DNA from: Petroclostridium xylanilyticum
GTDB taxonomy: Bacteria; Bacillota; Clostridia; SK-Y3
DNA: 64,000 nt
NCBI RefSeq assembly: GCF_002252565.1
Contig: NZ_NPML01000029.1
Coordinates: 62,001-126,000 of the forward strand
Reading direction: 5' to 3'
In this document: piece after piece, positions 1-64,000 of the stretch
Layout: every line of letters starts with the position of its first letter
Numbering within the stretch: position 1 is the stretch's first letter
Position numbers and translations under genes: made by a program
The notes under the pieces: generated by a model
What the model was told of the DNA's origin: nothing
The model's input: the letters and a program-made list of their open reading frames with translations, nothing else
Database searches by the model: none

Positions 1-642
1 TTGCAAGCGCAAATTAATCCACATTTTCTATCTAATACGTTAAATAATGTCCGGTGGCTGGCTCGTATACAAAATGCTGATAACATAGAAAAACTTATTA
101 CTTCGTTAATTTATCTTCTTCATGGAAGTATGGGGAAAGGTGACGAACTAATAACCGTTATGGAAGAAATCAATTATTTAAAAAATTATATTACTATACA
201 AGAATATAGATATTATGATAAGTTTAAAGTGTCATTTAAGATAGAAGAAGAAGTGCTTAACTATAAAATATTAAGATTTGTACTGCAGCCAATATTGGAA
301 AATTCTATTATTCATGGAATAGAGCCTATGAATGGACAAGGTTTAATTGTCATAAAAGCATTTACAGATGCCGATCATTTGAAAATAACAGTCACAGATA
401 ATGGTGTGGGAATTCCCAAAGAAAAATTGGAGGGCACTTTATCTCATGATCCTTATACAAGAAGATCAAGATTTAATGGTATGGGCTTAGCAAATGTTGA
501 AGAAAGAATTAAATTGTTTTTCGGGCCGCAATATGGTATTTTTATCCAAAGCATACCGGATTTCTATACAACTGTAGAAATAATACTGCCAATCATTAAG
601 AAGGAAGGTGGCTTAGAAAATGCTCAAGGTATTAATAGTTGA
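1..642 (+). CDS. YesM-type sensor histidine kinase, C-terminal part (cut by window edge)
   Basis: Only the catalytic end of a membrane histidine kinase is inside the window. The first residues contain the phospho-acceptor motif QINPHFL typical of the His_kinase (YesM/LytS-like) family, followed by an N-box (LQPILENSIIHG) and G-boxes (DNGVGIP, GMGLANVEER) of an HATPase_c domain. The sensor, membrane and HAMP parts must lie upstream. The stop overlaps the start of the response regulator by 23 bases, which indicates translational coupling. By family and context it should sense an extracellular sugar, possibly through the binding protein encoded downstream, and phosphorylate the YesN-like regulator. 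The TTG at position 1 is not a true start. Confidence 0.93.
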   Translation: MQAQINPHFLSNTLNNVRWLARIQNADNIEKLITSLIYLLHGSMGKGDELITVMEEINYLKNYITIQEYRYYDKFKVSFKIEEEVLNYKILRFVLQPILENSIIHGIEPMNGQGLIVIKAFTDADHLKITVTDNGVGIPKEKLEGTLSHDPYTRRSRFNGMGLANVEERIKLFFGPQYGIFIQSIPDFYTTVEIILPIIKKEGGLENAQGINS

Positions 643-2254
643 TGATGATATTCTTTCACGTGCCAATCTTAAAAGTCTGTTGGATTGGGGTAAACATGGA
701 TTTGAAATCTGCGGAGAAGCAAGTAATGGGCAAATTGCAGTAAACATGATTGATAAAATGATACCCGATATTGTAATTACAGATATAAGCATGCCTGTTA
801 TGGATGGTATAGAGCTCATTGAATATATTGAGCGTAAATATGTAGAAATAAAAGTTATTGCATTAAGTGGTTATAATGATTTTGACTATGTAAGACAAAG
901 TATGAAAAAAGGTGCCGTTGATTATATACTTAAACATGAACTTGATTCTAAAATTTTAATTAACGCTTTGGAAATGGCCCGTTACAATATTCTAAGCGGG
1001 AGGAGTGAATTACATAGGAAACAACAATTGGAAATTGAGCTTGCTTCTGCCAAGCCCATACTCAAGAATAACTTCATAAAGCAGTTAATCTATGGGGAAA
1101 TAGTTGATAAAAACAGAATAGAGAGAGAAGTTAAAACACTTGATATAAATATGGAAACAACAAATCTAACCATCATTGCGGTAGAAATTGACGACTACTC
1201 ATTTTTAGAGGAAAAGTATGCTGCTATTTCTGAAATAAATAAGTTTACCAAAGCATTTTTAGACATATGCCAGGGGGTTTTAAATGACTGGGGAAAGGCT
1301 GTAATATCCCATGTGGAAAAAGGAAAATTTGTTATAATTCTTTCTTTGGGGAGAGTATACAGTTTATTATATGTCTACAATAGTATCAATGCCGTAATAG
1401 AACAGATAAGGAGTAGCATAAAAAGATATCTAAATATTACTGCTTGTTTTGGCATTAGTGAAATCTGTAATGATATAGAAAAGATACGTATCTATTATAA
1501 AGACGCTGAAGAAAAGTTAAAAATAAAATTTTATCAGGGAAAAGACAAAATACTTAGAGAAAAGAGTACAGGGCATGTTGACGACAATTTTACCAACCTT
1601 GATTTAAATGATGAGCAAAATATTATTCTTAGTGTTAAATCTTTTGATTTCTTGAAAGTCAAAGAATATATAGATTTGATTTTTAAGAGAATTATAAACA
1701 GCAAAATGAATAATAAGTCCACGCAGATGATTGTAATTGAACTTATTAACATTGTAAACAGGATAGCGAGAGAATCGGCAATTGATATCAATCTTATTTA
1801 TTCACAAAATGACATACCTTATTTAAAATTTCAAAAGTATGATACGATATACGATATAAAAAACTGGATTGAGGATATTTTTGAAAAACTTATCAATGAA
1901 TTGAAGTCGCAACAGATCGATGAAATATATACTGATATTACAAAAAAAGCGATAGAATACATTCATGCTAATTATCAGAGAAACATTTCTCTTAATGAGG
2001 TTGCCGAGTATATTGGTATTAACAGTTCATACTTAAGTAGAGTATTTAAGGAAGATTGTGGGAAAGGTTTTGTGGAATATTTAAATATGCGTAGAGTCGA
2101 AAAGGCCAGGTTATTAATTGAAATGGGAAATTTCAAACTAAAGGAAATTGTAAAAGAAGTGGGCTTTAGCAATTATAATTATTTCTTTAAGGTCTTTAAG
2201 GAAATCTTAGGTATGACTCCACAGGAATATGAATCTTCATTAAAAAAAATGTAG
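620..2254 (+). CDS. YesN-type response regulator with AraC HTH
   Basis: A 544-residue regulator. An N-terminal receiver domain (about residues 1-120) carries the acidic pair VDDD at residues 7-10 and the likely phospho-acceptor Asp55 in IVITDISMP. A long middle region is typical of YesN proteins. The C-terminal 100 residues form a double helix-turn-helix AraC domain (NISLNEVAEYIGINSSYLSR and the second helix pair near GFSNYNYFFKVFKE). It overlaps the kinase gene and precedes an ABC importer with a GH51 enzyme, so its likely target is the promoter near 2340-2430. The same pair-plus-importer layout recurs at 44428-52577. Confidence 0.94.
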   Translation: MLKVLIVDDDILSRANLKSLLDWGKHGFEICGEASNGQIAVNMIDKMIPDIVITDISMPVMDGIELIEYIERKYVEIKVIALSGYNDFDYVRQSMKKGAVDYILKHELDSKILINALEMARYNILSGRSELHRKQQLEIELASAKPILKNNFIKQLIYGEIVDKNRIEREVKTLDINMETTNLTIIAVEIDDYSFLEEKYAAISEINKFTKAFLDICQGVLNDWGKAVISHVEKGKFVIILSLGRVYSLLYVYNSINAVIEQIRSSIKRYLNITACFGISEICNDIEKIRIYYKDAEEKLKIKFYQGKDKILREKSTGHVDDNFTNLDLNDEQNIILSVKSFDFLKVKEYIDLIFKRIINSKMNNKSTQMIVIELINIVNRIARESAIDINLIYSQNDIPYLKFQKYDTIYDIKNWIEDIFEKLINELKSQQIDEIYTDITKKAIEYIHANYQRNISLNEVAEYIGINSSYLSRVFKEDCGKGFVEYLNMRRVEKARLLIEMGNFKLKEIVKEVGFSNYNYFFKVFKEILGMTPQEYESSLKKM

Positions 2255-2423
2255 TAAATGTAAAAAAAATATAATGATTTATGAGTAATATTATAAAAAT
2301 ATTATAATGAATGTAAAAAAAGTTGAGTACGCTACGATGGTCTTATATTGTATAATTTTAACAAAAGATAATGTATGAATTGAAAACAGTAATTTATACA
2401 TTGTCCATAATAAAATTGTACTT

Positions 2424-2435
2424 TTTGACGTCAAA
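2424..2435. promoter_or_regulatory. Perfect 12-bp palindrome upstream of binding-protein gene
   Basis: TTTGACGTCAAA is a perfect palindrome 40 bases before the ATG of the binding protein at 2476. The gap 2255-2475 is otherwise very AT-rich with TATAAT-like stretches near 2344-2356, but no -35/-10 pair with standard spacing stands out. The palindrome could be an operator or a short 5' leader hairpin. Function is inferred only from position. Confidence 0.4.
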
Positions 2436-2475
2436 GGTATAGTTTTAAGCAAAATAAAAAATAGGGGGCATTTAG

Positions 2476-3834
2476 ATGAAAAGAACTTTATGTGTTATTA
2501 TGGCTGCAGTACTTTTCTTTAGTATTGCTTTGACAGGATGTGGCTCAGCACCAAAACAGCCTGCTAATCAGGCTCAATCCTCTAATTCTGCACAGCAGGA
2601 AACACAACAAAAGAAGGAAGAACTCAAAAAGACAACACAATTTTCTTTTTGGACATTCCAGGCACTACATCAGCAGTTTATTGATGATGCGGTAGCAAGC
2701 TGGAACAAGACAAATGAAAACAAGCCTATAGCAATCAAAACGGATGTATACCCTTATGACGAGATGCACAATAAATTGTTGATTGCTTTACAATCGGGAA
2801 CAGGTGCACCGGATATTGTAGACATAGAAATTAGCAAGTACTCGAATTATTTAAAGGGAAAAAATCCTGCCCTCGTACCATTAAATAAAATTGTTGAACC
2901 TGAATTAGATAAGATGATCAAAGCAAGATTTGATAACTATGCAAAAGACGGTAAGTATTACGGGATTGACTATCACGTTGGTGCAGCTGTCATGTATTAT
3001 AACAAGGAAATCCTAGATAAAGCCGGCGTAAATGCTGATGATATTAAGACCTGGAGCGATTATGTTGCTGCCGGCAAAAAAGTTGCAGCAGCAGCAGGGG
3101 TACCAATGACCACCATTGAAGTAACAGATCAGTGGACATTCCATCCGATGATCAGCCAGCAAGGTTCTGATTATTTAGATAAAGATGGAAATCCAATCCT
3201 GGATAATGAAATAAATATTAAGACGCTTCAATTTCTAAAAGATATGATCTATACCGATAAGATTGCAATTCCCACTCCGGGTGGGCATCACCACACAGAA
3301 GAATACTATGCGTTTATGAATAAAGGCGGCGCCGCGTCGGTATTAATGCCCATTTGGTATATGGGTAGATTTGTCCAGTATATGCCGGATTTGAAAGGAA
3401 AGATTATCGTTAGACCATTACCTAAATGGAAGGATGACGGATTCAGATCCGCAGGGATGGGAGGAACAGGTACATCTATCACTGTTCAATGTAAAAATGT
3501 TGATCTTGCGATGGAATTTTTAAACTTTGCTAAGCTTTCAAAGGAAGGCGCCAAAAAGACATGGACAGTTTTAGGATTTGATCCTATCCGGTGGGATGTT
3601 TGGGAAGATCCTGAAATGAAGGCAGATAACAAATATACTGATTATTTCGGGAAAGGTATTTTTGATATGCTTATGCAAATTAAAGATGAGATCAATTCTA
3701 TAAATGTTGGTGAGAAGTTCCCGGCTGCTGCTGCGGCAGTGAAAAAGGATGTAATGTTCAAAGCTTTGAAGGAACAAAGCTTAACTCCTGAGCAATCTTT
3801 AAAAGCCACAGCGGAAGAACTGCGTAAAAAATAA
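2476..3834 (+). CDS. Sugar ABC transporter substrate-binding lipoprotein (family 1)
   Basis: A 452-residue extracellular solute-binding protein. The signal peptide ends in the lipobox LTGC with Cys22 as the lipidation site, followed by a Gln/Ser-rich linker to about residue 55 and a family-1 sugar-binding fold (FWTFQALHQQF near the start of the domain). A strong ribosome site (GGGGG about 7 bases upstream) supports the ATG. The two permeases and GH51 arabinofuranosidase downstream point to arabino-oligosaccharides as the cargo; no ATPase is encoded here, so a shared MsmX-type ATPase elsewhere is expected. The gene is separated from the permeases by a perfect 20-bp stem-loop. Confidence 0.93.
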   Translation: MKRTLCVIMAAVLFFSIALTGCGSAPKQPANQAQSSNSAQQETQQKKEELKKTTQFSFWTFQALHQQFIDDAVASWNKTNENKPIAIKTDVYPYDEMHNKLLIALQSGTGAPDIVDIEISKYSNYLKGKNPALVPLNKIVEPELDKMIKARFDNYAKDGKYYGIDYHVGAAVMYYNKEILDKAGVNADDIKTWSDYVAAGKKVAAAAGVPMTTIEVTDQWTFHPMISQQGSDYLDKDGNPILDNEINIKTLQFLKDMIYTDKIAIPTPGGHHHTEEYYAFMNKGGAASVLMPIWYMGRFVQYMPDLKGKIIVRPLPKWKDDGFRSAGMGGTGTSITVQCKNVDLAMEFLNFAKLSKEGAKKTWTVLGFDPIRWDVWEDPEMKADNKYTDYFGKGIFDMLMQIKDEINSINVGEKFPAAAAAVKKDVMFKALKEQSLTPEQSLKATAEELRKK

Positions 3835-3861
3835 GATTTCACTAGTGTTGTTGATTAATTA

Positions 3862-3905
3862 GGAGTAAAAGATTCAACTGGAGTGCCAGTTGAATCTTTT
3901 ACTCC
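3862..3905 (+). terminator. Perfect 20-bp intercistronic stem-loop after binding-protein gene
   Basis: Arms 3862-3881 and 3886-3905 are exact reverse complements (20 bp) around a 4-base AGTG loop. There is no T-tract after it; the ribosome site of the next gene (AAGGGGGAG) follows at once. This fits a partial terminator or an RNA processing/stability hairpin that raises binding-protein mRNA over permease mRNA. Similar hairpins occur at the same place in two other ABC operons of this window (22447-22487, 49328-49365). Confidence 0.85.
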
Positions 3906-3920
3906 AAAGGGGGAGTATCA

Positions 3921-4859
3921 GTGTTGAGTAGTGTACCGCAAACAGACACTATAACAATTAAATATAATAGAAAGAAAAACATATTCTATTCAGATAAAGT
4001 AGTACCATATATTTTCGTTTTGCCTTTTATAATCTCATTTTTGACTTTTTATCTTTATTCTATTATATCAACCATTATGATGAGTTTTCAGACCATTTCA
4101 GGTCTGAATGATGTGGAATTTGTAGGGCTTAAAAATTATATGAATCTTAATAACCCGCACTTTTTTAATGCTTTAACGGTTAGCGCAAAATATACTTTTT
4201 TTACGCTTTTGGTTTTAATTCCATTACCTATGTTGTTAGCGGTTGTCCTAAATAGCAAAATGACGATAGGACGAAATTTCTTCAGGTCAACACTTTTCAT
4301 ACCTGCATTGACTTCAGTCATTGTAGCAGGTATCTTTTTCAGATATTCGTTTGGTGAGCAGGAAACGACTTTGGCAAATGCAATTATTAAGTCATTTGGG
4401 ATTGGACCAATCGTTTGGCTGCAATCAAAGAGTACAGCTATATTTATTCTCGTTGTTTTGGCAACATGGAGATGGCTTGGTGTAAATATTGTTTATTTTT
4501 TATCAGGATTACAGGGAATTTCATCAGAACTCTACGAATCTGCTGAAATTGATGGTGCTAACACCATTGATAAGTTTTTTAAAATTACCATTCCTTGTCT
4601 AAAGCCAGTTATCATTTATGTGGTAACTATAAGTGTCTACGCTGGATTCGCAATGTTTGCCGAATCATTTGCTTATTGGCGGTCAACACCTCCGGGAGAT
4701 ATTGGACTTACTTTAGTAGGATATATTTATCAGGAGGGTTTTAACAATAATGACTTGGGATTTGCTTCAGCGATAGGTATAACGCTGCTTGCCATTGTTT
4801 TTGTACTGAACCTTATCCAATTGACACTATTCGGATTTTTTAAAAAGGAGAGTGATTAA
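3921..4859 (+). CDS. Sugar ABC transporter permease, MalF/UgpA type
   Basis: A 312-residue integral membrane protein with a GTG start placed 6 bases after AAGGGGGAG. Six or so hydrophobic segments are visible, the first near residues 27-50. The binding-protein-dependent permease EAA loop is seen at ELYESAEIDGANTIDKFFKITIP, the contact site for the ATPase. It pairs with the permease that begins 2 bases after its stop. Together with the 2476 lipoprotein it should form the inner-membrane channel for arabino-oligosaccharides. Confidence 0.92.
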   Translation: MLSSVPQTDTITIKYNRKKNIFYSDKVVPYIFVLPFIISFLTFYLYSIISTIMMSFQTISGLNDVEFVGLKNYMNLNNPHFFNALTVSAKYTFFTLLVLIPLPMLLAVVLNSKMTIGRNFFRSTLFIPALTSVIVAGIFFRYSFGEQETTLANAIIKSFGIGPIVWLQSKSTAIFILVVLATWRWLGVNIVYFLSGLQGISSELYESAEIDGANTIDKFFKITIPCLKPVIIYVVTISVYAGFAMFAESFAYWRSTPPGDIGLTLVGYIYQEGFNNNDLGFASAIGITLLAIVFVLNLIQLTLFGFFKKESD

Positions 4860-4861
4860 GG

Positions 4862-5716
4862 ATGAAAATGAAATCAACGCGCAAAAAGAATAGAATTATT
4901 ACTATTACTAACTTGATCATTCTTTCACTATTTAGCGTTATAGCCCTTGCTCCTTTTTATTTTATGTTTGTGTCCTCTTTTAAGCCCGGTGAAGAGCTAT
5001 TAAGAAATGGAATTAATGTAAACATTCAGCCTCAAATAATGAGCATCAAAAATTATGTTTTGTTGTTTACCGATGAAAGCAGTTTGTATTTACATTGGTA
5101 TAAAAATAGTATCATTATAACGCTTCTTCATACGGTACTTGCATTATTTTTAACGTCAATGGTGGGTTATGGTCTTGCCGTATATAATTTTAAAGGTAGA
5201 AACCTTATTTTTACGGTTGTTCTAGTTGTAATGATGATTCCTATAGAGATCTTGATATTACCACTTTACAAGCTAATGGTTTCTTTAAAGCTCATTAATA
5301 CCTACTTTGGCGTTGTACTGCCCTTTGTAGTCTCTCCGTTTGCAGTCTTCTTTTTTAGACAATATGCGGTAGGGCTGCCAAAAGATTATTTGGATGCAGG
5401 AAGAATTGATGGGTGCAGTGAATTTGGAATATATTTTAGAATTATGATGCCACTTATGCTGCCAGCTTTCGGGGCAATGGTAATTCTTCAGGCAATGTCT
5501 AGCTGGAATAGTTTTATATGGCCGCTAATTGTTTTAAGAACAAATGAGATGCTTACTATCCCTATAGGACTTGCCTCGTTGATTACACCATATGGTAACA
5601 ATTATGATATGCTGATGCCCGGGGCGGTAATGTCCATTGTTCCTATTTTAATAATATTCCTTCTCAATCAGAAAGCATTTATCTCCGGATTAACTGTCGG
5701 TGGAGTAAAAGGATGA
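4862..5716 (+). CDS. Sugar ABC transporter permease, MalG type
   Basis: A 284-residue permease with predicted membrane segments starting near residues 14-36 and an EAA loop at DYLDAGRIDGCSEFGIYFRIMMP. The C-terminus ends with the GLTVGGVKG tail common to MalG-type carbohydrate permeases. It starts 2 bases after the upstream permease stop, so the two are co-translated partners. The GH51 gene follows about 60 bases downstream. Confidence 0.92.
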   Translation: MKMKSTRKKNRIITITNLIILSLFSVIALAPFYFMFVSSFKPGEELLRNGINVNIQPQIMSIKNYVLLFTDESSLYLHWYKNSIIITLLHTVLALFLTSMVGYGLAVYNFKGRNLIFTVVLVVMMIPIEILILPLYKLMVSLKLINTYFGVVLPFVVSPFAVFFFRQYAVGLPKDYLDAGRIDGCSEFGIYFRIMMPLMLPAFGAMVILQAMSSWNSFIWPLIVLRTNEMLTIPIGLASLITPYGNNYDMLMPGAVMSIVPILIIFLLNQKAFISGLTVGGVKG

Positions 5717-5777
5717 AAAGCAAGTACTCTCTTAAAAATGATGAATTCTAATACTATAAAAACTTGGGGGATTGATT

Positions 5778-7280
5778 ATGAAAAATACAAAGTGTATCGT
5801 TGATAAAAACTATGTGATTGATAAAATAGATAACCGTATTTATGGCTCGTTTATAGAACATCTGGGAAGAGCTGTATACACAGGAATATATGAACCGGGG
5901 CATCCAGCTGCCGATGAATATGGCTTCAGAAAAGATGTAATTGAACTTGTTAAGGAGCTAAATGTGCCAATTGTAAGATATCCCGGCGGCAATTTTGTTT
6001 CGGGTTATAATTGGACGGATGGAATAGGTCCAAAGGCAGAAAGGCCGAGAAGACTGGAACTTGCCTGGTACTCAATAGAAACAAATGAGATGGGGATTGA
6101 TGAATTTGCCGATTGGAGTAAAAAAGCAAATACAGAAATAATGGCTGCTGTTAATTTGGGTACAGGAACACCGCAAGAAGCAGGCAATATGGTTGAATAC
6201 TGTAACCATCCTTCGGGAACATACTGGAGTGATTTAAGAAGAAAGTATGGACATAATGATCCGTACAATATAAAAGTGTGGTGCCTAGGGAATGAGATGG
6301 ATGGACCATGGCAAATTTGCCACTTGTCTGCTGATGACTATGGCAAAAAAGCATTAGAAGCAGCTAAAATCATGAAATGGGTTGACCCGACAATTGAGTT
6401 GGTTGCTTGCGGCAGTTCAAACTCAAAAATGCCTACATATCCTGAGTGGGATAGAGTGGTATTGGAGCATTTATATGATAAGGTGGATTATATCTCAATG
6501 CATAGGTATTACTATGAAGGGGAAAATGGCGGAACTACCGAAGATTTTCTTGCTTCATTTGTTGATATGGACAGATTCATACATACCATTGCTTCTGTTA
6601 TTGATTATGTAAAAGCGAAGAATCGCAGCAGCAAAACATTAAAAATCTCCTTTGATGAGTGGAATGTATGGTATCAGAATAAAAGGACACGATACCCCTG
6701 GGAGATTGCTCCTCCAATTCTTGAAGATAACTATTCATTATTAGATGCCCTTGTTGTAGGTGGTTTGATGTGTACACTGGTGAATAGTGCAGATAAGGTA
6801 AAAATGGCTTGCCTTGCACAGCTTGTCAATGTCATTGCACCTATTTTTACAGAGAAGGGCGGTAGGTCCATCAGGCAAACAATTTTCTATCCATTTAAGC
6901 AAGTTTCAAATTATGCAAGAGGTGTTGCATTAAAACCGATTATCACAACTCCAAAATTTGAAACGGCTCTTTACGGTGATGCTCCAACTGTTCAAATGTC
7001 TGTCACTTTTGATGAAGAAAATGACAGTGTTTGCGTATTTGCACTTAACTGTGATAGAAACGAAGATATGCAGTTGTCACTGGACCTGCGCTCATTCGGA
7101 AATATAAAAATTGTTGAACATGTTGTTTTAGATGGAGAGGACCTTTATGCAACAAATACCTTTGATAATCCTGAAAATATAAAGCCTAGAAACATGGAAT
7201 TACCAAAAGATGATAACAATACATATGATATTTGTTTGCCTAAGACTTCATGGAACATGATAAGATTTTCAACACGGTGA
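5778..7280 (+). CDS. abfA: GH51 alpha-L-arabinofuranosidase (intracellular)
   Basis: About 500 residues, the normal length for bacterial GH51. The acid/base glutamate is Glu173 in CLGNEMDGPW and the nucleophile is Glu294 in ISFDEWNVWY; the N-terminal stretch NRIYGSFIEHLGRAVY and RYPGGNFVSGYNW are also family hallmarks. There is no signal peptide, so it cleaves imported arabino-oligosaccharides in the cytoplasm and feeds arabinose to the pathway encoded at 40095-44105. An in-frame TTG at 5772 lies one base from the GGGGG ribosome site; the ATG at 5778 has proper spacing and is preferred. Confidence 0.95.
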   Translation: MKNTKCIVDKNYVIDKIDNRIYGSFIEHLGRAVYTGIYEPGHPAADEYGFRKDVIELVKELNVPIVRYPGGNFVSGYNWTDGIGPKAERPRRLELAWYSIETNEMGIDEFADWSKKANTEIMAAVNLGTGTPQEAGNMVEYCNHPSGTYWSDLRRKYGHNDPYNIKVWCLGNEMDGPWQICHLSADDYGKKALEAAKIMKWVDPTIELVACGSSNSKMPTYPEWDRVVLEHLYDKVDYISMHRYYYEGENGGTTEDFLASFVDMDRFIHTIASVIDYVKAKNRSSKTLKISFDEWNVWYQNKRTRYPWEIAPPILEDNYSLLDALVVGGLMCTLVNSADKVKMACLAQLVNVIAPIFTEKGGRSIRQTIFYPFKQVSNYARGVALKPIITTPKFETALYGDAPTVQMSVTFDEENDSVCVFALNCDRNEDMQLSLDLRSFGNIKIVEHVVLDGEDLYATNTFDNPENIKPRNMELPKDDNNTYDICLPKTSWNMIRFSTR

Positions 7281-7748
7281 TGCTTGTTTTTAATAACTAA
7301 AAATTACACATGTATGTTCTTAATAAAAATAAACAGAGGGAATTTTTAGAATAAAATATCCTTCTGTTTAATTCTTTTGTTTCAAGATTAAGGCTATTGT
7401 ATGAGTCATTTTTAGTAACAAAATGTATTTGAAGCTGATAAGTGTTTAATACATTTCTTTATAGCAAATACAGTTTAGGGGTGAAGGTTTATGATGTAGC
7501 GGATAGAGGAGTATAAATATTGGCTGATATCGTATCTCAAAAGGTGATATGCTATATGAAATAATAAAGATATAACACAATGTTTAATATTTAACATTTG
7601 GGGTATATAGATAATATGGTAATGTAGAAAATAACTATTGAGATTGAGATGAAGTATGATGAAGTATTATGTATGATAGTAAAAAGGATTTGGTTTTAAA
7701 TTAATCTCAATCTTAATCTTAATCTGTATCTATGGAGGATATTTTATC
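7281..7748. other. 468-bp intergenic region: weak terminator and an inverted repeat
   Basis: No gene is seen. An imperfect hairpin at 7331-7369 (AAACAGAGGGA pairing with TCCTTCTGTTT, one G-U pair) followed by a T-rich stretch could terminate the arabinofuranosidase operon. A second inverted repeat, 7637-7650 with 7703-7716 (ATTGAGATTGAGAT / ATCTCAATCTTAAT), sits just before gnd and belongs to the AATCTTAATC family also found near 37994 and 56150. Confidence 0.5.
7331..7369 (+). terminator. Possible terminator of the arabino-oligosaccharide operon
   Basis: An 11-bp stem (7331-7341 with 7359-7369, one wobble pair) and a 17-base loop, followed by AATTCTTTTGTTT. The long loop and broken T-tract make it a weak candidate. 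Confidence 0.45.
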
Positions 7749-9170
7749 ATGAAAAAATCGGATATTGGATTAGTCGGATTAGCAGTTATGGGTCAAAACC
7801 TTGTATTGAATATGGCCCGCAATGGTTACAGGGTATCAGTATACAACAGGACTCTGTCAAAAATAGATGAATTTATGAATGAGACGGCTCGGGGAAAAGA
7901 GAATATCGTACCAGCCTATTCATTAGAAGATTTTGTGGAATCCTTGGAAAGACCCAGAAAGGTTTTCTTGATGGTTAAGTCCGGGGCAGCAGTGGATGCG
8001 ATGATACAGGTCCTTATTCCTCATTTAGAGAAGGGTGATATCATTATTGATGGAGGAAATTCTTTTTTTAAGGATACCATGCGAAGAGAAGAGGAGTTAA
8101 GCAAGCTGGGGATATTCTATCTTGGAGTGGGTGTTTCCGGCGGCGAGGAAGGTGCATTGAATGGCCCTAGTATAATGCCTGGGGGCAATCGATCGGCATG
8201 GGACAAAGTAGAAAAGATTTTGACAGATATTTCAGCTAAGGTAGATGATGGTATACCCTGCTGCAGTTATATTGGACCTAATGGGGCAGGTCATTATGTA
8301 AAAATGGTCCACAATGGTATTGAATATGGAGATATGCAGCTTATTGCCGAGGCATATTACTTGATAAAAAACCTTCTTAATATGCCGGCACAGGAAATAA
8401 AAGATGTTTTTGCAAAATGGAACAGCGAGGAATTGAATTCTTACCTCATAGCAATTACTGCTGATATCCTGGGTAAGGTGGATGAGCTGACAGGAAAACC
8501 TTTGGTAGATGTTATTCTGGATACGGCACAACAAAAAGGGACAGGTAAATGGACTTCCCAGGAAGCCTTGGATTTAGGGGTAAGTACTCCTACGATAGCA
8601 GAAGCGGTATTTGCCCGTAATATATCTGCAATAAAATCTGAACGGGTGAATGCTTCTAAAATTTTATCCGGGCCTGAAATAGAATTTAAAGGAAATAAGC
8701 AACAATTTATAGATGACATTAAAAAGGCTTTATATGCATCTAAAATTTGTTCCTATGCCCAGGGGTTTGCATTATTAAAAAAAGCATCGGAAGAATATTC
8801 ATGGGATTTAAAACTGGGAAAAATAGCGTTGCTGTGGAGAGGTGGCTGTATTATCCGGGCCAGATTCTTAAATAAAATTAATGAGGCTTTTGATAGGAAT
8901 CCTAAACTGGAAAACCTTCTTCTTGATCCATTTTTTAAAGAGGTTGTACATGAGTCACAGGACAGCTGGCGAAGGGTGGTAAGTGCTGCAGTAATGAATG
9001 GTATAGCTGTGCCCGCTTTTAGTTCTGCCCTGAACTATTTTGATTCTTATAGAAGTGAATTCCTGCCTGCTAATTTACTTCAGGCCCAGCGGGATTATTT
9101 TGGTGCGCATACATATCAGAGAATTGATAGGGAAGGCGTATTTCATACTGAATGGGTAGATTTAATATAA
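7749..9170 (+). CDS. gnd: 6-phosphogluconate dehydrogenase, decarboxylating
   Basis: A 473-residue enzyme converting 6-phosphogluconate to ribulose 5-phosphate with CO2 and NADPH. The NADP-binding motif GLAVMGQNLVLNMARNG (residues 10-26), the substrate-loop GVSGGEEGALNGPS and the GAGHYVKMVHNGIEYGDMQ signature are intact and length is typical. It stands alone with a ribosome site GGAGG about 10 bases before the ATG and a clean intrinsic terminator behind it. It supplies pentose phosphate intermediates, in keeping with the pentose uptake genes around it. Confidence 0.97.
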   Translation: MKKSDIGLVGLAVMGQNLVLNMARNGYRVSVYNRTLSKIDEFMNETARGKENIVPAYSLEDFVESLERPRKVFLMVKSGAAVDAMIQVLIPHLEKGDIIIDGGNSFFKDTMRREEELSKLGIFYLGVGVSGGEEGALNGPSIMPGGNRSAWDKVEKILTDISAKVDDGIPCCSYIGPNGAGHYVKMVHNGIEYGDMQLIAEAYYLIKNLLNMPAQEIKDVFAKWNSEELNSYLIAITADILGKVDELTGKPLVDVILDTAQQKGTGKWTSQEALDLGVSTPTIAEAVFARNISAIKSERVNASKILSGPEIEFKGNKQQFIDDIKKALYASKICSYAQGFALLKKASEEYSWDLKLGKIALLWRGGCIIRARFLNKINEAFDRNPKLENLLLDPFFKEVVHESQDSWRRVVSAAVMNGIAVPAFSSALNYFDSYRSEFLPANLLQAQRDYFGAHTYQRIDREGVFHTEWVDLI

Positions 9171-9229
9171 AATTACTATTATAAAACTCCAACCGGCGCA
9201 TATTTAATACAGATTAACTACAAAAATTC

Positions 9230-9250
9230 CACCCGAAAGGGTGTTTTTTT
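9230..9250 (+). terminator. Intrinsic terminator of gnd
   Basis: CACCC-GAAA-GGGTG forms a 5-bp stem with a GAAA tetraloop directly followed by seven T residues. It lies about 60 bases after the gnd stop. Confidence 0.88.
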
Positions 9251-9251
9251 G

Positions 9252-9280
9252 TTGCCTATATAAATAACACTAAATATATT
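9252..9280 (+). promoter_or_regulatory. Sigma-A-like promoter for the 9286-9467 RNA
   Basis: TTGCCT (9252-9257) and TATATT (9275-9280) are separated by exactly 17 bases. Predicted transcription start is near 9287, the first base of the outer stem of the structured RNA described next. Confidence 0.6.
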
Positions 9281-9285
9281 ACATT

Positions 9286-9467
9286 CATTGTCACGGGCAA
9301 GTAGCATCATGTATGGAATGTTGCAGCCGGAAAATCGCCATGGACGGTGATTTTAGGTTTATCCCGGCACGGATGCCGGTATAAGCCGACGGCAAAACAT
9401 GGAATACATGATGCTGCTTGTCCTCAATGTATCATTTCAGAACAATAGATGCGTGCTAACGCTTTTT
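9286..9467 (+). ncRNA. Candidate structured small RNA with GGA-loop hairpins
   Basis: No reading frame explains this stretch. An outer stem pairs 9295-9314 with 9404-9423 over 20 bp with only two non-Watson-Crick pairs, both G-U if the plus strand is transcribed; CATTG/CAATG (9286-9290, 9425-9429) extends it. Inside are two hairpins: 9331-9339/9346-9354 with loop ATGGAC, and 9364-9368/9375-9379 with loop ACGGAT. ATGGAA also occurs at 9313-9318 and 9399-9404. These ANGGAN motifs in loops are what CsrA/RsmE binds, so a CsrA sponge is one reading. A GCGT-GCTA-ACGC hairpin plus T5 at 9451-9467 could end the RNA. It could instead be a dispersed palindromic element. Confidence 0.6.
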
Positions 9468-9582
9468 ATTTAAAATGACATCCCTAAGTTAATTATTGAA
9501 AGAAAATAAAAGAGATATGGATTTAATGCTATAAAATAAAAAAATTAAGGCAATAATATAGAAAAATAGTGAATTATAATGT

Positions 9583-9611
9583 TTGCTATAGAAAAATAGA
9601 TTATATATTAT
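9583..9611 (+). promoter_or_regulatory. groES-groEL promoter
   Basis: TTGCTA (9583-9588) and TATTAT (9606-9611) with 17-base spacing. The CIRCE operator starts 11 bases after the -10 box, over the likely transcription start. Confidence 0.6.
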
Positions 9612-9622
9612 TATTAATGTGA

Positions 9623-9649
9623 TTAGCACTCACGAGCGGTGAGTGCTAA
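9623..9649. promoter_or_regulatory. CIRCE operator (HrcA binding site)
   Basis: TTAGCACTC, nine bases, then GAGTGCTAA: an exact match to the CIRCE inverted repeat bound by the heat-shock repressor HrcA. It lies 53 bases upstream of groES, so the chaperonin operon is under HrcA control; hrcA itself is not in the window. Confidence 0.97.
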
Positions 9650-9689
9650 TAAAAAAGAAGTTAATTAATTATTACATAATTTAATCTAA

Positions 9690-9986
<297 letters not shown>

Positions 9987-10042
9987 TTAATATTTAAACT
10001 AGACTATTGAAAAGACTATTGAAAATGATCTCAAATAATTAA

Positions 10043-11689
<1,647 letters not shown>

Positions 11690-11756
11690 TAAAGTGGGTA
11701 GTGATGAGTGGGTGGCGAGTAGTGCCGTTCATAGGCCCTACCGTTTATATAAAAAG

Positions 11757-11786
11757 GAACTCCTGGGGAACTGGGAGTTCTTTTTT
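11757..11786 (+). terminator. Intrinsic terminator of groESL
   Basis: GAACTCC (11757-11763) pairs with GGAGTTC (11774-11780), followed by TTTTTT. Confidence 0.88.
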
Positions 11787-11928
11787 GCGTTTAACAGTCA
11801 TAAATATACTATAACTCTATATTAACTCGTTGCGATAGTTTAAATATGACCTTTCTCATCCAATACCTGCATTCATTTGCAAGTCATATAAAAAGTTATT
11901 GCAAAACATATATCCTATGTATTATAAT
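11787..11928 (+). repeat. 142-bp direct repeat, copy 1
   Basis: This 142-base segment is repeated without a mismatch at 12209-12350. It starts directly at the end of the groESL terminator. Copy 2 lies just before the NSS transporter gene at 12431, so one copy is probably the native upstream region and the other arose by duplication around the element between them. Confidence 0.95.
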
Positions 11929-12208
11929 CCCGAGTTTGACACTTGGCGAATACAAAAAGCCTGATAAGGCTTGATATTAAAGGGTTTCAGGCTTTTGATT
12001 AAATAAAAAATTTGCGTACTTTTTTAAAATCCTTGCTAATGCTGCATTTGCTGTCATTTAATAAATCGGCAGATATGATTTGAAAATTAAGATTAAAATA
12101 ATAAAATCACTAGAAAGTACGCATTTTTAGAAAATCAAATTTGACACAAAAATGTGCTATTTTCAAGGCTTCGAGCACTGTTTGAAAAGTTGCAACTGTC
12201 AAAGACCC
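11929..12208. mobile_element. 280-bp degenerate element between the direct repeats
   Basis: The segment begins CCCGAGTTTGACACTTG and its other end, read on the opposite strand, is GGGTCTTTGACAGTTG, giving imperfect terminal inverted repeats built on TTTGACA(C/G)TTG. It contains further hairpins (11955-11964 with 11987-11996, ten perfect pairs; a TGCGTACTTT inverted pair near 12014 and 12114) and no coding region. It looks like an internally deleted insertion sequence or MITE; the family was not recognised. Confidence 0.55.
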
Positions 12209-12350
12209 GCGTTTAACAGTCATAAATATACTATAACTCTATATTAACTCGTTGCGATAGTTTAAATATGACCTTTCTCATCCAATACCTGCATTCATTT
12301 GCAAGTCATATAAAAAGTTATTGCAAAACATATATCCTATGTATTATAAT
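12209..12350 (+). repeat. 142-bp direct repeat, copy 2
   Basis: Exact second copy of 11787-11928. It ends in TATTATAAT about 80 bases before the NSS transporter ATG, so it may carry that gene's promoter. Confidence 0.95.
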
Positions 12351-12430
12351 AAATGCAATAGTGCAGAAACAAATACTGGAAATTATTTGTATGTAAACGA
12401 AAGATACAATTTTCAAAGGAGGATGTATAC

Positions 12431-13942
12431 ATGGCAGGCAAAAGGGACCAATGGGGGACCAAAATTGGTTTTATCCTAGCAGCGATAGGGTCAGCAATCG
12501 GATTGGGCAATATCTGGAGATATCCATATATCGCCTATTCAAATGGGGGCGGTGCGTTCCTTATTCCTTACTTTTTTGCTCTATTTACTGCAGGTATCCC
12601 GCTGATGATACTTGAGTACAGTATAGGGCATAAGTTTAGAGGGGCCACCCCTGCAGCGCTTGCAAGGGCAAATAAAAAGTGGGAGTGGCTGGGATGGTGG
12701 CCAAGTGTTAATTCAATTGTTATACTCATCTATTATTCAATGATTTTGGGATGGGCGCTTAATTATGTTTTCCTTGCTTTTACAAGAGCATGGGGAGATG
12801 ATCCTAACAAATATTTTTTTGGACAATTCCTGGGCCTTACCGACAGTCCATGGAATCTTGGGACAATGCAATGGCACATTTTAATTGCTATGGCGGTGAT
12901 CTGGTTTGCGAACTGGTATATATGCTTTAAAGGTGTTTCCGATGGTATAGAAAAGGCGAACAAGGTTCTTTTACCAATGCTTTTTGTCATCATGATTATT
13001 ATTGTCATTAGAGGTGTTACGCTGCCTGGTGCTGTTCAAGGCTTGGAAACACTTCTGCATCCTGACTGGAGCAAGGTACTGGATTTTAAAGTGTGGATTG
13101 CAGCCTATGGACAGATTTTCTTCTCTCTCAGCCTTGCAATGGGGGTCATGATGACCTATGCAAGCTATTTACCTAAAAAGACGGATATCGTTAACAGTGC
13201 TTTCTTCACTGCGCTGGCAAATTCCGGTTTTGAATTTCTTGCTGCTTTAGGCGTATTCAGTATCTTGGGATATATGGCGCATGTGCAGAATCTGCCTGTA
13301 GATAAAGTTGTTACCAGCAGTATCGGACTGGCTTTTGTTGTTTTCCCTCAGGGTATGAACATGATGCCAGGAATATTTAAAGTATTACTGGGAGTATTGT
13401 TTTTTGCAGGTCTCGTATTTGCAGGTATGACTTCCAGTGTATCCATGGTAGAAGCTTTCTCGGCTCCATTTATAGACAAATTCGGTATTCGCCGCAAGAA
13501 GATAGTTACCATTATATGCATAGGTGGTTTTGCTATTAGTACTTTATTTGCAACCGGAGCAGGATTGTTCTTCCTTGATATTATCGATAACTTTATCAAC
13601 TCATTTGGTGCAGTTATCATAGGGCTTTCAGAAGCAATTGTTATAGGTTGGCTGTTCGGCACGCAAAAGGTAAGAGAACATGTAAATCCTATCTCCCATT
13701 ATCCTGTGGGCAAGTGGTGGGATGTTACGGTTAAATTTGTTACGCCTGCCGTATTAATCTACATGCTTATCAATAATATCATTGAAAATATTAGCAAACC
13801 TTACGGCGGATATCCGATGAGTGCGGTAGTGATACTGGGCTGGTTGGTTGCAGCAGGTACGGTTGCAGCAGGATTGATTTTGGCTTCAAGGCCATGGGCA
13901 GAAAATACGCTTAATAATTATGAAGATTATGAAGCTGAGTAG
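12431..13942 (+). CDS. Na+-dependent NSS-family transporter
   Basis: A 503-residue LeuT-fold transporter of the neurotransmitter:sodium symporter family. The TM1 signature [14 protein letters not shown] (residues 20-33) includes the unwound ion- and substrate-binding stretch; about twelve membrane segments follow. Substrate is likely an amino acid; the MetS-type small subunit at 15546 points to the MetP-like group (methionine/alanine). ATG follows AAAGGAGG. A second, closely similar gene follows at 14013, so the pair arose by tandem duplication. Confidence 0.93.
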   Translation: MAGKRDQWGTKIGFILAAIGSAIGLGNIWRYPYIAYSNGGGAFLIPYFFALFTAGIPLMILEYSIGHKFRGATPAALARANKKWEWLGWWPSVNSIVILIYYSMILGWALNYVFLAFTRAWGDDPNKYFFGQFLGLTDSPWNLGTMQWHILIAMAVIWFANWYICFKGVSDGIEKANKVLLPMLFVIMIIIVIRGVTLPGAVQGLETLLHPDWSKVLDFKVWIAAYGQIFFSLSLAMGVMMTYASYLPKKTDIVNSAFFTALANSGFEFLAALGVFSILGYMAHVQNLPVDKVVTSSIGLAFVVFPQGMNMMPGIFKVLLGVLFFAGLVFAGMTSSVSMVEAFSAPFIDKFGIRRKKIVTIICIGGFAISTLFATGAGLFFLDIIDNFINSFGAVIIGLSEAIVIGWLFGTQKVREHVNPISHYPVGKWWDVTVKFVTPAVLIYMLINNIIENISKPYGGYPMSAVVILGWLVAAGTVAAGLILASRPWAENTLNNYEDYEAE

Positions 13943-14012
13943 GGCAAGATTAACGTTTATATACCTACTTATATTGTATTTATAAGAATTTTTATAGAAA
14001 GGTGATGGATAT

Positions 14013-15514
14013 ATGTCAAAAGAACGAGAGCAATGGTCATCTAAAATCGGATTTATCATGGCAGCCATGGGTTCTGCGGTTGGTTTAGGGAATATCTGGC
14101 GATACCCCTATGTTGCATACGAGAATGGGGGGGCGCATTTCTGATTCCTTACTTTTTTGCATTATTTACAGCAGGTATTCCTATCCTCATACTCGAGTAT
14201 AGTATAGGACACAAATTCAGGGGCTCAACGCCTTTAGCGCTTGCAAGGGCAAATAAAAAATGGGAATGGCTTGGCTGGTGGCCCAGCATTAATTCTATGG
14301 TAATATTGGTATATTATTCTGCCATTCTGGCGTGGGCAGTCAACTATTTCTTCCTTGCTTTTTCTAGAGGCTGGGGAGATGATCCCAACAAATTTTTCTT
14401 TGGGCAGTTTTTAGGCCTTAGCGAAGGATTATGGGAATTCGGGGGAATTCAATGGCATATTGTTGCAGCTATGACGCTGATCTGGGGAATAAACTGGTTT
14501 ATATGCTATAGAGGAATTTCAGGTGGAATTGAAAAGCTCAATAGAGTCCTTTTACCTACGTTGTTTATCATCATGGTGATTATAGTAATCCGGGGTGTAA
14601 CCCTTCCTGGAGCGGTTCAGGGATTGGAAAAACTTTTAAATCCCGACTGGAGTAAAGTGCTTGATTATAAAGTATGGATTGCTGCATATGGGCAAATCTT
14701 CTATTCTCTAAGCCTTGCGATGGGAATCATGATGACTTATTCAAGTTATTTGCCTAAAAAGACAGATATAGTAAACAGTGCTTTTATTACAGGATTGGCA
14801 AATTCAGGATTTGAATTTCTTTCAGCCTTAGGCGTATTTGGTATTTTAGGATACATGGCTAATACCCAGGGCCTACCTGTTGAGAAGGTTGCAACCCAGG
14901 GTATAGGGCTAGCATTTGTTGCTTTTCCGCAGGCTATAAATGTAATGCCGGGAATATTCAAGGCATTGCTGGGCGTCCTGTTCTTCCTGGGGCTTGTGTT
15001 TGCCGGCCTCACCTCGACTGTATCGCTGGTAGAAGCTTTTTCCGGTGCACTTATAGATAAATTTAATATCAGCAGAAAGAAGATTGTAACATTTACTGCA
15101 ATTGTAGGATATATTGTTGGTCTTGTGTTTGCAACGGGGGCAGGACTGTATATTCTTGATATAGTAGATAATTTTATTAACTCTTTTGGAATAGTAATAG
15201 TAGGTATTTTAGAAGCTATTATTATAGGGTGGTGGTTTGGCACACATAAAATTCGGGAACATGTTAATCCTATTTCCCATTACCCGTTGGGTTCATGGTG
15301 GGACATAGCAATTAAGTTTATTACGCCTGCAGTATTGGCTTACATGATTATTAATAATATTATCGGCAATATTACCAAGCCTTACGGCGGATATCCGTTG
15401 GATGCCTTGATTTTGTTAGGTTGGACAGTTGTAGGAACGACGTTAATATTATCATTTGTTTTGGCGTCCAGACCGTGGAGAAATAAAAAGCTTGTAAACC
15501 ATGAGAATGAATAG
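14013..15514 (+). pseudogene. Second NSS-family transporter, frameshifted in a G7 tract
   Basis: Reading starts with [20 protein letters not shown], ribosome site AAAGGTGAT, and matches the first NSS protein through [14 protein letters not shown]. The run of seven G at 14127-14133 then shifts the frame and a TGA follows at once. Adding one G restores [14 protein letters not shown] and an open frame to 15514, about 500 residues in all. The rest looks under normal constraint, so this may be a recent mutation, a phase-variable tract or a sequencing error. An internal ATG at 14297 would make only a truncated protein lacking TM1 and is unlikely to function. Confidence 0.88.
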
Positions 15515-15545
15515 GCTGCAAATTAACCTTTGGAGGTGAAAGAAG

Positions 15546-15641
15546 ATGTCAGCTACAGCAATATTTTTCTTATTATTTGGTGCAGTAGTTTTATGGGGAG
15601 GCTGTGCCTTAGCTCTCTCAATTGAACTAAAGAATCAATAA
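15546..15641 (+). CDS. metS: MetS-type NSS transporter small subunit (31 aa)
   Basis: A short gene 31 bases after the second NSS frame, with ribosome site TTGGAGGTG. The peptide is a single membrane helix, beginning MSATAIFFLLFGAVVLWGG and ending in a charged tail IELKNQ. This matches the small subunit family (methionine and alanine importer small subunit, MetS) that accompanies MetP-type NSS transporters. Its presence supports an amino-acid substrate for one or both transporters upstream. Confidence 0.85.
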   Translation: MSATAIFFLLFGAVVLWGGCALALSIELKNQ

Positions 15642-15650
15642 TTTTTTAAT

Positions 15651-15772
15651 ATATCGATAACCATATCAAAAATATCGATAACCATATCAAAACTAAAAAT
15701 AAATTGATGTAGTTATCGATGAAATTAACCAACTTTAAATCACAATATTTAGTTTTAAAGTTGGTCAATTAT
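15651..15772. repeat. TATCGATAACC element, copy 1
   Basis: Contains ATATCGATAACCATATC twice in tandem, then GTAGTTATCGATGAAATT, then an inverted pair (ATTAACCAACTTTAAA with TTTAAAGTTGGTCAAT). ATCGATAAC and GTTATCGAT can pair across the spacer. A near-identical arrangement lies at 25263-25370 and a shorter version at 27587-27630. Function unknown. Confidence 0.8.
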
Positions 15773-15800
15773 AAAACCCGGAAAAATTTTTCCGGGTTTT
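15773..15800 (+). terminator. Intrinsic terminator after metS
   Basis: A continuous 14-bp palindrome: AAAACCCGGAAAAA (15773-15786) against TTTTTCCGGGTTTT (15787-15800). The symmetrical A and T tracts suggest a bidirectional terminator. Confidence 0.85.
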
Positions 15801-15867
15801 ATTTGTACTCGTAACAGTTTTGTGTTAAAATGGTAATAAACAAAAGGAATGAGTAAGGGGGAAAACT

Positions 15868-16368
15868 ATGGATATTTTCATTGAACACATTGTACAGAGG
15901 AAGAAGACACCTCAAGACACACTAGTTACAGTAGGGATAATGATTGCGGTATTGCTTATCGCCATGTTTGCTTTAGCACTTCCTTTTGGGCCTATCATCG
16001 TGGTAGCTGTGGGTTATGGTGCATACTGGCTCATAACATCCAGAAATATTGAATTTGAATATTCGGTTACCAATGGTGAATTGGATGTGGATAAAATTAT
16101 TGCGCAGCGAAGAAGAAAGAGAATTCTCAGCATACATTGCAAGGAATTTGATATTGTTGCTCCGGTGCATGATGAAAAATATAAGAGGGAATTTACAAAT
16201 GTAAACATAAAAAAATCTATTGATGCCATGAGTTCCATGAATGCAGAAAATCTGTATTTTGCTGTTTTTACATTGGATGGGCAAAAAGCGAGATTAATAT
16301 TTGAACCGACCGGAAAGATGTTGGAAGCCTTCAAGACATATATACCCAGAAAGGTATTTACGCGGTAA
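15868..16368 (+). CDS. Conserved two-TM membrane protein, unknown function
   Basis: 166 residues. Two hydrophobic segments (about residues 20-36 and 38-57, the first containing VGIMIAVLLIAMFALAL) precede a soluble C-terminal domain with a basic patch IIAQRRRKRIL and a beta-rich pattern, resembling a membrane-anchored PH-like fold. It resembles the clostridial DUF6106 type by memory, unverified. Ribosome site GGGGG before the ATG. It stands alone after a terminator. Confidence 0.75.
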   Translation: MDIFIEHIVQRKKTPQDTLVTVGIMIAVLLIAMFALALPFGPIIVVAVGYGAYWLITSRNIEFEYSVTNGELDVDKIIAQRRRKRILSIHCKEFDIVAPVHDEKYKREFTNVNIKKSIDAMSSMNAENLYFAVFTLDGQKARLIFEPTGKMLEAFKTYIPRKVFTR

Positions 16369-16498
16369 ACGGTGGAGATTGAGTACGCCTCAAATATTGA
16401 TAAGGTTTTCAGAAATCAGCTTTGTAAAAAAAGATATAGCCAAGATGTATATATGCTATAAAATTGCCTGAAGATAAGAAAGAGGGAGGAACTTTACA

Positions 16499-17518
16499 AT
16501 GGAGTGTGTAGAGGCGGAAAACAGAGGATATCAGAATTCGGCGTCGGCAAAAATATGGAAGACTATCACTTCTTTCAGGGAAGCCAATCTAATGATAGGT
16601 ATTATCATAGTAGGGTTTATTTTGACGATGTTATCGTCTCATTTTTTAACAAGAGATAATTTAATATCCACCGCTATAGGGCTTACCTCCGATGGTATCA
16701 TTGCTGTAGGGATGACGGTAGCTTTGGTTTCAGGAGGACTTGACCTTTCTGTAGGTTCCGTCATGGGACTCAGCGGAGTTGTGGCGGGGACTTTATACCT
16801 TGCGGGGATAAATATTTGGGTTGCATGTACCGTTGCACTTATGGCCGGTATGTTTTGCGGATTGATAAATGGTTTCTTTATTGGTAAGATTGGTCTGAAT
16901 CCGTTTATAACTACTTTAGGAATTTCAGGAGTCGCCAGGGGGACGGCTTATGTATTGACGCAAGGTTCACCCATATCTCTTTTCGGTGTTCCACACACAT
17001 TTGCACTTATTGGACAGGGAAAAATCCTGGGCATACCGTTTATTGTTTTTGTGTTTATTGTGATTGCGGTGATTGGGGATTTTATGATGCGAAGGTCCGA
17101 ACCTTTAAGAAAGGTATTCTATACGGGCAGTAATGAAAAAGCTGCGGTTTTGTCCGGCATCAATACCTCCAGGGTGAAAGTGGGTGTCTATTTATTAACG
17201 GCTACATTGGCAAGTATTGCGGGAATATTAAGTATGGCAAGGTTTACAGTTGCAGCACCAACAGCAGGAATTGGAGCGGAAATGAGAAGTATTTCAGCGG
17301 CCATTATCGGCGGTGCAAGTATCAGTGGCGGAGAAGGAACAATATTTGGAGCGGTGTTGGGTGTGATTCTGTTAAATTTTATTAATAATGGTTTGATAAT
17401 CCTAAATGTACCCGTATATTGGCAGGAACTTGCCAACGGTGTTTTCCTGATTGCAGCTGTTACCTTTGATTATTTGAGTCATCGCAATAAGTTGAAAAAT
17501 CTTAAGAATAAAAAATAA
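16499..17518 (+). CDS. Ribose-type sugar ABC transporter permease
   Basis: A 339-residue RbsC/BPD_transp_2 permease. The family signature GGLDLSVGSVMGLSG appears near residue 80, and IGGASISGGEGTIFGAVLGV near the C-terminus. ATG follows GAGGGAGGAA. It is in an operon with the binding protein at 17555, whereas the ATPase lies on the opposite strand at 18625. Cargo is unknown: the family includes ribose, rhamnose and autoinducer-2 importers. Confidence 0.92.
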   Translation: MECVEAENRGYQNSASAKIWKTITSFREANLMIGIIIVGFILTMLSSHFLTRDNLISTAIGLTSDGIIAVGMTVALVSGGLDLSVGSVMGLSGVVAGTLYLAGINIWVACTVALMAGMFCGLINGFFIGKIGLNPFITTLGISGVARGTAYVLTQGSPISLFGVPHTFALIGQGKILGIPFIVFVFIVIAVIGDFMMRRSEPLRKVFYTGSNEKAAVLSGINTSRVKVGVYLLTATLASIAGILSMARFTVAAPTAGIGAEMRSISAAIIGGASISGGEGTIFGAVLGVILLNFINNGLIILNVPVYWQELANGVFLIAAVTFDYLSHRNKLKNLKNKK

Positions 17519-17554
17519 GCACAGCGTGTGAAATGAATGCAAGGAGGAATAGGT

Positions 17555-18571
17555 GTGCGAGCATCAAACAAAATGACTGTGGCGTTAATGATGTTATTCG
17601 TATTAATACTTGCAGGATGCAGTACAGGTAACAACAATGCTACCGGAGATGCTGCAAAAAGCCTGTTGGAAGGCGATGCTAGTGAAGAATATTATATGAT
17701 AACCTTTCAAACGGGTTTGGAATATTGGAAAGGCTGCTACAAAGGTTTTCAGGATGCAGGGAAGTTGTATGGTGTAAAAACGGTTTATACCGGGAGTCCT
17801 CAATACGATGTCAACCAGCAGGTAACAGTACTGGAACAGGTTATTGCAAAAAAACCTGCAGGCATTGCTATAACATGCATCAATCCTGATGCTTTTGTTG
17901 CGCCCATTAAAAAGGCAATGGACGCAGGAATTCCGGTTGTAACATTTGATGCGGATTCGCCTGACAGCGGCAGATATTCTTTTCTTGCCACCGGTAATGA
18001 GTATGCGGGACATGTAGCTGCAAAGGTTTTGGATGAACTGATAGGACCCGGTGGAGGTGAGGTTGTAATCATAACGCTTCCGGCACAGTTAAACCATGAC
18101 CAAAGAGTGGCAGGTTTCAAAAAAGCACTGGAATCAGATTATAAAAAACTGAAGCTTGTCCAGATAGGTAACGGCAAAGGGGACCAGACCGAAGCGGCAA
18201 AGGTACTTGCAGGAATGCTCCAAGCAAACCCGAATATAAAAGGAGTTTTTTGTACAGATGCTACCAGTGGTGTTGGTGCGGCAACGGCTGTAAAGGAAGC
18301 CAATAAGGTCGGACAAGTGAAAATTGTAAGTTTTGATACCGACAAGGGGACATTGGATGCAATTAAAGCGGGTATCATATCTGCTTCCATTGCGCAAGGT
18401 ACTTATATAATGGGATATCAGTCAATGAATTTTCTTTATCATCTCAAGCATAATTTGATTAATCCTGTAGAGGATTGGAAGCAAAAAGGAATTAATCCGC
18501 TGCCTCCTTTTGTGGATACGGGTGTAAGTATTGTTAAAAAAGAGAATGTAGATGCATTTTACATTAAATAA
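17555..18571 (+). CDS. Ribose-type sugar-binding lipoprotein
   Basis: About 338 residues, a type I periplasmic-binding fold (Peripla_BP_4). The GTG at 17555 is chosen because AAGGAGG at 17541-17547 gives normal spacing; an ATG at 17537 lies upstream of that site. The signal peptide ends in the lipobox LAGC (Cys22). The motif AITCINPDAFVAPIKKAMDAGIPVVTFD is typical of ligand-binding hinge strands. It follows the permease by 36 bases and converges on the ATPase gene, with about 50 bases between stops and no clear terminator. Confidence 0.92.
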   Translation: MRASNKMTVALMMLFVLILAGCSTGNNNATGDAAKSLLEGDASEEYYMITFQTGLEYWKGCYKGFQDAGKLYGVKTVYTGSPQYDVNQQVTVLEQVIAKKPAGIAITCINPDAFVAPIKKAMDAGIPVVTFDADSPDSGRYSFLATGNEYAGHVAAKVLDELIGPGGGEVVIITLPAQLNHDQRVAGFKKALESDYKKLKLVQIGNGKGDQTEAAKVLAGMLQANPNIKGVFCTDATSGVGAATAVKEANKVGQVKIVSFDTDKGTLDAIKAGIISASIAQGTYIMGYQSMNFLYHLKHNLINPVEDWKQKGINPLPPFVDTGVSIVKKENVDAFYIK

Positions 18572-18624
18572 GTTTCTACAATAAATATATTGGTATTTTA
18601 TTCAAATCATTGACCGGCTTTGGA

Positions 18625-20130
18625 TTAGGCGTTTTGTTTTCCTCCGGTGGCATAAAAAAGAATTTTTTCACGGGTAGCTTCATTCCTGGGGATAACTGCG
18701 GAGACTTTTCCGTCATAGAGTATTAAAATACGGTCGCACATGCCAATCACTTCATCTACGTCAGAAGATATAAGAATGATGGAAGCACCTTTGATCACCA
18801 TTTCATTCATCAGATTATACACGTCAACTTTGGAAGCGATATCAATCCCTCTTGTAGGTTCATCGAAAAGAAATATTTTAGCTCCCGATACAATCCATTT
18901 TGCAAGGACCAGCTTTTGTTGATTACCGCTGCTTAAATAAGCAGCTTTATTGTTAAGTATTCCGGTTTTTATGCCGAGTTTGGCGACCAGGGTTTCGGCG
19001 ATACTGTTTTCTTTGGTGCGGTCAATAAAAAATTTATTTGATATTTTAGACAGGTTTGTTGCGGTCATGTTTTCGGGAATATTAAGATACATAAAAAGAC
19101 CTCCGGCATTTCTGTCTTCGGTTACATACCCAATTCCTGCCCGGATGGCGTCGGCAGGAGATTTTATATCCAAAGGGACATTTTCAATCCGTATTTCACC
19201 TGTGTCAATTTTATCCAATCCGAAGATGCAATTGGCAATTTTAGTCCTGCCTGAACCTACAAGACCGGTGATGCCAATGATTTCCCTTCTTCTTAATGAT
19301 AAACTGATTCCTTTCAGGATGTTGTCTGATTGCAGATTGGCAATACTGAAGACTTCTTTGCCAAGTTTGATATTCAGCTTGGGATAACGTTCTTTTAATT
19401 CAATACCTGTCATCATGTGAATAATGCTGTCAGTATTTATGTTATTAATGCTTTGTGTGCCAACAATCCTCCCTTCCCTAATAACAGTAATCCTGTCTCC
19501 GATTTGTTGAATATCTTCCAGGCGGTGGGAAATATAAATAATGGAGACGCCTGATTTTTTTAGTTCCCTGATGATATTGAAAAGCAACGCAGATTCCGAA
19601 TCGGTGAGTGAGGAAGTAGGCTCATCCATAATAATGATTCGAGCATTTGACATACAGGCTTTAGCGATTTCAACCAGCCGTTTCTGTGCAATGCCCAGGT
19701 TTTTTACCATGGTTTTACTGTTAAGGGGAAAGCCCAGTTTCTTAAAAAGCTGTTGGCAATCGGCATACATCTTTCCCCAATTAATGATTTTCAATGTCTT
19801 GTTGCTATAAGGTTTGTTATCCAGGTAGATATTTTCTGCAACAGAAAAGTGTTCAAAGAGACAAGGCTCCTGATGAATGATGGAGATACCCAATTTTTTA
19901 GCATCCACGGGAGAATGAATTTCTACGGAGGTTCCATCCAGAAAGATTGTTCCGCTGTCTTTGGAATAGGCTCCCCATATAATATTGATGAGAGATGATT
20001 TGCCGGAACCGTTTTCCCCCATAAGGACATGAACTTCACCCTTATTTAATTCAAAAGAGATATCTTTTAATGAAAAAAAATCCGAAATTTTTTTATTTAT
20101 GTTTTTAAGTTGTAAGATAGGTTTTAACAT
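18625..20130 (-). CDS. Ribose-type sugar ABC transporter ATPase, double-domain
   Basis: A 501-residue RbsA/XylG-type protein with two nucleotide-binding domains. The first has Walker A GENGSGKSS and Walker B IIIMDEPTSSL; the second carries the degenerate P-loop GLVGSGRTKIANCIFG and the signature LSSGNQQKLVLAKW followed by [13 protein letters not shown]. It is the missing energy subunit for the permease and binding protein at 16499-18571, but is on the opposite strand behind a DeoR regulator. Its ATG directly follows the regulator's TAA (TAAATG), so the two are co-translated. Confidence 0.94.
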   Translation of the reverse strand: MLKPILQLKNINKKISDFFSLKDISFELNKGEVHVLMGENGSGKSSLINIIWGAYSKDSGTIFLDGTSVEIHSPVDAKKLGISIIHQEPCLFEHFSVAENIYLDNKPYSNKTLKIINWGKMYADCQQLFKKLGFPLNSKTMVKNLGIAQKRLVEIAKACMSNARIIIMDEPTSSLTDSESALLFNIIRELKKSGVSIIYISHRLEDIQQIGDRITVIREGRIVGTQSINNINTDSIIHMMTGIELKERYPKLNIKLGKEVFSIANLQSDNILKGISLSLRRREIIGITGLVGSGRTKIANCIFGLDKIDTGEIRIENVPLDIKSPADAIRAGIGYVTEDRNAGGLFMYLNIPENMTATNLSKISNKFFIDRTKENSIAETLVAKLGIKTGILNNKAAYLSSGNQQKLVLAKWIVSGAKIFLFDEPTRGIDIASKVDVYNLMNEMVIKGASIILISSDVDEVIGMCDRILILYDGKVSAVIPRNEATREKILFYATGGKQNA

Positions 20131-20922
20131 TTATATACCACCTTCATAAGAATTAAAAGCAGTGAAAAGTTGTATATTGTTTTCAAAAAAGTAATTTTTA
20201 TACTGATCAGGGATGGAAGGATTGGTAATAACCTTGTTTGCTATCGTAAGAGGGCCGATTTGTGAAAAACCGATATTATCAAAACATTTATAAATGCATA
20301 CGATAATACGCTCACGGGCAATATTCATCATTTCTTTTATGGCTGAGGCCCGTGCCATGCTTTGAACCGTATAACCCCTTTGCATGCTGACGCCTTCTAC
20401 TTCAATGAAAACTTTAGAAACAAAAAAGTTTCTCAGATTCTCTTCTGTTAATTTGCCTGCCAGTGTCATGGATGCAGCATCAAGGTCGCCCCCGGGAATG
20501 ATTACTTTCATGCTTGCATTGGCGGCAAGTTCAGAGGCAATATTTAAGTCATTGGTTAATACGGTTACATTCCTTTTATTTAAAATCTTTTTTGCAATAT
20601 AAAGATTTGTCAACCCTGGGCTAAGTAGGATAACATCATTATCATCAACCATATGCATGGCAATTTCAGCAATTTCTAGTCTTTGTTCATAGTAGGGGTC
20701 ATCATCTATATCTATATATTTATCTTGTTCCAAAAAGCTTTCATCATTAATGATGGCACCCCCATGAGTCCGGATAAGAAATTTTTCTCTTTCCAGTTTT
20801 TCCAAGTCGCGTCTTATGGTAACCTCCGATACATTTAGCATTGTGCTTAAATCTGAAACATTTATATGTTTTTTATCTAAAAGTATTCCTTTGATAATTC
20901 TTATTCGTTCAGGCGCAAACAT
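20131..20922 (-). CDS. DeoR-family sugar-sensing transcriptional repressor
   Basis: About 263 residues. The N-terminal HTH (SDLSTMLNVSEVTIRRDLEKLE) and the RTHGGA wing are DeoR hallmarks; the rest is a DeoR-C sugar-phosphate sensor (SPGLTNLYIAKKI, VLTNDLNIASELA). The ATG at 20922 is preferred, because the upstream TTG lies inside the ribosome site TTGGAGG. It likely controls its own operon and perhaps the divergent sugar operon at 21342; candidate operators lie in the shared upstream region. Confidence 0.92.
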   Translation of the reverse strand: MFAPERIRIIKGILLDKKHINVSDLSTMLNVSEVTIRRDLEKLEREKFLIRTHGGAIINDESFLEQDKYIDIDDDPYYEQRLEIAEIAMHMVDDNDVILLSPGLTNLYIAKKILNKRNVTVLTNDLNIASELAANASMKVIIPGGDLDAASMTLAGKLTEENLRNFFVSKVFIEVEGVSMQRGYTVQSMARASAIKEMMNIARERIIVCIYKCFDNIGFSQIGPLTIANKVITNPSIPDQYKNYFFENNIQLFTAFNSYEGGI

Positions 20923-21341
20923 GCAATCCTCCAAAAAGTGTGTGTAGAATAATTTTTCTGTTAATTTTATTATATATTTATTATATATAAATAAGTTTCA
21001 TATTACAATTCATTGCTTAAAAAAGTCAAAAAGTTTGTTTGTGATAAATATCGTAAATAAACGTTCATATATTCGAGGAAATAAAAAAACTTATTAATTG
21101 ATTTGTATATTTTACCTAACTATTCAAAATATAAATAATAAATTTTTATTGAAACTCTTGAATTGTTGTTTTGAATATGATATTATATGTTCATAAACGA
21201 AATCATACGAACATATATGATATCTTTAGTAATAATTTTGAAGCTTTTTTCCAGCGGGCGGCTAAGATAAAACCATTCTATTTTATCGCCTGGCGGGAAA
21301 ATAGTGATATATAGTGATATATAAGGAAAGGGGTAGTTTAA
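20923..21341. promoter_or_regulatory. 419-bp divergent regulatory region
   Basis: Very AT-rich region between the DeoR gene (-) and the xylose-type binding protein (+). An inverted repeat ATATGTTC (21185-21192) / GAACATAT (21209-21216) with a GTTCATA-like half-site also near 21062 is a plausible DeoR or sugar-regulator operator. At 21241-21302 there is an imperfect hairpin, TTTTCC...GATAAAA against TTTTATC...GGGAAAA, immediately ahead of the binding-protein ribosome site AAAGGGG; it may be a 5' leader structure. Confidence 0.5.
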
Positions 21342-22421
21342 ATGAAAAGGATATTGTCACTCATTGTTTTAATTGCCATGGTTTTTACGATGGCAGCATG
21401 TGGGTCGAAAACAACAGGAGGTAAAAAAGGTGAAAAGCTGGTAGGGATTGCAATGCCTACCAAGTCATCGCAGAGGTGGATTGATGATGGAAACAATATG
21501 GTAAAAGAATTTGAAAAACTGGGCTACAAAACAGATTTGCAATACGCTGAAGACGTAGTGGAAAATCAGATCTCTCAGATAGAAAACATGATTACAAAAG
21601 GTGTTGACGCTTTGGTGATTGCATCTATTGATGGAGAATCGTTGTCGGATGTCTTGAAAAAAGCCGCAGATGCAAAAATTCCGGTTATTGCGTATGACCG
21701 TCTGATTAGAAAGACACCCAATGTAAACTACTATGCAACCTTTGATAATTTTAAAGTAGGAGTCCAGCAAGGTTCCTATATTGAAAAAGCACTGGGGTTA
21801 AAAGAAGGAAAAGGTCCTTTCAACATTGAATTGTTTGGAGGGTCTCCCGACGATAATAATGCATACTTTTTCTATGATGGCGCCATGTCGGTTCTAAAAC
21901 CGTATATTGATTCCGGAAAGCTGGTTGTAAAAAGCGGACAAATGGGTATGGACAAAGTCAGTACATTAAGATGGGATGGTGCAACTGCACAAGCTAGAAT
22001 GGATAACTTACTAAGCGCATATTATACGACTGATAAGATACACGCAGTACTATCGCCTTATGATGGCATCAGTATCGGTATCCTGTCTTCATTAAAAGGC
22101 GTGGGATATGGCACGCAAGGTCAGCCTATGCCGGTAGTTACAGGACAGGATGCAGAGCTGCCGTCAGTTAAATCCATCATTGCCGGTGAACAAACACAGA
22201 CAGTATTCAAAGATACAAGACAATTGGCTAAAAAAGCCGTTGAAATGGTGGATGCCGTTTTAAATGGAAAAGAACCCGAGGTTAATGATACAAAAACGTA
22301 TAACAATGGTGTGAAAGTAGTCCCGTCATACCTGCTGGAACCTGTTTCGGTTGATAAGTCAAACTATGAGGAAGTATTGGTTGGCAGTGGTTATTATACC
22401 AAAGAACAGCTTGAAAAATAA
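21342..22421 (+). CDS. Xylose/multiple-sugar-type ABC binding lipoprotein
   Basis: A 359-residue protein resembling XylF/ChvE. The lipobox MAAC places lipidation at Cys20. The mature part begins [22 protein letters not shown], with the typical ligand-binding text [20 protein letters not shown] and PVIAYDRLI, and [24 protein letters not shown] near the C-terminus. ATPase and permease follow, giving the xylF-xylG-xylH order. Cargo is probably D-xylose or L-arabinose/glucose; this cannot be decided from sequence alone. Confidence 0.92.
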
Positions 22422-22446
22422 TTCAAACCATTATGGTTATGCGTTA

Positions 22447-22487
22447 AAATAATTTAGTGATGGCCATCAGCCATCACTAAATTATTT
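22447..22487 (+). terminator. Perfect 17-bp intercistronic stem-loop after binding-protein gene
   Basis: Arms 22447-22463 and 22471-22487 are exact complements (17 bp) around a 7-base loop. It lies between the binding-protein stop and the ATPase ribosome site, without a long T-tract. It parallels the hairpins at 3862-3905 and 49328-49365. Confidence 0.85.
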
Positions 22488-22512
22488 ACTACATTGTAAG
22501 GGGTTGGATAAA

Positions 22513-24051
22513 ATGTCGGATACCATTTTAGAAATGAGAAATATAACCAAAACATTTCCGGGTGTTATTGCGCTCAATAATGTAAATTTAAAGGTCAAAC
22601 AAGGGGAAATTCATGCACTGGTGGGTGAAAACGGTGCGGGAAAATCCACACTGATGAAAGTTTTGAGTGGTGTGTATCCATATGGAACATATTCCGGAGA
22701 CATTCTTTTTAGGGGAAAAGTGTGCGAATTTAAAGATATCAAACAAAGCGAAGAATTGGGTATCGTAATCATTCACCAAGAATTAGCACTGATTCCGTAT
22801 TTGTCAATTGCTGAAAATATTTTTTTGGGAAATGAACAAGCAAAAAACGGGATTATTAATTGGAATGATACCATTACTAAAACCAAAGAACTGCTTAAAA
22901 AAGTTGGATTGAATGAATCGCCGAATACGTTGATTACAAATATTGGCGTAGGTAAACAGCAATTGGTTGAAATTGCAAAAGCATTGTCTAAAAAAGTTCA
23001 ACTGCTGATTTTGGATGAACCTACCGCAGCGTTGAACGAGGATGATAGTGAAAATCTTCTAAACCTGTTGCTGGAGTTTAAAAAGCAGGGCATTACATCA
23101 ATTCTTATTTCACATAAACTAAATGAGATTTCCAAAGTTGCAGATTCCATTACAATTATACGGGATGGGCAGACAATTGAAACTTTGTATAAAGGCAAAG
23201 ACGAGATTACAGAAGACAGGATCATCAAAGGGATGGTAGGAAGAGAATTGGTAGACCGTTTCCCAAAACGGGAACCAAATATCGGAGAAATTATTTTCGA
23301 GGTAAAGGACTGGAATGTATACCATCCGCTGCATGAAGACCGCAAAATTATTGATAATGTCAGCTTTCACATCCGGAAGGGAGAAGTAGTAGGTATTGCA
23401 GGCTTAATGGGGGCTGGCAGGACAGAATTGGCCATGAGTATTTTTGGAAAGTCATATGGGAAAAAAATAAGCGGCCGGATTTTTAAAAACGGAAAACAAC
23501 TGCACATTACCAATGTAAGCAACGCCATTAAAAATGGATTGGCTTATGTAACAGAAGATAGAAAAAATTACGGGTTGATTTTAATAGACAATATTAAGCG
23601 AAATACGACGTTAGCGAGTTTGAATAAAATATCAAAAAATTTCATTATTGATGAACATCAGGAAGTACTGAAAGCAGAAGAGTTTCGTAAAAAATTAAAT
23701 ATTAAAGCTTCAAGCATACTGCAAAAAACTGTAAATTTAAGCGGTGGAAACCAACAAAAAGTCGTTTTGAGCAAATGGATTTTTGCTGAACCCGATATAT
23801 TGATTTTAGATGAACCTACCCGGGGAATAGATGTTGGTGCAAAATATGAGATTTATACAATAATCAACCAACTGGTAAGGGAAGGCAAGGGAATCCTGCT
23901 TATTTCTTCGGAATTACCTGAAATATTGGGAATGTGCGACCGGATCTATGTGATGAGCGAAGGGAAAATTACCGGAGAATTAAATGGCAGGGATGCATCT
24001 CAGGAAAAAATAATGAAATATGTCATTAACCAATCGCAGGAGGTACAGTAA
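22513..24051 (+). CDS. Xylose/multiple-sugar-type ABC ATPase, double-domain
   Basis: About 512 residues, XylG/GguA type with two ATPase domains. The first has GENGAGKST and [10 protein letters not shown]; the second carries the degenerate P-loop [16 protein letters not shown], signature [14 protein letters not shown] and [12 protein letters not shown]. The ATG at 22513 is preferred over a TTG at 22504, which abuts the ribosome site AAGGGG. It couples ATP hydrolysis to the permease starting one base after its stop. Confidence 0.94.
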
Positions 24052-25260
24052 ATGGAAACTTTAAAAAATATATCTAAAAATATAAATAGACAAACCGGTA
24101 CGGAAACACTAAAAGATATGTTTAAACACAACATCCGGCAATATGGCATGTTAATCGCACTGGTTTCAATCATGCTGTTTTTTCAGGTTGTTACCGGAGG
24201 TATTCTGTTAAAGCCATTAAACATCACAAATCTTATACTGCAAAACAGTTATATATTAGTATTGGCCATTGGCATGTTGCTGGTCATTATTACAGGAAAC
24301 ATTGACTTGTCCGTAGGTTCGGTGGCGGCCTTTGTAGGAGCTGTTTCGGCCATATTAATGATTAACATGAAGGTTTCATTTCTTACTGCAATGTTTGTCT
24401 CCTTGTTAATTGGCGGGATTATAGGTGCTTGGCAGGGATATTGGATTGCATATGTGAAAATACCTGCTTTTATTGTTACGCTGGGGGGTATGCTGATATT
24501 CAGAGGATTAACGATGGTAACGTTAAAAGGAATGTCCATATCACCGTATCCTGAAGCATTTACAAAAATAAGTTCAGGTTTTATTACTGACTTTTTTGCT
24601 GGAACGCAGTACCACATTACAACTATTATTGTCGGAATTCTCCTATCTGCAGTTTATATACTGTTTGAGTTAAGGCAGAGGAAAACGCAGATAAAATATA
24701 ATTTTGATGTCATACCAAAAGGATTTTTCATTGCTAAAATCATTGCAGTTGCAGCTGTAATAAATGTGTTCTGCATTGTTCTTGCGGGTTACAAAGGAAT
24801 TCCAAATGTTTTGATATTATTATCCGTTTTGATTCTTATTTATTCATTTATAACCAGTAAAACAGTTGCGGGCAGACATATTTATGCGCTGGGTGGAAAT
24901 GAGAAAGCAGCAAAATTATCCGGAGTAAAAACCGAGCGTGCATTATTCTGGGTTTATGTAAACATGGGAGTGCTTTCTGCACTTTCGGGACTGGTTTTTG
25001 CTGCCCGGTTAAATGCAGCAACCCCAAAGGCCGGCAATGGATTTGAATTGGATGCCATCGCTGCCTGTTTTATTGGTGGAGCATCTGCTTCGGGAGGAAT
25101 TGGGACTGTTATTGGCGCCATTATCGGAGGACTTGTAATGGGCGTTATGAACAACGGTATGTCAATCATTGGACTGGGGATTGACTGGCAGCAGGCAATA
25201 AAAGGTTTTGTGCTGCTACTTGCTGTAGCTTTTGATGTTTTTACAAAGTCTAAAAGCTGA
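24052..25260 (+). CDS. Xylose/multiple-sugar-type ABC permease
   Basis: A 402-residue XylH/GguB-type permease, longer than RbsC-type proteins, as usual for this subgroup. Hallmarks include TGNIDLSVGSVAAFVGAVSA near residue 85 and IGGASASGGIGTVIGAIIGG near the C-terminus. It starts directly after the ATPase stop, with ribosome site AGGAGG inside the end of the ATPase gene. A TATCGATAACC element begins 3 bases after its stop. Confidence 0.94.
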   Translation: METLKNISKNINRQTGTETLKDMFKHNIRQYGMLIALVSIMLFFQVVTGGILLKPLNITNLILQNSYILVLAIGMLLVIITGNIDLSVGSVAAFVGAVSAILMINMKVSFLTAMFVSLLIGGIIGAWQGYWIAYVKIPAFIVTLGGMLIFRGLTMVTLKGMSISPYPEAFTKISSGFITDFFAGTQYHITTIIVGILLSAVYILFELRQRKTQIKYNFDVIPKGFFIAKIIAVAAVINVFCIVLAGYKGIPNVLILLSVLILIYSFITSKTVAGRHIYALGGNEKAAKLSGVKTERALFWVYVNMGVLSALSGLVFAARLNAATPKAGNGFELDAIAACFIGGASASGGIGTVIGAIIGGLVMGVMNNGMSIIGLGIDWQQAIKGFVLLLAVAFDVFTKSKS

Positions 25261-25262
25261 TT

Positions 25263-25370
25263 TATATCGATAACCAATATTAAAGTTAAAAATAAATTAA
25301 TGTAGTTATCGATGAAATTAACCAACTTTAATATCTAAATCTTTAGTATTAAAGTTGGTTAATTATAAAA
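25263..25370. repeat. TATCGATAACC element, copy 2
   Basis: Begins TATATCGATAACCAATAT, then AAATTAATGTAGTTATCGAT, then a strong inverted pair AATTAACCAACTTTAATA / TATTAAAGTTGGTTAATT. Very similar to 15651-15772. It may act as a terminator for the sugar operon, but lacks a T-tract after the second stem. The remaining gap to 25613 holds a REP-like palindrome and no gene. Confidence 0.8.
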
Positions 25371-25489
25371 GAATATGAAAATAGCTCGGAGCTTGGAGTT
25401 CGGAGAGATGCATTAGTTCTAGGTTTGGTGCTATTTTCATCGGTATTTGTGTTCTGTAAAGGCAGGTCGTGACAACTAGTATGAGACTT

Positions 25490-25523
25490 GGGGACATTCC
25501 GTGAGGTATTAGCGGTGTGTCCC
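25490..25523. repeat. REP-like GGGGACA palindrome
   Basis: GGGGACA at one end and TGTCCC at the other, with CCG/CGG inside. This style of palindrome is common next to RAYT-type transposases in Firmicutes. A longer relative is at 35173-35226. Confidence 0.55.
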
Positions 25524-25613
25524 TATTATTTTGTATAATAAATATAAAATTTAGGGAGGAATTTTGTAAAATACGTCGAATATATAATAGCAACATAACA
25601 AGGAGGAGATACG

Positions 25614-27344
25614 ATGGCCAGATTATCCATGAAATATTTCAACAAAATTAATATGAGCAGGAAAATATCTAAAATGCCCATCAAGGTTAAAATAATTGCA
25701 GCCTTCATAGTGGTCATCCTGTTCATGGGATGTCTTAATGCCTATCTGATGATCAGCTTATCAAGCTATAACAGGCAGTACAATACCATTCTTACAAATA
25801 TCATCTATGCCAATCATATAAATGAAAAAGCGGAACAGATCCCTAAGGTCCTCTCAGATATTATTTTTAAGAATGTCAAATTAGAAGAATCCGGGCACAG
25901 GGATATGATTAAAGAAGTGAATAACTCTATACAAGCCATTGGGAAAGAATTAACAGAGGCAGACAGCATCAGCAAGCTGAATTCCGTTGAAAGACTGATG
26001 GAGTCGCTGAGTGAGGAGAACAGCAAGGCTGAAGAGCTTATAAGGCAGAAGAAGACCGTTGCGGCGCTTGAGCATGTACAAAATGTGGCCAAAATTTCAG
26101 GCTTTATTCGAAACAATATCCAGGAATTCATATTAATGGAACTCAGACATAGTGATATGGTCAAGCAAAGGATCGAAAATAAATTTAAAACAAGTATTAC
26201 AATGAATATTGTTGTGATGTGTATTGTTGTAGCATTTTCAGTGGTCAGTGCATTAATGATATCCAGAAACATTGCTGATCCAATCAAAGATTTGTGTACC
26301 AAAGCGACTTTAATTGCTTCAGGGAATTTAACAATAGATAGATTGCAGGTTAAAACCCGGGATGAATTAAGGGAACTTGCCGATGCTTTTAACGGAATGG
26401 TAGATAATCTCAAAGAAATTATTCGAAAAGTTTATGATGTAAGTGAGAAGGTACATACAGCATCAACGCAATTAAGCGAAAGTGCTGAGCAGAACAGCAG
26501 GGGAGGGGAAGAGATATCTGCTGCTGTTCAGGAGATGGTTGCAGGAATACATACTCAAAATAGCGAATCACAAAATACCATGAAGGCTGTAGAAAATATG
26601 TATAATATTTCTCAGGATATAGCAACCAGTTCCGAAAGGATATTAAACAATGCAAATCAATCGGTTGAGCTGGCCAGTGAAGGAACTCAATGTATTAATC
26701 GTTTTATATCGCAGCTAAAGGCCATAAACCAGGTGATTCATGAAACATCAGAAGTTACTGAAAAGTTGAATCTGAGTTCTAAGGAAATGAATAAGATACT
26801 TAATACAATATCCTCTATTTCTTCACAGACTAATTTGCTCTCGCTCAATGCATCTATTGAGGCAGCCAGGGCAGGCGAAGCAGGTAAAGGATTTGCGGTT
26901 GTTGCCCAAGAAATAAGAAAACTGGCAGAAGAATCTGCATCATCGGCCAAAAGGATAGGAGATATCATCAAAAGTGTCCAGACAGAATCGGATTTAATGA
27001 ACAGCAAAATGCAGGAAAGCCTGACGCAAATGCTAGCTGGTAACCAAATTGCCGAACAGGCAAGAAAATATTTTGAGTCTATTGAACATGAAAACAAAGT
27101 AGTGAACAAGGATGTACAAGCAATATCCAGTGAATTGAAGCATCTGGTTGCAGGAATTGAAAATGTAAACAATAGTATGATACAAATAGAAAAAATCCTT
27201 AACGCAAATGTAGGTGTAAGTGAAAGTATTTCTGCAACAGTAGAACAGCAAGCAGCAAGCCTTGAAGAAGTGTCAGCATCTGCCACAGTTTTATCCGAAT
27301 TGGCAGGAGAATTGGATATAGTGGTTAAAAAGTTTAAAATATAA
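25614..27344 (+). CDS. Methyl-accepting chemotaxis protein
   Basis: A 576-residue chemoreceptor. TM1 spans about residues 26-48, an extracellular four-helix-bundle sensor follows, TM2 lies about 197-217, then a HAMP domain ([22 protein letters not shown]) to about 270 and a cytoplasmic signalling coiled coil to the end. The conserved hairpin tip is seen in [20 protein letters not shown] and [15 protein letters not shown], the CheA/CheW contact region. Ribosome site AAGGAGGAG before the ATG. It is monocistronic with its own terminator. It lies beside a sugar importer, so sugar chemotaxis is possible, but the ligand is unknown. Confidence 0.95.
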
Positions 27345-27350
27345 CTAATC

Positions 27351-27386
27351 ACGGGGCTTATATGATCAAGCTCCGTTATTTTTTAC
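27351..27386 (+). terminator. Intrinsic terminator of the chemoreceptor gene
   Basis: ACGGGGCT (27351-27358) pairs with AGCTCCGT (27369-27376) with one G-U pair, followed by TATTTTTTA. Confidence 0.8.
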
Positions 27387-27392
27387 ACTATA

Positions 27393-27470
27393 TAGTTCAC
27401 AGTTAACAGTTCTCAGTTCACAGCAGCAAACGATTTAATAGTCTTTACTGTAAACCGTGAACTGTGAACT
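27393..27470. repeat. AGTTCACAGTT inverted-repeat element
   Basis: Repeats of AGTTCACAG on the left face GTGAACTGTGAACT on the right, giving a long imperfect stem. It resembles in style the AGTGGACAGTGGG elements at 35071, 37136 and 43313. No gene lies in 27345-27667; the rest of the gap holds a third TATCGATAACC copy. Confidence 0.7.
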
Positions 27471-27586
27471 TATTGACTTTATCTGCCATGTAAAATCATT
27501 ATCAGTAAATATATAAATAAATATTTTTATTTATTCACCCGAGGTTTAATCTTCCAATGAAAATTTGCAATAAAACATGTTATACT

Positions 27587-27630
27587 TATATCGATAACCA
27601 ATATAAATTAATGTAGTTATCGACGAAATT
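27587..27630. repeat. TATCGATAACC element, short copy 3
   Basis: TATATCGATAACCAATATAA followed by ATTAATGTAGTTATCGACGA: the first half of the element at 25263, without the second stem. It lies in the 5' region of the GH18 gene, about 40 bases before the start codon. Confidence 0.75.
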
Positions 27631-27667
27631 CGCGAAGTTTGTATTAAGGAAATAAGGGTTGATATGT

Positions 27668-29392
27668 ATGAAGAGGCTATTATTTATTCTTTTATCGATT
27701 ACTGTATTAGTTACCATAAGTGTAGCTTACTTTATGTGGCCGAACAATATGAGTGTCCCTCCTAATGATTCAGACCAGCCACGTTTGATTGTAGAAGGAG
27801 AAATCGCTAAGGGAAAAGGGGCACCCGTTATAGAAAATGGAGATATCCTGTTATCGTTACCTGTTATTAAAGAGTATATTGATCCAAAAGTTTACTGGGA
27901 TAAAGAGAATAATAAGATCATTTTTACAACAGCTGATAAAGTTGTTAAAATGAAAACTGATCATCTTACTGCAATGATAAATGCACGTCCCGTAGATTTA
28001 AATATTCCTGCAAGACTAATTGATGGTGTACCCTATATACCGATAAAATTTCTAAGTGATATATTTGGCGTTGAAGTGAAATGGATAGAATCCACCAATG
28101 TAGTAATGATGGACTATGCAGGAAGCTTTAAGCTGGTGGCGGAAGTAGTGGCTGAAGGAGCAAAGATCCGTAAGAACCCGTCCATCAAATCACCTATACT
28201 TGTAAAGAATTTAAAAATAAACCAGACAATGCGTGCTTTTGATGAATATGAAAAGTGGTATAAAGTTAGGACCGAGGATGGAATCGTAGGGTATATTGAG
28301 AAGCGTTTCATAAAGGTGACACCGGTAAATGTAAAGGACAGTATGACGGAAAATATACCAAGGCAATCCTGGAAACCTGAAAAAGGTAAAATTAATCTAG
28401 TTTGGGAGTATGTGCACAAAAAAACACCGGATATGTCAAAGGTGAAAAAAATCAATGGATTGGATATAGTATCACCCACCTGGTTTACTATAGTAGATAA
28501 AAAGGGGACTGTAGCAAACAGGGCAGATGTTAAATACGTAGAATGGGCGCATAATAACGGCTACAAGGTATGGGGACTGCTCAGCAACAACTTTGATCCT
28601 GATCTTACTAGTGAAGTACTTAACAACACTGAGCTAAGAGAAAAGATTATCCAGCAGGTACTGTTGTATGCACAAATCTATAATTTGGATGGAATAAATA
28701 TAGATTTTGAAAATGTTTATTTGAAAGATAGGGATATGCTTACACAATTTGTGCGGGAATTCGTTCCTATATTAAGAGAGCAGGGCCTGGTTGTCTCCAT
28801 GGATGTCACTGTAAAGTCTGGAAGTGAAAACTGGTCTATGTTCTATGATAGGAAAGCCCTGGCTGAGGTTGTAGATTATATTGCTGTTATGACCTATGAC
28901 CAGCATTGGTCTTCCAGCCCTATTGCAGGATCGGTTGCACAGTTAAAATGGGTGGAGAACAGCATAAAGGGAATATTAAAGGAGGTTCCGGCTCATAAGC
29001 TGCTGCTTGGGTTGCCCTTCTATACAAGGGAATGGAAAGAAGAAATAATAGATGGGAAGAAAAAAGTTACTTCTAAAGCTCTATCTATGGAAGCAGCACA
29101 GAAAATTATAAAGGAAAAGAAAGCTGATGTTACCTGGGATGAAGAAAGCGGGCAGTACTACGCCCAGTATCAGGAAGGACAAGCTGTCTATAAAATCTGG
29201 CTGGAGGATGCAAAGTCCATTAATTTAAAATCTTCCCTGGTGCACAAGTACGATCTTGCCGGTGTAGCTTCCTGGAGGAGGGGATTTGAAAGTGAAGACA
29301 TTTGGGCGGTATTGTTGGACAACCTGAAAGAAAAGCAAAATTATACACAATGGGCAAGGGCAAATGGGTTTGATGATAAAGTATTTGATTAG
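27668..29392 (+). CDS. GH18 cell-wall/spore glycosidase with copper-amine-oxidase-N-like and SH3 domains
   Basis: About 574 residues. A single N-terminal membrane anchor (LLFILLSITVLVTISVAYF) is followed by a Cu_amine_oxidN-like region (about 42-145), a bacterial SH3 domain (about 148-205, KIRKNPSIKSPILVKNL) and a GH18 barrel. The catalytic motif reads DGINIDFE (Asp341-Glu348), and VVDYIAVMTYDQHW is the sixth-strand motif. Such proteins act on peptidoglycan or spore cortex (YaaH/YdhD-like) rather than chitin. The ATG at 27668 fits the ribosome site AAGGG; an upstream TTG does not. Confidence 0.9.
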   Translation: MKRLLFILLSITVLVTISVAYFMWPNNMSVPPNDSDQPRLIVEGEIAKGKGAPVIENGDILLSLPVIKEYIDPKVYWDKENNKIIFTTADKVVKMKTDHLTAMINARPVDLNIPARLIDGVPYIPIKFLSDIFGVEVKWIESTNVVMMDYAGSFKLVAEVVAEGAKIRKNPSIKSPILVKNLKINQTMRAFDEYEKWYKVRTEDGIVGYIEKRFIKVTPVNVKDSMTENIPRQSWKPEKGKINLVWEYVHKKTPDMSKVKKINGLDIVSPTWFTIVDKKGTVANRADVKYVEWAHNNGYKVWGLLSNNFDPDLTSEVLNNTELREKIIQQVLLYAQIYNLDGINIDFENVYLKDRDMLTQFVREFVPILREQGLVVSMDVTVKSGSENWSMFYDRKALAEVVDYIAVMTYDQHWSSSPIAGSVAQLKWVENSIKGILKEVPAHKLLLGLPFYTREWKEEIIDGKKKVTSKALSMEAAQKIIKEKKADVTWDEESGQYYAQYQEGQAVYKIWLEDAKSINLKSSLVHKYDLAGVASWRRGFESEDIWAVLLDNLKEKQNYTQWARANGFDDKVFD

Positions 29393-29405
29393 TATTTATA
29401 ATATT

Positions 29406-29451
29406 GGCACAAGAAAACCTCCGTTGTTTATCTCGGAGGATGAATTGTGCC
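29406..29451. mobile_element. Left-end hairpin of IS605-type element
   Basis: CCTCCG (29418-29423) and CGGAGG (29434-29439) enclose the loop TTGTTTATCT, within a larger GGCACAA/TTGTGCC stem. The right-end hairpin at 31013-31032 has the loop TTGCTTGTCT, eight of ten bases the same. Paired subterminal hairpins with matching loops are what IS200/IS605 TnpA recognises at element ends. A 14-bp perfect stem (TTTAATTTTTAGGC / GCCTAAAAATTAAA) follows at about 29452-29484. Confidence 0.7.
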
Positions 29452-29472
29452 TTTAATTTTTAGGCTAAATGC

Positions 29473-29625
29473 CTAAAAATTAAACATTCTTGTGTATTTT
29501 TCAATGACATATTTCATACCTTCTTCGATTAAGTCGTTAGCATTGACTTTTAATTTAATAGCCAATATTTTAATTTCAGTATATAAATCTTCATCTATTG
29601 TTGTATTAATATTTTTTCTTGCCAT
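29473..29625 (-). CDS. Small ribbon-helix-helix-type protein inside the IS605 element (50 aa)
   Basis: A 50-residue protein starting MARKNINTTIDEDLYTEIK, which has the beta-strand plus two-helix pattern of ribbon-helix-helix DNA-binding proteins. A perfect ribosome site AGGAGGTG precedes the ATG. It is divergent from tnpB, with about 110 bases between the starts, and lies inside the element ends, so it travels with it. It may repress tnpB or the element's RNA; that role is inferred only from position. Confidence 0.75.
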   Translation of the reverse strand: MARKNINTTIDEDLYTEIKILAIKLKVNANDLIEEGMKYVIEKYTRMFNF

Positions 29626-29733
29626 TTTAAGCACCTCCTAAATAGTATAAATTAATTTTACCACATAGTTGACCATGTATCAATGACATGTTAAGATAAA
29701 TACATAGATAAAAATGTAAAGGAGGTGCAAAAA

Positions 29734-30978
29734 GTGAAATTAGCATTCAAATTTAAACCTAAATTAAACGAAGAACAATTAAAGATTATAGAAGAATTAT
29801 CATTTCATACAACAAAACTCTATAACATAGTTAATTATGATTTAAGAGAAAATGGATTTAAGCCTTATGTTGAAATTGAAAAGATATATAAAAATAATTG
29901 GCACTGTGATTATTTGCATAGCCATACAAGACAACATTGTTTTAAAGTGGTAGAGCAAAATTGGAAATCTTATTTTGCAAGTATTAAAGATTATAAGGAG
30001 AATAAAAGTAAATATAATGGAGTTCCAAAACCTCCAAAATTTAAAAATACAGATAAAAGAAAGAATGAGATTATATTTACCAATCTTGCTATAAGATTTA
30101 AAGAAAATAGGCTAATGCTATCTCTTTCCAAAACAGTTCAGAAAAAATTTGAGGTAGAGAGTTTAAATTTTGAGGTTTCAGATAAACTTCAAAGCCTTAT
30201 AAATTGGGAAGAGATACAACAAGTAAGAATTAAGTGGGATAATTCTTTAAAACAATGGTATTTAATTATAATTTACAATAAGCAAGAATTAGAAAAAGCA
30301 AAAGAAACTAATGTTATGGCTATAGATTTAGGTTTAGATAATCTTGCAACGGTAACATTTAAAGAAGGTAATCAAAGTTACTTGTTTTGTGGTTAAAAAC
30401 TTAAAAGTATAAATGCTTTTGTAAATAAGAAAATTTCTTATTATCAAAGTATTGAAATGAAAAAAATAGGTTCTGATAAATTCAAAAATACTAAAATGAT
30501 TAATTCATTAAGAAGATACAGAGAAAATTATATCAATGATTATCTTCATAAAGTAAGTAAAAATATTATAGATAAAGCAATAGAGCATAATGTTTACAAA
30601 ATTGTTATAGGCAAAATTGAAGGACTTAAACTAAATATGAATTATAATAAATCGTTTGTTCAAATACCTATACAAAAATTAGTAGAACTAATTAAGTATA
30701 AGGCTAAATTACAAGGGATTGAGGTTAAATTTAAGGAAGAGAGTTATACAAGTGGATGCAGTGCTTTCGATTTAGAACCTATAAATAAAAAATACTATAA
30801 AAAAACTCGTAGAGTAGTTAGAGGACTTTTTAAATCAAACTTTGGATTAGTAAATGCAGATGTTAATGGAAGTTTAAATATACTAAGAAAAGAAGAGAAA
30901 TGTATTCCCGAAATAGTAAAAACTATGAGGGATAAAGGGAGAGTGTCCTCCCCGTTGAGAGTAAGGGTTGCCTGTTAA
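29734..30978 (+). pseudogene. tnpB: TnpB RNA-guided nuclease gene with one in-frame stop
   Basis: A 415-codon frame encoding an IS605 OrfB/TnpB protein. The RuvC residues are present: Asp198 in MAIDLGLDN, Glu296 in GKIEGLK and Asp376 in NADVNGS. A single TAA at codon 221 (30394-30396) interrupts SYLFCG-KLKSINAF; the frame continues without shift on both sides. The GTG at 29734 fits GGAGG at 29721-29725, while an earlier GTG lies inside that site. No tnpA is present, so movement would need one in trans. The guide RNA would be expected to cover the gene's 3' end and the right end. Confidence 0.9.
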
Positions 30979-31012
30979 GGTGGAAACTTAAATACCAAAC
31001 CTCTCACGAAGT

Positions 31013-31032
31013 CACCGTTGCTTGTCTCGGTG
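31013..31032. mobile_element. Right-end hairpin of IS605-type element
   Basis: CACCG-TTGCTTGTCT-CGGTG. The loop matches that of the left-end hairpin at 29418-29439. The right boundary lies shortly after; the exact cleavage site was not determined. This stretch, with the 3' end of tnpB, is the expected omega RNA scaffold. Confidence 0.7.
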
Positions 31033-31152
31033 GCAGTTCACAAAGCAGTCCGTATAAGCAATTACATTGAAGGGTATATCAATGAGCTCTTTTATATCAG
31101 TTAAAGCGAGGGCAGCTGGTCTTATAACCGTTTGGTGAATCAAGCAAGGATT

Positions 31153-31328
31153 ATGAAAATCATAACTTTTGTCAGCATTCTTGCCATATTTTTGTTATGT
31201 CTTGCATTTGGGCTGGCATTTTCCAACTATCCATAATATGATCATATATGCTGTGGCAGCCGGAGGTCTGTCGGTAGGAAAGTTCTTCCTGGGCGGATTT
31301 GTTCTTCTATTTTTTATGGCACAGTAAG
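31153..31328 (+). pseudogene. Remnant of a small membrane protein
   Basis: Two hydrophobic peptides sit in different frames: MKIITFVSILAIFLLC from 31153, and IYAVAAGGLSVGKFFLGG ending at the TAA of 31326-31328. They read like one membrane protein broken by a frameshift and cut by the IS605 element just upstream. The family was not recognised and the call rests on hydrophobicity and lack of a ribosome site. Confidence 0.4.
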
Positions 31329-31390
31329 GCGATGGAGGGAGGAGAAAGGGGAATAGTAACTTATTGCAGACTGGTACAAGATTATGGTAT

Positions 31391-31434
31391 TATAATTACA
31401 AGGTAATCGGATTTAAGCAGGGTGTGGTTGCCAC
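31391..31434 (+). promoter_or_regulatory. Toxin mRNA promoter and 5' repeat
   Basis: TATAAT at 31391-31396 is followed by AAGGTAATCGGA and GTGTGGTTGCCAC. The same text appears in inverted orientation at 31622-31657 (AAGGCAATCGGA...GTGCGGTTGCCAC on the minus strand), so toxin mRNA and antisense RNA begin with nearly the same sequence. The -35 box is not clear. Confidence 0.55.
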
Positions 31435-31466
31435 CTCATTTCACTAAAGAAAGGAGGTGGTGCGGT

Positions 31467-31577
31467 ATGACTACATATGAGGCAATATCTTTAATGATAC
31501 AGTTTTCGGTTTTAGTTATATCGCTGATCTCCTTAATAATTGTTTTGGTTAAAACGATTATAAGGACAAAAAAATAA
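31467..31577 (+). CDS. Type I toxin, holin-like membrane peptide (36 aa)
   Basis: MTTYEAISLMIQFSVLVISL begins a peptide with one membrane helix and a basic end (TIIRTKK). The MTTYEAxSLMI start matches the putative holin-like toxin family used in type I toxin-antitoxin loci of Firmicutes. The ribosome site AAGGAGGTGGTG is unusually strong, as expected when translation is held back by RNA. The stop codon lies in a bidirectional terminator hairpin, and an antisense promoter faces it from 31664-31691. Expression without the antitoxin RNA would depolarise the membrane. Confidence 0.85.
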   Translation: MTTYEAISLMIQFSVLVISLISLIIVLVKTIIRTKK

Positions 31578-31657
31578 TCACCCTGCCGCTAACAGGATGA
31601 TTATTTTTAAATAATCCGTCTTGTGGCAACCGCACTTTGCGGTATTCCGATTGCCTT
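31566..31657 (-). ncRNA. Antisense antitoxin RNA of the type I locus
   Basis: On the minus strand, TTTACT (31686-31691) and TATAAT (31664-31669) are spaced by 16 bases, giving a start near 31657. The RNA forms a hairpin ACCGCA-AAG-TGCGGT and ends at a strong terminator: AATAATCATCCTG pairs with CAGGGTGATTATT (31573-31605), followed by seven T on this strand. It overlaps the 3' end of the toxin message, which is the classic convergent layout of type I systems. Confidence 0.7.
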
Positions 31658-31691
31658 ACTTATATTATAGCATAAAAGCTATAAAAGTAAA

Positions 31692-32018
31692 CATCTGTTA
31701 TCAGGCCTAAAAACCTATTTTTGCTTTAAAAAGAGCATTTAAGTTTATCCTTCTTATTTTTCTTTTCTTTTGTGCGTAAATAAAGCAAATAAGCAACCAA
31801 TATCGTGTTTTCCACTTGCAATAAGAAAAGAAGATTATATTAATACTATCTTGTCTTTATCTGTTGCAAACCTATGTTTTTTATATAGTTCTTTCAGTTA
31901 GTTTGTTACATTGATATAATAAAAGTATATTAAATCACTGTAAAGAACTATAACAGTACTGTTCAATTTTGTCGATAATAATATCGTATAGATAATGTTT
32001 TATGAGGGGTTGCGTAGT
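31692..32018. other. Intergenic, nothing recognised
   Basis: AT-rich sequence between the antitoxin promoter and the coiled-coil protein gene. TTGATATAATAAAAG near 31911 could hold a -10 box. No repeat or gene is seen. Confidence 0.5.
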
Positions 32019-32645
32019 TTGAATTTATTGAATATGTTTGCCAAGAAGAAAAAGATTGAATTTGATAAGAAAGTTTTGAGAAAGAATGATATTTCTCTTT
32101 TAATTGTTGATGAAAGATGGAATGCTCTTTTTAAAATTGAGGAGAAAACCAAAACAATTATAGAGCGTGAAGAAAAGTTAAAGGATCTATTAAAGGAGCA
32201 GTCACGTCTGTTCAATGAGAAAAAAGAAATCACCCATGCAAAAAAAATGTGTATGGATAGAATTATAAAGCTTACCGATGAAGCATACGAAAAAAATAAT
32301 CCCTCAGCTTTAAAAGAAATGCAGGACTGCCAAAAAGAAATAACCCGGATTAATGAGCGGCTGATTGCTATAGAGCGGGAAGAAGAAATTATCCCGGACA
32401 GAATTAAGGAAGCAAACCTTGAGCTTTTGGAAGAAACGGTAAAAGCAGTCTATGTAAAAATCAGGACGGGTCAGAAAAGAATAGATGAGTTGGAATTAGA
32501 AATAGAAACGCTGAGAAACAGGTTAAAACAATGCATCAGCGAAAAAGAAGAGTTATCTGAGTTAGTTACAAATGCTTACTCCTACTTCCACGACCTACTA
32601 GGAGGAGAAGAACTGGAGCGGCTGGATAAGGAGTTCTTACCATAG
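32019..32645 (+). CDS. Coiled-coil protein of unknown function
   Basis: About 208 residues, rich in Glu and Lys with long heptad-like stretches (IEEKTKTIIEREEKLKDLL and RIDELELEIETLRNRLKQC), so largely coiled coil. No signal peptide or membrane helix. The TTG at 32019 has GAGGGG at a good distance; an ATG at 31995 lies upstream of that site. It precedes acpS by 20 bases and may share its transcript. Family not recognised. Confidence 0.7.
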   Translation: MNLLNMFAKKKKIEFDKKVLRKNDISLLIVDERWNALFKIEEKTKTIIEREEKLKDLLKEQSRLFNEKKEITHAKKMCMDRIIKLTDEAYEKNNPSALKEMQDCQKEITRINERLIAIEREEEIIPDRIKEANLELLEETVKAVYVKIRTGQKRIDELELEIETLRNRLKQCISEKEELSELVTNAYSYFHDLLGGEELERLDKEFLP

Positions 32646-32665
32646 CATAAGGAGTTGATTGAACA

Positions 32666-33040
32666 TTGATAGTTGGTACTGGTATAGATATTGTCGAAAT
32701 AGAGAGAATTTCCCGGGCAATACAGAGAAATAATGGATTTATCAGAAGATTTTTCACAATAAAAGAACAGCAGTATTTTGAAAGCAGAAGAAACCGCTAC
32801 GAGGTTATAGCGGGTAACTTTGCTGCCAAGGAAGCCTTTTCAAAAGCATTAGGGACAGGAATAAGAAACTTTGCACTAAGGGATTTAGAAATATTAAGAG
32901 ATGCTTTGGGGAAACCGTACATCAATTTATACGGTAGTGCCCTTAAAGCAGTCCAACAAATGGAGATAGGTAAATTTCATATTTCAATATCTCATTGTAA
33001 AAATTATGCTATTGCAAGTGTAATAGCCGAAAAGGGGTGA
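32666..33040 (+). CDS. acpS: Holo-[acyl-carrier-protein] synthase
   Basis: A 124-residue phosphopantetheinyl transferase that activates ACP with coenzyme A. MIVGTGIDIVEIERI carries the Mg-binding Asp8, and AGNFAAKEAFSKALGTG holds the second catalytic Glu. Start is TTG with AAGGAG upstream. It opens the conserved acpS-nnr-gerS-like-alr-ndoAI-ndoA block; the next gene starts 5 bases after its stop. Confidence 0.96.
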   Translation: MIVGTGIDIVEIERISRAIQRNNGFIRRFFTIKEQQYFESRRNRYEVIAGNFAAKEAFSKALGTGIRNFALRDLEILRDALGKPYINLYGSALKAVQQMEIGKFHISISHCKNYAIASVIAEKG

Positions 33041-33044
33041 TAAT

Positions 33045-34601
33045 ATGAAGGTGGCAGACTGTGACCAAATGAGAGAGATTGATCAGGCGGCTATTCATGA
33101 AATTGGAATACCCGGTATTATTTTAATGGAGAATGCGGCTTTAAGAGTGGTAGAAGAAATAAAAAATATTTTAGGGGAAGTTAATTATAAAAGTATAATC
33201 GTATTCTGTGGAAAGGGCAACAATGGCGGTGATGGATTTGCGATTGCCAGACATTTATTCAATGCAGGTGCTAATGTTTTGGTTGTACTAATTGCAGACA
33301 GAAATGAAGTAAAAGGTGATGCATTGACCAATCTGCAGATTATCGAGAATTTAGGTATAAAAATTGTACAGGTAGTGGACGAAGTTCATCTGGAAGAAAT
33401 TGCTGCCAGCTTATATCTATGTGATTTGATTGTAGACGCTATTTTTGGGACGGGAATAAAAGGGAATATTTCCGGAACGGTAGCAGATATTATCCAGCTC
33501 ATTAATTATTCAGGAAGATATGTTGTTTCAGTGGATATACCCAGCGGCATTAATGGTGATACGGGACAGATTTGTGGTGTATGTGTGAATGCAGATACAA
33601 CGGTTACTTTTGCGTTGCCTAAAGTCGGTTTATTGAACTATCCGGCAGCAGATTATGTAGGTAAGCTTGTAATTGCAGATATATCTATTCCTGGTAGTAT
33701 AATTGAGAGGCAGAATATAAATATTAATATCATAGAGAAAGAATATATTAAAGGGCTTATTCCGGCAAGATATAGCAATTCGAATAAAGGGGATTATGGA
33801 AAAATCTTTATTGTTGCCGGGTCAACGGGAATGACGGGAGCAGCAACGCTGGCAGGGTTGGCTGCTATAAGAAGCGGTTCTGGATTGGTTACCGTAGGGA
33901 TACCTAAAGCTCTTAATGCAATAATGGAAGTAAAACTGACGGAAGTGATGACCTTTCCATTGGAGGATGAAGGGCGAGGAACCCTTTCTCATTCCTGTAT
34001 CCATCAAATTATTGAAAAAATGAATAAGGCGGATGTAATGGTATTTGGTCCTGGCCTCTCAACCGATGCAAGCATACCGGATATATTAAAGGATGTACTA
34101 AAGCAGTCGGATATACCTATAATTATTGATGCAGATGGTATAAATGCACTGGCGAAGAATATAAATGTATTAAAGGAGTGTAAATGTCCTGTAGTGATAA
34201 CGCCACATCCAGGGGAAATGTCCCGTCTAACGGGGCTGGGCATTCAGCATATACAGGCAAATAGAATTGAAACCGCCAGAAACTTTGCAAAAGATTGGAA
34301 TATCACTGTAGTATTAAAAGGAGCGAGGACTGTGGTTGCCTTACCGGATGAAGAGGTATTTATCAATTGTACAGGAAATGCAGGTATGGCTACAGGCGGA
34401 ACAGGGGATGTCCTTGCCGGTATTATCGCATCGTTGGCAGGGCAAGGTCTGGGTGTTAGTAAAGCTGCAATTGCCGGTGTATATATTCATGGACTTGCAG
34501 GAGACATCAGTGCTGAAACTAGAGGAGAACATGGACTCATAGCAACGGATTTGATAGAAGCATTACCCAGCGTTATTCGACAGTTGGTTGCCGGAAATTA
34601 A
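33045..34601 (+). CDS. nnr: Bifunctional NAD(P)H-hydrate epimerase / ADP-dependent dehydratase
   Basis: A 518-residue metabolite-repair enzyme. The N-terminal YjeF_N epimerase domain (about 1-215) has CGKGNNGGDGFAIARHL; the C-terminal carbohydrate-kinase-like dehydratase (about 230-518) has PHPGEMSRL and the ATP/ADP motif TGGTGDVLAG near residue 450. It restores damaged NADH and NADPH hydrates. Fusion of the two domains is the usual bacterial form. It follows acpS closely and precedes the CBS protein. Confidence 0.96.
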   Translation: MKVADCDQMREIDQAAIHEIGIPGIILMENAALRVVEEIKNILGEVNYKSIIVFCGKGNNGGDGFAIARHLFNAGANVLVVLIADRNEVKGDALTNLQIIENLGIKIVQVVDEVHLEEIAASLYLCDLIVDAIFGTGIKGNISGTVADIIQLINYSGRYVVSVDIPSGINGDTGQICGVCVNADTTVTFALPKVGLLNYPAADYVGKLVIADISIPGSIIERQNININIIEKEYIKGLIPARYSNSNKGDYGKIFIVAGSTGMTGAATLAGLAAIRSGSGLVTVGIPKALNAIMEVKLTEVMTFPLEDEGRGTLSHSCIHQIIEKMNKADVMVFGPGLSTDASIPDILKDVLKQSDIPIIIDADGINALAKNINVLKECKCPVVITPHPGEMSRLTGLGIQHIQANRIETARNFAKDWNITVVLKGARTVVALPDEEVFINCTGNAGMATGGTGDVLAGIIASLAGQGLGVSKAAIAGVYIHGLAGDISAETRGEHGLIATDLIEALPSVIRQLVAGN

Positions 34602-34623
34602 GCCTCTTAGGAGGAGAAAGTAT

Positions 34624-35070
34624 TTGAAAGTTAGAGAAATTATGAAGAGAGATGTTATAACGATAAGAAAGGATGCCACTATAGAAGAAGTAGTCCATAC
34701 ATTGGTTGATAACGGGATAACAAGTATACCGGTTGTAGATGAAGACAACCGTGTTATTGGAATTATTTCAGAGAAGGATTTGATATATAAGGATATAAAC
34801 CCTTCCATGCCGGCAAATGTAGAGTACTTAGGAGGAATTATATTCCTGGATGGGGTGGATGAATATCAACAAGAGCTAAAAAAATTAACAGCTACCAAAG
34901 TGGAGCAAATGATGAGTATGGATGTAATAACTGTAAATGAGGAAGATAGTGTCAACGAAGCAGCACGAATCCTTGCACATGAACATATTAGCAGTGTACC
35001 TGTTGTGCGGGGGGACAAATTGGTTGGAATAGTGAGCAGCACTGATATTGTCAGGACATTGATTCAGTAA
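34624..35070 (+). CDS. Tandem CBS-domain protein
   Basis: About 148 residues made of two CBS domains: KVREIMKRDVITIRKDATIE at the start of the first and TKVEQMMSMDVITVNEEDSV of the second, each with an IPVV/VPVV...VGI strand. Such stand-alone pairs bind adenosyl nucleotides and act as energy sensors. The TTG at 34624 is chosen because AGGAGG lies 9 bases upstream, just after the nnr stop. It is an insertion into the otherwise conserved acpS-alr block. Confidence 0.9.
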   Translation: MKVREIMKRDVITIRKDATIEEVVHTLVDNGITSIPVVDEDNRVIGIISEKDLIYKDINPSMPANVEYLGGIIFLDGVDEYQQELKKLTATKVEQMMSMDVITVNEEDSVNEAARILAHEHISSVPVVRGDKLVGIVSSTDIVRTLIQ

Positions 35071-35146
35071 TAGTGGGCAGTGGACAGTGGGCAGTAAAAA
35101 TAATAGCGTTATTGAGAACATTCAATTAACTCCTCACTCCCCACTA
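35071..35146. repeat. AGTGGACAGTGGG hairpin element, copy A
   Basis: TAGTGGGCAGTGGACAGT on the left faces ACTCCTCACTCCCCACTA on the right, forming an imperfect stem. It begins at the CBS gene stop. Relatives are at 37136-37188 and 43313-43394. Confidence 0.8.
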
Positions 35147-35172
35147 ATAAAATAGTACTATCAGCAACACAC

Positions 35173-35226
35173 GGGGACAGGTCCTCTGTCTTGTAAAAAC
35201 CGCACAAGACAGGAGGTCCAGTCCCC
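35173..35226. repeat. REP-like GGGGACAGGTCC palindrome
   Basis: GGGGACAGGTCCTC...CTTGT pairs with ACAAG...GGAGGTCCAGTCCCC across a 9-base loop, with two mismatches and a bulge. It is typical of RAYT-associated REP sequences of Firmicutes. A shorter relative is at 25490-25523. Confidence 0.7.
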
Positions 35227-35320
35227 AAGTCACATTCCTTCTTTCGTGCTCTTATGTAATGTCTTTGATGCAACTTATATAGAGGTATATTATTTAAGTA
35301 AAATTGAAGGAGGTAAACTA

Positions 35321-35947
35321 TTGGAGAAGTGTAAGTATCTTCTACTATTACTTACACTAATGACAATCCTGTGTTCATGCAGTCAAAAAGAAAAGAACGC
35401 AGATGCATACACAAGAATATATGAAAAATATAAAGACATCAAAAGCTACCAATGTATTATGACAATAAACATATCAAGCAACAAAACAGTAAAACAGTAT
35501 AAGATTAAACAATATTACAAATCTCCCGATAATTATAAAGTTGAGGTGTTGGAGCCGGAAGAAATCAAAGGGCTGGTTACCGTATATTCAAATAGCTGTG
35601 TTACTACTATCCAGCCTGAAATTGAGGGTAAATTTACGTTATTGAATTTTAACCCGGTTGGTGAATCCTACATTTTTTTACCGGACTTTTTGGAATCATA
35701 TTATAAATCAGAGCAGACTTCGGTGATGACAATGCGGGAGCAAGAAAGCAGGTATACGGTGTTAAAGGCGGATATCCCGGGTAATAACCCTTATAGGTTC
35801 AGCCAGAGCATGTGGATTGATAATCAATCCCTTCTGCCTGTAAAAATGGAGGTATATGATATAAAAAACAAACCGGTAATTTCAATACGGTTTGATGAAT
35901 TTGAATTTAATGCAAAACTTGAGGATGAAGTTTTTCAAATAGACTAA
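35321..35947 (+). CDS. GerS/YdcC-like lipoprotein (LolA-like fold)
   Basis: About 208 residues with a lipoprotein signal (LLLLLTLMTILCSC, lipidation Cys20) and a LolA/outer-membrane-sorting-like beta domain (SYQCIMTINISSNKTV, QYYKSPDNYKVEVLEP). The TTG at 35321 fits GAAGGAGGT; earlier starts are upstream of that site. In B. subtilis ydcC lies between acpS and alr, and in C. difficile gerS, needed for spore cortex hydrolysis during germination, is next to alr2. The order here is the same, so a role in spore germination is likely but inferred. Confidence 0.82.
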   Translation: MEKCKYLLLLLTLMTILCSCSQKEKNADAYTRIYEKYKDIKSYQCIMTINISSNKTVKQYKIKQYYKSPDNYKVEVLEPEEIKGLVTVYSNSCVTTIQPEIEGKFTLLNFNPVGESYIFLPDFLESYYKSEQTSVMTMREQESRYTVLKADIPGNNPYRFSQSMWIDNQSLLPVKMEVYDIKNKPVISIRFDEFEFNAKLEDEVFQID

Positions 35948-35960
35948 CGGGGGTTAATCG

Positions 35961-37127
35961 ATGTCAGATTTTTTAAAACGAGTATGGGCTGAAGTCAATT
36001 TGGATCATATTGCCCATAATATGAAGGAAATTAAAAGAATAACTACAGAAAGTACAAAAATATTAGCAGTGGTAAAAGCAGATGCATATGGACATGGTTT
36101 TTTAGAGGTTTCCAGAACCCTATTAGCAAATGGTGCTGACAGGCTGGCTGTTGCTTTCCTCGATGAGGCTAAACAATTACGTAATCATGGAATTGACGTG
36201 CCTATACTGATATTGGGGTATACACCGGAGCAATGGGTGAAAGATCTGGTTGAACTGGATATAACCCAAACAGTTTACAATTTTTCTTTGGCAGAGACAA
36301 TCTCACAAGCCGCAGTATCAAGAAATAAAAAGGCGAAGATTCATCTAAAAATTGATACAGGCATGACGAGATTGGGATTTGCGTGTGAAGATAATACAAT
36401 AAAAACCATTTTGGATATTGCCCGGCTGCCGGGAATAGAAATTGAAGGAATATTTACTCATTTTGCTTCCGCCGATGAGAAGGACCCGGGTTTTACCCGA
36501 TATCAATTCCAAAAATTTATGTTTATATGCAGCAAGCTGGAAAATAACGGCCTTTATATACCTATTAAACATGTATGTAATAGTGCAGGCATCATGCAAT
36601 TTCCGGAGATGCATCTGGATATGGTAAGGCCGGGAATTATCCTATATGGGCTATATCCATCTGATGAAGTGGATAAACAAAAAATACTTCTTAAGCCTGC
36701 AATGGCATTAAAAGCAGCTGTTACTCACCTGAAAGAGGTGAAGGAAGGAATTCCTGTAAGTTATGGAAGGGTATATACAACAAGGAAAAGAACTTGCATT
36801 GCAACCGTGCCTGTAGGATATGCAGATGGCTTTTCCAGGGCATTGACAGGTAAAGTAAAAATGATAGCAGGTGAAAATATTGTTCCTGTTATAGGAAGAA
36901 TATGTATGGATCAGTGTATGATAGACGTCACAGATGTAAAAAATATTAATATTGGTGATGAAGTTGTAATATTTGGCAGCAGGAATGGTTTGAATATACC
37001 TGTAGAAGACATTGCAAAGGTATTGAATACAATAAACTATGAAGTAGTGTGTGCCGTAGGAAAACGGGTGCCAAGAGTATATATAAAAAATGGGGAAATT
37101 GTAAAAGTACTTAATTATATTATATAG
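35961..37127 (+). CDS. alr: Alanine racemase
   Basis: A 388-residue PLP enzyme interconverting L- and D-alanine for peptidoglycan. The PLP lysine is Lys39 in VVKADAYGHG; the catalytic tyrosine of the second half is in TVPVGYADGFSR. ATG follows ACGGGGG. It is 13 bases after the GerS-like gene, as in C. difficile, where the racemase also affects alanine co-germinant use. Confidence 0.96.
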   Translation: MSDFLKRVWAEVNLDHIAHNMKEIKRITTESTKILAVVKADAYGHGFLEVSRTLLANGADRLAVAFLDEAKQLRNHGIDVPILILGYTPEQWVKDLVELDITQTVYNFSLAETISQAAVSRNKKAKIHLKIDTGMTRLGFACEDNTIKTILDIARLPGIEIEGIFTHFASADEKDPGFTRYQFQKFMFICSKLENNGLYIPIKHVCNSAGIMQFPEMHLDMVRPGIILYGLYPSDEVDKQKILLKPAMALKAAVTHLKEVKEGIPVSYGRVYTTRKRTCIATVPVGYADGFSRALTGKVKMIAGENIVPVIGRICMDQCMIDVTDVKNINIGDEVVIFGSRNGLNIPVEDIAKVLNTINYEVVCAVGKRVPRVYIKNGEIVKVLNYII

Positions 37128-37135
37128 AATGAAAG

Positions 37136-37188
37136 AGTGGGGAGTGGACAGTGGGGAGTTTATTAGAATTTTTCCCGTACTCCTCACT
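37136..37188. repeat. AGTGGACAGTGGG hairpin element, copy B
   Basis: AGTGGGGAGTGGACAGTGGG on the left and TACTCCTCACT on the right. It lies just after alr. No gene is seen in 37128-37360 apart from this element. Confidence 0.75.
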
Positions 37189-37360
37189 AAAAATTTTAAA
37201 TTGACTTGTACTATAAAGAGAGTATATAATATTATATATCCGTGTGTATATAGTTTTATATCTGATGGAAAATAGTTAGTGAAAGCAATTAATAATTCTT
37301 AATTATTAACTGCTTTACTGATTTCCCTTAAGTAATTTCGAGAATGGGGGCTTGGTTGTT

Positions 37361-37636
37361 TTGGCACATCTGAAAAAAATATTAGTAAGTCTTCCTGACA
37401 GTCTTTTGCAGGAAGTCGATTCGATTGTAACGGTGGAAAAAATTAATCGCAGTGAACTGGTTAGAGAAGCTATGAAACTTTATATTAGGGAAAGAAGAAG
37501 AATTGAAATGAGAGATAAAATGAAAAAAGGCTATCAGGAGATGGCAGAGATTAACCTAAAGTTAGCGGAGATGTGTTTTGATGCGGATAGTGAGTTGCAG
37601 TTGAATTATGAGGAAAAACTAGCGGAGTGTGAATAA
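37361..37636 (+). CDS. ndoAI: Antitoxin of the MazEF/EndoA system (ribbon-helix-helix)
   Basis: About 91 residues. [19 protein letters not shown] and [20 protein letters not shown] form the RHH DNA-binding fold of the NdoAI/EndoAI antitoxin; the C-terminal tail wraps the toxin. The TTG at 37361 fits the GGGGG ribosome site better than the TTG at 37352. The toxin gene follows within two bases of the stop. Confidence 0.9.
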
Positions 37637-37637
37637 A

Positions 37638-37988
37638 GTGATTGTTAAAAGAGGAGATATTTATTATGCCGATTTAAGTCCTGTCATTGGTTCGGAACAG
37701 GGTGGTATACGACCTGTACTCATTGTACAGAATGATGTTGGCAACAAATACAGTCCGACGGTTATAGCAGCGGCCATAACTTCTCAAATCAATAAAGCTA
37801 AATTACCCACACACATAGAAATAGACGCGCAAGAATATGGTCTATCCAAAGATTCCGTTATTCTTTTAGAACAAATCAGGACCATAGATAAAAAAAGATT
37901 AAAAGAAAAAATAGGCCACCTGGATGATGAACTTATGGAAAAAGTCAATGAGGCACTAAGTATTAGTTTTGGTTTGGTGGACATATAA
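37638..37988 (+). CDS. ndoA: MazF/EndoA endoribonuclease toxin
   Basis: About 116 residues, close to B. subtilis Ndo[21 protein letters not shown] and [12 protein letters not shown] contain the catalytic Arg, and [15 protein letters not shown] and [14 protein letters not shown] are the dimer and active-site strands. It cuts mRNA at UACAU-type sites in relatives. Start taken at the GTG of 37638; a GTG at 37629 overlapping the antitoxin gene is possible. A terminator-like hairpin follows. Confidence 0.95.
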
Positions 37989-37993
37989 AATTT

Positions 37994-38034
37994 AGATTAA
38001 GATTAAGAAAAACTAACCTCAATCTTAATCTTTT
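37994..38034 (+). terminator. AATCTTAATC hairpin after ndoA
   Basis: AGATTAAGATTAAG (37994-38007) pairs with CTCAATCTTAATCT (38018-38031), one wobble, then TTTTA. It is AT-rich but long enough to terminate. Similar AATCTTAATC repeats lie at 7637-7716 and near 56144-56166. Confidence 0.6.
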
Positions 38035-38057
38035 AGGGAGTAAGAGGGGGATAACAG

Positions 38058-38576
38058 ATGAAAATGTATTTGAAAGGTACAAGGAAGATGGTTTTATTTA
38101 TATCAATTATTGTATTAGTTATGATAGGCTTCCAGGTAGTATACGGAGTAGGTGCAGAGCCTGGTTCTCAAGATGATCCTGTTATTACTCAAAGTTATCT
38201 TGAAGAAATTGTCGTACCACTCATTAGAGAAGATATAGATGGAAAAATAGCTGCTTTAACAAAGAGAATAGATGAACTGGCAGTACAAAAACCAGGCCAG
38301 TCGGGGCAACCAGATAAGTTTATGGTTGTTAGTGTTAAACCAGGGCAAAAGTTGATCGGAGGGGCTGGTACAGAACTAATTCTGCGTATGGGTAAAGCTA
38401 CAATAATTGCTACGCAGAAAGGCGGATTGGCAGATACTACTACGGGTGTTGACCTTCAAAACGGAGCACCAATGCCGGCAAACCACCTGCTAATTGTTCC
38501 TGTAGATGATGGAAGAGGATTTACTGCAAATGAAGATGTTTTAGTAATGGTGAAAGGTACATATACGATTCAGTGA
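38058..38576 (+). CDS. Exported clostridial protein of unknown function
   Basis: 172 residues. A signal or membrane anchor (MVLFISIIVLVMIGFQVVYG, about residues 11-30) precedes a short coiled segment and a compact C-terminal domain with VVSVKPGQKLIGGAGTELIL and MPANHLLIVPVDDGRGF. The pattern looks conserved in spore-forming Clostridia, but no function is known to me. Ribosome site GAGGGGG. A strong terminator follows at 38636. Confidence 0.75.
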   Translation: MKMYLKGTRKMVLFISIIVLVMIGFQVVYGVGAEPGSQDDPVITQSYLEEIVVPLIREDIDGKIAALTKRIDELAVQKPGQSGQPDKFMVVSVKPGQKLIGGAGTELILRMGKATIIATQKGGLADTTTGVDLQNGAPMPANHLLIVPVDDGRGFTANEDVLVMVKGTYTIQ

Positions 38577-38635
38577 TACATAGAAATAGTAGTACATACT
38601 TTAAAAGTTTTAGTAATAGAATATTGCTTAATGAT

Positions 38636-38663
38636 AAAAAGAGTCTATGTAGACTCTTTTTTT
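38636..38663 (+). terminator. Intrinsic terminator
   Basis: AAAAAGAGTC-TATGTA-GACTCTTTTTTT: a 10-bp stem, six-base loop and T7 tail. Confidence 0.92.
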
Positions 38664-38746
38664 GTGTTTTTGAACATGAGAATAATTTTAAATAAAGGAA
38701 TAGTACCAATCGGGTCAATTAACAGTCAATTTTTTTGACAATCTAT

Positions 38747-38790
38747 TTGCAAAACAAAAAACATATGCTATAATAAACTTGTACGTACAA
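38747..38790 (+). promoter_or_regulatory. araR promoter and AraR operator
   Basis: TTGCAA (38747-38752) and TATAAT (38769-38774) with a 16-base spacer, followed at 38779-38790 by the perfect palindrome TTGTACGTACAA, the core of the known AraR box. The operator covers the transcription start, so AraR represses its own gene. Confidence 0.88.
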
Positions 38791-38820
38791 CATTATCTTG
38801 TTTTTAACAAGGAGTATTAT

Positions 38821-39915
38821 ATGCAATTATCGGATACACCTAAATATTTACAACTCAAAGAATTTATTAAAGGCCTTATTCAACATAATCAGTTAAAGCC
38901 GGGAGAAAAAATTTATTCTGAGAATGAACTGGCAGAGAAGTTTAGCATCAGCCGGCATACTGTCCGTCAGGCAGTTGGTGAACTGGTGAATGAAGGCTGG
39001 TTATATCGCTCGCAGGGTAAAGGCACTTTTGTGGCAAGGCAGCCTAATATTCAAAAAGAAAGAAGCAAGATTATTGGTGTAGTGACAACATATCTGAATG
39101 ATTATATTTTTCCCAGTATTATTAAAGGCATTGATGTCGCCCTTAGTTCTAAAGGTTACAGTATAGTGCTTGGGCACACCAATAGTGAGATAGAAAAGGA
39201 AAGAGCATGTTTAAACAACTTGCTGGATAAAAATATTGATGGATTGATTGTTGAGCCAACCAAGAGTGCTCTTCCTAACCCCAATCTGGATATTTACAGG
39301 GAACTAAGCGCGAAAGGAATACCCATCATATTTATTCACGGATATTACAGTGATTTGCACTATTCATATGTTATTGAAGATGATATACTGGCAGGGTATC
39401 TGGCAACTAAACATCTTATAGATCTTGGACATGATCACGTGGTTGGTATTTTTAAGGTTGATGATATTCAAGGGCATGGCCGTTTTAAAGGTTTTACAAA
39501 AGCCTATAAAGAGAAGGGCTTACCTATACAAAACCATTCTGTGATCTGGTTTTCAACTGAAGACAAGGATACAATGTTTGACAGCAGCAGGTATGATGAA
39601 CTATTGATGAATAGGCTGGAGAATTGTACTGCCTTGGTATGCTATAATGACCAGATTGCTATAAAAATAATTGATATGCTTAGAAAAAGGGGGATAAAAG
39701 TTCCTCAAGATATTTCAATTGTGAGTTTTGACGATTCGGACATTTCTACGGCGACAGAAGTCAAACTGACAACGGTAGCCCACCCTAAAGAGAAACTCGG
39801 GGAAAGGGCAGCAGAGCTTTTGGTAGCCATGATTGAAGGTAAGGAAATTCATGTAGAAGAAATAATGGAACCAAAATTAATTGTAAGAGAATCTACCAGA
39901 CGGTGGATGAAATAA
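38821..39915 (+). CDS. araR: Arabinose repressor AraR (GntR-LacI chimera)
   Basis: About 364 residues. The N-terminal winged helix (KYLQLKEFIKGLIQ, FSISRHTVRQAVGELVNEG, QGKGTF) is GntR-type; the rest is a LacI-type ligand-binding domain (IGVVTTYLNDYIFPSIIKGI, ISIVSFDDSDI). This chimera is diagnostic of AraR. The ATG at 38821 has AAGGAGT upstream; an in-frame TTG at 38779 lies inside the operator and is rejected. L-arabinose binding should release it from the two TTGTACGTACAA sites. Confidence 0.95.
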   Translation: MQLSDTPKYLQLKEFIKGLIQHNQLKPGEKIYSENELAEKFSISRHTVRQAVGELVNEGWLYRSQGKGTFVARQPNIQKERSKIIGVVTTYLNDYIFPSIIKGIDVALSSKGYSIVLGHTNSEIEKERACLNNLLDKNIDGLIVEPTKSALPNPNLDIYRELSAKGIPIIFIHGYYSDLHYSYVIEDDILAGYLATKHLIDLGHDHVVGIFKVDDIQGHGRFKGFTKAYKEKGLPIQNHSVIWFSTEDKDTMFDSSRYDELLMNRLENCTALVCYNDQIAIKIIDMLRKRGIKVPQDISIVSFDDSDISTATEVKLTTVAHPKEKLGERAAELLVAMIEGKEIHVEEIMEPKLIVRESTRRWMK

Positions 39916-39937
39916 AAATTTAATTTAAAGCAGGAAT

Positions 39938-39983
39938 TTTACATGTGCATGTAGAATAAATATATTATAAGTTGTACGTACAA
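39938..39983 (+). promoter_or_regulatory. araB promoter and AraR operator
   Basis: TTTACA (39938-39943) and TATATT (39961-39966), spacer 17, then TTGTACGTACAA at 39972-39983, identical to the operator before araR. The leader to araB is about 110 bases. Confidence 0.88.
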
Positions 39984-40094
39984 GTATGTGATAAAAGTTT
40001 AAATTTATTAACGAAAATTCACTTTAATAGTTATTTTTTAAATTTCAAACAGATAATGATAAAACTCATTTAAAAATTTAAAGGAGGTAAGCAA

Positions 40095-41771
40095 ATGGGA
40101 GAAAAGAAGTATAGTATTGGTGTAGACTATGGTACCCAATCAGGAAGGGCGGTACTGGTGGAGGTAGACACCGGAAAAGAAGTAGCAACAGCTGTAAAAC
40201 AATATACCCATGGGGTAATGGACGAGTACTTGCCGGATGGAGTGACAAAGCTGGAGCCGGACTGGGCATTGCAGCATCCTGCTGATTACCTGGAGGTGCT
40301 TGAGGTAACTATTCCTGCGGTATTAAAAGAGGCAGGAGTAAATGCAGAGGATGTAATAGGAGTAGGCATAGACTTTACAGCATGCACAATTCTTCCTACA
40401 GACAGCGAAGGTACTCCTCTATGTTTTAAAGATGAATACAAATCCAATCCTCACAGCTACGTAAAGCTGTGGAAGCACCATGCGGCACAGGATGAAGCCA
40501 ACAAGCTTAATGAGATTGCAGAAAAAAGAGGGGAAAATTTCTTAAAAAGATATGGAGGAAAGATCTCATCTGAATGGCTCGTACCAAAAGTATGGCAGGT
40601 ATTAAACGAGGCTCCTGAAATCTATGATGCAGCGGATAGGTTTATGGAAGCTACTGACTGGGTTATCCTGCAGCTTACCGGTGAAGAAAAGAGAAACAGC
40701 TGCACCGCAGGGTATAAGGCCATCTGGCATAAACAGGAAGGATATCCTTCAAAAGAATTCTTTAAGGCTCTGGATCCAAGATTAGAGAACCTGGTAGAAG
40801 AAAAGCTCAGCACCGATATTTATCCTCTGGGAGGGAAAGCAGGAGAAATCACAGAAAAGGCTGCAAAACTTACCGGGTTAAAACCAGGAACAGCAGTAGC
40901 CATAGCAAATGTAGATGCCCATGTAGCAGTTCCTGCCGTAGGTATTACGGAACCGGGTAAGATGCTTATGATTATGGGTACATCTACCTGTCATATGTTA
41001 CTTGGAACAGAAGAAAAGATGGTACCGGGTATGTGTGGGGTAGTAGAAGATGGAATCATCCCGGGTTATAAGGGTTATGAAGCCGGACAATCCTGCGTAG
41101 GAGACCATTTTGAATGGTTTGTGGAAAACTGTGTACCTGCCTCCTATACCAAAGAAGCTGAGGAAAGAGGCATCAATATTCATAAACTCCTAAGAGAAAA
41201 GGCAGCAGCTCTAAAAGTAGGAGAAAGCGGCCTGGTAGCACTGGACTGGTGGAACGGTAACCGTTCGGTACTGGTAGATGCGGACCTTACCGGTGTTATC
41301 GTAGGATGCACATTGCTTACAAAGCCGGAAGAAATCTATCGGGCACTCATAGAAGCTACAGCTTATGGGACCAGGATGATTATAGAAACCTTCCAGCAAA
41401 ATGGGGTACCTATTACCGAACTTTATGCTGCAGGAGGTATTGCAGAAAAAGATGAACTCATGATGCAGATTTACTCTGATGTAACCAATATGGAAATAAG
41501 GATATCGGCATCACCTCAAACCCCTGCATTAGGATCTGCAATGTTTGGAGCAGTAGCCGCAGGAAAAGAAAGAGGCGGATATGACAGCATTGTCGATGCG
41601 GCAAAGATAATGGCAAAAGTAAAAGAAAAATATTACAAGCCAATTCCTGAAAATGTAGCAGTCTATGACAAGTTATATGCTGAATATAAGAAGCTCCATG
41701 ACTACTTCGGACGTGGAGAAAATGACGTGATGAAGAGATTAAAGGAAATAAAGAAGGAAGTTGTAAAATAA
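40095..41771 (+). CDS. araB: Ribulokinase
   Basis: A 558-residue FGGY-family kinase phosphorylating L-ribulose, of the same length as B. subtilis Ara[20 protein letters not shown] is the N-terminal phosphate loop, [14 protein letters not shown] the family region, and [19 protein letters not shown] with [15 protein letters not shown] the C-terminal signature. ATG follows AAAGGAGG. It is the first gene of the AraR-controlled operon. Confidence 0.96.
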
Positions 41772-41830
41772 TTAACAGTTTTGCTGGGCAATTCAATAAT
41801 TTATATAAAACGATTATAGGAGGGTCTAAG

Positions 41831-43312
41831 ATGATAAATGTACCTGAAGTAAAACTTGGCATTGTAGCCGTTAGCAGAGACTGCTTTCCTGTTACACTGA
41901 GTGAACAAAGGAGGGCAGCAGTTGTAAAAGCTTGCAGCGAAAAAAACATTTCAATTCAGGAGGTCAAGACAACCGTTGAAAATGAGAAGGATGTGTTGAA
42001 AGCGCTGGATGAATTGAAAGAAGCTGGTGTCAATGCACTGGTTGTATATCTTGGGAATTTCGGTCCGGAAGGTCCTGAAACCATGATTGCACAAAAATTC
42101 GACGGTCCTGCAATGTTTGCTGCTGCTGCAGAAGAAACCGAGAGCAATCTTGTTAACGGGCGTGGTGATGCATACTGCGGTATGCTCAATGCTTCATATA
42201 ATCTGGCATTGAGAGGACTAAAACCTTATATTCCTGAATATCCTGTAGGAACAGCAGATGAAATCGCAGATATGATTTCTGATTTTGAAGATATTGCCAG
42301 GGTGATTCTTGGTCTTAAAAAGCTTAAAATCATCAGTTTCGGACCAAGACCACAGGATTTTCTTGCATGTAATGCGCCAATAAAGCCGCTGTATGATCTC
42401 GGAATTGAGATTATGGAAAATTCCGAACTGGATTTATTTGAAAGCTTTAACAATCACAAGGATGACCCCAGAATTGCTGAAGTTGTTAAAGAAATGCAGG
42501 AAGAGCTTGCCGACGGAAACGGGTATCCTGGAATATTGCCAAAGCTTGCCCAGTATGAGATAACGCTTAAAGATTGGATGGAAAAAAATCTTGGCGCTTC
42601 CGAGTATGCAGTATTTGCAAATAAATGCTGGCCGGCTTTCCAGACACAGTTTGGTTTTGTACCGTGCTATGTAAATTCAAGATTTGCTTCACAGGGCATA
42701 CCTATTGCCTGTGAAACCGATATCTATGGAGCATTAAGCGAATACATCATCACTTGTGCTACAAACCTCCCGGCAACGCTTCTTGACATCAATAATACCG
42801 TGCCGAAGGATATGTATGAAAACAACAAAGAAATAGCAGGTGCTTATAAGGCCAATGACCTGTTTATGGGATTCCACTGCGGGAATACTCCAAGCTGCTG
42901 TATGAAGAATTGTTCAATGAAATACCAGTTAATTATGCATAGATTGCTGGAGCCTGACAAGGAGCCCGATATCACAAGGGGTACCCTGGAAGGTATGATA
43001 AGACCTGGCGATATTACTCTCTTCAGGCTGCAAAGTACTGCTGACTGCAAGCTCAGAAGCTATATAGCCCAGGGTGAGGTTCTTGACATAGATCCAAGAT
43101 CTTTTGGCGGCATAGGAGTTTTTGCTGTCAGTGAAATGGCCAGATTCTACAGGCATGTTTTAATCGCCAAAAATTATCCTCATCATGCCGGGATTGCATT
43201 TAAGCACGCGGGCAAAGTGTTGTTTGCAGCAATGAAAATGCTGGGCGTAGAAGATGTTGCTTTCAATCAGCCTGCGTCAATGCTCTACAAGGATGAAAAC
43301 CCATTTAAGTAA
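41831..43312 (+). CDS. FucI-like sugar isomerase, probable L-arabinose isomerase
   Basis: A 493-residue protein of the L-fucose/L-arabinose isomerase superfamily. It reads like the L-fucose isomerase C-terminal type (FMGFHCGNTPSCCMKNCSMK, GDITLFRLQ, PHHAGIAFKHAGKVLFAAMKMLG) and not like classical AraA. Its place between araB and araD, 60 bases after araB with AGGAGG, implies that it carries out the L-arabinose to L-ribulose step, because no other isomerase is present in the window. Metal-binding Glu and His residues could not be assigned with certainty. Confidence 0.85.
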   Translation: MINVPEVKLGIVAVSRDCFPVTLSEQRRAAVVKACSEKNISIQEVKTTVENEKDVLKALDELKEAGVNALVVYLGNFGPEGPETMIAQKFDGPAMFAAAAEETESNLVNGRGDAYCGMLNASYNLALRGLKPYIPEYPVGTADEIADMISDFEDIARVILGLKKLKIISFGPRPQDFLACNAPIKPLYDLGIEIMENSELDLFESFNNHKDDPRIAEVVKEMQEELADGNGYPGILPKLAQYEITLKDWMEKNLGASEYAVFANKCWPAFQTQFGFVPCYVNSRFASQGIPIACETDIYGALSEYIITCATNLPATLLDINNTVPKDMYENNKEIAGAYKANDLFMGFHCGNTPSCCMKNCSMKYQLIMHRLLEPDKEPDITRGTLEGMIRPGDITLFRLQSTADCKLRSYIAQGEVLDIDPRSFGGIGVFAVSEMARFYRHVLIAKNYPHHAGIAFKHAGKVLFAAMKMLGVEDVAFNQPASMLYKDENPFK

Positions 43313-43394
43313 AGTGGATAGTGAGGAGTGGGGAGTAAATCAGTAATCAGACTGAAAAACATGCTCCCCACTATCCACTCCTCACTCCCCACTA
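43313..43394. repeat. AGTGGACAGTGGG hairpin element, copy C
   Basis: AGTGGATAGTGAGGAGTGGG on the left and CTCCCCACTATCCACTCC plus TCACTCCCCACTA on the right form the longest stem of this family in the window. It lies inside the arabinose operon, between the isomerase and araD, and could act as an attenuating or processing hairpin. Confidence 0.8.
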
Positions 43395-43415
43395 TTTTGT
43401 AATCGAGGTGGAAAA

Positions 43416-44105
43416 ATGTTAAAAGAGTTAAAAGAGCAAGTGTGGCTGGCAAACCTGGATTTACCCAAATATAGCCTGGTAACTTTTACATGGGGAAATG
43501 TAAGCGGAATAGATAGAGAAAAGGGTTTAATTGTGATCAAACCAAGCGGTGTACCCTATGATGAATTGAAAGTGGAACATCTTGTTGTCCTTGACATGGA
43601 AGGAAACCAGGTAGAGGGAAAACTAAGGCCTTCGTCTGATACACCTACCCACGTAGTACTTTACAGGGCATTTTCTGACATAGGCGGTATTGTACATACC
43701 CATTCACCGTGGGCCACAAGTTGGGCACAGGCCGGAAGGGGAATTCCCGCATTGGGTACTACCCATGCCGATTATTTCTATGGAGAAATACCATGTACCC
43801 GTAAAATGACAGTACAAGAAATCGAAGGAGAATACGAAAAACAAACAGGCAATGTGATCGTAGAAACCTTTAAAGATATAAATCCTTCCTATATTCCAGG
43901 AGTCCTGGTGAATAACCACGGGCCGTTTGCATGGGGAAAGGACGCCCATGAAGCGGTTCACAATGCTGTAGTGATGGAAGAAGCAGCAAAGATGGCATTC
44001 CATACTTTTGCTTTGACGCCAGGAATTAAACCAATTGACCAGGTCTTGCTTGATAAGCATTTCTTAAGAAAGCACGGCGCGAATGCTTATTATGGACAAA
44101 AATAA
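43416..44105 (+). CDS. araD: L-ribulose-5-phosphate 4-epimerase
   Basis: A 229-residue zinc enzyme of the class II aldolase family that converts L-ribulose 5-phosphate to D-xylulose 5-phosphate. The zinc ligands are in [15 protein letters not shown], and [16 protein letters not shown] and [10 protein letters not shown] are also typical. TWGNVSGID near the start binds phosphate. ATG follows GAGGTGG. It completes the arabinose pathway started by araB and the isomerase. Confidence 0.96.
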
Positions 44106-44427
44106 ATAATAATTATAGCCTTGTAAGGCATTTACTAGTAAAGACAATAGTAGATGCCTTATATTTATTGTTAACTTATTTGATTACCAGGTTTTTTAAT
44201 ACTATATAGTAATAAAGATATAAGTTTTTATTAAAGGACTCTGATGAAGTCTACCCTGCTTTAAAAAGTCTTATTATATTGGCATGAATAGCAGGTAGTA
44301 TTTTACTTATCTCTTTAAAAAGCATACGGGTGTGACATCCGTGGAATACCGGAGAAAAACAGACAGATTTGTAGGGTTTGAAAAATAAAGTTAGAATTTT
44401 ATGATGATACATAAAGGTGGATGCTTT
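44106..44427. other. Intergenic region with a terminator-like hairpin
   Basis: TAAGGCATTTACTA (44124-44137) pairs with TAGTAGATGCCTTA (44148-44161), one wobble pair, after araD and probably ends the arabinose operon. The rest, up to the kinase ribosome site AAAGGTGG at 44413, shows nothing clear. Confidence 0.6.
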
Positions 44428-46260
44428 ATGAAGTTAAAAGAAACTATTATTGACCGGGTACTACAAACTTTAGCCCTTATTAGAAATCAAAGCCTGCAAA
44501 ATAAAATTATTATTGTGGCTATTTTGCCTGCAATTATTTCTATGGTTATACAAAGTATCGTTTCTTTTAAATCATCCGCATATTTGATGTATAATGAAAC
44601 ACTCCTAACAAATGATAGAATGATGGATGATTTAAATGAAAAAATATATCAATATTTGCGTAATTTAGAGATGAACTTAGTTTCTATTTATAATTACGAA
44701 AATGAAATGAGTTTTCTTGAATCATTATCGGAAGGAAGGAGTAATGAGAAGGAATTTTTAGCGAATCTCGCCCAGAAATTATTTTTAGATAAGTTTGATT
44801 ATAATGAAAATATTCTTGGAATATATATCTATTTAAGTAATAGAGAACTGGTAAGTTCATATAAACCAATTCACCGTTATTATTTTACCGACATTATTAG
44901 TGAGGCTAAAGGTATAAAATCAGACTCTATTCTTCAATATATGTCGGCTCCCGACTCGCAAGTTTTTATTGATTCATACTTTAACGAAAAATTAAATAAA
45001 AATATCTTAAGGCTGGGTGTTAAAATCAATCAAATATTCAAAAACAAATCTTTGGGTATTATGCTTGTAGATATTGATGATTCAAACTTAGCAAAGATTT
45101 TTAACAGATATCATATATACAGAAATCAGGCCATATGGCTACAACATTCTAATCATACCATTATCTACAGTACTGATAGTTCTCTTTATAAAAATCATAC
45201 CGCCAATCCGTTGGCAAAGATATCAAATAGTAATGATATGGGTAAAAGGTATAAAATATCTGTGGTTAAGAAAGTCCCTAAATACGAGCTTGACTTGGTT
45301 AACTACTTTTCTATGCAATCTATTCAGGAGAATCTTGGACATACTACTAATACGCTTGTTTTAACAGTTATTTTTCTTAGTGTAATAGTATTGGTGTTAT
45401 CTTATTTTCTGTCAATTACGGTGACCGCACCTGTTAAAACACTAATGGATACAATGGAAAAAGTAGAAAAAGGGAATATATCGGTAAGGGCAAATTTAAA
45501 AAGTAATGATGAAATTGGCAAACTGGCAAATAGCTTTAATTCAATGCTTGCAAAAATTGATGATTTAATCATCAGGGAATACAAAGCTACATTTCTAAAA
45601 AATGAGGCAGAGTTAAAGGCTCTTCAAGCACAAATCAATCCTCATTTTCTCTATAATACGCTGCAGGTGATGGGAAGTATAGCAAGGTCCCAGAAGATAA
45701 ACAAGATCAGTGATATGTGTGCTGCCTTATCGGATATGTTTCGGTACAGTATAAACATGAAAGGAAATCTCGCTACAATTTATGAGGAAATAACACATGT
45801 TAAAAATTATCTATACATCCAGAATATCAGATTTAATAAAGAATTCAACGTTAGAGTATGCTGCAATATAGACCTGTATGAGTATGCAGTACCCAGACTA
45901 ATTTTACAGCCACTTGTAGAAAATTCCATTGAGCACGGCTTAATGAGCAAAGCTGGAAAGAAATTAATAAAGATACAGATCTATGCCAGGGAAGATAAAA
46001 TATACATTTTGGTTATTGATAATGGAATTGGGTTGGAAGAAGGTAAACTTAAAAATATAAAATTTCTTTTATCAAACAAGGATTCTACTACACTAGGTAT
46101 GAATGGTTCGATAGGAATACTGAATGTTAACAATAGGATGCGTATACTATTCGGAAATGAGTTCGGTCTTAATATTTACAGCAAAAGAGGGAAAGGTACC
46201 CTGGTAAAGATGAAATTACCAATCCAGTCTAAAGATAATATTTCAAATTCAAAATCTTGA
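44428..46260 (+). CDS. YesM-type sensor histidine kinase
   Basis: About 610 residues. TM1 lies near residues 26-46, an extracellular sensor of about 250 residues follows, then TM2 (LVLTVIFLSVIVLVLSYFL), a HAMP domain (VTAPVKTLMDTMEKVEKGNI), a His_kinase domain with His406 in QINPHFLYNTLQ, and HATPase_c (LQPLVENSIEHG, DNGIGLEEG). The ATG at 44428 fits AAAGGTGG; the ATG at 44401 lies upstream of that site. It pairs with the next gene and with the importer at 48004. Confidence 0.95.
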   Translation: MKLKETIIDRVLQTLALIRNQSLQNKIIIVAILPAIISMVIQSIVSFKSSAYLMYNETLLTNDRMMDDLNEKIYQYLRNLEMNLVSIYNYENEMSFLESLSEGRSNEKEFLANLAQKLFLDKFDYNENILGIYIYLSNRELVSSYKPIHRYYFTDIISEAKGIKSDSILQYMSAPDSQVFIDSYFNEKLNKNILRLGVKINQIFKNKSLGIMLVDIDDSNLAKIFNRYHIYRNQAIWLQHSNHTIIYSTDSSLYKNHTANPLAKISNSNDMGKRYKISVVKKVPKYELDLVNYFSMQSIQENLGHTTNTLVLTVIFLSVIVLVLSYFLSITVTAPVKTLMDTMEKVEKGNISVRANLKSNDEIGKLANSFNSMLAKIDDLIIREYKATFLKNEAELKALQAQINPHFLYNTLQVMGSIARSQKINKISDMCAALSDMFRYSINMKGNLATIYEEITHVKNYLYIQNIRFNKEFNVRVCCNIDLYEYAVPRLILQPLVENSIEHGLMSKAGKKLIKIQIYAREDKIYILVIDNGIGLEEGKLKNIKFLLSNKDSTTLGMNGSIGILNVNNRMRILFGNEFGLNIYSKRGKGTLVKMKLPIQSKDNISNSKS

Positions 46261-46290
46261 GAATAATTTCAACTGATGGAGATGAAAAAG

Positions 46291-47898
46291 ATGTACAAGG
46301 TGTTGATTGCTGATGATGAATATTGGACAAGAGAAGATATAAAACATATTATCAACTGGGAAGAGATGGGGTTGCAAATAGTAGGTGAGGCGGAGGATGG
46401 CAGCCATGCAATTCAACTAATTGCTGAAACAAAACCTCACATACTTATTACTGATATCAGAATGCCTTTTATGGACGGCATAAAGCTGCTTGAAGAGATA
46501 AATAAAAATAATTATAAAATCCAAACGATTGTGATTAGTGGATATGATGAGTTTGATTATGTGAGGGGTGCTATGATTTTAGGAGCCTCTGATTATCTCT
46601 TGAAACCGATTAAAAAGATGGACTTAATCAATGTATTAATTAAGGTGGTAGAGAAAGTTGACCGTAGCCTGGTTGAACAAATCAATGAAATTGATACAAG
46701 GTCAAAATTAACTCAAGCAGCTTCCATCATCATTGATAGTACCCTGAGTCAGGCAATCTATAATGGGGTGATGGATAACACTGAGTTATTTGTTAAATTA
46801 AAAAGTTTTGGATTGACATTCAATTATGCCAATTATATCCTGGCTGCCGTAAAAATAAATGATTATAGATTTATTGTATCACAATATTTTAAAGATGATA
46901 TGCACTTGCTGGTGTATGGTATTAAAAATATTGTTAATGAAATATTCAATGGTAAGGGGCATCTAGTGTTTCACAATCTTAACAGCATGAATGAAATTAT
47001 CATTGTCCTGGACAGTGCAGCAGACAGTGAACAGTCTCATTTGTTTCACAAGCTTTTGAATAATTTGCGGTGTTTTATAGATGGAGAAATAGATATTGGT
47101 ATAAGCAGTATAATGAATAATTTGAAAAATATTAAGAAAGCTTATGAAAGGTCAAAAATATCCCTAGATAACAAACCTTTCCGGAAATCCGGCATTATAA
47201 TGAGATATGATAATGTATTTAAAGATAATATAAAAAAAGGAATTGATTTTGATAAAGAGAAAATTTTTGTGTATTCCCTGGATTCGTGTAATGAAAAAGA
47301 AATGCTAAAAACTTTCAATATGATTGTTTTTGAAAATAGAGCGCCTGAAAGGATAACTTTGGGAGAAGTTAGGCATAAGGTTTCCAGGTTGATGTCTATT
47401 ATAAATAAAAAAGTAAGCGAGTTTGGTATCAATTTTGATGAAACATGCGCTGAAGAGCTAAGCGAGGTTCAAAATACAATTGAGAACTGCGATTATGACG
47501 GTTTGAATTCAGCAATGCAAAACCTGCTAAAAAATATAAAGAACTTTACTGCGCTAGAGAAAAGCAGTAAAAATATAAGAGCAGTCGTAATGGATATCAA
47601 GGAGTATATTGATAAAAATTTCTTTTTTGATCTGTCTTTATCGTCGCTGGCGGATATTTTTCATATAGAGAGTACCTATTTATCCAGGGCATTCAAACAG
47701 GAAACAGGGGAGAATATTACAAATTATATTTCAAAAATAAGAATGGAGAAGGCTGTAGAGTTAATAAAAAATCAAAAGATAAAGATAAGTGAAGCTGCTG
47801 CTCTGGTAGGTTATGAGGATTATGCTTATTTTAACAGGATTTTCAAAAAGTATACAGGAAAAAGTCCAAGAGAATTTTTCCTAGACATTTCAAAATAG
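46291..47898 (+). CDS. YesN-type response regulator with AraC HTH
   Basis: About 535 residues. The receiver domain has Asp8 and Asp9 in IADDE and phospho-acceptor Asp55 in ILITDIRMP; a long YesN middle region follows; the last 100 residues are an AraC HTH pair (SLSSLADIFHIESTYLSRAF, ISEAAALVGYEDYAYFNRIF). Of three in-frame ATGs, 46291 is best spaced from GGAG. The likely target is the promoter near 47949 of the downstream importer operon. Confidence 0.95.
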   Translation: MYKVLIADDEYWTREDIKHIINWEEMGLQIVGEAEDGSHAIQLIAETKPHILITDIRMPFMDGIKLLEEINKNNYKIQTIVISGYDEFDYVRGAMILGASDYLLKPIKKMDLINVLIKVVEKVDRSLVEQINEIDTRSKLTQAASIIIDSTLSQAIYNGVMDNTELFVKLKSFGLTFNYANYILAAVKINDYRFIVSQYFKDDMHLLVYGIKNIVNEIFNGKGHLVFHNLNSMNEIIIVLDSAADSEQSHLFHKLLNNLRCFIDGEIDIGISSIMNNLKNIKKAYERSKISLDNKPFRKSGIIMRYDNVFKDNIKKGIDFDKEKIFVYSLDSCNEKEMLKTFNMIVFENRAPERITLGEVRHKVSRLMSIINKKVSEFGINFDETCAEELSEVQNTIENCDYDGLNSAMQNLLKNIKNFTALEKSSKNIRAVVMDIKEYIDKNFFFDLSLSSLADIFHIESTYLSRAFKQETGENITNYISKIRMEKAVELIKNQKIKISEAAALVGYEDYAYFNRIFKKYTGKSPREFFLDISK

Positions 47899-47948
47899 TA
47901 CAAGTATTATTCACAAAATAATCCTATTTTTAAGAGATATTTTGCTGT

Positions 47949-47978
47949 TATAATAAAAACATCACTAGAGTACTCTAG
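47949..47978 (+). promoter_or_regulatory. Promoter -10 box and 14-bp palindrome before the alpha-galactoside importer
   Basis: TATAAT at 47949-47954 is followed by the perfect palindrome CTAGAGTACTCTAG at 47965-47978, which covers the expected transcription start. No good -35 box is seen, as often at activator-dependent promoters; the YesN regulator just upstream is the obvious activator. Confidence 0.6.
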
Positions 47979-48003
47979 AAAATTAGAAATAGGAGGATGA
48001 AAG

Positions 48004-49308
48004 ATGAAAAAGTTTCTATGTATTTTAGTAGTGTCCATGCTTGTCTTAAGTTTACTAGCTGGATGTGGTGGTCAAAAACAATCTGGTGAAACTACCAAAG
48101 CGACAGAAGAGAAAAAGGAAGAGCCAAAAAAGCAGGCAGAACCGGTCACCATTAAATTTTTTAATTGGTACAATAATGAAGGTGTACCTTATGCAGATAA
48201 ATTGGTAGAACTTGTAAAAGAAAAAATGCCAAACGTAACGCTTGAACTTGAAATGGTTAACTGGGATACTATGCACCCGACTTTACAGACAAGGATTGCA
48301 GCAAATGAGGTTCCGGATCTAATTGATTTTAAAGGACAGGATATACCTAAATATGCAAAGGCCGGACATCTTATGGAATTAACGGGAAAGCCGTTCATGC
48401 AGGACCTGCCCAAAGCGGCTACTGAAGCGATTAAGGTAGAGGGTAAAGATTACGGTATTCCATATACTGCACTCTATCAGGGTGTTCTATATAATAAAAA
48501 AATATTTGCTGAGAACAGTATTGAAATACCCAAGACTTACGATGAATTAATGCAGATTGCAGAAAAATTACAGTCAAAAGGTATCACGCCGTTTGCTACT
48601 CATTTTAAAGATAACTGGAATATTGGAAACATCACAATGCAGTTTGCAATGTCTGAAGTATTTAATAAGAATCCAAGATGGGGCTACGATTTATACGAAG
48701 GAAAAGTTTCATTTGCTGAATCACCAGAGTATAGAGCCGTGTTTGAGCATGTTAAGGATGTATATAAATATACCTTTAAAGACACATATTCTATAGAATT
48801 AACAAAAAGTGATGAACTCTTTGCAAAAGGCAAAGCTGCAATGAACATAACTGGTACATGGAGCATAACCAATATAGAAGCAGTAAACCCGGAATTGGAT
48901 TATGGTATTTTCCCATTCCCGGGTAAAGATCCAGGTGCAAAATTAATATTCGAACCTGATCATACATTTGCGGCAAGTGCTAAAACAAAGCACCCTGAAG
49001 AAGTTTTAAAAGTTCTTGAACTAGTAGCTACTGATAAAAAACTCGCCCAATTTTGTATAGATAACTTAAAAACTCACAGCCTGTTAAAAGATGTTATGCC
49101 AAGCACAAAATCTCCAGTCCTGAAAGATATAGATAATTACAAGAATAATAACCAGATTGTAGATGTCAGCATTGGCAATACACAGATTCTATGGCCATAT
49201 CAGGAAGAGTATTCAAGGTATATTACAGAGTGGCTATTTGGTAAGAAGACCCTTGATGAAGCTTTAAAAGCTGCAGATGCATATAAAGATAAGGTAAAAC
49301 TGAATTAA
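48004..49308 (+). CDS. Sugar ABC transporter substrate-binding lipoprotein (family 1)
   Basis: A 434-residue binding protein with lipobox LAGC (Cys21), a charged linker rich in Lys and Glu, and a family-1 sugar-binding fold (ITIKFFNWYNNEG-like start; GKAAMNITGTWSI near the middle). ATG follows AGGAGG. Two permeases and a GH4 alpha-galactosidase follow, so alpha-galactosides such as melibiose or raffinose are the probable cargo. No ATPase is encoded with it. Confidence 0.93.
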   Translation: MKKFLCILVVSMLVLSLLAGCGGQKQSGETTKATEEKKEEPKKQAEPVTIKFFNWYNNEGVPYADKLVELVKEKMPNVTLELEMVNWDTMHPTLQTRIAANEVPDLIDFKGQDIPKYAKAGHLMELTGKPFMQDLPKAATEAIKVEGKDYGIPYTALYQGVLYNKKIFAENSIEIPKTYDELMQIAEKLQSKGITPFATHFKDNWNIGNITMQFAMSEVFNKNPRWGYDLYEGKVSFAESPEYRAVFEHVKDVYKYTFKDTYSIELTKSDELFAKGKAAMNITGTWSITNIEAVNPELDYGIFPFPGKDPGAKLIFEPDHTFAASAKTKHPEEVLKVLELVATDKKLAQFCIDNLKTHSLLKDVMPSTKSPVLKDIDNYKNNNQIVDVSIGNTQILWPYQEEYSRYITEWLFGKKTLDEALKAADAYKDKVKLN

Positions 49309-49327
49309 GAAAAAAGTGTATTTATTC

Positions 49328-49365
49328 AATGAGGGAATATATTTCTAAAGGTATATTCCCTCATT
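49328..49365 (+). terminator. Perfect 14-bp intercistronic stem-loop after binding-protein gene
   Basis: AATGAGGGAATATA (49328-49341) and TATATTCCCTCATT (49352-49365) around a 10-base loop, with no T-tract. Same position and style as 3862-3905 and 22447-22487. Confidence 0.85.
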
Positions 49366-49393
49366 ACTAAAATAAGGGAGTGTGAAATGAGGA

Positions 49394-50284
49394 ATGAAAA
49401 ACAATTCCCTGCGTAAATACTCTATTGTAAACGAATTCCAGTATATGATACTGCTGATTCCTGCCATGGTAGTTTTTACAGTAGGTATGATCATACCAAC
49501 ATTAATAGGAATTTATTATTCAATGACCGATTGGGATGGATTGGCCCAGGTGAAAAAATTTATTGGTTTTTCTAATTATATCAATATATTTAAAGATGGA
49601 AGATTCTATGCTTCATTAAAATTTACCGTACTTTTTACAATTTTTAATACTATTGTTCAAAATATTTTTGCGTTGTTGTTTGCAATAGCCCTTGACAGCA
49701 GCATTAAAGCTAAAAAGTTTTTTAGGACTATTATATTTACTCCTGCATTATTAAGTCCGATACTGTGCGGATTTATATGGTCCAGATTATATTCAGAGGT
49801 ATTACCGGCTTTAAATGATATTTTAAAGACCAATATAAATTTTAACCTTTTTGGAAGTCCTGATACTGTTTTAATGGGATTAGTGATTACTAATAACTGG
49901 CAGTGGATAGGATACTGGATGTTGATTTATCTTGCAGCACTGCAGTCTATCCCAAAGGAGCTGTATGAAGCAAGTACTGTAGATGGTGCAAGAGGATATC
50001 ATAAATTTTTGCATGTAACACTGCCACTAATAGCCCCTGCAATTACAGTATGCATTATCGGAATTACAACGGGTAGTTTAAAAGTATATGACCTCATTCT
50101 ATCGGCCACAGGAGGAGGACCGGGGCACACATCGGAGTCTATCGTAATGTATATCTATAAATCGGCATTTAGTGCACAGCGGTCCGCATATGCTTCAGCC
50201 CTCTCTGTCATATTACTTATCGGTTTGCTTTTAATTGCAGTTATTCAATTAAAAGTGTTAAGAGAAAGAGAGGTGCAGTTATAG
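49394..50284 (+). CDS. Sugar ABC transporter permease, MalF/UgpA type
   Basis: A 296-residue permease with a first membrane segment near residues 14-37 (YMILLIPAMVVFTVGMIIP) and the EAA loop ELYEASTVDGARGYHKFLHV. Other typical text is FTPALLSPILCGFIW. The next permease starts directly after its stop. It forms the importer channel with the gene at 50285 and the lipoprotein at 48004. Confidence 0.92.
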   Translation: MKNNSLRKYSIVNEFQYMILLIPAMVVFTVGMIIPTLIGIYYSMTDWDGLAQVKKFIGFSNYINIFKDGRFYASLKFTVLFTIFNTIVQNIFALLFAIALDSSIKAKKFFRTIIFTPALLSPILCGFIWSRLYSEVLPALNDILKTNINFNLFGSPDTVLMGLVITNNWQWIGYWMLIYLAALQSIPKELYEASTVDGARGYHKFLHVTLPLIAPAITVCIIGITTGSLKVYDLILSATGGGPGHTSESIVMYIYKSAFSAQRSAYASALSVILLIGLLLIAVIQLKVLREREVQL

Positions 50285-51124
50285 ATGAAAGAAAAACAGA
50301 AATATACTGCCAACACTTTGATTCTACAAGTCATAATGACTGTTGTTATACTTTTTTACTTTGTACCTACGTATATAACCATTAATTACGCGTTTAAAGA
50401 CACACAGGATAAATTTAATACTTCGCCCATTGAATTACCCACTAAATTGTTTTTTGGGAATTTCCTTACTGCTGTTAAAAAGATAGATTATTTTAGAAGC
50501 CTGGGAAATACTTTTATCATTACTACTTTTGCAGTAATTTTAATTATAATACTAAGTGGTATGGCAGCTTTTTCGCTTGCAAGAAGAAACAGCAAAATAT
50601 ATAAAGCATCATACTTATATTTTATATTAGGGATATTAGTACCATATCAGGCAATTTTAGTTCCACTTTATATCGTAGGAAAAAGGCTGGGGTTTGTGAA
50701 TAATCTTGCGGGTGTAATATTTCTCTATACAGCGACCGGATTACCTTTTGGAGTATTTATGATGACCGGCTTTATGAAAACTGTGCCTATGCAATTGGAA
50801 GAAGCAGCTTTGATAGACGGGTGTTCTGTATTTGGGAGCTTTTGGCGTATTATATTTCCACTATTGAAGCCGGCAGCTGCAACCCTTGCGATACTCCAGT
50901 CTTTTCAAATCTGGAATGATTTTTTAATGCCTTTCCTGTTTTTACAGAAGATGGCTTTAAAGACACTAACTCTCAGGCAGTTTCACTTATTTGAACAATA
51001 TAGGAGTGATCTTAGCACTGCATTTGCGGCAATTATTATTTCAACCCTGCCAATTATTATTTTCTTTACCGCAATGCAAAAATATTTTATAAAAGGCATT
51101 TCAATGGGGGCAGTAAAGGGGTGA
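50285..51124 (+). CDS. Sugar ABC transporter permease, MalG type
   Basis: A 279-residue permease with EAA loop QLEEAALIDGCSVFGSFWRI and the C-terminal KGISMGAVKG tail. The ribosome site GAGAGAGGTG lies inside the end of the partner gene, so the pair is translationally coupled. In 51125-51269, before melA, an imperfect GAAAAGT/ACTTTTC hairpin is the only structure seen. Confidence 0.92.
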   Translation: MKEKQKYTANTLILQVIMTVVILFYFVPTYITINYAFKDTQDKFNTSPIELPTKLFFGNFLTAVKKIDYFRSLGNTFIITTFAVILIIILSGMAAFSLARRNSKIYKASYLYFILGILVPYQAILVPLYIVGKRLGFVNNLAGVIFLYTATGLPFGVFMMTGFMKTVPMQLEEAALIDGCSVFGSFWRIIFPLLKPAAATLAILQSFQIWNDFLMPFLFLQKMALKTLTLRQFHLFEQYRSDLSTAFAAIIISTLPIIIFFTAMQKYFIKGISMGAVKG

Positions 51125-51269
51125 TAAGACAAAGGCAAATACCATTTTAGGTTTAAAAAAAGTTAGAATTTCTGACATTTATTTTTGAGAAAAGTAAAGA
51201 TTCTTAAAATGTTCTTTCACTTTTCATATTTATAGTATTAGAATTAAATTATAAGGAGGGGGAACAGGC

Positions 51270-52577
51270 ATGGCAAAAATTGCTATGATCGGTGCAGGAA
51301 GTATTGTTTTTGCAAAAAATTTAATAGTGGATATTCTTTCTTTTCCTGAATTATCAGGAAGTACTATTTCTCTTATGGATATCGACGAGGGAAGATTGGA
51401 TATGATTAGCAAGCTGGCCCATAAAGTAGTTGCTCAAGAAGGCTTTAATGCTACTATTGAAGCTACTACTGACCGGAGACAGGCGCTGGAAGATGCAAAT
51501 TACGTTATCCTTATGATACAGGTAGGAGGTGTCAATGTATACGAATATGATGTGGCCATTCCTATGAAATATGGCATCAAACAAGCAGTTGGAGATACGC
51601 TGGGCCCCGGAGGCGTTTTCAGGGCACTGAGAACCATTCCGGTATTTCTGGATATTTGCAAGGATATCGAGGAATTGTGTCCTGATGCTTTGATTTTAAA
51701 CTATGTCAATCCGATGGCAATGAATTGTTGGGCATTAAATGCTGCTACCAATATTAAAAATGTAGGATTATGCCACAGTGTACAGGGTACATCGGAGGAT
51801 ATTGCCCGGTACATAGGTGCGCCTTACGAGGAGATTTCCTATAAATGTGCCGGAATCAATCACATGGCATGGTTCCTGGAATACAAGTGGAATGGCAAGG
51901 ACGCCTATCCTTTAATTAAGGAAAAATATAATGACCCTGCCGTGTATAACCAGGATATCACCAAGTTCGAATTTTTAAAGCATTTTGGATATTTTGTAAC
52001 CGAATCCAGTTATCATATGTCCGAATATGTGCCGTATTTTAGAAAAAAAGATGCATGGATTGACAAGATTAAAGGAATAGATTCATGGCTAAAGGATGAT
52101 GAAGGTTCTTATCTCCATCGATGCCAGAGGTTAGCTAGTACTTTTTATGAAGATATGAACAAGATTGTTGATGCAAATAAGGTAGAAGTTAACAGGACCC
52201 ATGAATACGGTGCATACATTATTCATGCAATAGAAACAGGAACACCTACCGTAATCAACGGTAATGTTGAAAACAAAGGATTAATTACCAACCTGCCCCA
52301 GGGTTGTGTGGTAGAAGTACCCTGCCTGGTGAATAAAAACGGTATACAGCCTACAGTGATTGGTGAACTGCCACCGCAACTGGCTGCCTTGAACCGCACC
52401 AACATCAATGTACAGGAACTGGCAGTAAAGGGATGCCTGGCCGGGGATAAAGAGCTTATTTACAATGCCATTATGACGGATCCCTTAACTTCAACCATCC
52501 TGGATATGGACGAGATTCGTGCTATGGTTGATGAGATGTTTGAAGCAGAAAAGGATTATCTGCCTCAGTTTAAATAA
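51270..52577 (+). CDS. melA: GH4 alpha-galactosidase (MelA-like)
   Basis: A 435-residue NAD+- and Mn2+-dependent GH4 enzyme. The N-terminal Rossmann fold is IAMIGAGSIVFAKNL, and NYVNPMAMNCWAL and GINHMAW are family motifs. The metal-binding motif is GLCHSVQG, the CHS type typical of alpha-galactosidases, as opposed to the CN type of 6-phospho-glycosidases. There is no signal peptide, so it hydrolyses imported alpha-galactosides by the redox-elimination mechanism. ATG follows AAGGAGGGGG. Alpha-galacturonidase activity cannot be excluded. Confidence 0.9.
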   Translation: MAKIAMIGAGSIVFAKNLIVDILSFPELSGSTISLMDIDEGRLDMISKLAHKVVAQEGFNATIEATTDRRQALEDANYVILMIQVGGVNVYEYDVAIPMKYGIKQAVGDTLGPGGVFRALRTIPVFLDICKDIEELCPDALILNYVNPMAMNCWALNAATNIKNVGLCHSVQGTSEDIARYIGAPYEEISYKCAGINHMAWFLEYKWNGKDAYPLIKEKYNDPAVYNQDITKFEFLKHFGYFVTESSYHMSEYVPYFRKKDAWIDKIKGIDSWLKDDEGSYLHRCQRLASTFYEDMNKIVDANKVEVNRTHEYGAYIIHAIETGTPTVINGNVENKGLITNLPQGCVVEVPCLVNKNGIQPTVIGELPPQLAALNRTNINVQELAVKGCLAGDKELIYNAIMTDPLTSTILDMDEIRAMVDEMFEAEKDYLPQFK

Positions 52578-52739
52578 AATTTGATAATGCTTTTAGCTAT
52601 ATAAATAGGCCGTATACATAAATAAAATTATTTATGTATGCGGTATTTTTAACGAAACTGTAAATTTTGATAAAAGTTTTTACCAAACATCTTGTGTTAT
52701 CGAAGAAGCAAGAGCATTGATTTAAAAAGTTGAAAATTC

Positions 52740-53273
52740 CTATAAAAAAGAGTATTTTAGCCTATTGTGCAAGCTTAAATATGGTGGAAAGAACGGTGCG
52801 AAATCACTGAAAAGCACTACGAGCGTCATCTGCATGAAAGCTACAGCAATTAAATCATTATTAATCAATTCCTGCACTTTTTCCGGTACACCTTCCCAGC
52901 GGTAGTCTTCATTAAAATCAGGGAAAGGATATTCAAGAACTTCTTCAACCGTCTCAAATTTCGCCATAGGATGGAGCATTTCCTGAAAATGAGCGATAGA
53001 GCCCTGGATGCCCATTACACCCCATTCGGGGTTCCAGTTTAACGGTTCTGCATTAGGTGGAAGGCTGTCATAGTATTTTGAAAAGTCAGTTTTCTTTTTG
53101 GTTTTATTTAACGCTACATAACGGATTGGAAATCCGAAATACTCCAGGTAATCCTGTGAACCTGTCTTTCTTTTAAATTCTTCAATATATGACGGGCATA
53201 AAACAAATTCAAAAGGTACACGTTCCGGGTTATCCCTCCGTAGGGCCCGTAAAACATTTTTTCTGTTTGTCAT
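52740..53273 (-). pseudogene. Truncated uroporphyrinogen-decarboxylase-like (methyltransferase) gene
   Basis: The first 155 residues read like a UROD/MtaA-family protein (MTNRKNVLRALRRDNPERVP, WGVMGIQGS, FPDFNEDYRWEG), whose full length is normally 330-380 residues. After AFMQMTL the text no longer fits the family and the frame stops at 177 residues. The breakpoint region (52786-52803) shares 17 of 18 bases with 58121-58138, which suggests insertion or recombination removed the 3' half. ATG position is plausible but expression is doubtful. Confidence 0.75.
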
Positions 53274-53353
53274 GGTAAAGTCCCCCTTTGTTTCTTTAAT
53301 AAATTCGAAAAACTACAAGTTTTTTTGTCATTAATTATCTTATACAAAACATC

Positions 53354-53518
53354 ATGGAAGAATTCAAAGCTCCATATGCAGGCTATCCTCAAAGTGCCCT
53401 GATTGCCTTTGGACGGTCGGTAGCCATAGGTATATTTGTAATAGTCATATACCTCAACAAGAGGCCCTGGCTGGATGAGAGCGTCTTAACAAGAGTTGAT
53501 GAAGGCGGTGATGAGTAA
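53354..53518 (+). CDS. Small ORF with one membrane helix, possibly a gene fragment
   Basis: 54 residues, starting MEEFKAPYAGYPQSALIAFG, with one hydrophobic stretch (VAIGIFVIVIYL) and an acidic end. No ribosome site is seen before the ATG and the text looks like the C-terminus of a larger membrane protein. It may be a remnant. Its stop lies in the left arm of the large hairpin at 53515-53589. Confidence 0.35.
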   Translation: MEEFKAPYAGYPQSALIAFGRSVAIGIFVIVIYLNKRPWLDESVLTRVDEGGDE

Positions 53519-53589
53519 TGGAAATGGGTGCAAAATGTAATGAAATGGTACATAAAAATTTTCATTACATTTTACTCCCATTTCGTTAC
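53515..53589. repeat. Long inverted repeat (about 31-bp arms)
   Basis: Arms 53515-53545 and 53559-53589 pair with only a few mismatches (cores AAAATGTAATGAAA and GAAATGGG against TTTCATTACATTTT and CCCATTTC) around a 13-base loop. TATAATAAG follows at about 53618. The stretch 53590-53908 has no gene. It may be a palindromic mobile repeat or a terminator between converging units. Confidence 0.8.
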
Positions 53590-53920
53590 AAAATTATTGA
53601 AAAATGGGAGTGGTGTGATATAATAAGCAGAGTACTAAACTAGTTTGGTATTTAGAACTTAATTACAAGGAAGTACTAGGATTATCCTGCGCTTTGGGGT
53701 GTAATAAGTTAAATTTAAAAAAAACCAATAAAATCAAAGGTTAGAGGTTAAAAGTATACTAATACTTTTGACACTAACTAAAATATGACGGGGGGAAATG
53801 CCATTGGCTTATTAGTATGACGTTATTACGATTTAAAAAAGTAAATTTAGGGAGAACTACTACAGCAAGTAGGCAATGGTGCTAGTATAAAAAATAACTG
53901 ATGAAAGGATGATACAATTT

Positions 53921-54604
53921 ATGAAATTTAGTTTTAAAATAATAAAATTTTTATCACTGGCTACAATGTCTTTTATATTTCTAAATTCAGTTGCTTTTGC
54001 TAGTGTAAATATTGATAAAAAGGATAAAGATGATAAAGATGATAAAGATGATATTAGAAAAGCTGCCTCAATCATTGAAAAAGCAAAAAAAGGTGATAAA
54101 AAGTCAATTGAAATTATCAAGAATCTTGAAATTTTTGATAAAAATAAAGTGGAAGAAAAAATTACATCAAATAATCTAGAGCTTTCAAGTAAAAATCCTG
54201 TAGTTGTAATTAAATTTGGTGATGGTAGCGAAATAGAGTATAAATATGAATCAATTATTTCTCTGAATGATGAAAAATCTGTAGCAATAACGACAAACAG
54301 TTCAAGACGTACTGAAAGTGTTTCTAAAACATATAGATATCTTGGAGTAACAGTGGCGAAGTTATATTGTTATGCAGACGTTACTTATGTGAGTAGATAT
54401 AAAGTACATATTAATTCTTGCTGGCATGACGCATGGTCTACTGGTAGTTTATCAGCCCTCGGATCATCCATTATTGAAAATGATGCAGCTGCTGCAAAAT
54501 GTGAAGTACATGGGCAGTATGCATTAGTTGGCGGAATTGCATGGTCTGAATGGATGAGTATTAGAATGAATATTGATTCTGCTGGCGTAGTAACTTATCG
54601 GTAA
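53921..54604 (+). CDS. Small secreted protein of unknown function
   Basis: About 227 residues. A clear signal peptide (FLSLATMSFIFLNSVAFA, cleavage after residue 27 or so) is followed by a Lys/Asp repeat (KDDKDDKDD, encoded by a 9-base tandem repeat), a helical lysine-rich segment and a Cys-containing C-terminal domain (KLYCYADVTYVSRYKVHINS, then SCWHDAWSTG and AKCEVHGQYALVGGIAW). The fold is not recognised; a secreted antimicrobial or surface protein is possible. The ATG at 53921 is better spaced from AAAGGA than the one at 53909. A 38-residue membrane peptide follows. Confidence 0.7.
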   Translation: MKFSFKIIKFLSLATMSFIFLNSVAFASVNIDKKDKDDKDDKDDIRKAASIIEKAKKGDKKSIEIIKNLEIFDKNKVEEKITSNNLELSSKNPVVVIKFGDGSEIEYKYESIISLNDEKSVAITTNSSRRTESVSKTYRYLGVTVAKLYCYADVTYVSRYKVHINSCWHDAWSTGSLSALGSSIIENDAAAAKCEVHGQYALVGGIAWSEWMSIRMNIDSAGVVTYR

Positions 54605-54614
54605 TCTTAATACT

Positions 54615-54731
54615 ATGTTTGATATGTTTGATACTAGTAGAACCGTTGCGCAGATAATTTCAGCGGCATGTTTTATAGCATTAGTAGTATTCGTAGTGTG
54701 GATATTAGATGGATTAAAAAACAAAAGGTAG
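54615..54731 (+). CDS. 38-residue single-TM peptide
   Basis: Begins MFDMFDTSRTVAQIISAACF and continues as one membrane helix (ALVVFVVWIL) with a basic tail KNKR. It starts 10 bases after the secreted protein's stop and ends inside the terminator at 54723, so it belongs to the same transcript. No obvious ribosome site, so translation may depend on coupling. It could be an immunity-like or anchoring partner; no family was recognised. Confidence 0.5.
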   Translation: MFDMFDTSRTVAQIISAACFIALVVFVVWILDGLKNKR

Positions 54732-54755
54732 GATATTTAAAATATTCTACCTTTT
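54723..54755 (+). terminator. Terminator of the secreted-protein unit
   Basis: AAAAGGTAGGATATT (54723-54737) pairs with AATATTCTACCTTTT (54741-54755), one G-U pair and a 3-base loop, with the T-tract inside the stem end. It could work in both directions. Confidence 0.75.
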
Positions 54756-54846
54756 ATAGTTAAAAAATAATTCAACTTTTATATCCTTCCTCATATATAT
54801 ACTATAGAAGAATAGAAAAGATCGGAATTTATGAGGAGGGATTTTT

Positions 54847-56148
54847 TTGATCAAAAACTCGAATTACAATAGATTATTTATTATGATGCGGGAAGAGGAT
54901 AAAGGATTTGGAAAGTCTGGAAAACCGACAGGATATTTAAAGCTGGAGATAAAAGATAACAAAGGTAAGGCTCTGGTACATGTTCAGAATATTGGACTAA
55001 TCGAAGAAAGCAAAGTCTTAAAAGCTTATTTGCTTTCCAGTTTGCAGCCGAAAGCAGAACCTTTATATTTGGGAACTATAGAACTTAAAGGCGGCAATGG
55101 AGATCTTACTCATGAATTCAGTAAGAATGACTTGCAAAAGATAGGGGTGGATCCGGCGCAACTTGATACGGTTGTGGTTATCTGTAAGGATACTATAATG
55201 GAAAATGGATTGCAAACCTTCCCACTGGCAGGATTCAAAACCCAGAGTTGGAACTGGAAAGGCCTATTTATGAAACAGCCTGGACAACAGGATGAAGAAA
55301 TGCATGAGAAGGGTGAGGCAGCGGATGAACCTCCTTTACAGAAAGAAGAACGAAAGAAGTTTCCTATAGGATTTGTATGGAACACTGGACAAGACTCAGA
55401 TTTAGATTCAGATCAGGATACACGTGTGGATACAGATAAAGATAAAGACGCAGCTGTAGTGGAAGGCATAGGTCTAGATTCGCATCGGGAAGCTGGTAAC
55501 GATTTAGGACAAAATAATCCAGCGGAAACATCTGTGGATGAGGTACAGTCAAAGAATGAAGATATGAAGCTAGAGACGGGTAATTCTGAAATTGATACGG
55601 AGCATGCAGACAATAGCCAGAAAGATGCCGGATGGGAGGCTGAACAGCAATATATAGAAAAAACTCTCCAGGCTTTCAACGAAAATTACAATGTTTGCAA
55701 TCAAGAAAATAGGGTGGATAATGCAGCTCATAGGGAACTCAGCGGTATCATCAAGCAGCTATCCAGATATATGAAGCAGGAAGAGCCTTTTGCAAATGGA
55801 GATATGGGGTATAGATGGTGGATATTAAACGATTGTTCTTTTATTCTCAATAATATTTATTCAAATTATAATACAGCTTTTTTCCTTTACAATCCCTATG
55901 TAATGAATACAGTTCACAGATATGGTCACTATCTTTTCGGCGTAAAGGAAGATAAGGAGCGTTGTGTACAGTACATTTCTTATGCTATACCTTCAAGATA
56001 CGGTGTTGAACCCCATCCCTTACTTTATGCACAAGCTTATGCCTACTGGATTCCTAAAAAAGGGGAAAAATCTGCTATAGGGGCACAGGGATATTGGGTT
56101 ATAAGTATAGATGTTAAAAGTGGCGAGATAGTATCTGTAAAAGATTAA
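54847..56148 (+). CDS. Unknown clostridial protein, two domains with acidic linker
   Basis: 433 residues, TTG start after GAGGAGGG. The N-terminal domain (about 1-140, MMREEDKGFGKSGKPTGYLK; beta-rich) is followed by a very acidic low-complexity linker (about 150-260) and a C-terminal domain with many aromatic residues (MGYRWWILNDCSFILNN, HRYGHYLFGVKE, HPLLYAQAYAYWIP, GYWVISIDVKSGEIV). No signal peptide. This arrangement appears to be a lineage-specific family; no function is known to me. A terminator hairpin follows at 56158. Confidence 0.75.
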   Translation: MIKNSNYNRLFIMMREEDKGFGKSGKPTGYLKLEIKDNKGKALVHVQNIGLIEESKVLKAYLLSSLQPKAEPLYLGTIELKGGNGDLTHEFSKNDLQKIGVDPAQLDTVVVICKDTIMENGLQTFPLAGFKTQSWNWKGLFMKQPGQQDEEMHEKGEAADEPPLQKEERKKFPIGFVWNTGQDSDLDSDQDTRVDTDKDKDAAVVEGIGLDSHREAGNDLGQNNPAETSVDEVQSKNEDMKLETGNSEIDTEHADNSQKDAGWEAEQQYIEKTLQAFNENYNVCNQENRVDNAAHRELSGIIKQLSRYMKQEEPFANGDMGYRWWILNDCSFILNNIYSNYNTAFFLYNPYVMNTVHRYGHYLFGVKEDKERCVQYISYAIPSRYGVEPHPLLYAQAYAYWIPKKGEKSAIGAQGYWVISIDVKSGEIVSVKD

Positions 56149-56157
56149 GATTATGAT

Positions 56158-56211
56158 TGAGATTGAACTTAAGTGATAAGGATTCACTTTAGTATCAGTC
56201 TCATTTTTTTT
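56158..56211 (+). terminator. Intrinsic terminator
   Basis: TGAGATTGA (56158-56166) pairs with TCAGTCTCA (56195-56203), with an inner AAGTGA/TCACTT pairing, followed by eight T. The preceding GATTAAGATTATGATTGAG belongs to the AATCTTAATC style of repeats. Confidence 0.85.
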
Positions 56212-56331
56212 ATTGTCCAAGAAGAAAGTATATAAAAAATATCTTTTATATTAAGACAAAATAAAATAATATGCGTATAATTAATTAACATGTAAGTTGT
56301 ACAAAGGTTTTTTAAAAGTTAGAGGTGGGAA

Positions 56332-57294
56332 ATGATGAAGGGGACATATCAAATTTTTGACTACTTTAAGAAAGCTTTTCATATCAATAGACATAATAAA
56401 GATCTCTATAAGCCGCAGATTATACTTATCATTATAAAATTATTAATGATTATCGGTATAGGCGTAGAATTATTTATATGGCTTGGTAGAGATGATTTCT
56501 ATAGGTTAATAAGAGGAGATATCAAACTTACACGAATATTTCCGGTTGTATTTTCTGTTGGAGCGGGACTTATTGCTGTAATTGCAATATATATTATTCT
56601 TTCACATATTGTTGAAGCAGGCCTATATAACATGTACAAACAATGTGTAACGGTTGGCAGTAGTGTGCAAGAGGATTTTTGGGAAGGCGTGAGAAAATAC
56701 TTTTTTAACTTCCTGTTTGGTGACCTTTTAATATTCGCTGCCTGGATTGTATTTTTACCTTTTTACTTTATTGCAGGAATGCTTACATTAACCGTAGGGT
56801 TTGCAGTAATACCCATAATAATAAATATATTTCTCACCATGTGGAAAGTTTCTCTGGTAATGAATGATTCGACACTATTTACTGCCATCGGTGATAGCTT
56901 TAAATTTGCAAAAAAGCATTTTTTCCCGCTTACAGTCCTACAGTTGATTCACTGGTCCTTTATAAAAGCGGGTGGAGGCTTTGGAGGGAATATAGGCAAT
57001 ACGTCCCGTTGGACACAACGTGCCGATAAAATTTCACCCCCTTTTGGACCAGATAATGTCCCACCATCCTTTGATTCTGGTTTTATTCCTAATCAGCAGG
57101 AAGTTCTGGAGAATGTCATAAAAGTTGTTAGAATCGTTATAGCGGTTCTTACTCCTGTTATTGCTGTTGCTGCTGCGATAGGCGCTTTAATCAAGATGAT
57201 TTTTGAAATATTTTTCTCGCTGGTTATTTTTATAGCATATAATGATGGGTTTAATCAATTGCAGCAGTTGGCAGAAGGGGAGGTGCTTCCATAA
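56332..57294 (+). CDS. Multi-pass membrane protein of unknown function
   Basis: 320 residues with about six hydrophobic segments (first near 28-50), a G/P-rich extramembrane insert near 215-245, and a final helix pair. The overall pattern resembles the GDPD-type membrane domain family, including GDSFKFAKKHFFPLTVLQL. ATG follows AGAGGTGGG. The stop overlaps the next start (TAATG), and the two proteins look like diverged paralogues. Confidence 0.75.
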   Translation: MMKGTYQIFDYFKKAFHINRHNKDLYKPQIILIIIKLLMIIGIGVELFIWLGRDDFYRLIRGDIKLTRIFPVVFSVGAGLIAVIAIYIILSHIVEAGLYNMYKQCVTVGSSVQEDFWEGVRKYFFNFLFGDLLIFAAWIVFLPFYFIAGMLTLTVGFAVIPIIINIFLTMWKVSLVMNDSTLFTAIGDSFKFAKKHFFPLTVLQLIHWSFIKAGGGFGGNIGNTSRWTQRADKISPPFGPDNVPPSFDSGFIPNQQEVLENVIKVVRIVIAVLTPVIAVAAAIGALIKMIFEIFFSLVIFIAYNDGFNQLQQLAEGEVLP

Positions 57295-58076
57295 TGTGGT
57301 TTGATGAAATAATGGATGATTGTAAAAAAGGATTGGAAATTGCAAGTAAAAATAAAGGTGTATTTATACCCATACTTGTTAATGCCGGAATTAATATATT
57401 ATTCTTTATATGTTTGTTTGTTATAACAGTAATTTTTTTCATAAGACATGGCAGAGATTTAGAAAATGTGTTCAATAATACAAATAATTTTCTGGTAATT
57501 ATATTGCCTATTATTATAGGCGGGATAGCGATATATCTATTTTTTACAATAGTAGGTGTGATGATAGAGGTAGGTAGTGTTAACCTCTATAAGATTGCAG
57601 CAGAAGGAATTAAACCAAGGGCATCATATTTTTTTAACGGAATTAAAAGGTACTTCTTTAGGGTTTTTGTTGGTACACTGCTTTTTCATATAATTCTTTT
57701 TGTTTTATCAATTCCTATACTGGTGCTGCTCATATTATATACCTTTACTGTAGGGATTCTCACAGCCGGATGGGGGTTGATTTTTATCGGGGTCCTGGCT
57801 GGAGTATACTTTAATGCATGGACCATCGCAGTAGTGGTGGATGATATGGGACCACTGGAAGCAATAGGAACCAGCGTGAAATTAGGAAAAAAGTATTTTT
57901 GGGGACTATTCGTTCTTACCCTTGCGGCGTTAATGATCAGTCAGTATCTCGTAGCTGCATTCGGTCCTTTGGTGTCTATGATCGGAGGATGGTTTATCAG
58001 CGGAGTAATATTGGCATATTTTAAGCTGGTAACTTTACTGGTGTATAAGCGTAAGAGACACGAAGTGAGAATATAA
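57294..58076 (+). CDS. Multi-pass membrane protein, paralogue of the previous gene
   Basis: 260 residues and about six membrane segments (ILVNAGINILFFICLFVI, VIILPIIIGGIAIYLF, and others). IGTSVKLGKKYFWGLFVLTL lines up with GDSFKFAKKHFFPLTVLQL of the upstream protein. Translationally coupled through TAATG; the ribosome site GGGGAGGTG lies in the upstream gene. The two may form a heteromeric membrane complex; role unknown. Confidence 0.75.
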   Translation: MWFDEIMDDCKKGLEIASKNKGVFIPILVNAGINILFFICLFVITVIFFIRHGRDLENVFNNTNNFLVIILPIIIGGIAIYLFFTIVGVMIEVGSVNLYKIAAEGIKPRASYFFNGIKRYFFRVFVGTLLFHIILFVLSIPILVLLILYTFTVGILTAGWGLIFIGVLAGVYFNAWTIAVVVDDMGPLEAIGTSVKLGKKYFWGLFVLTLAALMISQYLVAAFGPLVSMIGGWFISGVILAYFKLVTLLVYKRKRHEVRI

Positions 58077-58102
58077 AAGAATATAAAAAACGTGCATTTA
58101 AT

Positions 58103-58173
58103 TTAGTTGATGAATATTATGGAAAGAACGTTGCGAAAAGGCTTAGAGCCTGTTAATAATATTCTTCAACTAA
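58103..58173. repeat. Hairpin element with 18-bp arms
   Basis: TTAGTTGATGAATATTAT (58103-58120) pairs with 58156-58173 with one mismatch. The 35-base loop contains GGAAAGAACGTTGCGAAA, also found with one change at 52786-52803, and a GGCT/AGCC pair. No T-tract. It could terminate the membrane-protein operon or be a small mobile repeat. Confidence 0.65.
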
Positions 58174-58202
58174 AAAATATACGCCCTTCCCATATAAAAA
58201 TA

Positions 58203-58231
58203 TTGCATTTATAAAGGAAAAGTCATATAAT
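58203..58231 (+). promoter_or_regulatory. hydG promoter
   Basis: TTGCAT (58203-58208) and TATAAT (58226-58231) with a 17-base spacer. The transcript should start near 58238, leaving a leader of about 230 bases before hydG. Confidence 0.75.
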
Positions 58232-58237
58232 ATAATT

Positions 58238-58467
58238 GTTAATTGTTTGTCAATTTCATACTATCCTGACGGGTTAGAATATTCTGTCCCGGAGGGAGTT
58301 TTGCCGTTATAACCTGACGTATGGGAATAAGTCTTATTCGGAGGGGAAGGAGGTAATATTGTATTAGGGATATTATGCGCTCTTTCTGCGTCGTCAGGGG
58401 GAGCGCTTTGTTTTTAATCGAGAATGCAGAATGGAGAATTACAGACTGGCAATGAAAGGAGATAATT
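58238..58467 (+). promoter_or_regulatory. Structured leader of hydG with internal terminator (candidate riboswitch)
   Basis: The leader contains a CGGG...CCCG hairpin near 58268-58293 with AGA/TCT inside, a GAATAA-GTC-TTATTC hairpin near 58325-58339, three GGAGG-like segments, and a terminator at 58377-58415. It lacks the T-box sequence and I do not recognise a known riboswitch class. The layout (promoter, folded region, terminator, 50 bases, start codon) is that of transcription attenuation. Confidence 0.5.
58377..58415 (+). terminator. Leader terminator upstream of hydG
   Basis: GCGCTCTTTCTG (58377-58388) pairs with CAGGGGGAGCGC (58395-58406) over 12 bp (three U-G pairs), loop CGTCGT, followed by TTTGTTTTT. 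It lies about 140 bases after the predicted start of transcription and before hydG. Confidence 0.8.
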
Positions 58468-59832
58468 ATGGAACTTATTAATGAAGGTAAAATCAGTAAA
58501 TTATTATCTGAAAATAGTGTCACAAGTAAAGAAGAAATAAGCGAGTTGATTTTAAAAGCAAGAGAATGTAAGGGGCTTACTTTAGAGGAAACAGCGAAGC
58601 TGCTGAATATAGAAGAAGACAGTTTACTCGAAGACTTGTTTAAGGCTGCAAAATATGTGAAGGAAAAAATATATGGAAAGAGAATCGTATTGTTTGCACC
58701 TCTATATACAAGTAATGAATGTAACAATAACTGCTTATACTGCGGCTTTAGAGCTGCAAATAAAGAACTTCACAGAAAAACGCTTACAGTTGATGAAATT
58801 GTCAATGAAGCTAAAGAGATTGAAAAACAAGGCCATAAGAGAATATTGATGGTGTGTGGAGAAGATAAAAATAAAACACATATCGACCATATTACCGACG
58901 CATTGGCAGCCATTTATGCAAGTTGTGATATAAGGAGAATCAATGTAAATGCCGCCCCCATGACGGTAGAAGAATTCGGAAAACTCAAAAAAGCCGGAAT
59001 AGGCACCTATCAGCTTTTCCAGGAAACCTATCACCGGGATACCTATAAGAAAATGCATCCTGCAGGGAAAAAAGCTGATTATGAATGGCGGTTGACTGCA
59101 ATGGAGAGAGCGCTGGAAGCAGGTATCGATGATTTGGGAATTGGAGCCTTGTTAGGTTTATATGATTATAAATTTGAAGTACTGGCAATGCTCGAACATT
59201 CTGATTATTTATTAAATAAATATGGTGTCGGTCCTCACACAATATCTGTACCCCGCTTACGTCCTGCGCTTGGTTCAGTTTTAAAAGAAGCTCCTTATCC
59301 GATGAATGATAGGGATTTTAAAAAGCTGGTGGCCGTATTAAGACTAGCGGTGCCTTATACAGGAATTATCCTATCCACTCGTGAAAGTGCTGCATTAAGG
59401 GATGAATTACTCAGTCTTGGGGTATCTCAGATAAGTGCCGGATCGAAAACCAGTCCCGGAGGATATGGGCATGAAGAAGAAAAGTCCGATCAGTTCTATA
59501 CTACTGACCACAGGTCACTTAATCAGATGGTGAAGGCCATTTGCAGTTCCGGATATATTCCCAGCTTCTGTACAGCTTGTTATAGAAGGTGCCGTACCGG
59601 AGAACATTTTATGGAATTAGCAAGAGAAGGAGAAATACATACCTTCTGCCAGCCTAATGCTGTTTTAACATTCAAAGAAAATTTAATCGACTATGGGACA
59701 CCGGAAGATAGAGCAATAGGAGAGGAGATTATCCAAAAGGCATTGGAAGAGATTGAGGATGTAGAACTGAAACAGGCTACCGTTGAAAAGCTCAAATTAA
59801 TTGAAGAGGGACAGAGGGATTTGTATTTTTGA
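58468..59832 (+). CDS. hydG: [FeFe]-hydrogenase maturase HydG (tyrosine lyase)
   Basis: A 454-residue radical-SAM enzyme that cleaves tyrosine to make the CO and CN- ligands of the H-cluster. The SAM-cluster motif CX3CX2C is Cys85, Cys89 and Cys92 (ECNNNCLYCGF). The C-terminal CX2C plus distant Cys, which holds the second cluster and its dangler iron and sets HydG apart from ThiH, is seen at Cys368, Cys371 and Cys394. ATG follows AAAGGAG. It overlaps the upstream part of the aspartase frame and is followed by hydF; hydE is not in the window. Confidence 0.96.
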   Translation: MELINEGKISKLLSENSVTSKEEISELILKARECKGLTLEETAKLLNIEEDSLLEDLFKAAKYVKEKIYGKRIVLFAPLYTSNECNNNCLYCGFRAANKELHRKTLTVDEIVNEAKEIEKQGHKRILMVCGEDKNKTHIDHITDALAAIYASCDIRRINVNAAPMTVEEFGKLKKAGIGTYQLFQETYHRDTYKKMHPAGKKADYEWRLTAMERALEAGIDDLGIGALLGLYDYKFEVLAMLEHSDYLLNKYGVGPHTISVPRLRPALGSVLKEAPYPMNDRDFKKLVAVLRLAVPYTGIILSTRESAALRDELLSLGVSQISAGSKTSPGGYGHEEEKSDQFYTTDHRSLNQMVKAICSSGYIPSFCTACYRRCRTGEHFMELAREGEIHTFCQPNAVLTFKENLIDYGTPEDRAIGEEIIQKALEEIEDVELKQATVEKLKLIEEGQRDLYF

Positions 59833-59861
59833 ATTCTGCATTTGATTGGTGGAGGGAGAGA

Positions 59862-61262
59862 ATGGATTACAGGATAGAACATGATTTGCTTGGAGAGAAA
59901 CAAGTACCGGCTGATGCCTATTACGGTATACACAGCCTGCGTGCCTTTGAAAATTTTTACTTAACCGGAAGGGGTATTCATAAGGAATTAATTAAAGCTC
60001 TGGCAGTTGTAAAAAAAGCAGCGGCAATGGCTAATATAGAGACGGGGCAGTTGGATAAGCATATCGGGAAAGCTATTGTCCATGCCTGTGAGGAGATCAT
60101 GGAAGGACAATTACATGATCAATTTGTAGTAGATGCACTACAAGGTGGAGCCGGAACATCTGCAAATATGAATGCAAATGAGGTTATTGCCAACCGTGCT
60201 ATTGAGTTATTAGGTGGTCAAAAAGGAGATTACTCCATGGTGCATCCCTTAAATCATGTGAATATGAGCCAGTCTACCAATGATGTATTTCCGACAGCTG
60301 TACGCATAGCTGCGCTTAAATTACTTAAACCGGTAAGTGAGAAGTTTGCCGAGCTTCAAACTGCCCTGCAGAGAAAAGAAGAAGAATTTTCCGGCATCAT
60401 TAAAATGGGACGTACAGAGCTGCAGGATGCCCTGCCGGTCATGATGGGGCAGGAGTTCGGTGCATATGCCCAGGCCATTTCGAGGGACCGCTGGCGAATA
60501 TATAAAGCAGAAGAGCGCCTCCGGCAGGTCAATATGGGTGGAACGGCCGTGGGTACAGGGCTTAATGCAGAAAAGCGATATATATATCTGGTGATCGAAA
60601 AACTGGTGGATGTAACAGGTTTAGGATTGGCCCGTGCAGAATATATGATGGACCCTACGCAGAATAACGATGTATTTGTAGAAGTATCCGGTATGCTAAA
60701 AGCAGCAGCAGTGAATCTGGCTAAAATAGCCAATGATTTACGTCTCCTTTCTTCAGGACCTACTGCCGGTTTTGGAGAGATCAGACTGCCGGAAATGCAG
60801 GCAGGGTCAAGCATCATGCCGGGCAAAGTCAATCCGGTAATCCCTGAAGCAGTGCGGCAAGCAGCCTACCAGGTAATGGTAAATGACCATGCTATAGCCA
60901 TGGGAGCTCAGGGGGGAGAATTAGAACTTAATGCCATGCTTCCATTTATAGCAGATAATCTTTTTGAATCTCTGGATTTGCTTTACAGAGGGGCTGCAAT
61001 TTTTATTGAAAGATGTATCAATGGAATAACCGTAAACAAAGAACGATGTAAACAAATGGTAGAAGAAAGTTTCGTATATGCAACTGCTTTAAGTCCTCAT
61101 ATCGGTTATGATAAGGCTACTGCCGTTGCACAGCAGGCACGCAGTGAGGGAAAGACGGTACGGCAGGTAGCGTTAGAAACAGGACTTTTCACAGAGAGCG
61201 ATTTAGACAGGATACTAGATCCGTATCAGCTTACCAAACCAGGAATTCCTGGACGACGTTAA
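59862..61262 (+). CDS. aspA: Aspartate ammonia-lyase
   Basis: A 466-residue member of the fumarase/aspartase superfamily, with the GSSIMPGKVNPVIPEAV signature loop and MSQSTNDVFPTAVRIA and AGTSANMNANEVIANRA regions. It splits aspartate to fumarate and ammonia. The ATG at 59862 fits GGAGGGAG, 29 bases after hydG; a TTG at 59829 is less likely. It sits between hydG and hydF in one operon, so it may serve H-cluster assembly by releasing ammonia for the bridging dithiomethylamine ligand; this is inference. Confidence 0.93.
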   Translation: MDYRIEHDLLGEKQVPADAYYGIHSLRAFENFYLTGRGIHKELIKALAVVKKAAAMANIETGQLDKHIGKAIVHACEEIMEGQLHDQFVVDALQGGAGTSANMNANEVIANRAIELLGGQKGDYSMVHPLNHVNMSQSTNDVFPTAVRIAALKLLKPVSEKFAELQTALQRKEEEFSGIIKMGRTELQDALPVMMGQEFGAYAQAISRDRWRIYKAEERLRQVNMGGTAVGTGLNAEKRYIYLVIEKLVDVTGLGLARAEYMMDPTQNNDVFVEVSGMLKAAAVNLAKIANDLRLLSSGPTAGFGEIRLPEMQAGSSIMPGKVNPVIPEAVRQAAYQVMVNDHAIAMGAQGGELELNAMLPFIADNLFESLDLLYRGAAIFIERCINGITVNKERCKQMVEESFVYATALSPHIGYDKATAVAQQARSEGKTVRQVALETGLFTESDLDRILDPYQLTKPGIPGRR

Positions 61263-61301
61263 ATTAAAGCTTTTAAATGTCTTGTTAGGAGGGCAATAAT
61301 C

Positions 61302-62534
61302 ATGAGCAATATGAATACAACCCCGACATCATCCCGGCTGCATATAGCCATATTTGGCCGGCGCAATGCGGGGAAATCAAGTCTTATCAATGCGCTGACC
61401 AATCAACCTATTGCTTTGGTTTCAGATGTGCCGGGGACTACCACTGACCCCGTATCCAAGGCGATGGAGCTTCTGCCTTTAGGTCCGGTAGTTATTATAG
61501 ATACTGCAGGAATTGATGATGAAGGCACTCTGGGTAAGATGCGGGTGGAAAAAACTTATGAGGTGCTCAATCGTACCGAACTGGCAGTGTTAGTTATCGA
61601 TGGACAGACAGGTGTTACCGATTTTGAGCTGGATATTATGCAGCGTATCAGGGAAAAGAATATAGCAGTAATAGGTGTGATCAATAAGAGTGATATATAT
61701 GAAGTTACAGGGGTACAGCAGCAGGAATGGGAGAAAAAGCTGAATTTAAATCTAATAAAAGTTTCTGCCAGGACGGGTAACGGTATTGAGGCATTAAAAA
61801 AAGCAATTATACAGGCTGCTCCCTCTGACGAGCGGGAAATGTCACTGCTGAGCGGATTAATCAACCCGGGTGACTTTGTGGTGATGGTGGTACCCATCGA
61901 TAAGGCAGCACCTAAAGGAAGATTGATATTGCCCCAACAGCAGGTCATCCGGGAGACTCTTGAACATGATGCCATAGCCATCGTTACCAAGGAGTATGAA
62001 CTGAGGGAAACCCTTGAATACCTGGGTAAAAAGCCAGCGATAGTAATTACCGACTCCCAGGCATTCCTTAAAGTTGCAGCTGATACGCCCCGGGATATAC
62101 CTCTGACTTCTTTTTCAATATTAATGGCACGTCACAAGGGCGATTTGATTGAACTGACCAAGGGGGCTAAAGCTATACAATCGTTATCTCCAGGTGATAA
62201 AGTGCTTATTGCAGAAGCATGTACCCATCACCGCCAATCCGACGATATCGGTACTGTAAAAATTCCCAGGTGGCTGCGGCAGATGATAGGAGGGGAACTG
62301 CAATTTGAATGGTTTAGCGGGACGGGATTTCCTAACAATCTTCAGGACTTTAAACTCATTGTGCACTGTGGTGCATGTATGATTAACCGCAGGGAGATGA
62401 TGCACCGTCTGGCACTGGCAAAGGAGCAGAATATACCTATTGTAAATTATGGAGTACTGATTGCCTGCGTTCACGGAATATTACCTAGAGCACTGGAACC
62501 TTTTCCGGCTGCCAGAATGATATTGGAAGACTGA
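61302..62534 (+). CDS. hydF: [FeFe]-hydrogenase maturation GTPase HydF
   Basis: A 410-residue scaffold protein that carries the diiron precursor to the hydrogenase. The N-terminal GTPase domain has the P-loop GRRNAGKS (19-26) and DTAGIDD; a dimerisation domain follows; the C-terminal cluster domain has Cys307-Thr-His309 and His355-Cys356-Gly-Ala-Cys359, the CxH...HCxxC [4Fe-4S] ligands. ATG follows AGGAGGG, 40 bases after aspA. Confidence 0.96.
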   Translation: MSNMNTTPTSSRLHIAIFGRRNAGKSSLINALTNQPIALVSDVPGTTTDPVSKAMELLPLGPVVIIDTAGIDDEGTLGKMRVEKTYEVLNRTELAVLVIDGQTGVTDFELDIMQRIREKNIAVIGVINKSDIYEVTGVQQQEWEKKLNLNLIKVSARTGNGIEALKKAIIQAAPSDEREMSLLSGLINPGDFVVMVVPIDKAAPKGRLILPQQQVIRETLEHDAIAIVTKEYELRETLEYLGKKPAIVITDSQAFLKVAADTPRDIPLTSFSILMARHKGDLIELTKGAKAIQSLSPGDKVLIAEACTHHRQSDDIGTVKIPRWLRQMIGGELQFEWFSGTGFPNNLQDFKLIVHCGACMINRREMMHRLALAKEQNIPIVNYGVLIACVHGILPRALEPFPAARMILED

Positions 62535-62619
62535 ATTATTTTTAAAAGAGTGATTTAAAATATAAAAGATATGGGCAAAATATAATTAAGGAAAACATAA
62601 AAAGGATGAGTTTATTAAA

Positions 62620-63153
62620 ATGCTGCGTATTAGTAAACATCAACTGTTTTGTCTGATTATGCTTTTTGAAATAGGGAGTACCACTCTGTTTGCACTGGGA
62701 ATAGACGCAAAGCAGGACGCTTGGATTGCTATTTTAGTGGCCATGCTTATTGGGTTTGTATTGTTATGGCTCTATACCGGGTTGCAAAAATATTTTCCAG
62801 AGAAAAATTTTGCCCAAATTATTATTGCTTTACTTGGAAAAGTTATAGGTATGCCCCTTGTTTTTTTTTATGGACTATATTTTATTTATATATCCACCCG
62901 GAATTTTCGTGATTTTGGTGAACTACTTGTCAGCACGTTCCTTGTGGAAACGCCGCAAATATTTATACTCATCATTTTTATGCTGGTTGTACTATACATT
63001 CTTTTTCTAGGTTTGGAAACCATGGGACGTACAAGTGAAATTATGCTGCCTACTATTTTGTTTTTTATTATAGGTACATACATAATGATTTATTTCTCTC
63101 TCTATAACTTTTATTTGTTCTTTTTGTATTTTCTCAAACATTTCGACCTTTGA
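62620..63153 (+). pseudogene. GerAB-type spore germination permease, 3' end lost at a junction
   Basis: The first about 155 residues are a GerAB/endospore permease (MLRISKHQLFCLIMLFEIGS; ALGIDAKQDAWIAILVAMLI; FRDFGELLVSTFLVETP), with about four to five of the normal ten helices. Around 63080-63095 the family text stops and the frame runs on, to 177 residues in total, through sequence that is the antisense of a gerAC gene. GerAB is normally about 365 residues. The break coincides with the break in gerAC, as expected for an inversion inside a gerA operon or for an assembly join. Confidence 0.85.
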
Positions 63154-64000
63154 AACATCTGTCTTGTCTTGCTGTTCAGCTATATTTCCTTCCTCTTTTA
63201 CCTCGATGGCAAAAGAAATTTTCCCATTATCATCAATTGTGGGCTTTATTTTGCTGTTTGCCCTTTTTATCTCAATAGCAATCAATTTATCTTTTTCAGT
63301 AAGAGCAGGGACATTAATAATCCCACTCTTAACCTTTCCGGTTACCCAGTTAAGGCCTCTTGTTTCGGTATCATCGAGGTATCCCACCAGTTTATCTTTT
63401 TTGAATACAGCTGTACCTGAAAGTCTAACCCCTTTAGTGGCATTACCCTTTTTTTCTTCTGCTGGAAGATTGGTTTGTTCTACAATTTCCATTACCCCGG
63501 TGATAGGATTGATACCGCTGCCCGATACTTTTTTCAAAAATTCCAATAAATTAACAGCAGTTACCTCAGAATTTGTTATTCTTCTCTTAATGATATTGTC
63601 CAGGTAAGTTGCCTGTACATTTTCTATGCCGTGTTTTACACCCAAAATTTGTTTTGCAGTTGTATTTTTTGCCACCATCACCCAAACCAGGCGCCGCATT
63701 TCCTGAGACCTTTCAAAAAAATCGAGAAACGGGTCAAGTCCGCTTTTGGCAAGCTGTTCATCAATAACAAGTACTTTATTATGGGCATAGTAGCCTCTTC
63801 TATCAAACTGTTTTGTAATATTTCTAATTGCTTCAAATACCGTATCACCTTTGGCTGTAACAAGTTCAATGGGAGGCTCTTCACTTCCGCCTTGCTTTTT
63901 TAATGCTCCCGGTCTTACTACCTGGGCAGTTATAGAAATCTTTCCTGTATTGTTATCCTTATCCAAACCGGTTGCAAGCACCAGCCCAAGCTCATTTAGC
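63007..64000 (-). pseudogene. GerAC-type germination lipoprotein, both ends incomplete
   Basis: The frame is open to the window edge (LNELGLVLATGLDKDNNTG), so the signal peptide and first residues lie beyond 64000. GerAC family text continues through FDRRGYYAHNKVLVIDEQLA, VAKNTTAKQILGVKHG, GTAVFKKDKLVGYLDDTETRG and ends at KVIEREI near 63090. After that the frame runs into antisense gerAB (HYVCTYNKK...). About 30-40 C-terminal residues of a normal GerAC are lost. Opposite orientation to gerAB is abnormal, as gerA operons are co-directional. Confidence 0.85.

What the first reader, a model, noticed from the sequence alone, without database searches (positions are those of the whole stretch)
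9252..9467. Free-standing structured RNA with ANGGAN loops between gnd and groESL
Sequence shows a full unit: promoter TTGCCT-17-TATATT, predicted start at 9287, a 20-bp closing stem whose only two irregular pairs are G-U on the plus strand (they would be A-C on the minus strand), two inner hairpins with loops ATGGAC and ACGGAT, two more ATGGAA motifs flanking them, and a small terminator. Known: CsrA/RsmE family proteins bind ANGGA in hairpin loops, and sponge RNAs carry several. Inference: a CsrA-sequestering RNA in a clostridium, where sponges are little known. Alternative: a dispersed palindromic repeat.
Basis: partly seen in the sequence, partly recalled or inferred. Interest (0 to 1): 0.75.

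Follow-up and report, generated by a model that had tools for sequence, protein, structure and literature searches.

The report
Mobile repeat with CsrA-like RNA hairpins
The hairpin-rich stretch between gnd and groESL is one of about twenty scattered copies of a small mobile DNA palindrome whose conserved core looks like a landing site for the RNA-binding regulator CsrA, so it is probably not a dedicated regulatory RNA gene but part of a family of hopping elements found mainly in clostridia that have CsrA.

Summary
The structure is real (fold z -6.75) and is Rfam RF01731 "TwoAYGGAY" (53.8 bits, cut-off 43). The "free-standing unit" fails: promoter-like sites are at chance level, five of six -35 bases lie outside the repeat, other copies do not share promoter or terminator, and the genome holds 20 copies of at least 100 bases plus about 20 fragments. 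Two kinds of flanks carry the same core; the window's kind is a MITE with ~28-bp terminal inverted repeats, its right end eroded. RF01731 occurs in 35 of 391 Clostridia genomes, usually multi-copy; in one complete genome it is the centre of a 285-bp element with 7-11-bp target duplications in 8 of 10 copies (0 of 90 mismatched flank pairs). CsrA remains attractive: csrA is present in 30 of 35 RF01731 genomes against 94 of 356 others (odds ratio 17; IS256 control 2.3). Against an RNA-level role: G-U and A-C changes in the stems are about equal, and orientation to genes is random outside this genome. Best reading: mobile palindromes carrying a probable CsrA ligand; movement is shown elsewhere in the family, binding is inferred.

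The parts
9257..9284 (+). left terminal inverted repeat (TATATAAATAACACTAAATATATTACAT) of the type-A MITE; the supposed -10 (TATATT) lies in it
   Evidence: sharp left boundary of homology in 10 or more copies; inverted copy at the right end of intact copies L033, L034
9296..9314 (+). 5' arm of outer stem
   Evidence: 9 of 19 pairs show changes on both sides among genome copies
9315..9317 (+). 5' side of GGA/GGA internal loop (ATGGAA motif)
9331..9354 (+). hairpin 1, loop AUGGAC 9340-9345
   Evidence: GGA intact in 14 of 16 aligned genome copies
9356..9387 (+). hairpin 2, hexaloop ACGGAU 9369-9374
   Evidence: GGA intact in 13 of 16 aligned genome copies
9401..9403 (+). 3' side of GGA/GGA internal loop (ATGGAA motif)
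9404..9422 (+). 3' arm of outer stem
9426..9436 (+). eroded remnant of the right terminal inverted repeat (intact copies read ATGTAAYRTATTAAGTGTA...TATATAG)
   Evidence: comparison with L033, L034
9277..9438 (+). match to Rfam RF01731 TwoAYGGAY
   Evidence: 53.8 bits, gathering score 43

Best explanation
This is an insertion of a non-autonomous mobile element: a MITE-like DNA palindrome that carries the conserved TwoAYGGAY core, two adjacent hairpins with C-A-(N)-GGA-Y-G apical loops on one strand, closed by a long stem. It spreads as DNA through its terminal inverted repeats, by a transposase acting in trans. Movement is shown for the family in genome G042. In the window's genome it is inferred from copy number, sharp ends and terminal repeats. 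When an inserted copy is read into RNA on the GGA strand, by chance or read-through, the paired loops probably offer a binding site to the CsrA dimer. The copies together may act as scattered CsrA decoys, or the element may exploit CsrA to its own benefit. This second step is inferred. My confidence is about 0.93 for the mobile-repeat part and about 0.45 for CsrA binding.
For: Mobile: 41 BLAST matches in the genome, 20 of them spanning at least 100 bases at 84-100% identity. Two flank types share one core. Terminal inverted repeats, plus a coreless MITE with related ends. Multi-copy in most RF01731-positive Clostridia. G042: 285-bp element, about 11 near-full copies, terminal inverted repeats, target duplications of 7-11 bp in 8 of 10 copies; no mismatched flank pair of 90 reached 6. 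CsrA: co-occurrence with csrA 30/35 against 94/356, p 5.6e-12; high-quality genomes 25/27 against 84/291; IS256-transposase control odds ratio 2.3. Among GGA-loop hairpins of family representatives 54 of 77 read CAnGGAyG and 9 CAGGAyG, close to the SELEX consensus RUACARGGAUGU with hexaloops closed by AC/GU (PMC7652899). A fliW-csrA-flagellin locus in this genome. Stems covary: 42 both-side-changed cells against 13.9 in shuffles.
Against: Against RNA-level selection: G-U and A-C events are about equal (115:101 in other genomes; 21:12 here without the window copy, p 0.16), and representative stems are almost all Watson-Crick, with 21 G-U and 14 A-C sandwiched pairs beside 2900 Watson-Crick pairs. 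GGA-strand orientation to neighbouring genes is random elsewhere (19:23). Five RF01731 genomes lack a csrA hit, three of them MAGs under 90% complete. The RF01731 model itself favours GGA loops, so loop conservation between genomes is partly a search effect. The co-occurrence test is not corrected for phylogeny. Stems of 9 bp or more are longer than most SELEX hairpins. No transposase was tied to these ends, and no direct target duplication was found for the type-A copies.
Confidence: 0.5

Rival explanations
1. A dedicated CsrA-sponge sRNA gene, transcribed from 9287, that happens to have paralogues (first reader; family-level idea of Gardner and Eldai).
For: Loop motif, csrA co-occurrence, fliW-csrA in the genome; strong fold.
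Against: No promoter or terminator beyond chance or shared by copies; dispersed copies with decaying loops and ends; G-U and A-C changes nearly equal.
Confidence: 0.1
2. A purely DNA-level palindromic element: the hairpins matter as cruciform or single-stranded DNA (for transposition, replication or arm-to-arm correction) and CsrA is irrelevant; the csrA association reflects shared ancestry or lifestyle.
For: Near-perfect Watson-Crick arms without a G-U excess; copy-specific near-perfect inverted arms in G115 and G312; random orientation; the control transposase is also weakly associated with csrA.
Against: Odds ratio 17 with csrA against 2.3 for the control; loop sequence close to the CsrA consensus on one strand in both hairpins.
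Confidence: 0.35
3. A cis-regulatory mRNA element (Rfam's type label 'Cis-reg').
For: In this genome 11 copies lie sense between co-directional genes and 2 antisense.
Against: 19 sense and 23 antisense in other genomes; the original description marks it 'cis-reg: n'.
Confidence: 0.05

Closest known systems
Rfam RF01731 TwoAYGGAY (Weinberg 2010; clan CL00106)
   Same: Sequence and structure match over the whole model (53.8 bits); two GGA-loop hairpins.
   Different: Described as a probable RNA, labelled Cis-reg in Rfam; here found to be the centre of dispersed, in one genome demonstrably transposed, elements.
CsrB/RsmZ-type CsrA sponges
   Same: GGA in hairpin loops close to the CsrA consensus.
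   Different: No dedicated promoter or terminator, only two apical sites, many dispersed copies, no RNA evidence.
MITEs
   Same: Short, no ORF, terminal inverted repeats, many intergenic copies, target duplications in G042.
   Different: The interior is a conserved structured module shared by elements with unrelated ends; the transposase is not identified.
REP/REPIN elements with RAYT transposases
   Same: Dispersed palindromes; Y1 transposase genes are present.
   Different: No copy close to a RAYT-like gene (nearest about 4.4 kb); size and terminal repeats differ.

Membership tests
RF01731 TwoAYGGAY | score above the curated gathering cut-off | tested here: met
   53.8 against 43 bits
RF01731 TwoAYGGAY | two hairpins with AYGGAY loops | tested here: met
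   AUGGAC and ACGGAU
RF01731 TwoAYGGAY | cis-regulatory position (Rfam type label) | tested here: not met
   random orientation in other genomes, 19:23; sense-biased only in this genome, 11:2
MITE | multiple dispersed copies without ORF | tested here: met
   no ORF of 60 aa or more listed over the element
MITE | terminal inverted repeats | tested here: met
   type A about 28 bp; right end of the window copy eroded
MITE | target-site duplication | tested here: inconclusive
   shown in G042; not found for type-A copies of this genome, TA-rich ends only
MITE | related autonomous transposon | tested here: inconclusive
   an IS256-type transposase gene lies beside a similar 19-bp end at G000:C13:98783 (L094), but no shared element was shown
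CsrA sponge sRNA | several GGA hairpin loops matching the CsrA consensus | tested here: met
CsrA sponge sRNA | own promoter and terminator | tested here: not met
CsrA sponge sRNA | host encodes CsrA | tested here: met
   fliW-csrA-flagellin locus L021
CsrA sponge sRNA | expressed RNA that binds CsrA | not testable with these tools
   needs RNA-seq and a binding assay
REP/REPIN-RAYT | REP palindromes adjacent to or mobilised by a RAYT gene | tested here: inconclusive
   RAYT-like genes exist, none adjacent to a copy; REP signature not examined

The most novel reading that the evidence does not exclude
A clostridia-wide superfamily of mobile DNA palindromes, with unrelated ends but one shared two-hairpin module, that persists because the module binds CsrA in RNA: mobile CsrA decoys that would be a third mode of CsrA control besides sponge sRNAs and protein antagonists such as FliW.
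Probability: 0.35. Interest if true: 0.85.

Novelty: new variant of a known kind. Interest (0 to 1): 0.6.

Why it matters
It re-reads a catalogued RNA family as a mobile element and gives the 2014 CsrA proposal a genome-wide test (30 of 35 carriers have csrA). If binding is confirmed, transposable elements would be spreading binding sites for a global regulator through clostridial genomes. If not, an Rfam family needs relabelling as a DNA repeat, and its near-perfect, sometimes copy-specific palindromic arms need explaining.

Tried and rejected
Promoter and terminator of a free-standing gene: at chance level and not shared. G-U excess as proof of an RNA strand: not significant; a small tRNA control gave 21 G-U and 0 A-C, but the tRNA finder itself disfavours A-C. 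Direct target duplications for G000 type-A and coreless MITE copies: none beyond chance. Naming the organism by a 17-base pattern scan: the hits look like chance matches in unrelated taxa. Plasmid records: no match. RAYT mobilisation: no adjacency. A first automatic definition of the hairpins mis-called some loops and was replaced.

Full report
What is there. The stretch 9257-9436 folds into a nested palindrome: outer stem 9296-9314 with 9404-9422, a symmetric GGA/GGA internal loop, a short inner stem, and two hairpins with loops AUGGAC and ACGGAU. The fold is far better than shuffles (z -6.75). Rfam's only hit in the 64-kb window is RF01731 TwoAYGGAY at 9277-9438, 53.8 bits against a cut-off of 43.

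What was known. Weinberg et al. 2010 list TwoAYGGAY as a probable RNA, 'cis-reg: n', from human gut, gammaproteobacteria and Clostridiales (PMC2864571). Gardner and Eldai 2014 proposed, from the loop motif, that it is a CsrA-binding sRNA of Clostridia and called validation work in progress (PMC4333381). I found no paper that ties the family to mobile elements, within an open-access library that lacks most subscription journals.

It is a dispersed repeat. A search of the window's own genome gives 41 matches, 20 of at least 100 bases at 84-100% identity; many of the rest are isolated ends or single hairpins. The copies come in two kinds. Type A, including the window copy, has terminal inverted repeats of about 28 bp; the window copy's right end is eroded. 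Type B has the same core but a different outer stem, and short TIR-like ends that I read by eye (TATGAAAATA...TATTTTCATC). A third, coreless MITE family with related ends is also present. The supposed promoter straddles the element's left boundary and is not shared; the supposed terminator is outside and not shared.

It is mobile elsewhere. In 391 Clostridia genomes RF01731 was found in 35, usually in several copies although at most seven candidates per genome were scored. In the complete genome G042 it is the centre of a 285-bp element with about eleven near-full copies and many partial ones. Terminal inverted repeats (CTGCAATTCGTAATAT) and target duplications of 7-11 bp flank 8 of 10 copies; none of 90 mismatched flank pairs reached 6. 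In other genomes the cores sit in palindromes with unrelated ends. For the window's genome, movement is inferred: no direct duplication was found beyond TA-rich ends.

Is CsrA involved? csrA is present in 30 of 35 RF01731 genomes and in 94 of 356 others (odds ratio 16.7, p 5.6e-12); among good-quality genomes 25 of 27 against 84 of 291; an IS256-type transposase as control gives 2.3. These p-values ignore phylogeny. All 12 carrier families also hold csrA in at least one member. Of the five carriers without a csrA hit, three are MAGs of 80-88% completeness and two are 95% and 98% complete. The loops read mostly CAnGGAyG or CAGGAyG (63 of 77 GGA hairpins), close to the SELEX consensus RUACARGGAUGU, whose hexaloops are closed by AC and GU (PMC7652899). 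The host has a fliW-csrA-flagellin locus; csrA is a Pfam hit, fliW and flagellin are my reading of the translations.

Is the structure kept as RNA? Copies within this genome show compensated changes in the outer stem (9 of 19 pairs; 42 cells in the whole structure against 13.9 in shuffles). But single-side changes do not clearly favour G-U over A-C as selection on an RNA strand would: 21:12 here (p 0.16), 115:101 elsewhere (p 0.38), and 21:14 in consensus or representative stems that are otherwise Watson-Crick. Orientation to neighbouring genes is sense-biased here (11:2) but random elsewhere (19:23; genes called by a simple ORF rule). Most individual copies therefore look like decaying insertions, not maintained RNA genes. 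That does not exclude CsrA binding by the active lineage, because changes after insertion would be neutral.

Verdict. A real structure and a known RNA-family match, re-read as part of a mobile palindromic repeat. CsrA remains the most likely partner of its loops when transcribed, at roughly even odds. G115 and G312 copies are flanked by copy-specific, near-perfect inverted arms, which I cannot explain; insertion into palindromes or arm-to-arm correction are both possible.

Noticed in passing
window 9623-9649: CIRCE-type inverted repeat TTAGCACTC-N9-GAGTGCTAA upstream of groES, the usual HrcA operator (read from the sequence; name from general knowledge).
   Followed up: no
window 9230-9243: Good intrinsic terminator after gnd, read as such on both strands, which would limit read-through from gnd into the element.
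   Followed up: no
L346-L351 and L101 (G115); L103, L352-L355 (G312): Conserved cores flanked by copy-specific, near-perfect inverted repeats (25-35 bp in G115; palindromic arms of up to about 300-360 bases in G312).
   Followed up: partly
L059-L063, L079-L090: A second MITE of the same genome, about 165 bp, TIR AACACTAAGTATGTTACAT / ATTACTAAGTACTTTACAT, roughly 14 copies, without the TwoAYGGAY core.
   Followed up: partly
L034 (G000:C2:214426-219678): Two type-A copies 3,089 bases apart with near-identical right flanks, suggesting a tandem duplication of about 3 kb.
   Followed up: no
G000, e.g. L025-L029: Twelve Y1_Tnp matches, several 254-268 aa (RAYT-like), in the same genome.
   Followed up: no
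L100, L252 (G201); L104, L266 (G089); L111 (G030); L113, L293 (G365): One hairpin carries an ACGAT loop instead of a GGA loop in several families, a recurrent variant that should not bind CsrA by the GGA rule.
   Followed up: no

Follow-up and report, generated by a model that had tools for sequence, protein, structure and literature searches.

In the window (the whole 64,000-nucleotide stretch of DNA analysed here), we identified a leader ahead of hydG that is very probably a conserved attenuator; judged from its sequence, and with the trigger left aside, it is fairly likely to work as a cis-acting RNA OFF switch of the [FeFe]-hydrogenase maturation genes. A first-pass annotation of the same DNA had proposed attenuation of these genes, and the proposal is now backed by conservation of the leader, covariation of its hairpins, an antiterminator pairing and specificity for hyd loci; the tandem symmetric hairpins and the wide occurrence of the RNA are additions to it.

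The leader follows a sigma-70-type promoter (TTTATA-17-TATAAT at 58208-58236, forward strand; 10 of 12 consensus bases), from which transcription would start near 58243. The region 58230-58420 has a predicted fold of -58 kcal/mol (z -2.8) and contains an intrinsic terminator stem-loop at 58377-58406 (forward strand), with a stem of 12 pairs (58377-58388/58395-58406; seven G-C) and a 6-base loop, followed by TTTGTTTTTA; a T-rich tail extends to about 58416. The terminator folds at -18.8 kcal/mol (z -4.6 vs shuffles of the same bases), is the sole terminator-like site in 57900-58600 (0.2 expected), and is placed between the promoter and the first gene, as is expected of an attenuator. The controlled operon consists of hydG (58468-59832; TIGR03955, 512 bits vs a cut-off of 312), an aspA-like aspartate ammonia-lyase gene (59865-61262; NF008909, above cut-off) and hydF (61302-62534; TIGR03918, above cut-off), all on the forward strand; aspA in hyd operons is documented in the accessible part of PMC11736057. 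The well-formed promoter, folded leader, 12-bp terminator with T-tail and hydG of the first-pass annotation are thus all borne out. With TIGR03955, HydG proteins of the class mostly reach about 850-950 bits, compared with the 512 bits of the window HydG, which by its sequence is a second HydG lineage. Downstream of the operon, 62620-63153 (forward strand) matches an endospore germination permease model, of whose 357 positions only about the first 164 are covered; this gene is possibly truncated.

The terminator might merely end an upstream transcript, with the leader folds being functionless, an objection that had accompanied the attenuation proposal. We consider this highly improbable, since nothing beyond the presence of a terminator speaks for it, and the gene upstream of the leader stops at 58076, ahead of hydG's own promoter. 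Because this stop precedes the promoter, and because the leader and terminator are conserved, the terminator seems not to end another transcript; the hairpins conserved at hyd loci only, their covariation and the partner-specific antiterminator (all described below) argue in the same direction. At 58102-58176, past the end of the upstream gene and before the hydG promoter, lies a long AT-rich inverted repeat (TTTAGTTGATGAATATTAT... / ATAATATTCTTCAACTAAA), perhaps the terminator of the upstream gene.

Alignment with the leaders of relatives, a check that the first-pass annotation had suggested, showed that leader and terminator are kept ahead of hydG in two related genera. When the leader DNA alone was searched against 60 related genomes, some match at E<=1 was found in 49, and convincing ones only in the window's own genome and in two relatives (G001 and G003, 76% and 73% identical), both preceding hydG. 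Two blocks that resemble each other, CCUGACG...CGGAGGG in form, stand out in the alignment with these two relatives. The terminator is conserved in both relatives, its 5′ arm more so than its 3′ arm, which is the mark of a second pairing partner; the arm holding CUCUUUCU is invariant among the three closest leaders. At more distant HydG loci, and at loci of the putative regulator TM1266, the plan is the same and the sequence is much changed.

The two blocks correspond to two copies of one hairpin. The first symmetric copy, hairpin R1 (58265-58296, forward strand), reads CCU-GA-CGGG-...-CCCG-GA-GGG, and the second, hairpin R2 (58313-58345, forward strand), adjoins the expression platform; both are called from a covariance model (model R2), covariation in the family and the predicted fold. 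Model R2 finds just two copies under E 1 across the 64-kb window, both on the forward strand, with E-values (window plus loci) of 1e-6 for hairpin R1 and 1e-5 for hairpin R2; since both are in its training set, they match the model partly by construction. Over 25 aligned hairpins, the layout is P1 (mostly YCU/RGG), a loop GA/RA, P2, a loop that is mostly RA/GA, P3, and an apical loop. P2 comprises four variable pairs, a 4-bp helix flanked by two purine internal loops in which CUGA faces RAAG; these internal loops are the conserved parts, and the apical loops vary. Each strand consists of CUGA, about four variable bases and RAAG: columns C2 U3 (G/A)4 A5 on one strand correspond mostly to C22 U23 G24 A25 on the other, and R10 A11 R12 G13 is matched by R30 A31 R32 G33, with exceptions at positions 10, 11, 13, 22 and 24 (including the window's second hairpin). 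Since the columns match on both strands, the hairpin is close to two-fold symmetric. Strictly conserved bases are few, and fall mainly within the short symmetric loops.

Pairing is kept in 93.2% of the cells of the 25-hairpin alignment, and falls to about 50% when the partner is shifted by one column. Both sides of a pair have changed in 56 cells, vs 19.6 (sd 3.6) in shuffles, a count that none of 500 shuffles reaches. The two-sided changes are spread over 8 of the 10 pairs; this number and that of further pair types (22), reached by 80 and 32 of the 500 shuffles, respectively, are not far from shuffles when taken alone. An earlier alignment of nine close hairpins gives the same picture of covariation. 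A simple descriptor, which recovers just 33 of the 67 last hairpins of the leader set used below, places a second hairpin upstream of the last one in 21 of the 67 leaders (a few of them poor by eye), vs 6.2 in shuffles (sd 2.5; highest 12 in 200 sets). The tandem plan is not universal; many leaders have a single copy, and the window has two.

The hairpin is almost confined to hyd loci. In a search of 199 genomes of the phylum, including the window's own, model R2 has a match at E<=0.03 in 18 others, none of which contributed sequence to the model; in 14 of the 18 (14 of the 198 searched besides the own genome) the match is at a hyd locus (G391, G425, G428, G350, G342, G475, G305, G467, G388, G451, G374, G369, G383, and G324), and below E 0.007 this holds for 13 of 13 genomes. 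The matches in G295, G393, G463, and G375, which are not at hyd loci (all E>=0.008), were judged false, as was a match in G119 (E 1.7e-4), which is inside a coding frame. The model R2 search of collected loci took in 90 and 85 sources, a part of all loci. A pattern for a subtype with the GGGUNNGUCCC stem-loop gave 17 matches in 17 of 291 whole genomes, all ahead of hyd genes, and the reversed control pattern gave none in the 291. By coordinates, 15 of the 17 are ahead of TM1266 within about 330 nt; on reading, the match in G211 is also followed by TM1266, and the one in G262 lies 1.2 kb ahead of hydG, behind an apparent hydE start (by eye). Since this pattern was designed on TM1266 loci, its evidence is the absence of matches elsewhere. 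A strict hairpin descriptor gave 17 matches at 90 TM1266 loci, vs 3.4 in mononucleotide shuffles of the same flanks. In the GGGU-type subtype, the CUGA end is misaligned by MAFFT.

Other searches were less selective. The pattern CCTGACG-N{12,40}-CGGAGGG was dropped, since it occurs in 58 of 291 genomes, mostly at unrelated places, with many control matches. Another covariance model, model R1, matches in 37 of the 291 genomes (E<=0.3); its top matches are at hyd loci, from about E 0.003 they become mixed, and seven (L163, L165-L167, L169, L170, and L176) were judged coding. The hydG leaders of G179, G260, and G027 were at first taken for other RNAs; model R2 later matched the hydG leader of G179 (E 3e-4) and, weakly, that of G027 (E 0.02), and G260 has a weak model R1 match at its TM1266 locus.

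An alternative pairing links the hairpin to the terminator. In the window, the antiterminator 5′ strand GGAAGGAG (58345-58352, forward strand) overlaps the 3′ end of hairpin R2 and pairs with CUCUUUCU (58380-58387, forward strand), which doubles as part of the terminator 5′ arm. For the family, we took as test strand the 3′ end of the hairpin plus 12 bases, and paired it with the terminator 5′ arm of its own leader and with those of all others, in 67 of 77 leaders (removed were leaders without a called terminator, those with a terminator weaker than -8 kcal/mol or more than 100 nt away, and duplicate strands). The mean for the own partner is -14.4 kcal/mol, vs -11.1 (sd 0.33) for permuted partners, and none of 20000 permutations is as low; ranked against all partners, a leader's own arm comes within the best tenth in 31 of the 67 leaders and within the best quarter in 47. 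An alternative pairing that excludes the terminator, as is expected of an attenuator, is thus found both in the permutation test and in the pairing in the window. At least three of the last five hairpin bases join the antiterminator pairing in 64 of the 67 leaders, which suggests that hairpin and antiterminator are generally mutually exclusive. In the window the two share only about one base, and the fold predicted for a truncated transcript has room for both, which, as modeled, counts against simple competition in this leader; a bound trigger, or tertiary structure, might strengthen the competition.

By comparison of leaders, the last hairpin has a 3′ strand (RAAGG...) complementary to the 5′ arm of the terminator that follows, so that hairpin, antiterminator and terminator would compete. 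In the mechanism we propose, with the hairpin open, the antiterminator would form (or the ribosome would bind) and the genes would be read; a trigger that holds the hairpin closed would let the terminator form (or would block the ribosome site), and expression would stop. The translational variant is suggested by eight hyd loci in which the hairpin is directly followed by the AAGG/AGG of the hydG ribosome site, 4-15 bases before the ATG. Both the antiterminator and the ribosome-site arrangement indicate that a closed hairpin lowers expression, and closing of the hairpin is likely what switches expression off.

The genes downstream of the RNA are hydG, hydE, TM1266 and sometimes an ECF or FecCD transporter. 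We observed the orders RNA-hydG (the window, G001, G003, G374, and G369), TM1266-RNA-hydG (G089, G221, G114, G350, G475, G305, and G451), RNA-TM1266-hydE (G146, G467, and G383), RNA-hydE (G391 and G425), and HydA-RNA-TM1266-hydG (G210 and Tepidibacter, in both of which the model matches the RNA only weakly, at E 0.27 and 0.18). With transporters, there are TM1266-RNA-ECF S gene (G050, G112, and G260), HydA-RNA-TM1266-ECF S gene (G113), and TM1266-RNA-FecCD permease-ATPase-hydE-nif-like genes-binding protein-hydF (G342). The places of TM1266 and HydG were found by family search; the other context genes were named by eye, except for the window genes, two ECF S proteins and one TM1266. By eye, the FecCD/hydE/hydF operon behind the RNA in G342 includes three nitrogenase-like genes (L317, G342:C1:88500-98700). 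An ECF transporter S component is beside TM1266 and the RNA in four genomes (L045, L160, L161, and L179); two of these proteins were compared, matching only Pfam PF12822 and having no solved relative by sequence, which leaves no clue to the substrate.

These transporters bear on what holds the hairpin closed. A covarying, conserved structure in the 5′ leaders of one coherent gene set is what a riboswitch would present, and the trigger may be a small molecule or ion: the symmetric hairpin would then serve as an aptamer offering two equivalent sites, and tandem leaders would have it twice; its ligand would be connected with H-cluster assembly and enter the cell through the ECF or FecCD proteins, and TM1266 would be a mere member of the regulon. 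We take such an OFF riboswitch to be a serious possibility that stops short of being probable. The RNA directly ahead of the ECF S genes (G050, G112, and G260) and of the FecCD permease genes (G342) fits a sensed, imported compound, the RNA is present in two genomes without detectable TM1266, and the tandem hairpins resemble cooperative aptamers in their general plan; the strictly conserved bases, few and mostly in short symmetric loops, the association of the RNA with TM1266, and the lack of an Rfam relative weigh against it. No Rfam 15 family reached its gathering score in the hydG leader (covariance-model search of the window), so that the Rfam check suggested in the first-pass annotation agrees with its impression that no T-box or familiar riboswitch was present. 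At E<=10, there were five chance-level matches far below the cut-offs, two of them within the leader, and in 40 related loci the only Rfam 15 matches were to the unrelated TPP (L106) and tRNA (L124) families. Elsewhere in the window, 9277-9438 (forward strand) matches the TwoAYGGAY RNA (RF01731), an orphan motif, with 53.8 bits vs a cut-off of 43 (E 5e-6).

We favour TM1266 protein as the trigger, with a small ligand as a close rival. The first-pass annotation had thought of a metabolite, metal or redox state; a protein trigger such as TM1266 would account for the data at least equally well. TM1266 is a member of PF21699 ("iron-only hydrogenase system regulator, putative") and matches NikR_C weakly; one solved relative, 2NZC, has four chains, and we found no function for the family in the open full-text literature. 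All 14 phylum genomes with hyd-linked RNA have TM1266. In the class, the RNA is found in at least 53 of 175 TM1266 genomes (a lower bound, since not all 175 were examined) vs 2 of the 39 genomes that have HydG but no TM1266 match (Fisher p 5e-4, not corrected for relatedness, on groups compiled by hand). The 39 genomes were searched whole, as was the window's own, and hydG leaders were read in 20 such genomes; the two exceptions (G193 and G020) are from genera of which other genomes do have TM1266. The window genome's own TM1266 (L147, G000:C29:172823-173050) precedes a dapF-like gene, some 53 kb away from hydG, and the flanks read around it have no sign of a hairpin leader. The polar residues most conserved across 90 TM1266 sequences are two Arg, one Asn and two Lys; no Cys is prominent, and His is so at just one position (80%), which does not point to a NikR-like metal site. 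The protein is not basic (mean net charge +0.6).

A NikR-C-like oligomer of TM1266, whose gene usually adjoins the RNA, could suit a dyad-symmetric hairpin. The association of TM1266 with the RNA, its conserved residues and the symmetry of the hairpin together make it the first candidate, and we tentatively name it as the putative direct trigger. Still more tentatively, TM1266 might be a new kind of RNA-binding regulator, whose oligomer clamps the dyad-symmetric hairpins, whether single or tandem, and in this way sets transcription termination or translation initiation, both for the H-cluster assembly genes and for the TM1266 gene itself, in response to the maturation state of the hydrogenase. 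Protein binding is in general compatible with short, low-information hairpins that carry purine loops in tandem, and an RNA-binding protein other than TM1266 could recognise them, such as a general antiterminator, a ribosomal protein or a redox protein; we consider this unlikely, as no other candidate was seen and the RNA is almost confined to hyd loci, so a protein partner should be specific to the hyd system.

How the level of [FeFe]-hydrogenase maturation is controlled in anaerobes is largely open, and TM1266, labelled a "putative regulator", is not known to have a target. A conserved RNA switch almost only at hyd genes, in many genera of the phylum, would make this question of regulation directly testable, and hydrogen production might be controlled at this point. 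Should TM1266 be the trigger, it would represent a new family of RNA-binding proteins whose RNA target is unusually symmetric; should it be a small molecule, the RNA would be a new orphan riboswitch class.

We found no description of such a leader in the open full-text literature (supplements and preprints being outside its scope). The accessible parts of PMC2965389, PMC6429828, PMC2864571, PMC8632094, PMC11109978, PMC7266159, PMC9481103, PMC11477304, and PMC12456013 describe no hydrogenase-maturation leader, and an unnamed motif may stand in the supplements of these motif surveys. Several known systems share parts of the plan. T-box leaders likewise have a terminator ahead of biosynthesis genes, but the hyd leader has neither an Rfam T-box match nor a T-box core. 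The target RNAs of ANTAR proteins have paired hairpins with conserved hexaloops, and antitermination is controlled by the protein. They are similar to the hyd leader in having two hairpins and a terminator, with protein control possible in the latter as well, but the apical loops of the hyd hairpins are not conserved. The Guanidine-II riboswitch has tandem hairpins with conserved ACGR-type loops. According to the accessible part of PMC9481103, its two hairpin loops interact. Some hyd leaders, including that of the window, also have two similar small hairpins in a row, as in Guanidine-II and other tandem aptamers; however, their apical loops vary over the 25 aligned hairpins, the internal loops are conserved instead, many leaders have one copy, and there is no Rfam match to Guanidine-II. 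Another cis-regulatory RNA at hydrogenase genes is the Moco RNA motif, which precedes a hydrogenase complex in Eubacterium limosum (accessible part of PMC5651825); it is a separate family, with no match in the window and the 40 related loci. From OFF-type terminator/antiterminator riboswitches the hyd leader differs in having no known aptamer (Rfam), whereas it resembles them in that the 3′ strand of the sensor fold doubles as the antiterminator strand and is followed by an intrinsic terminator.
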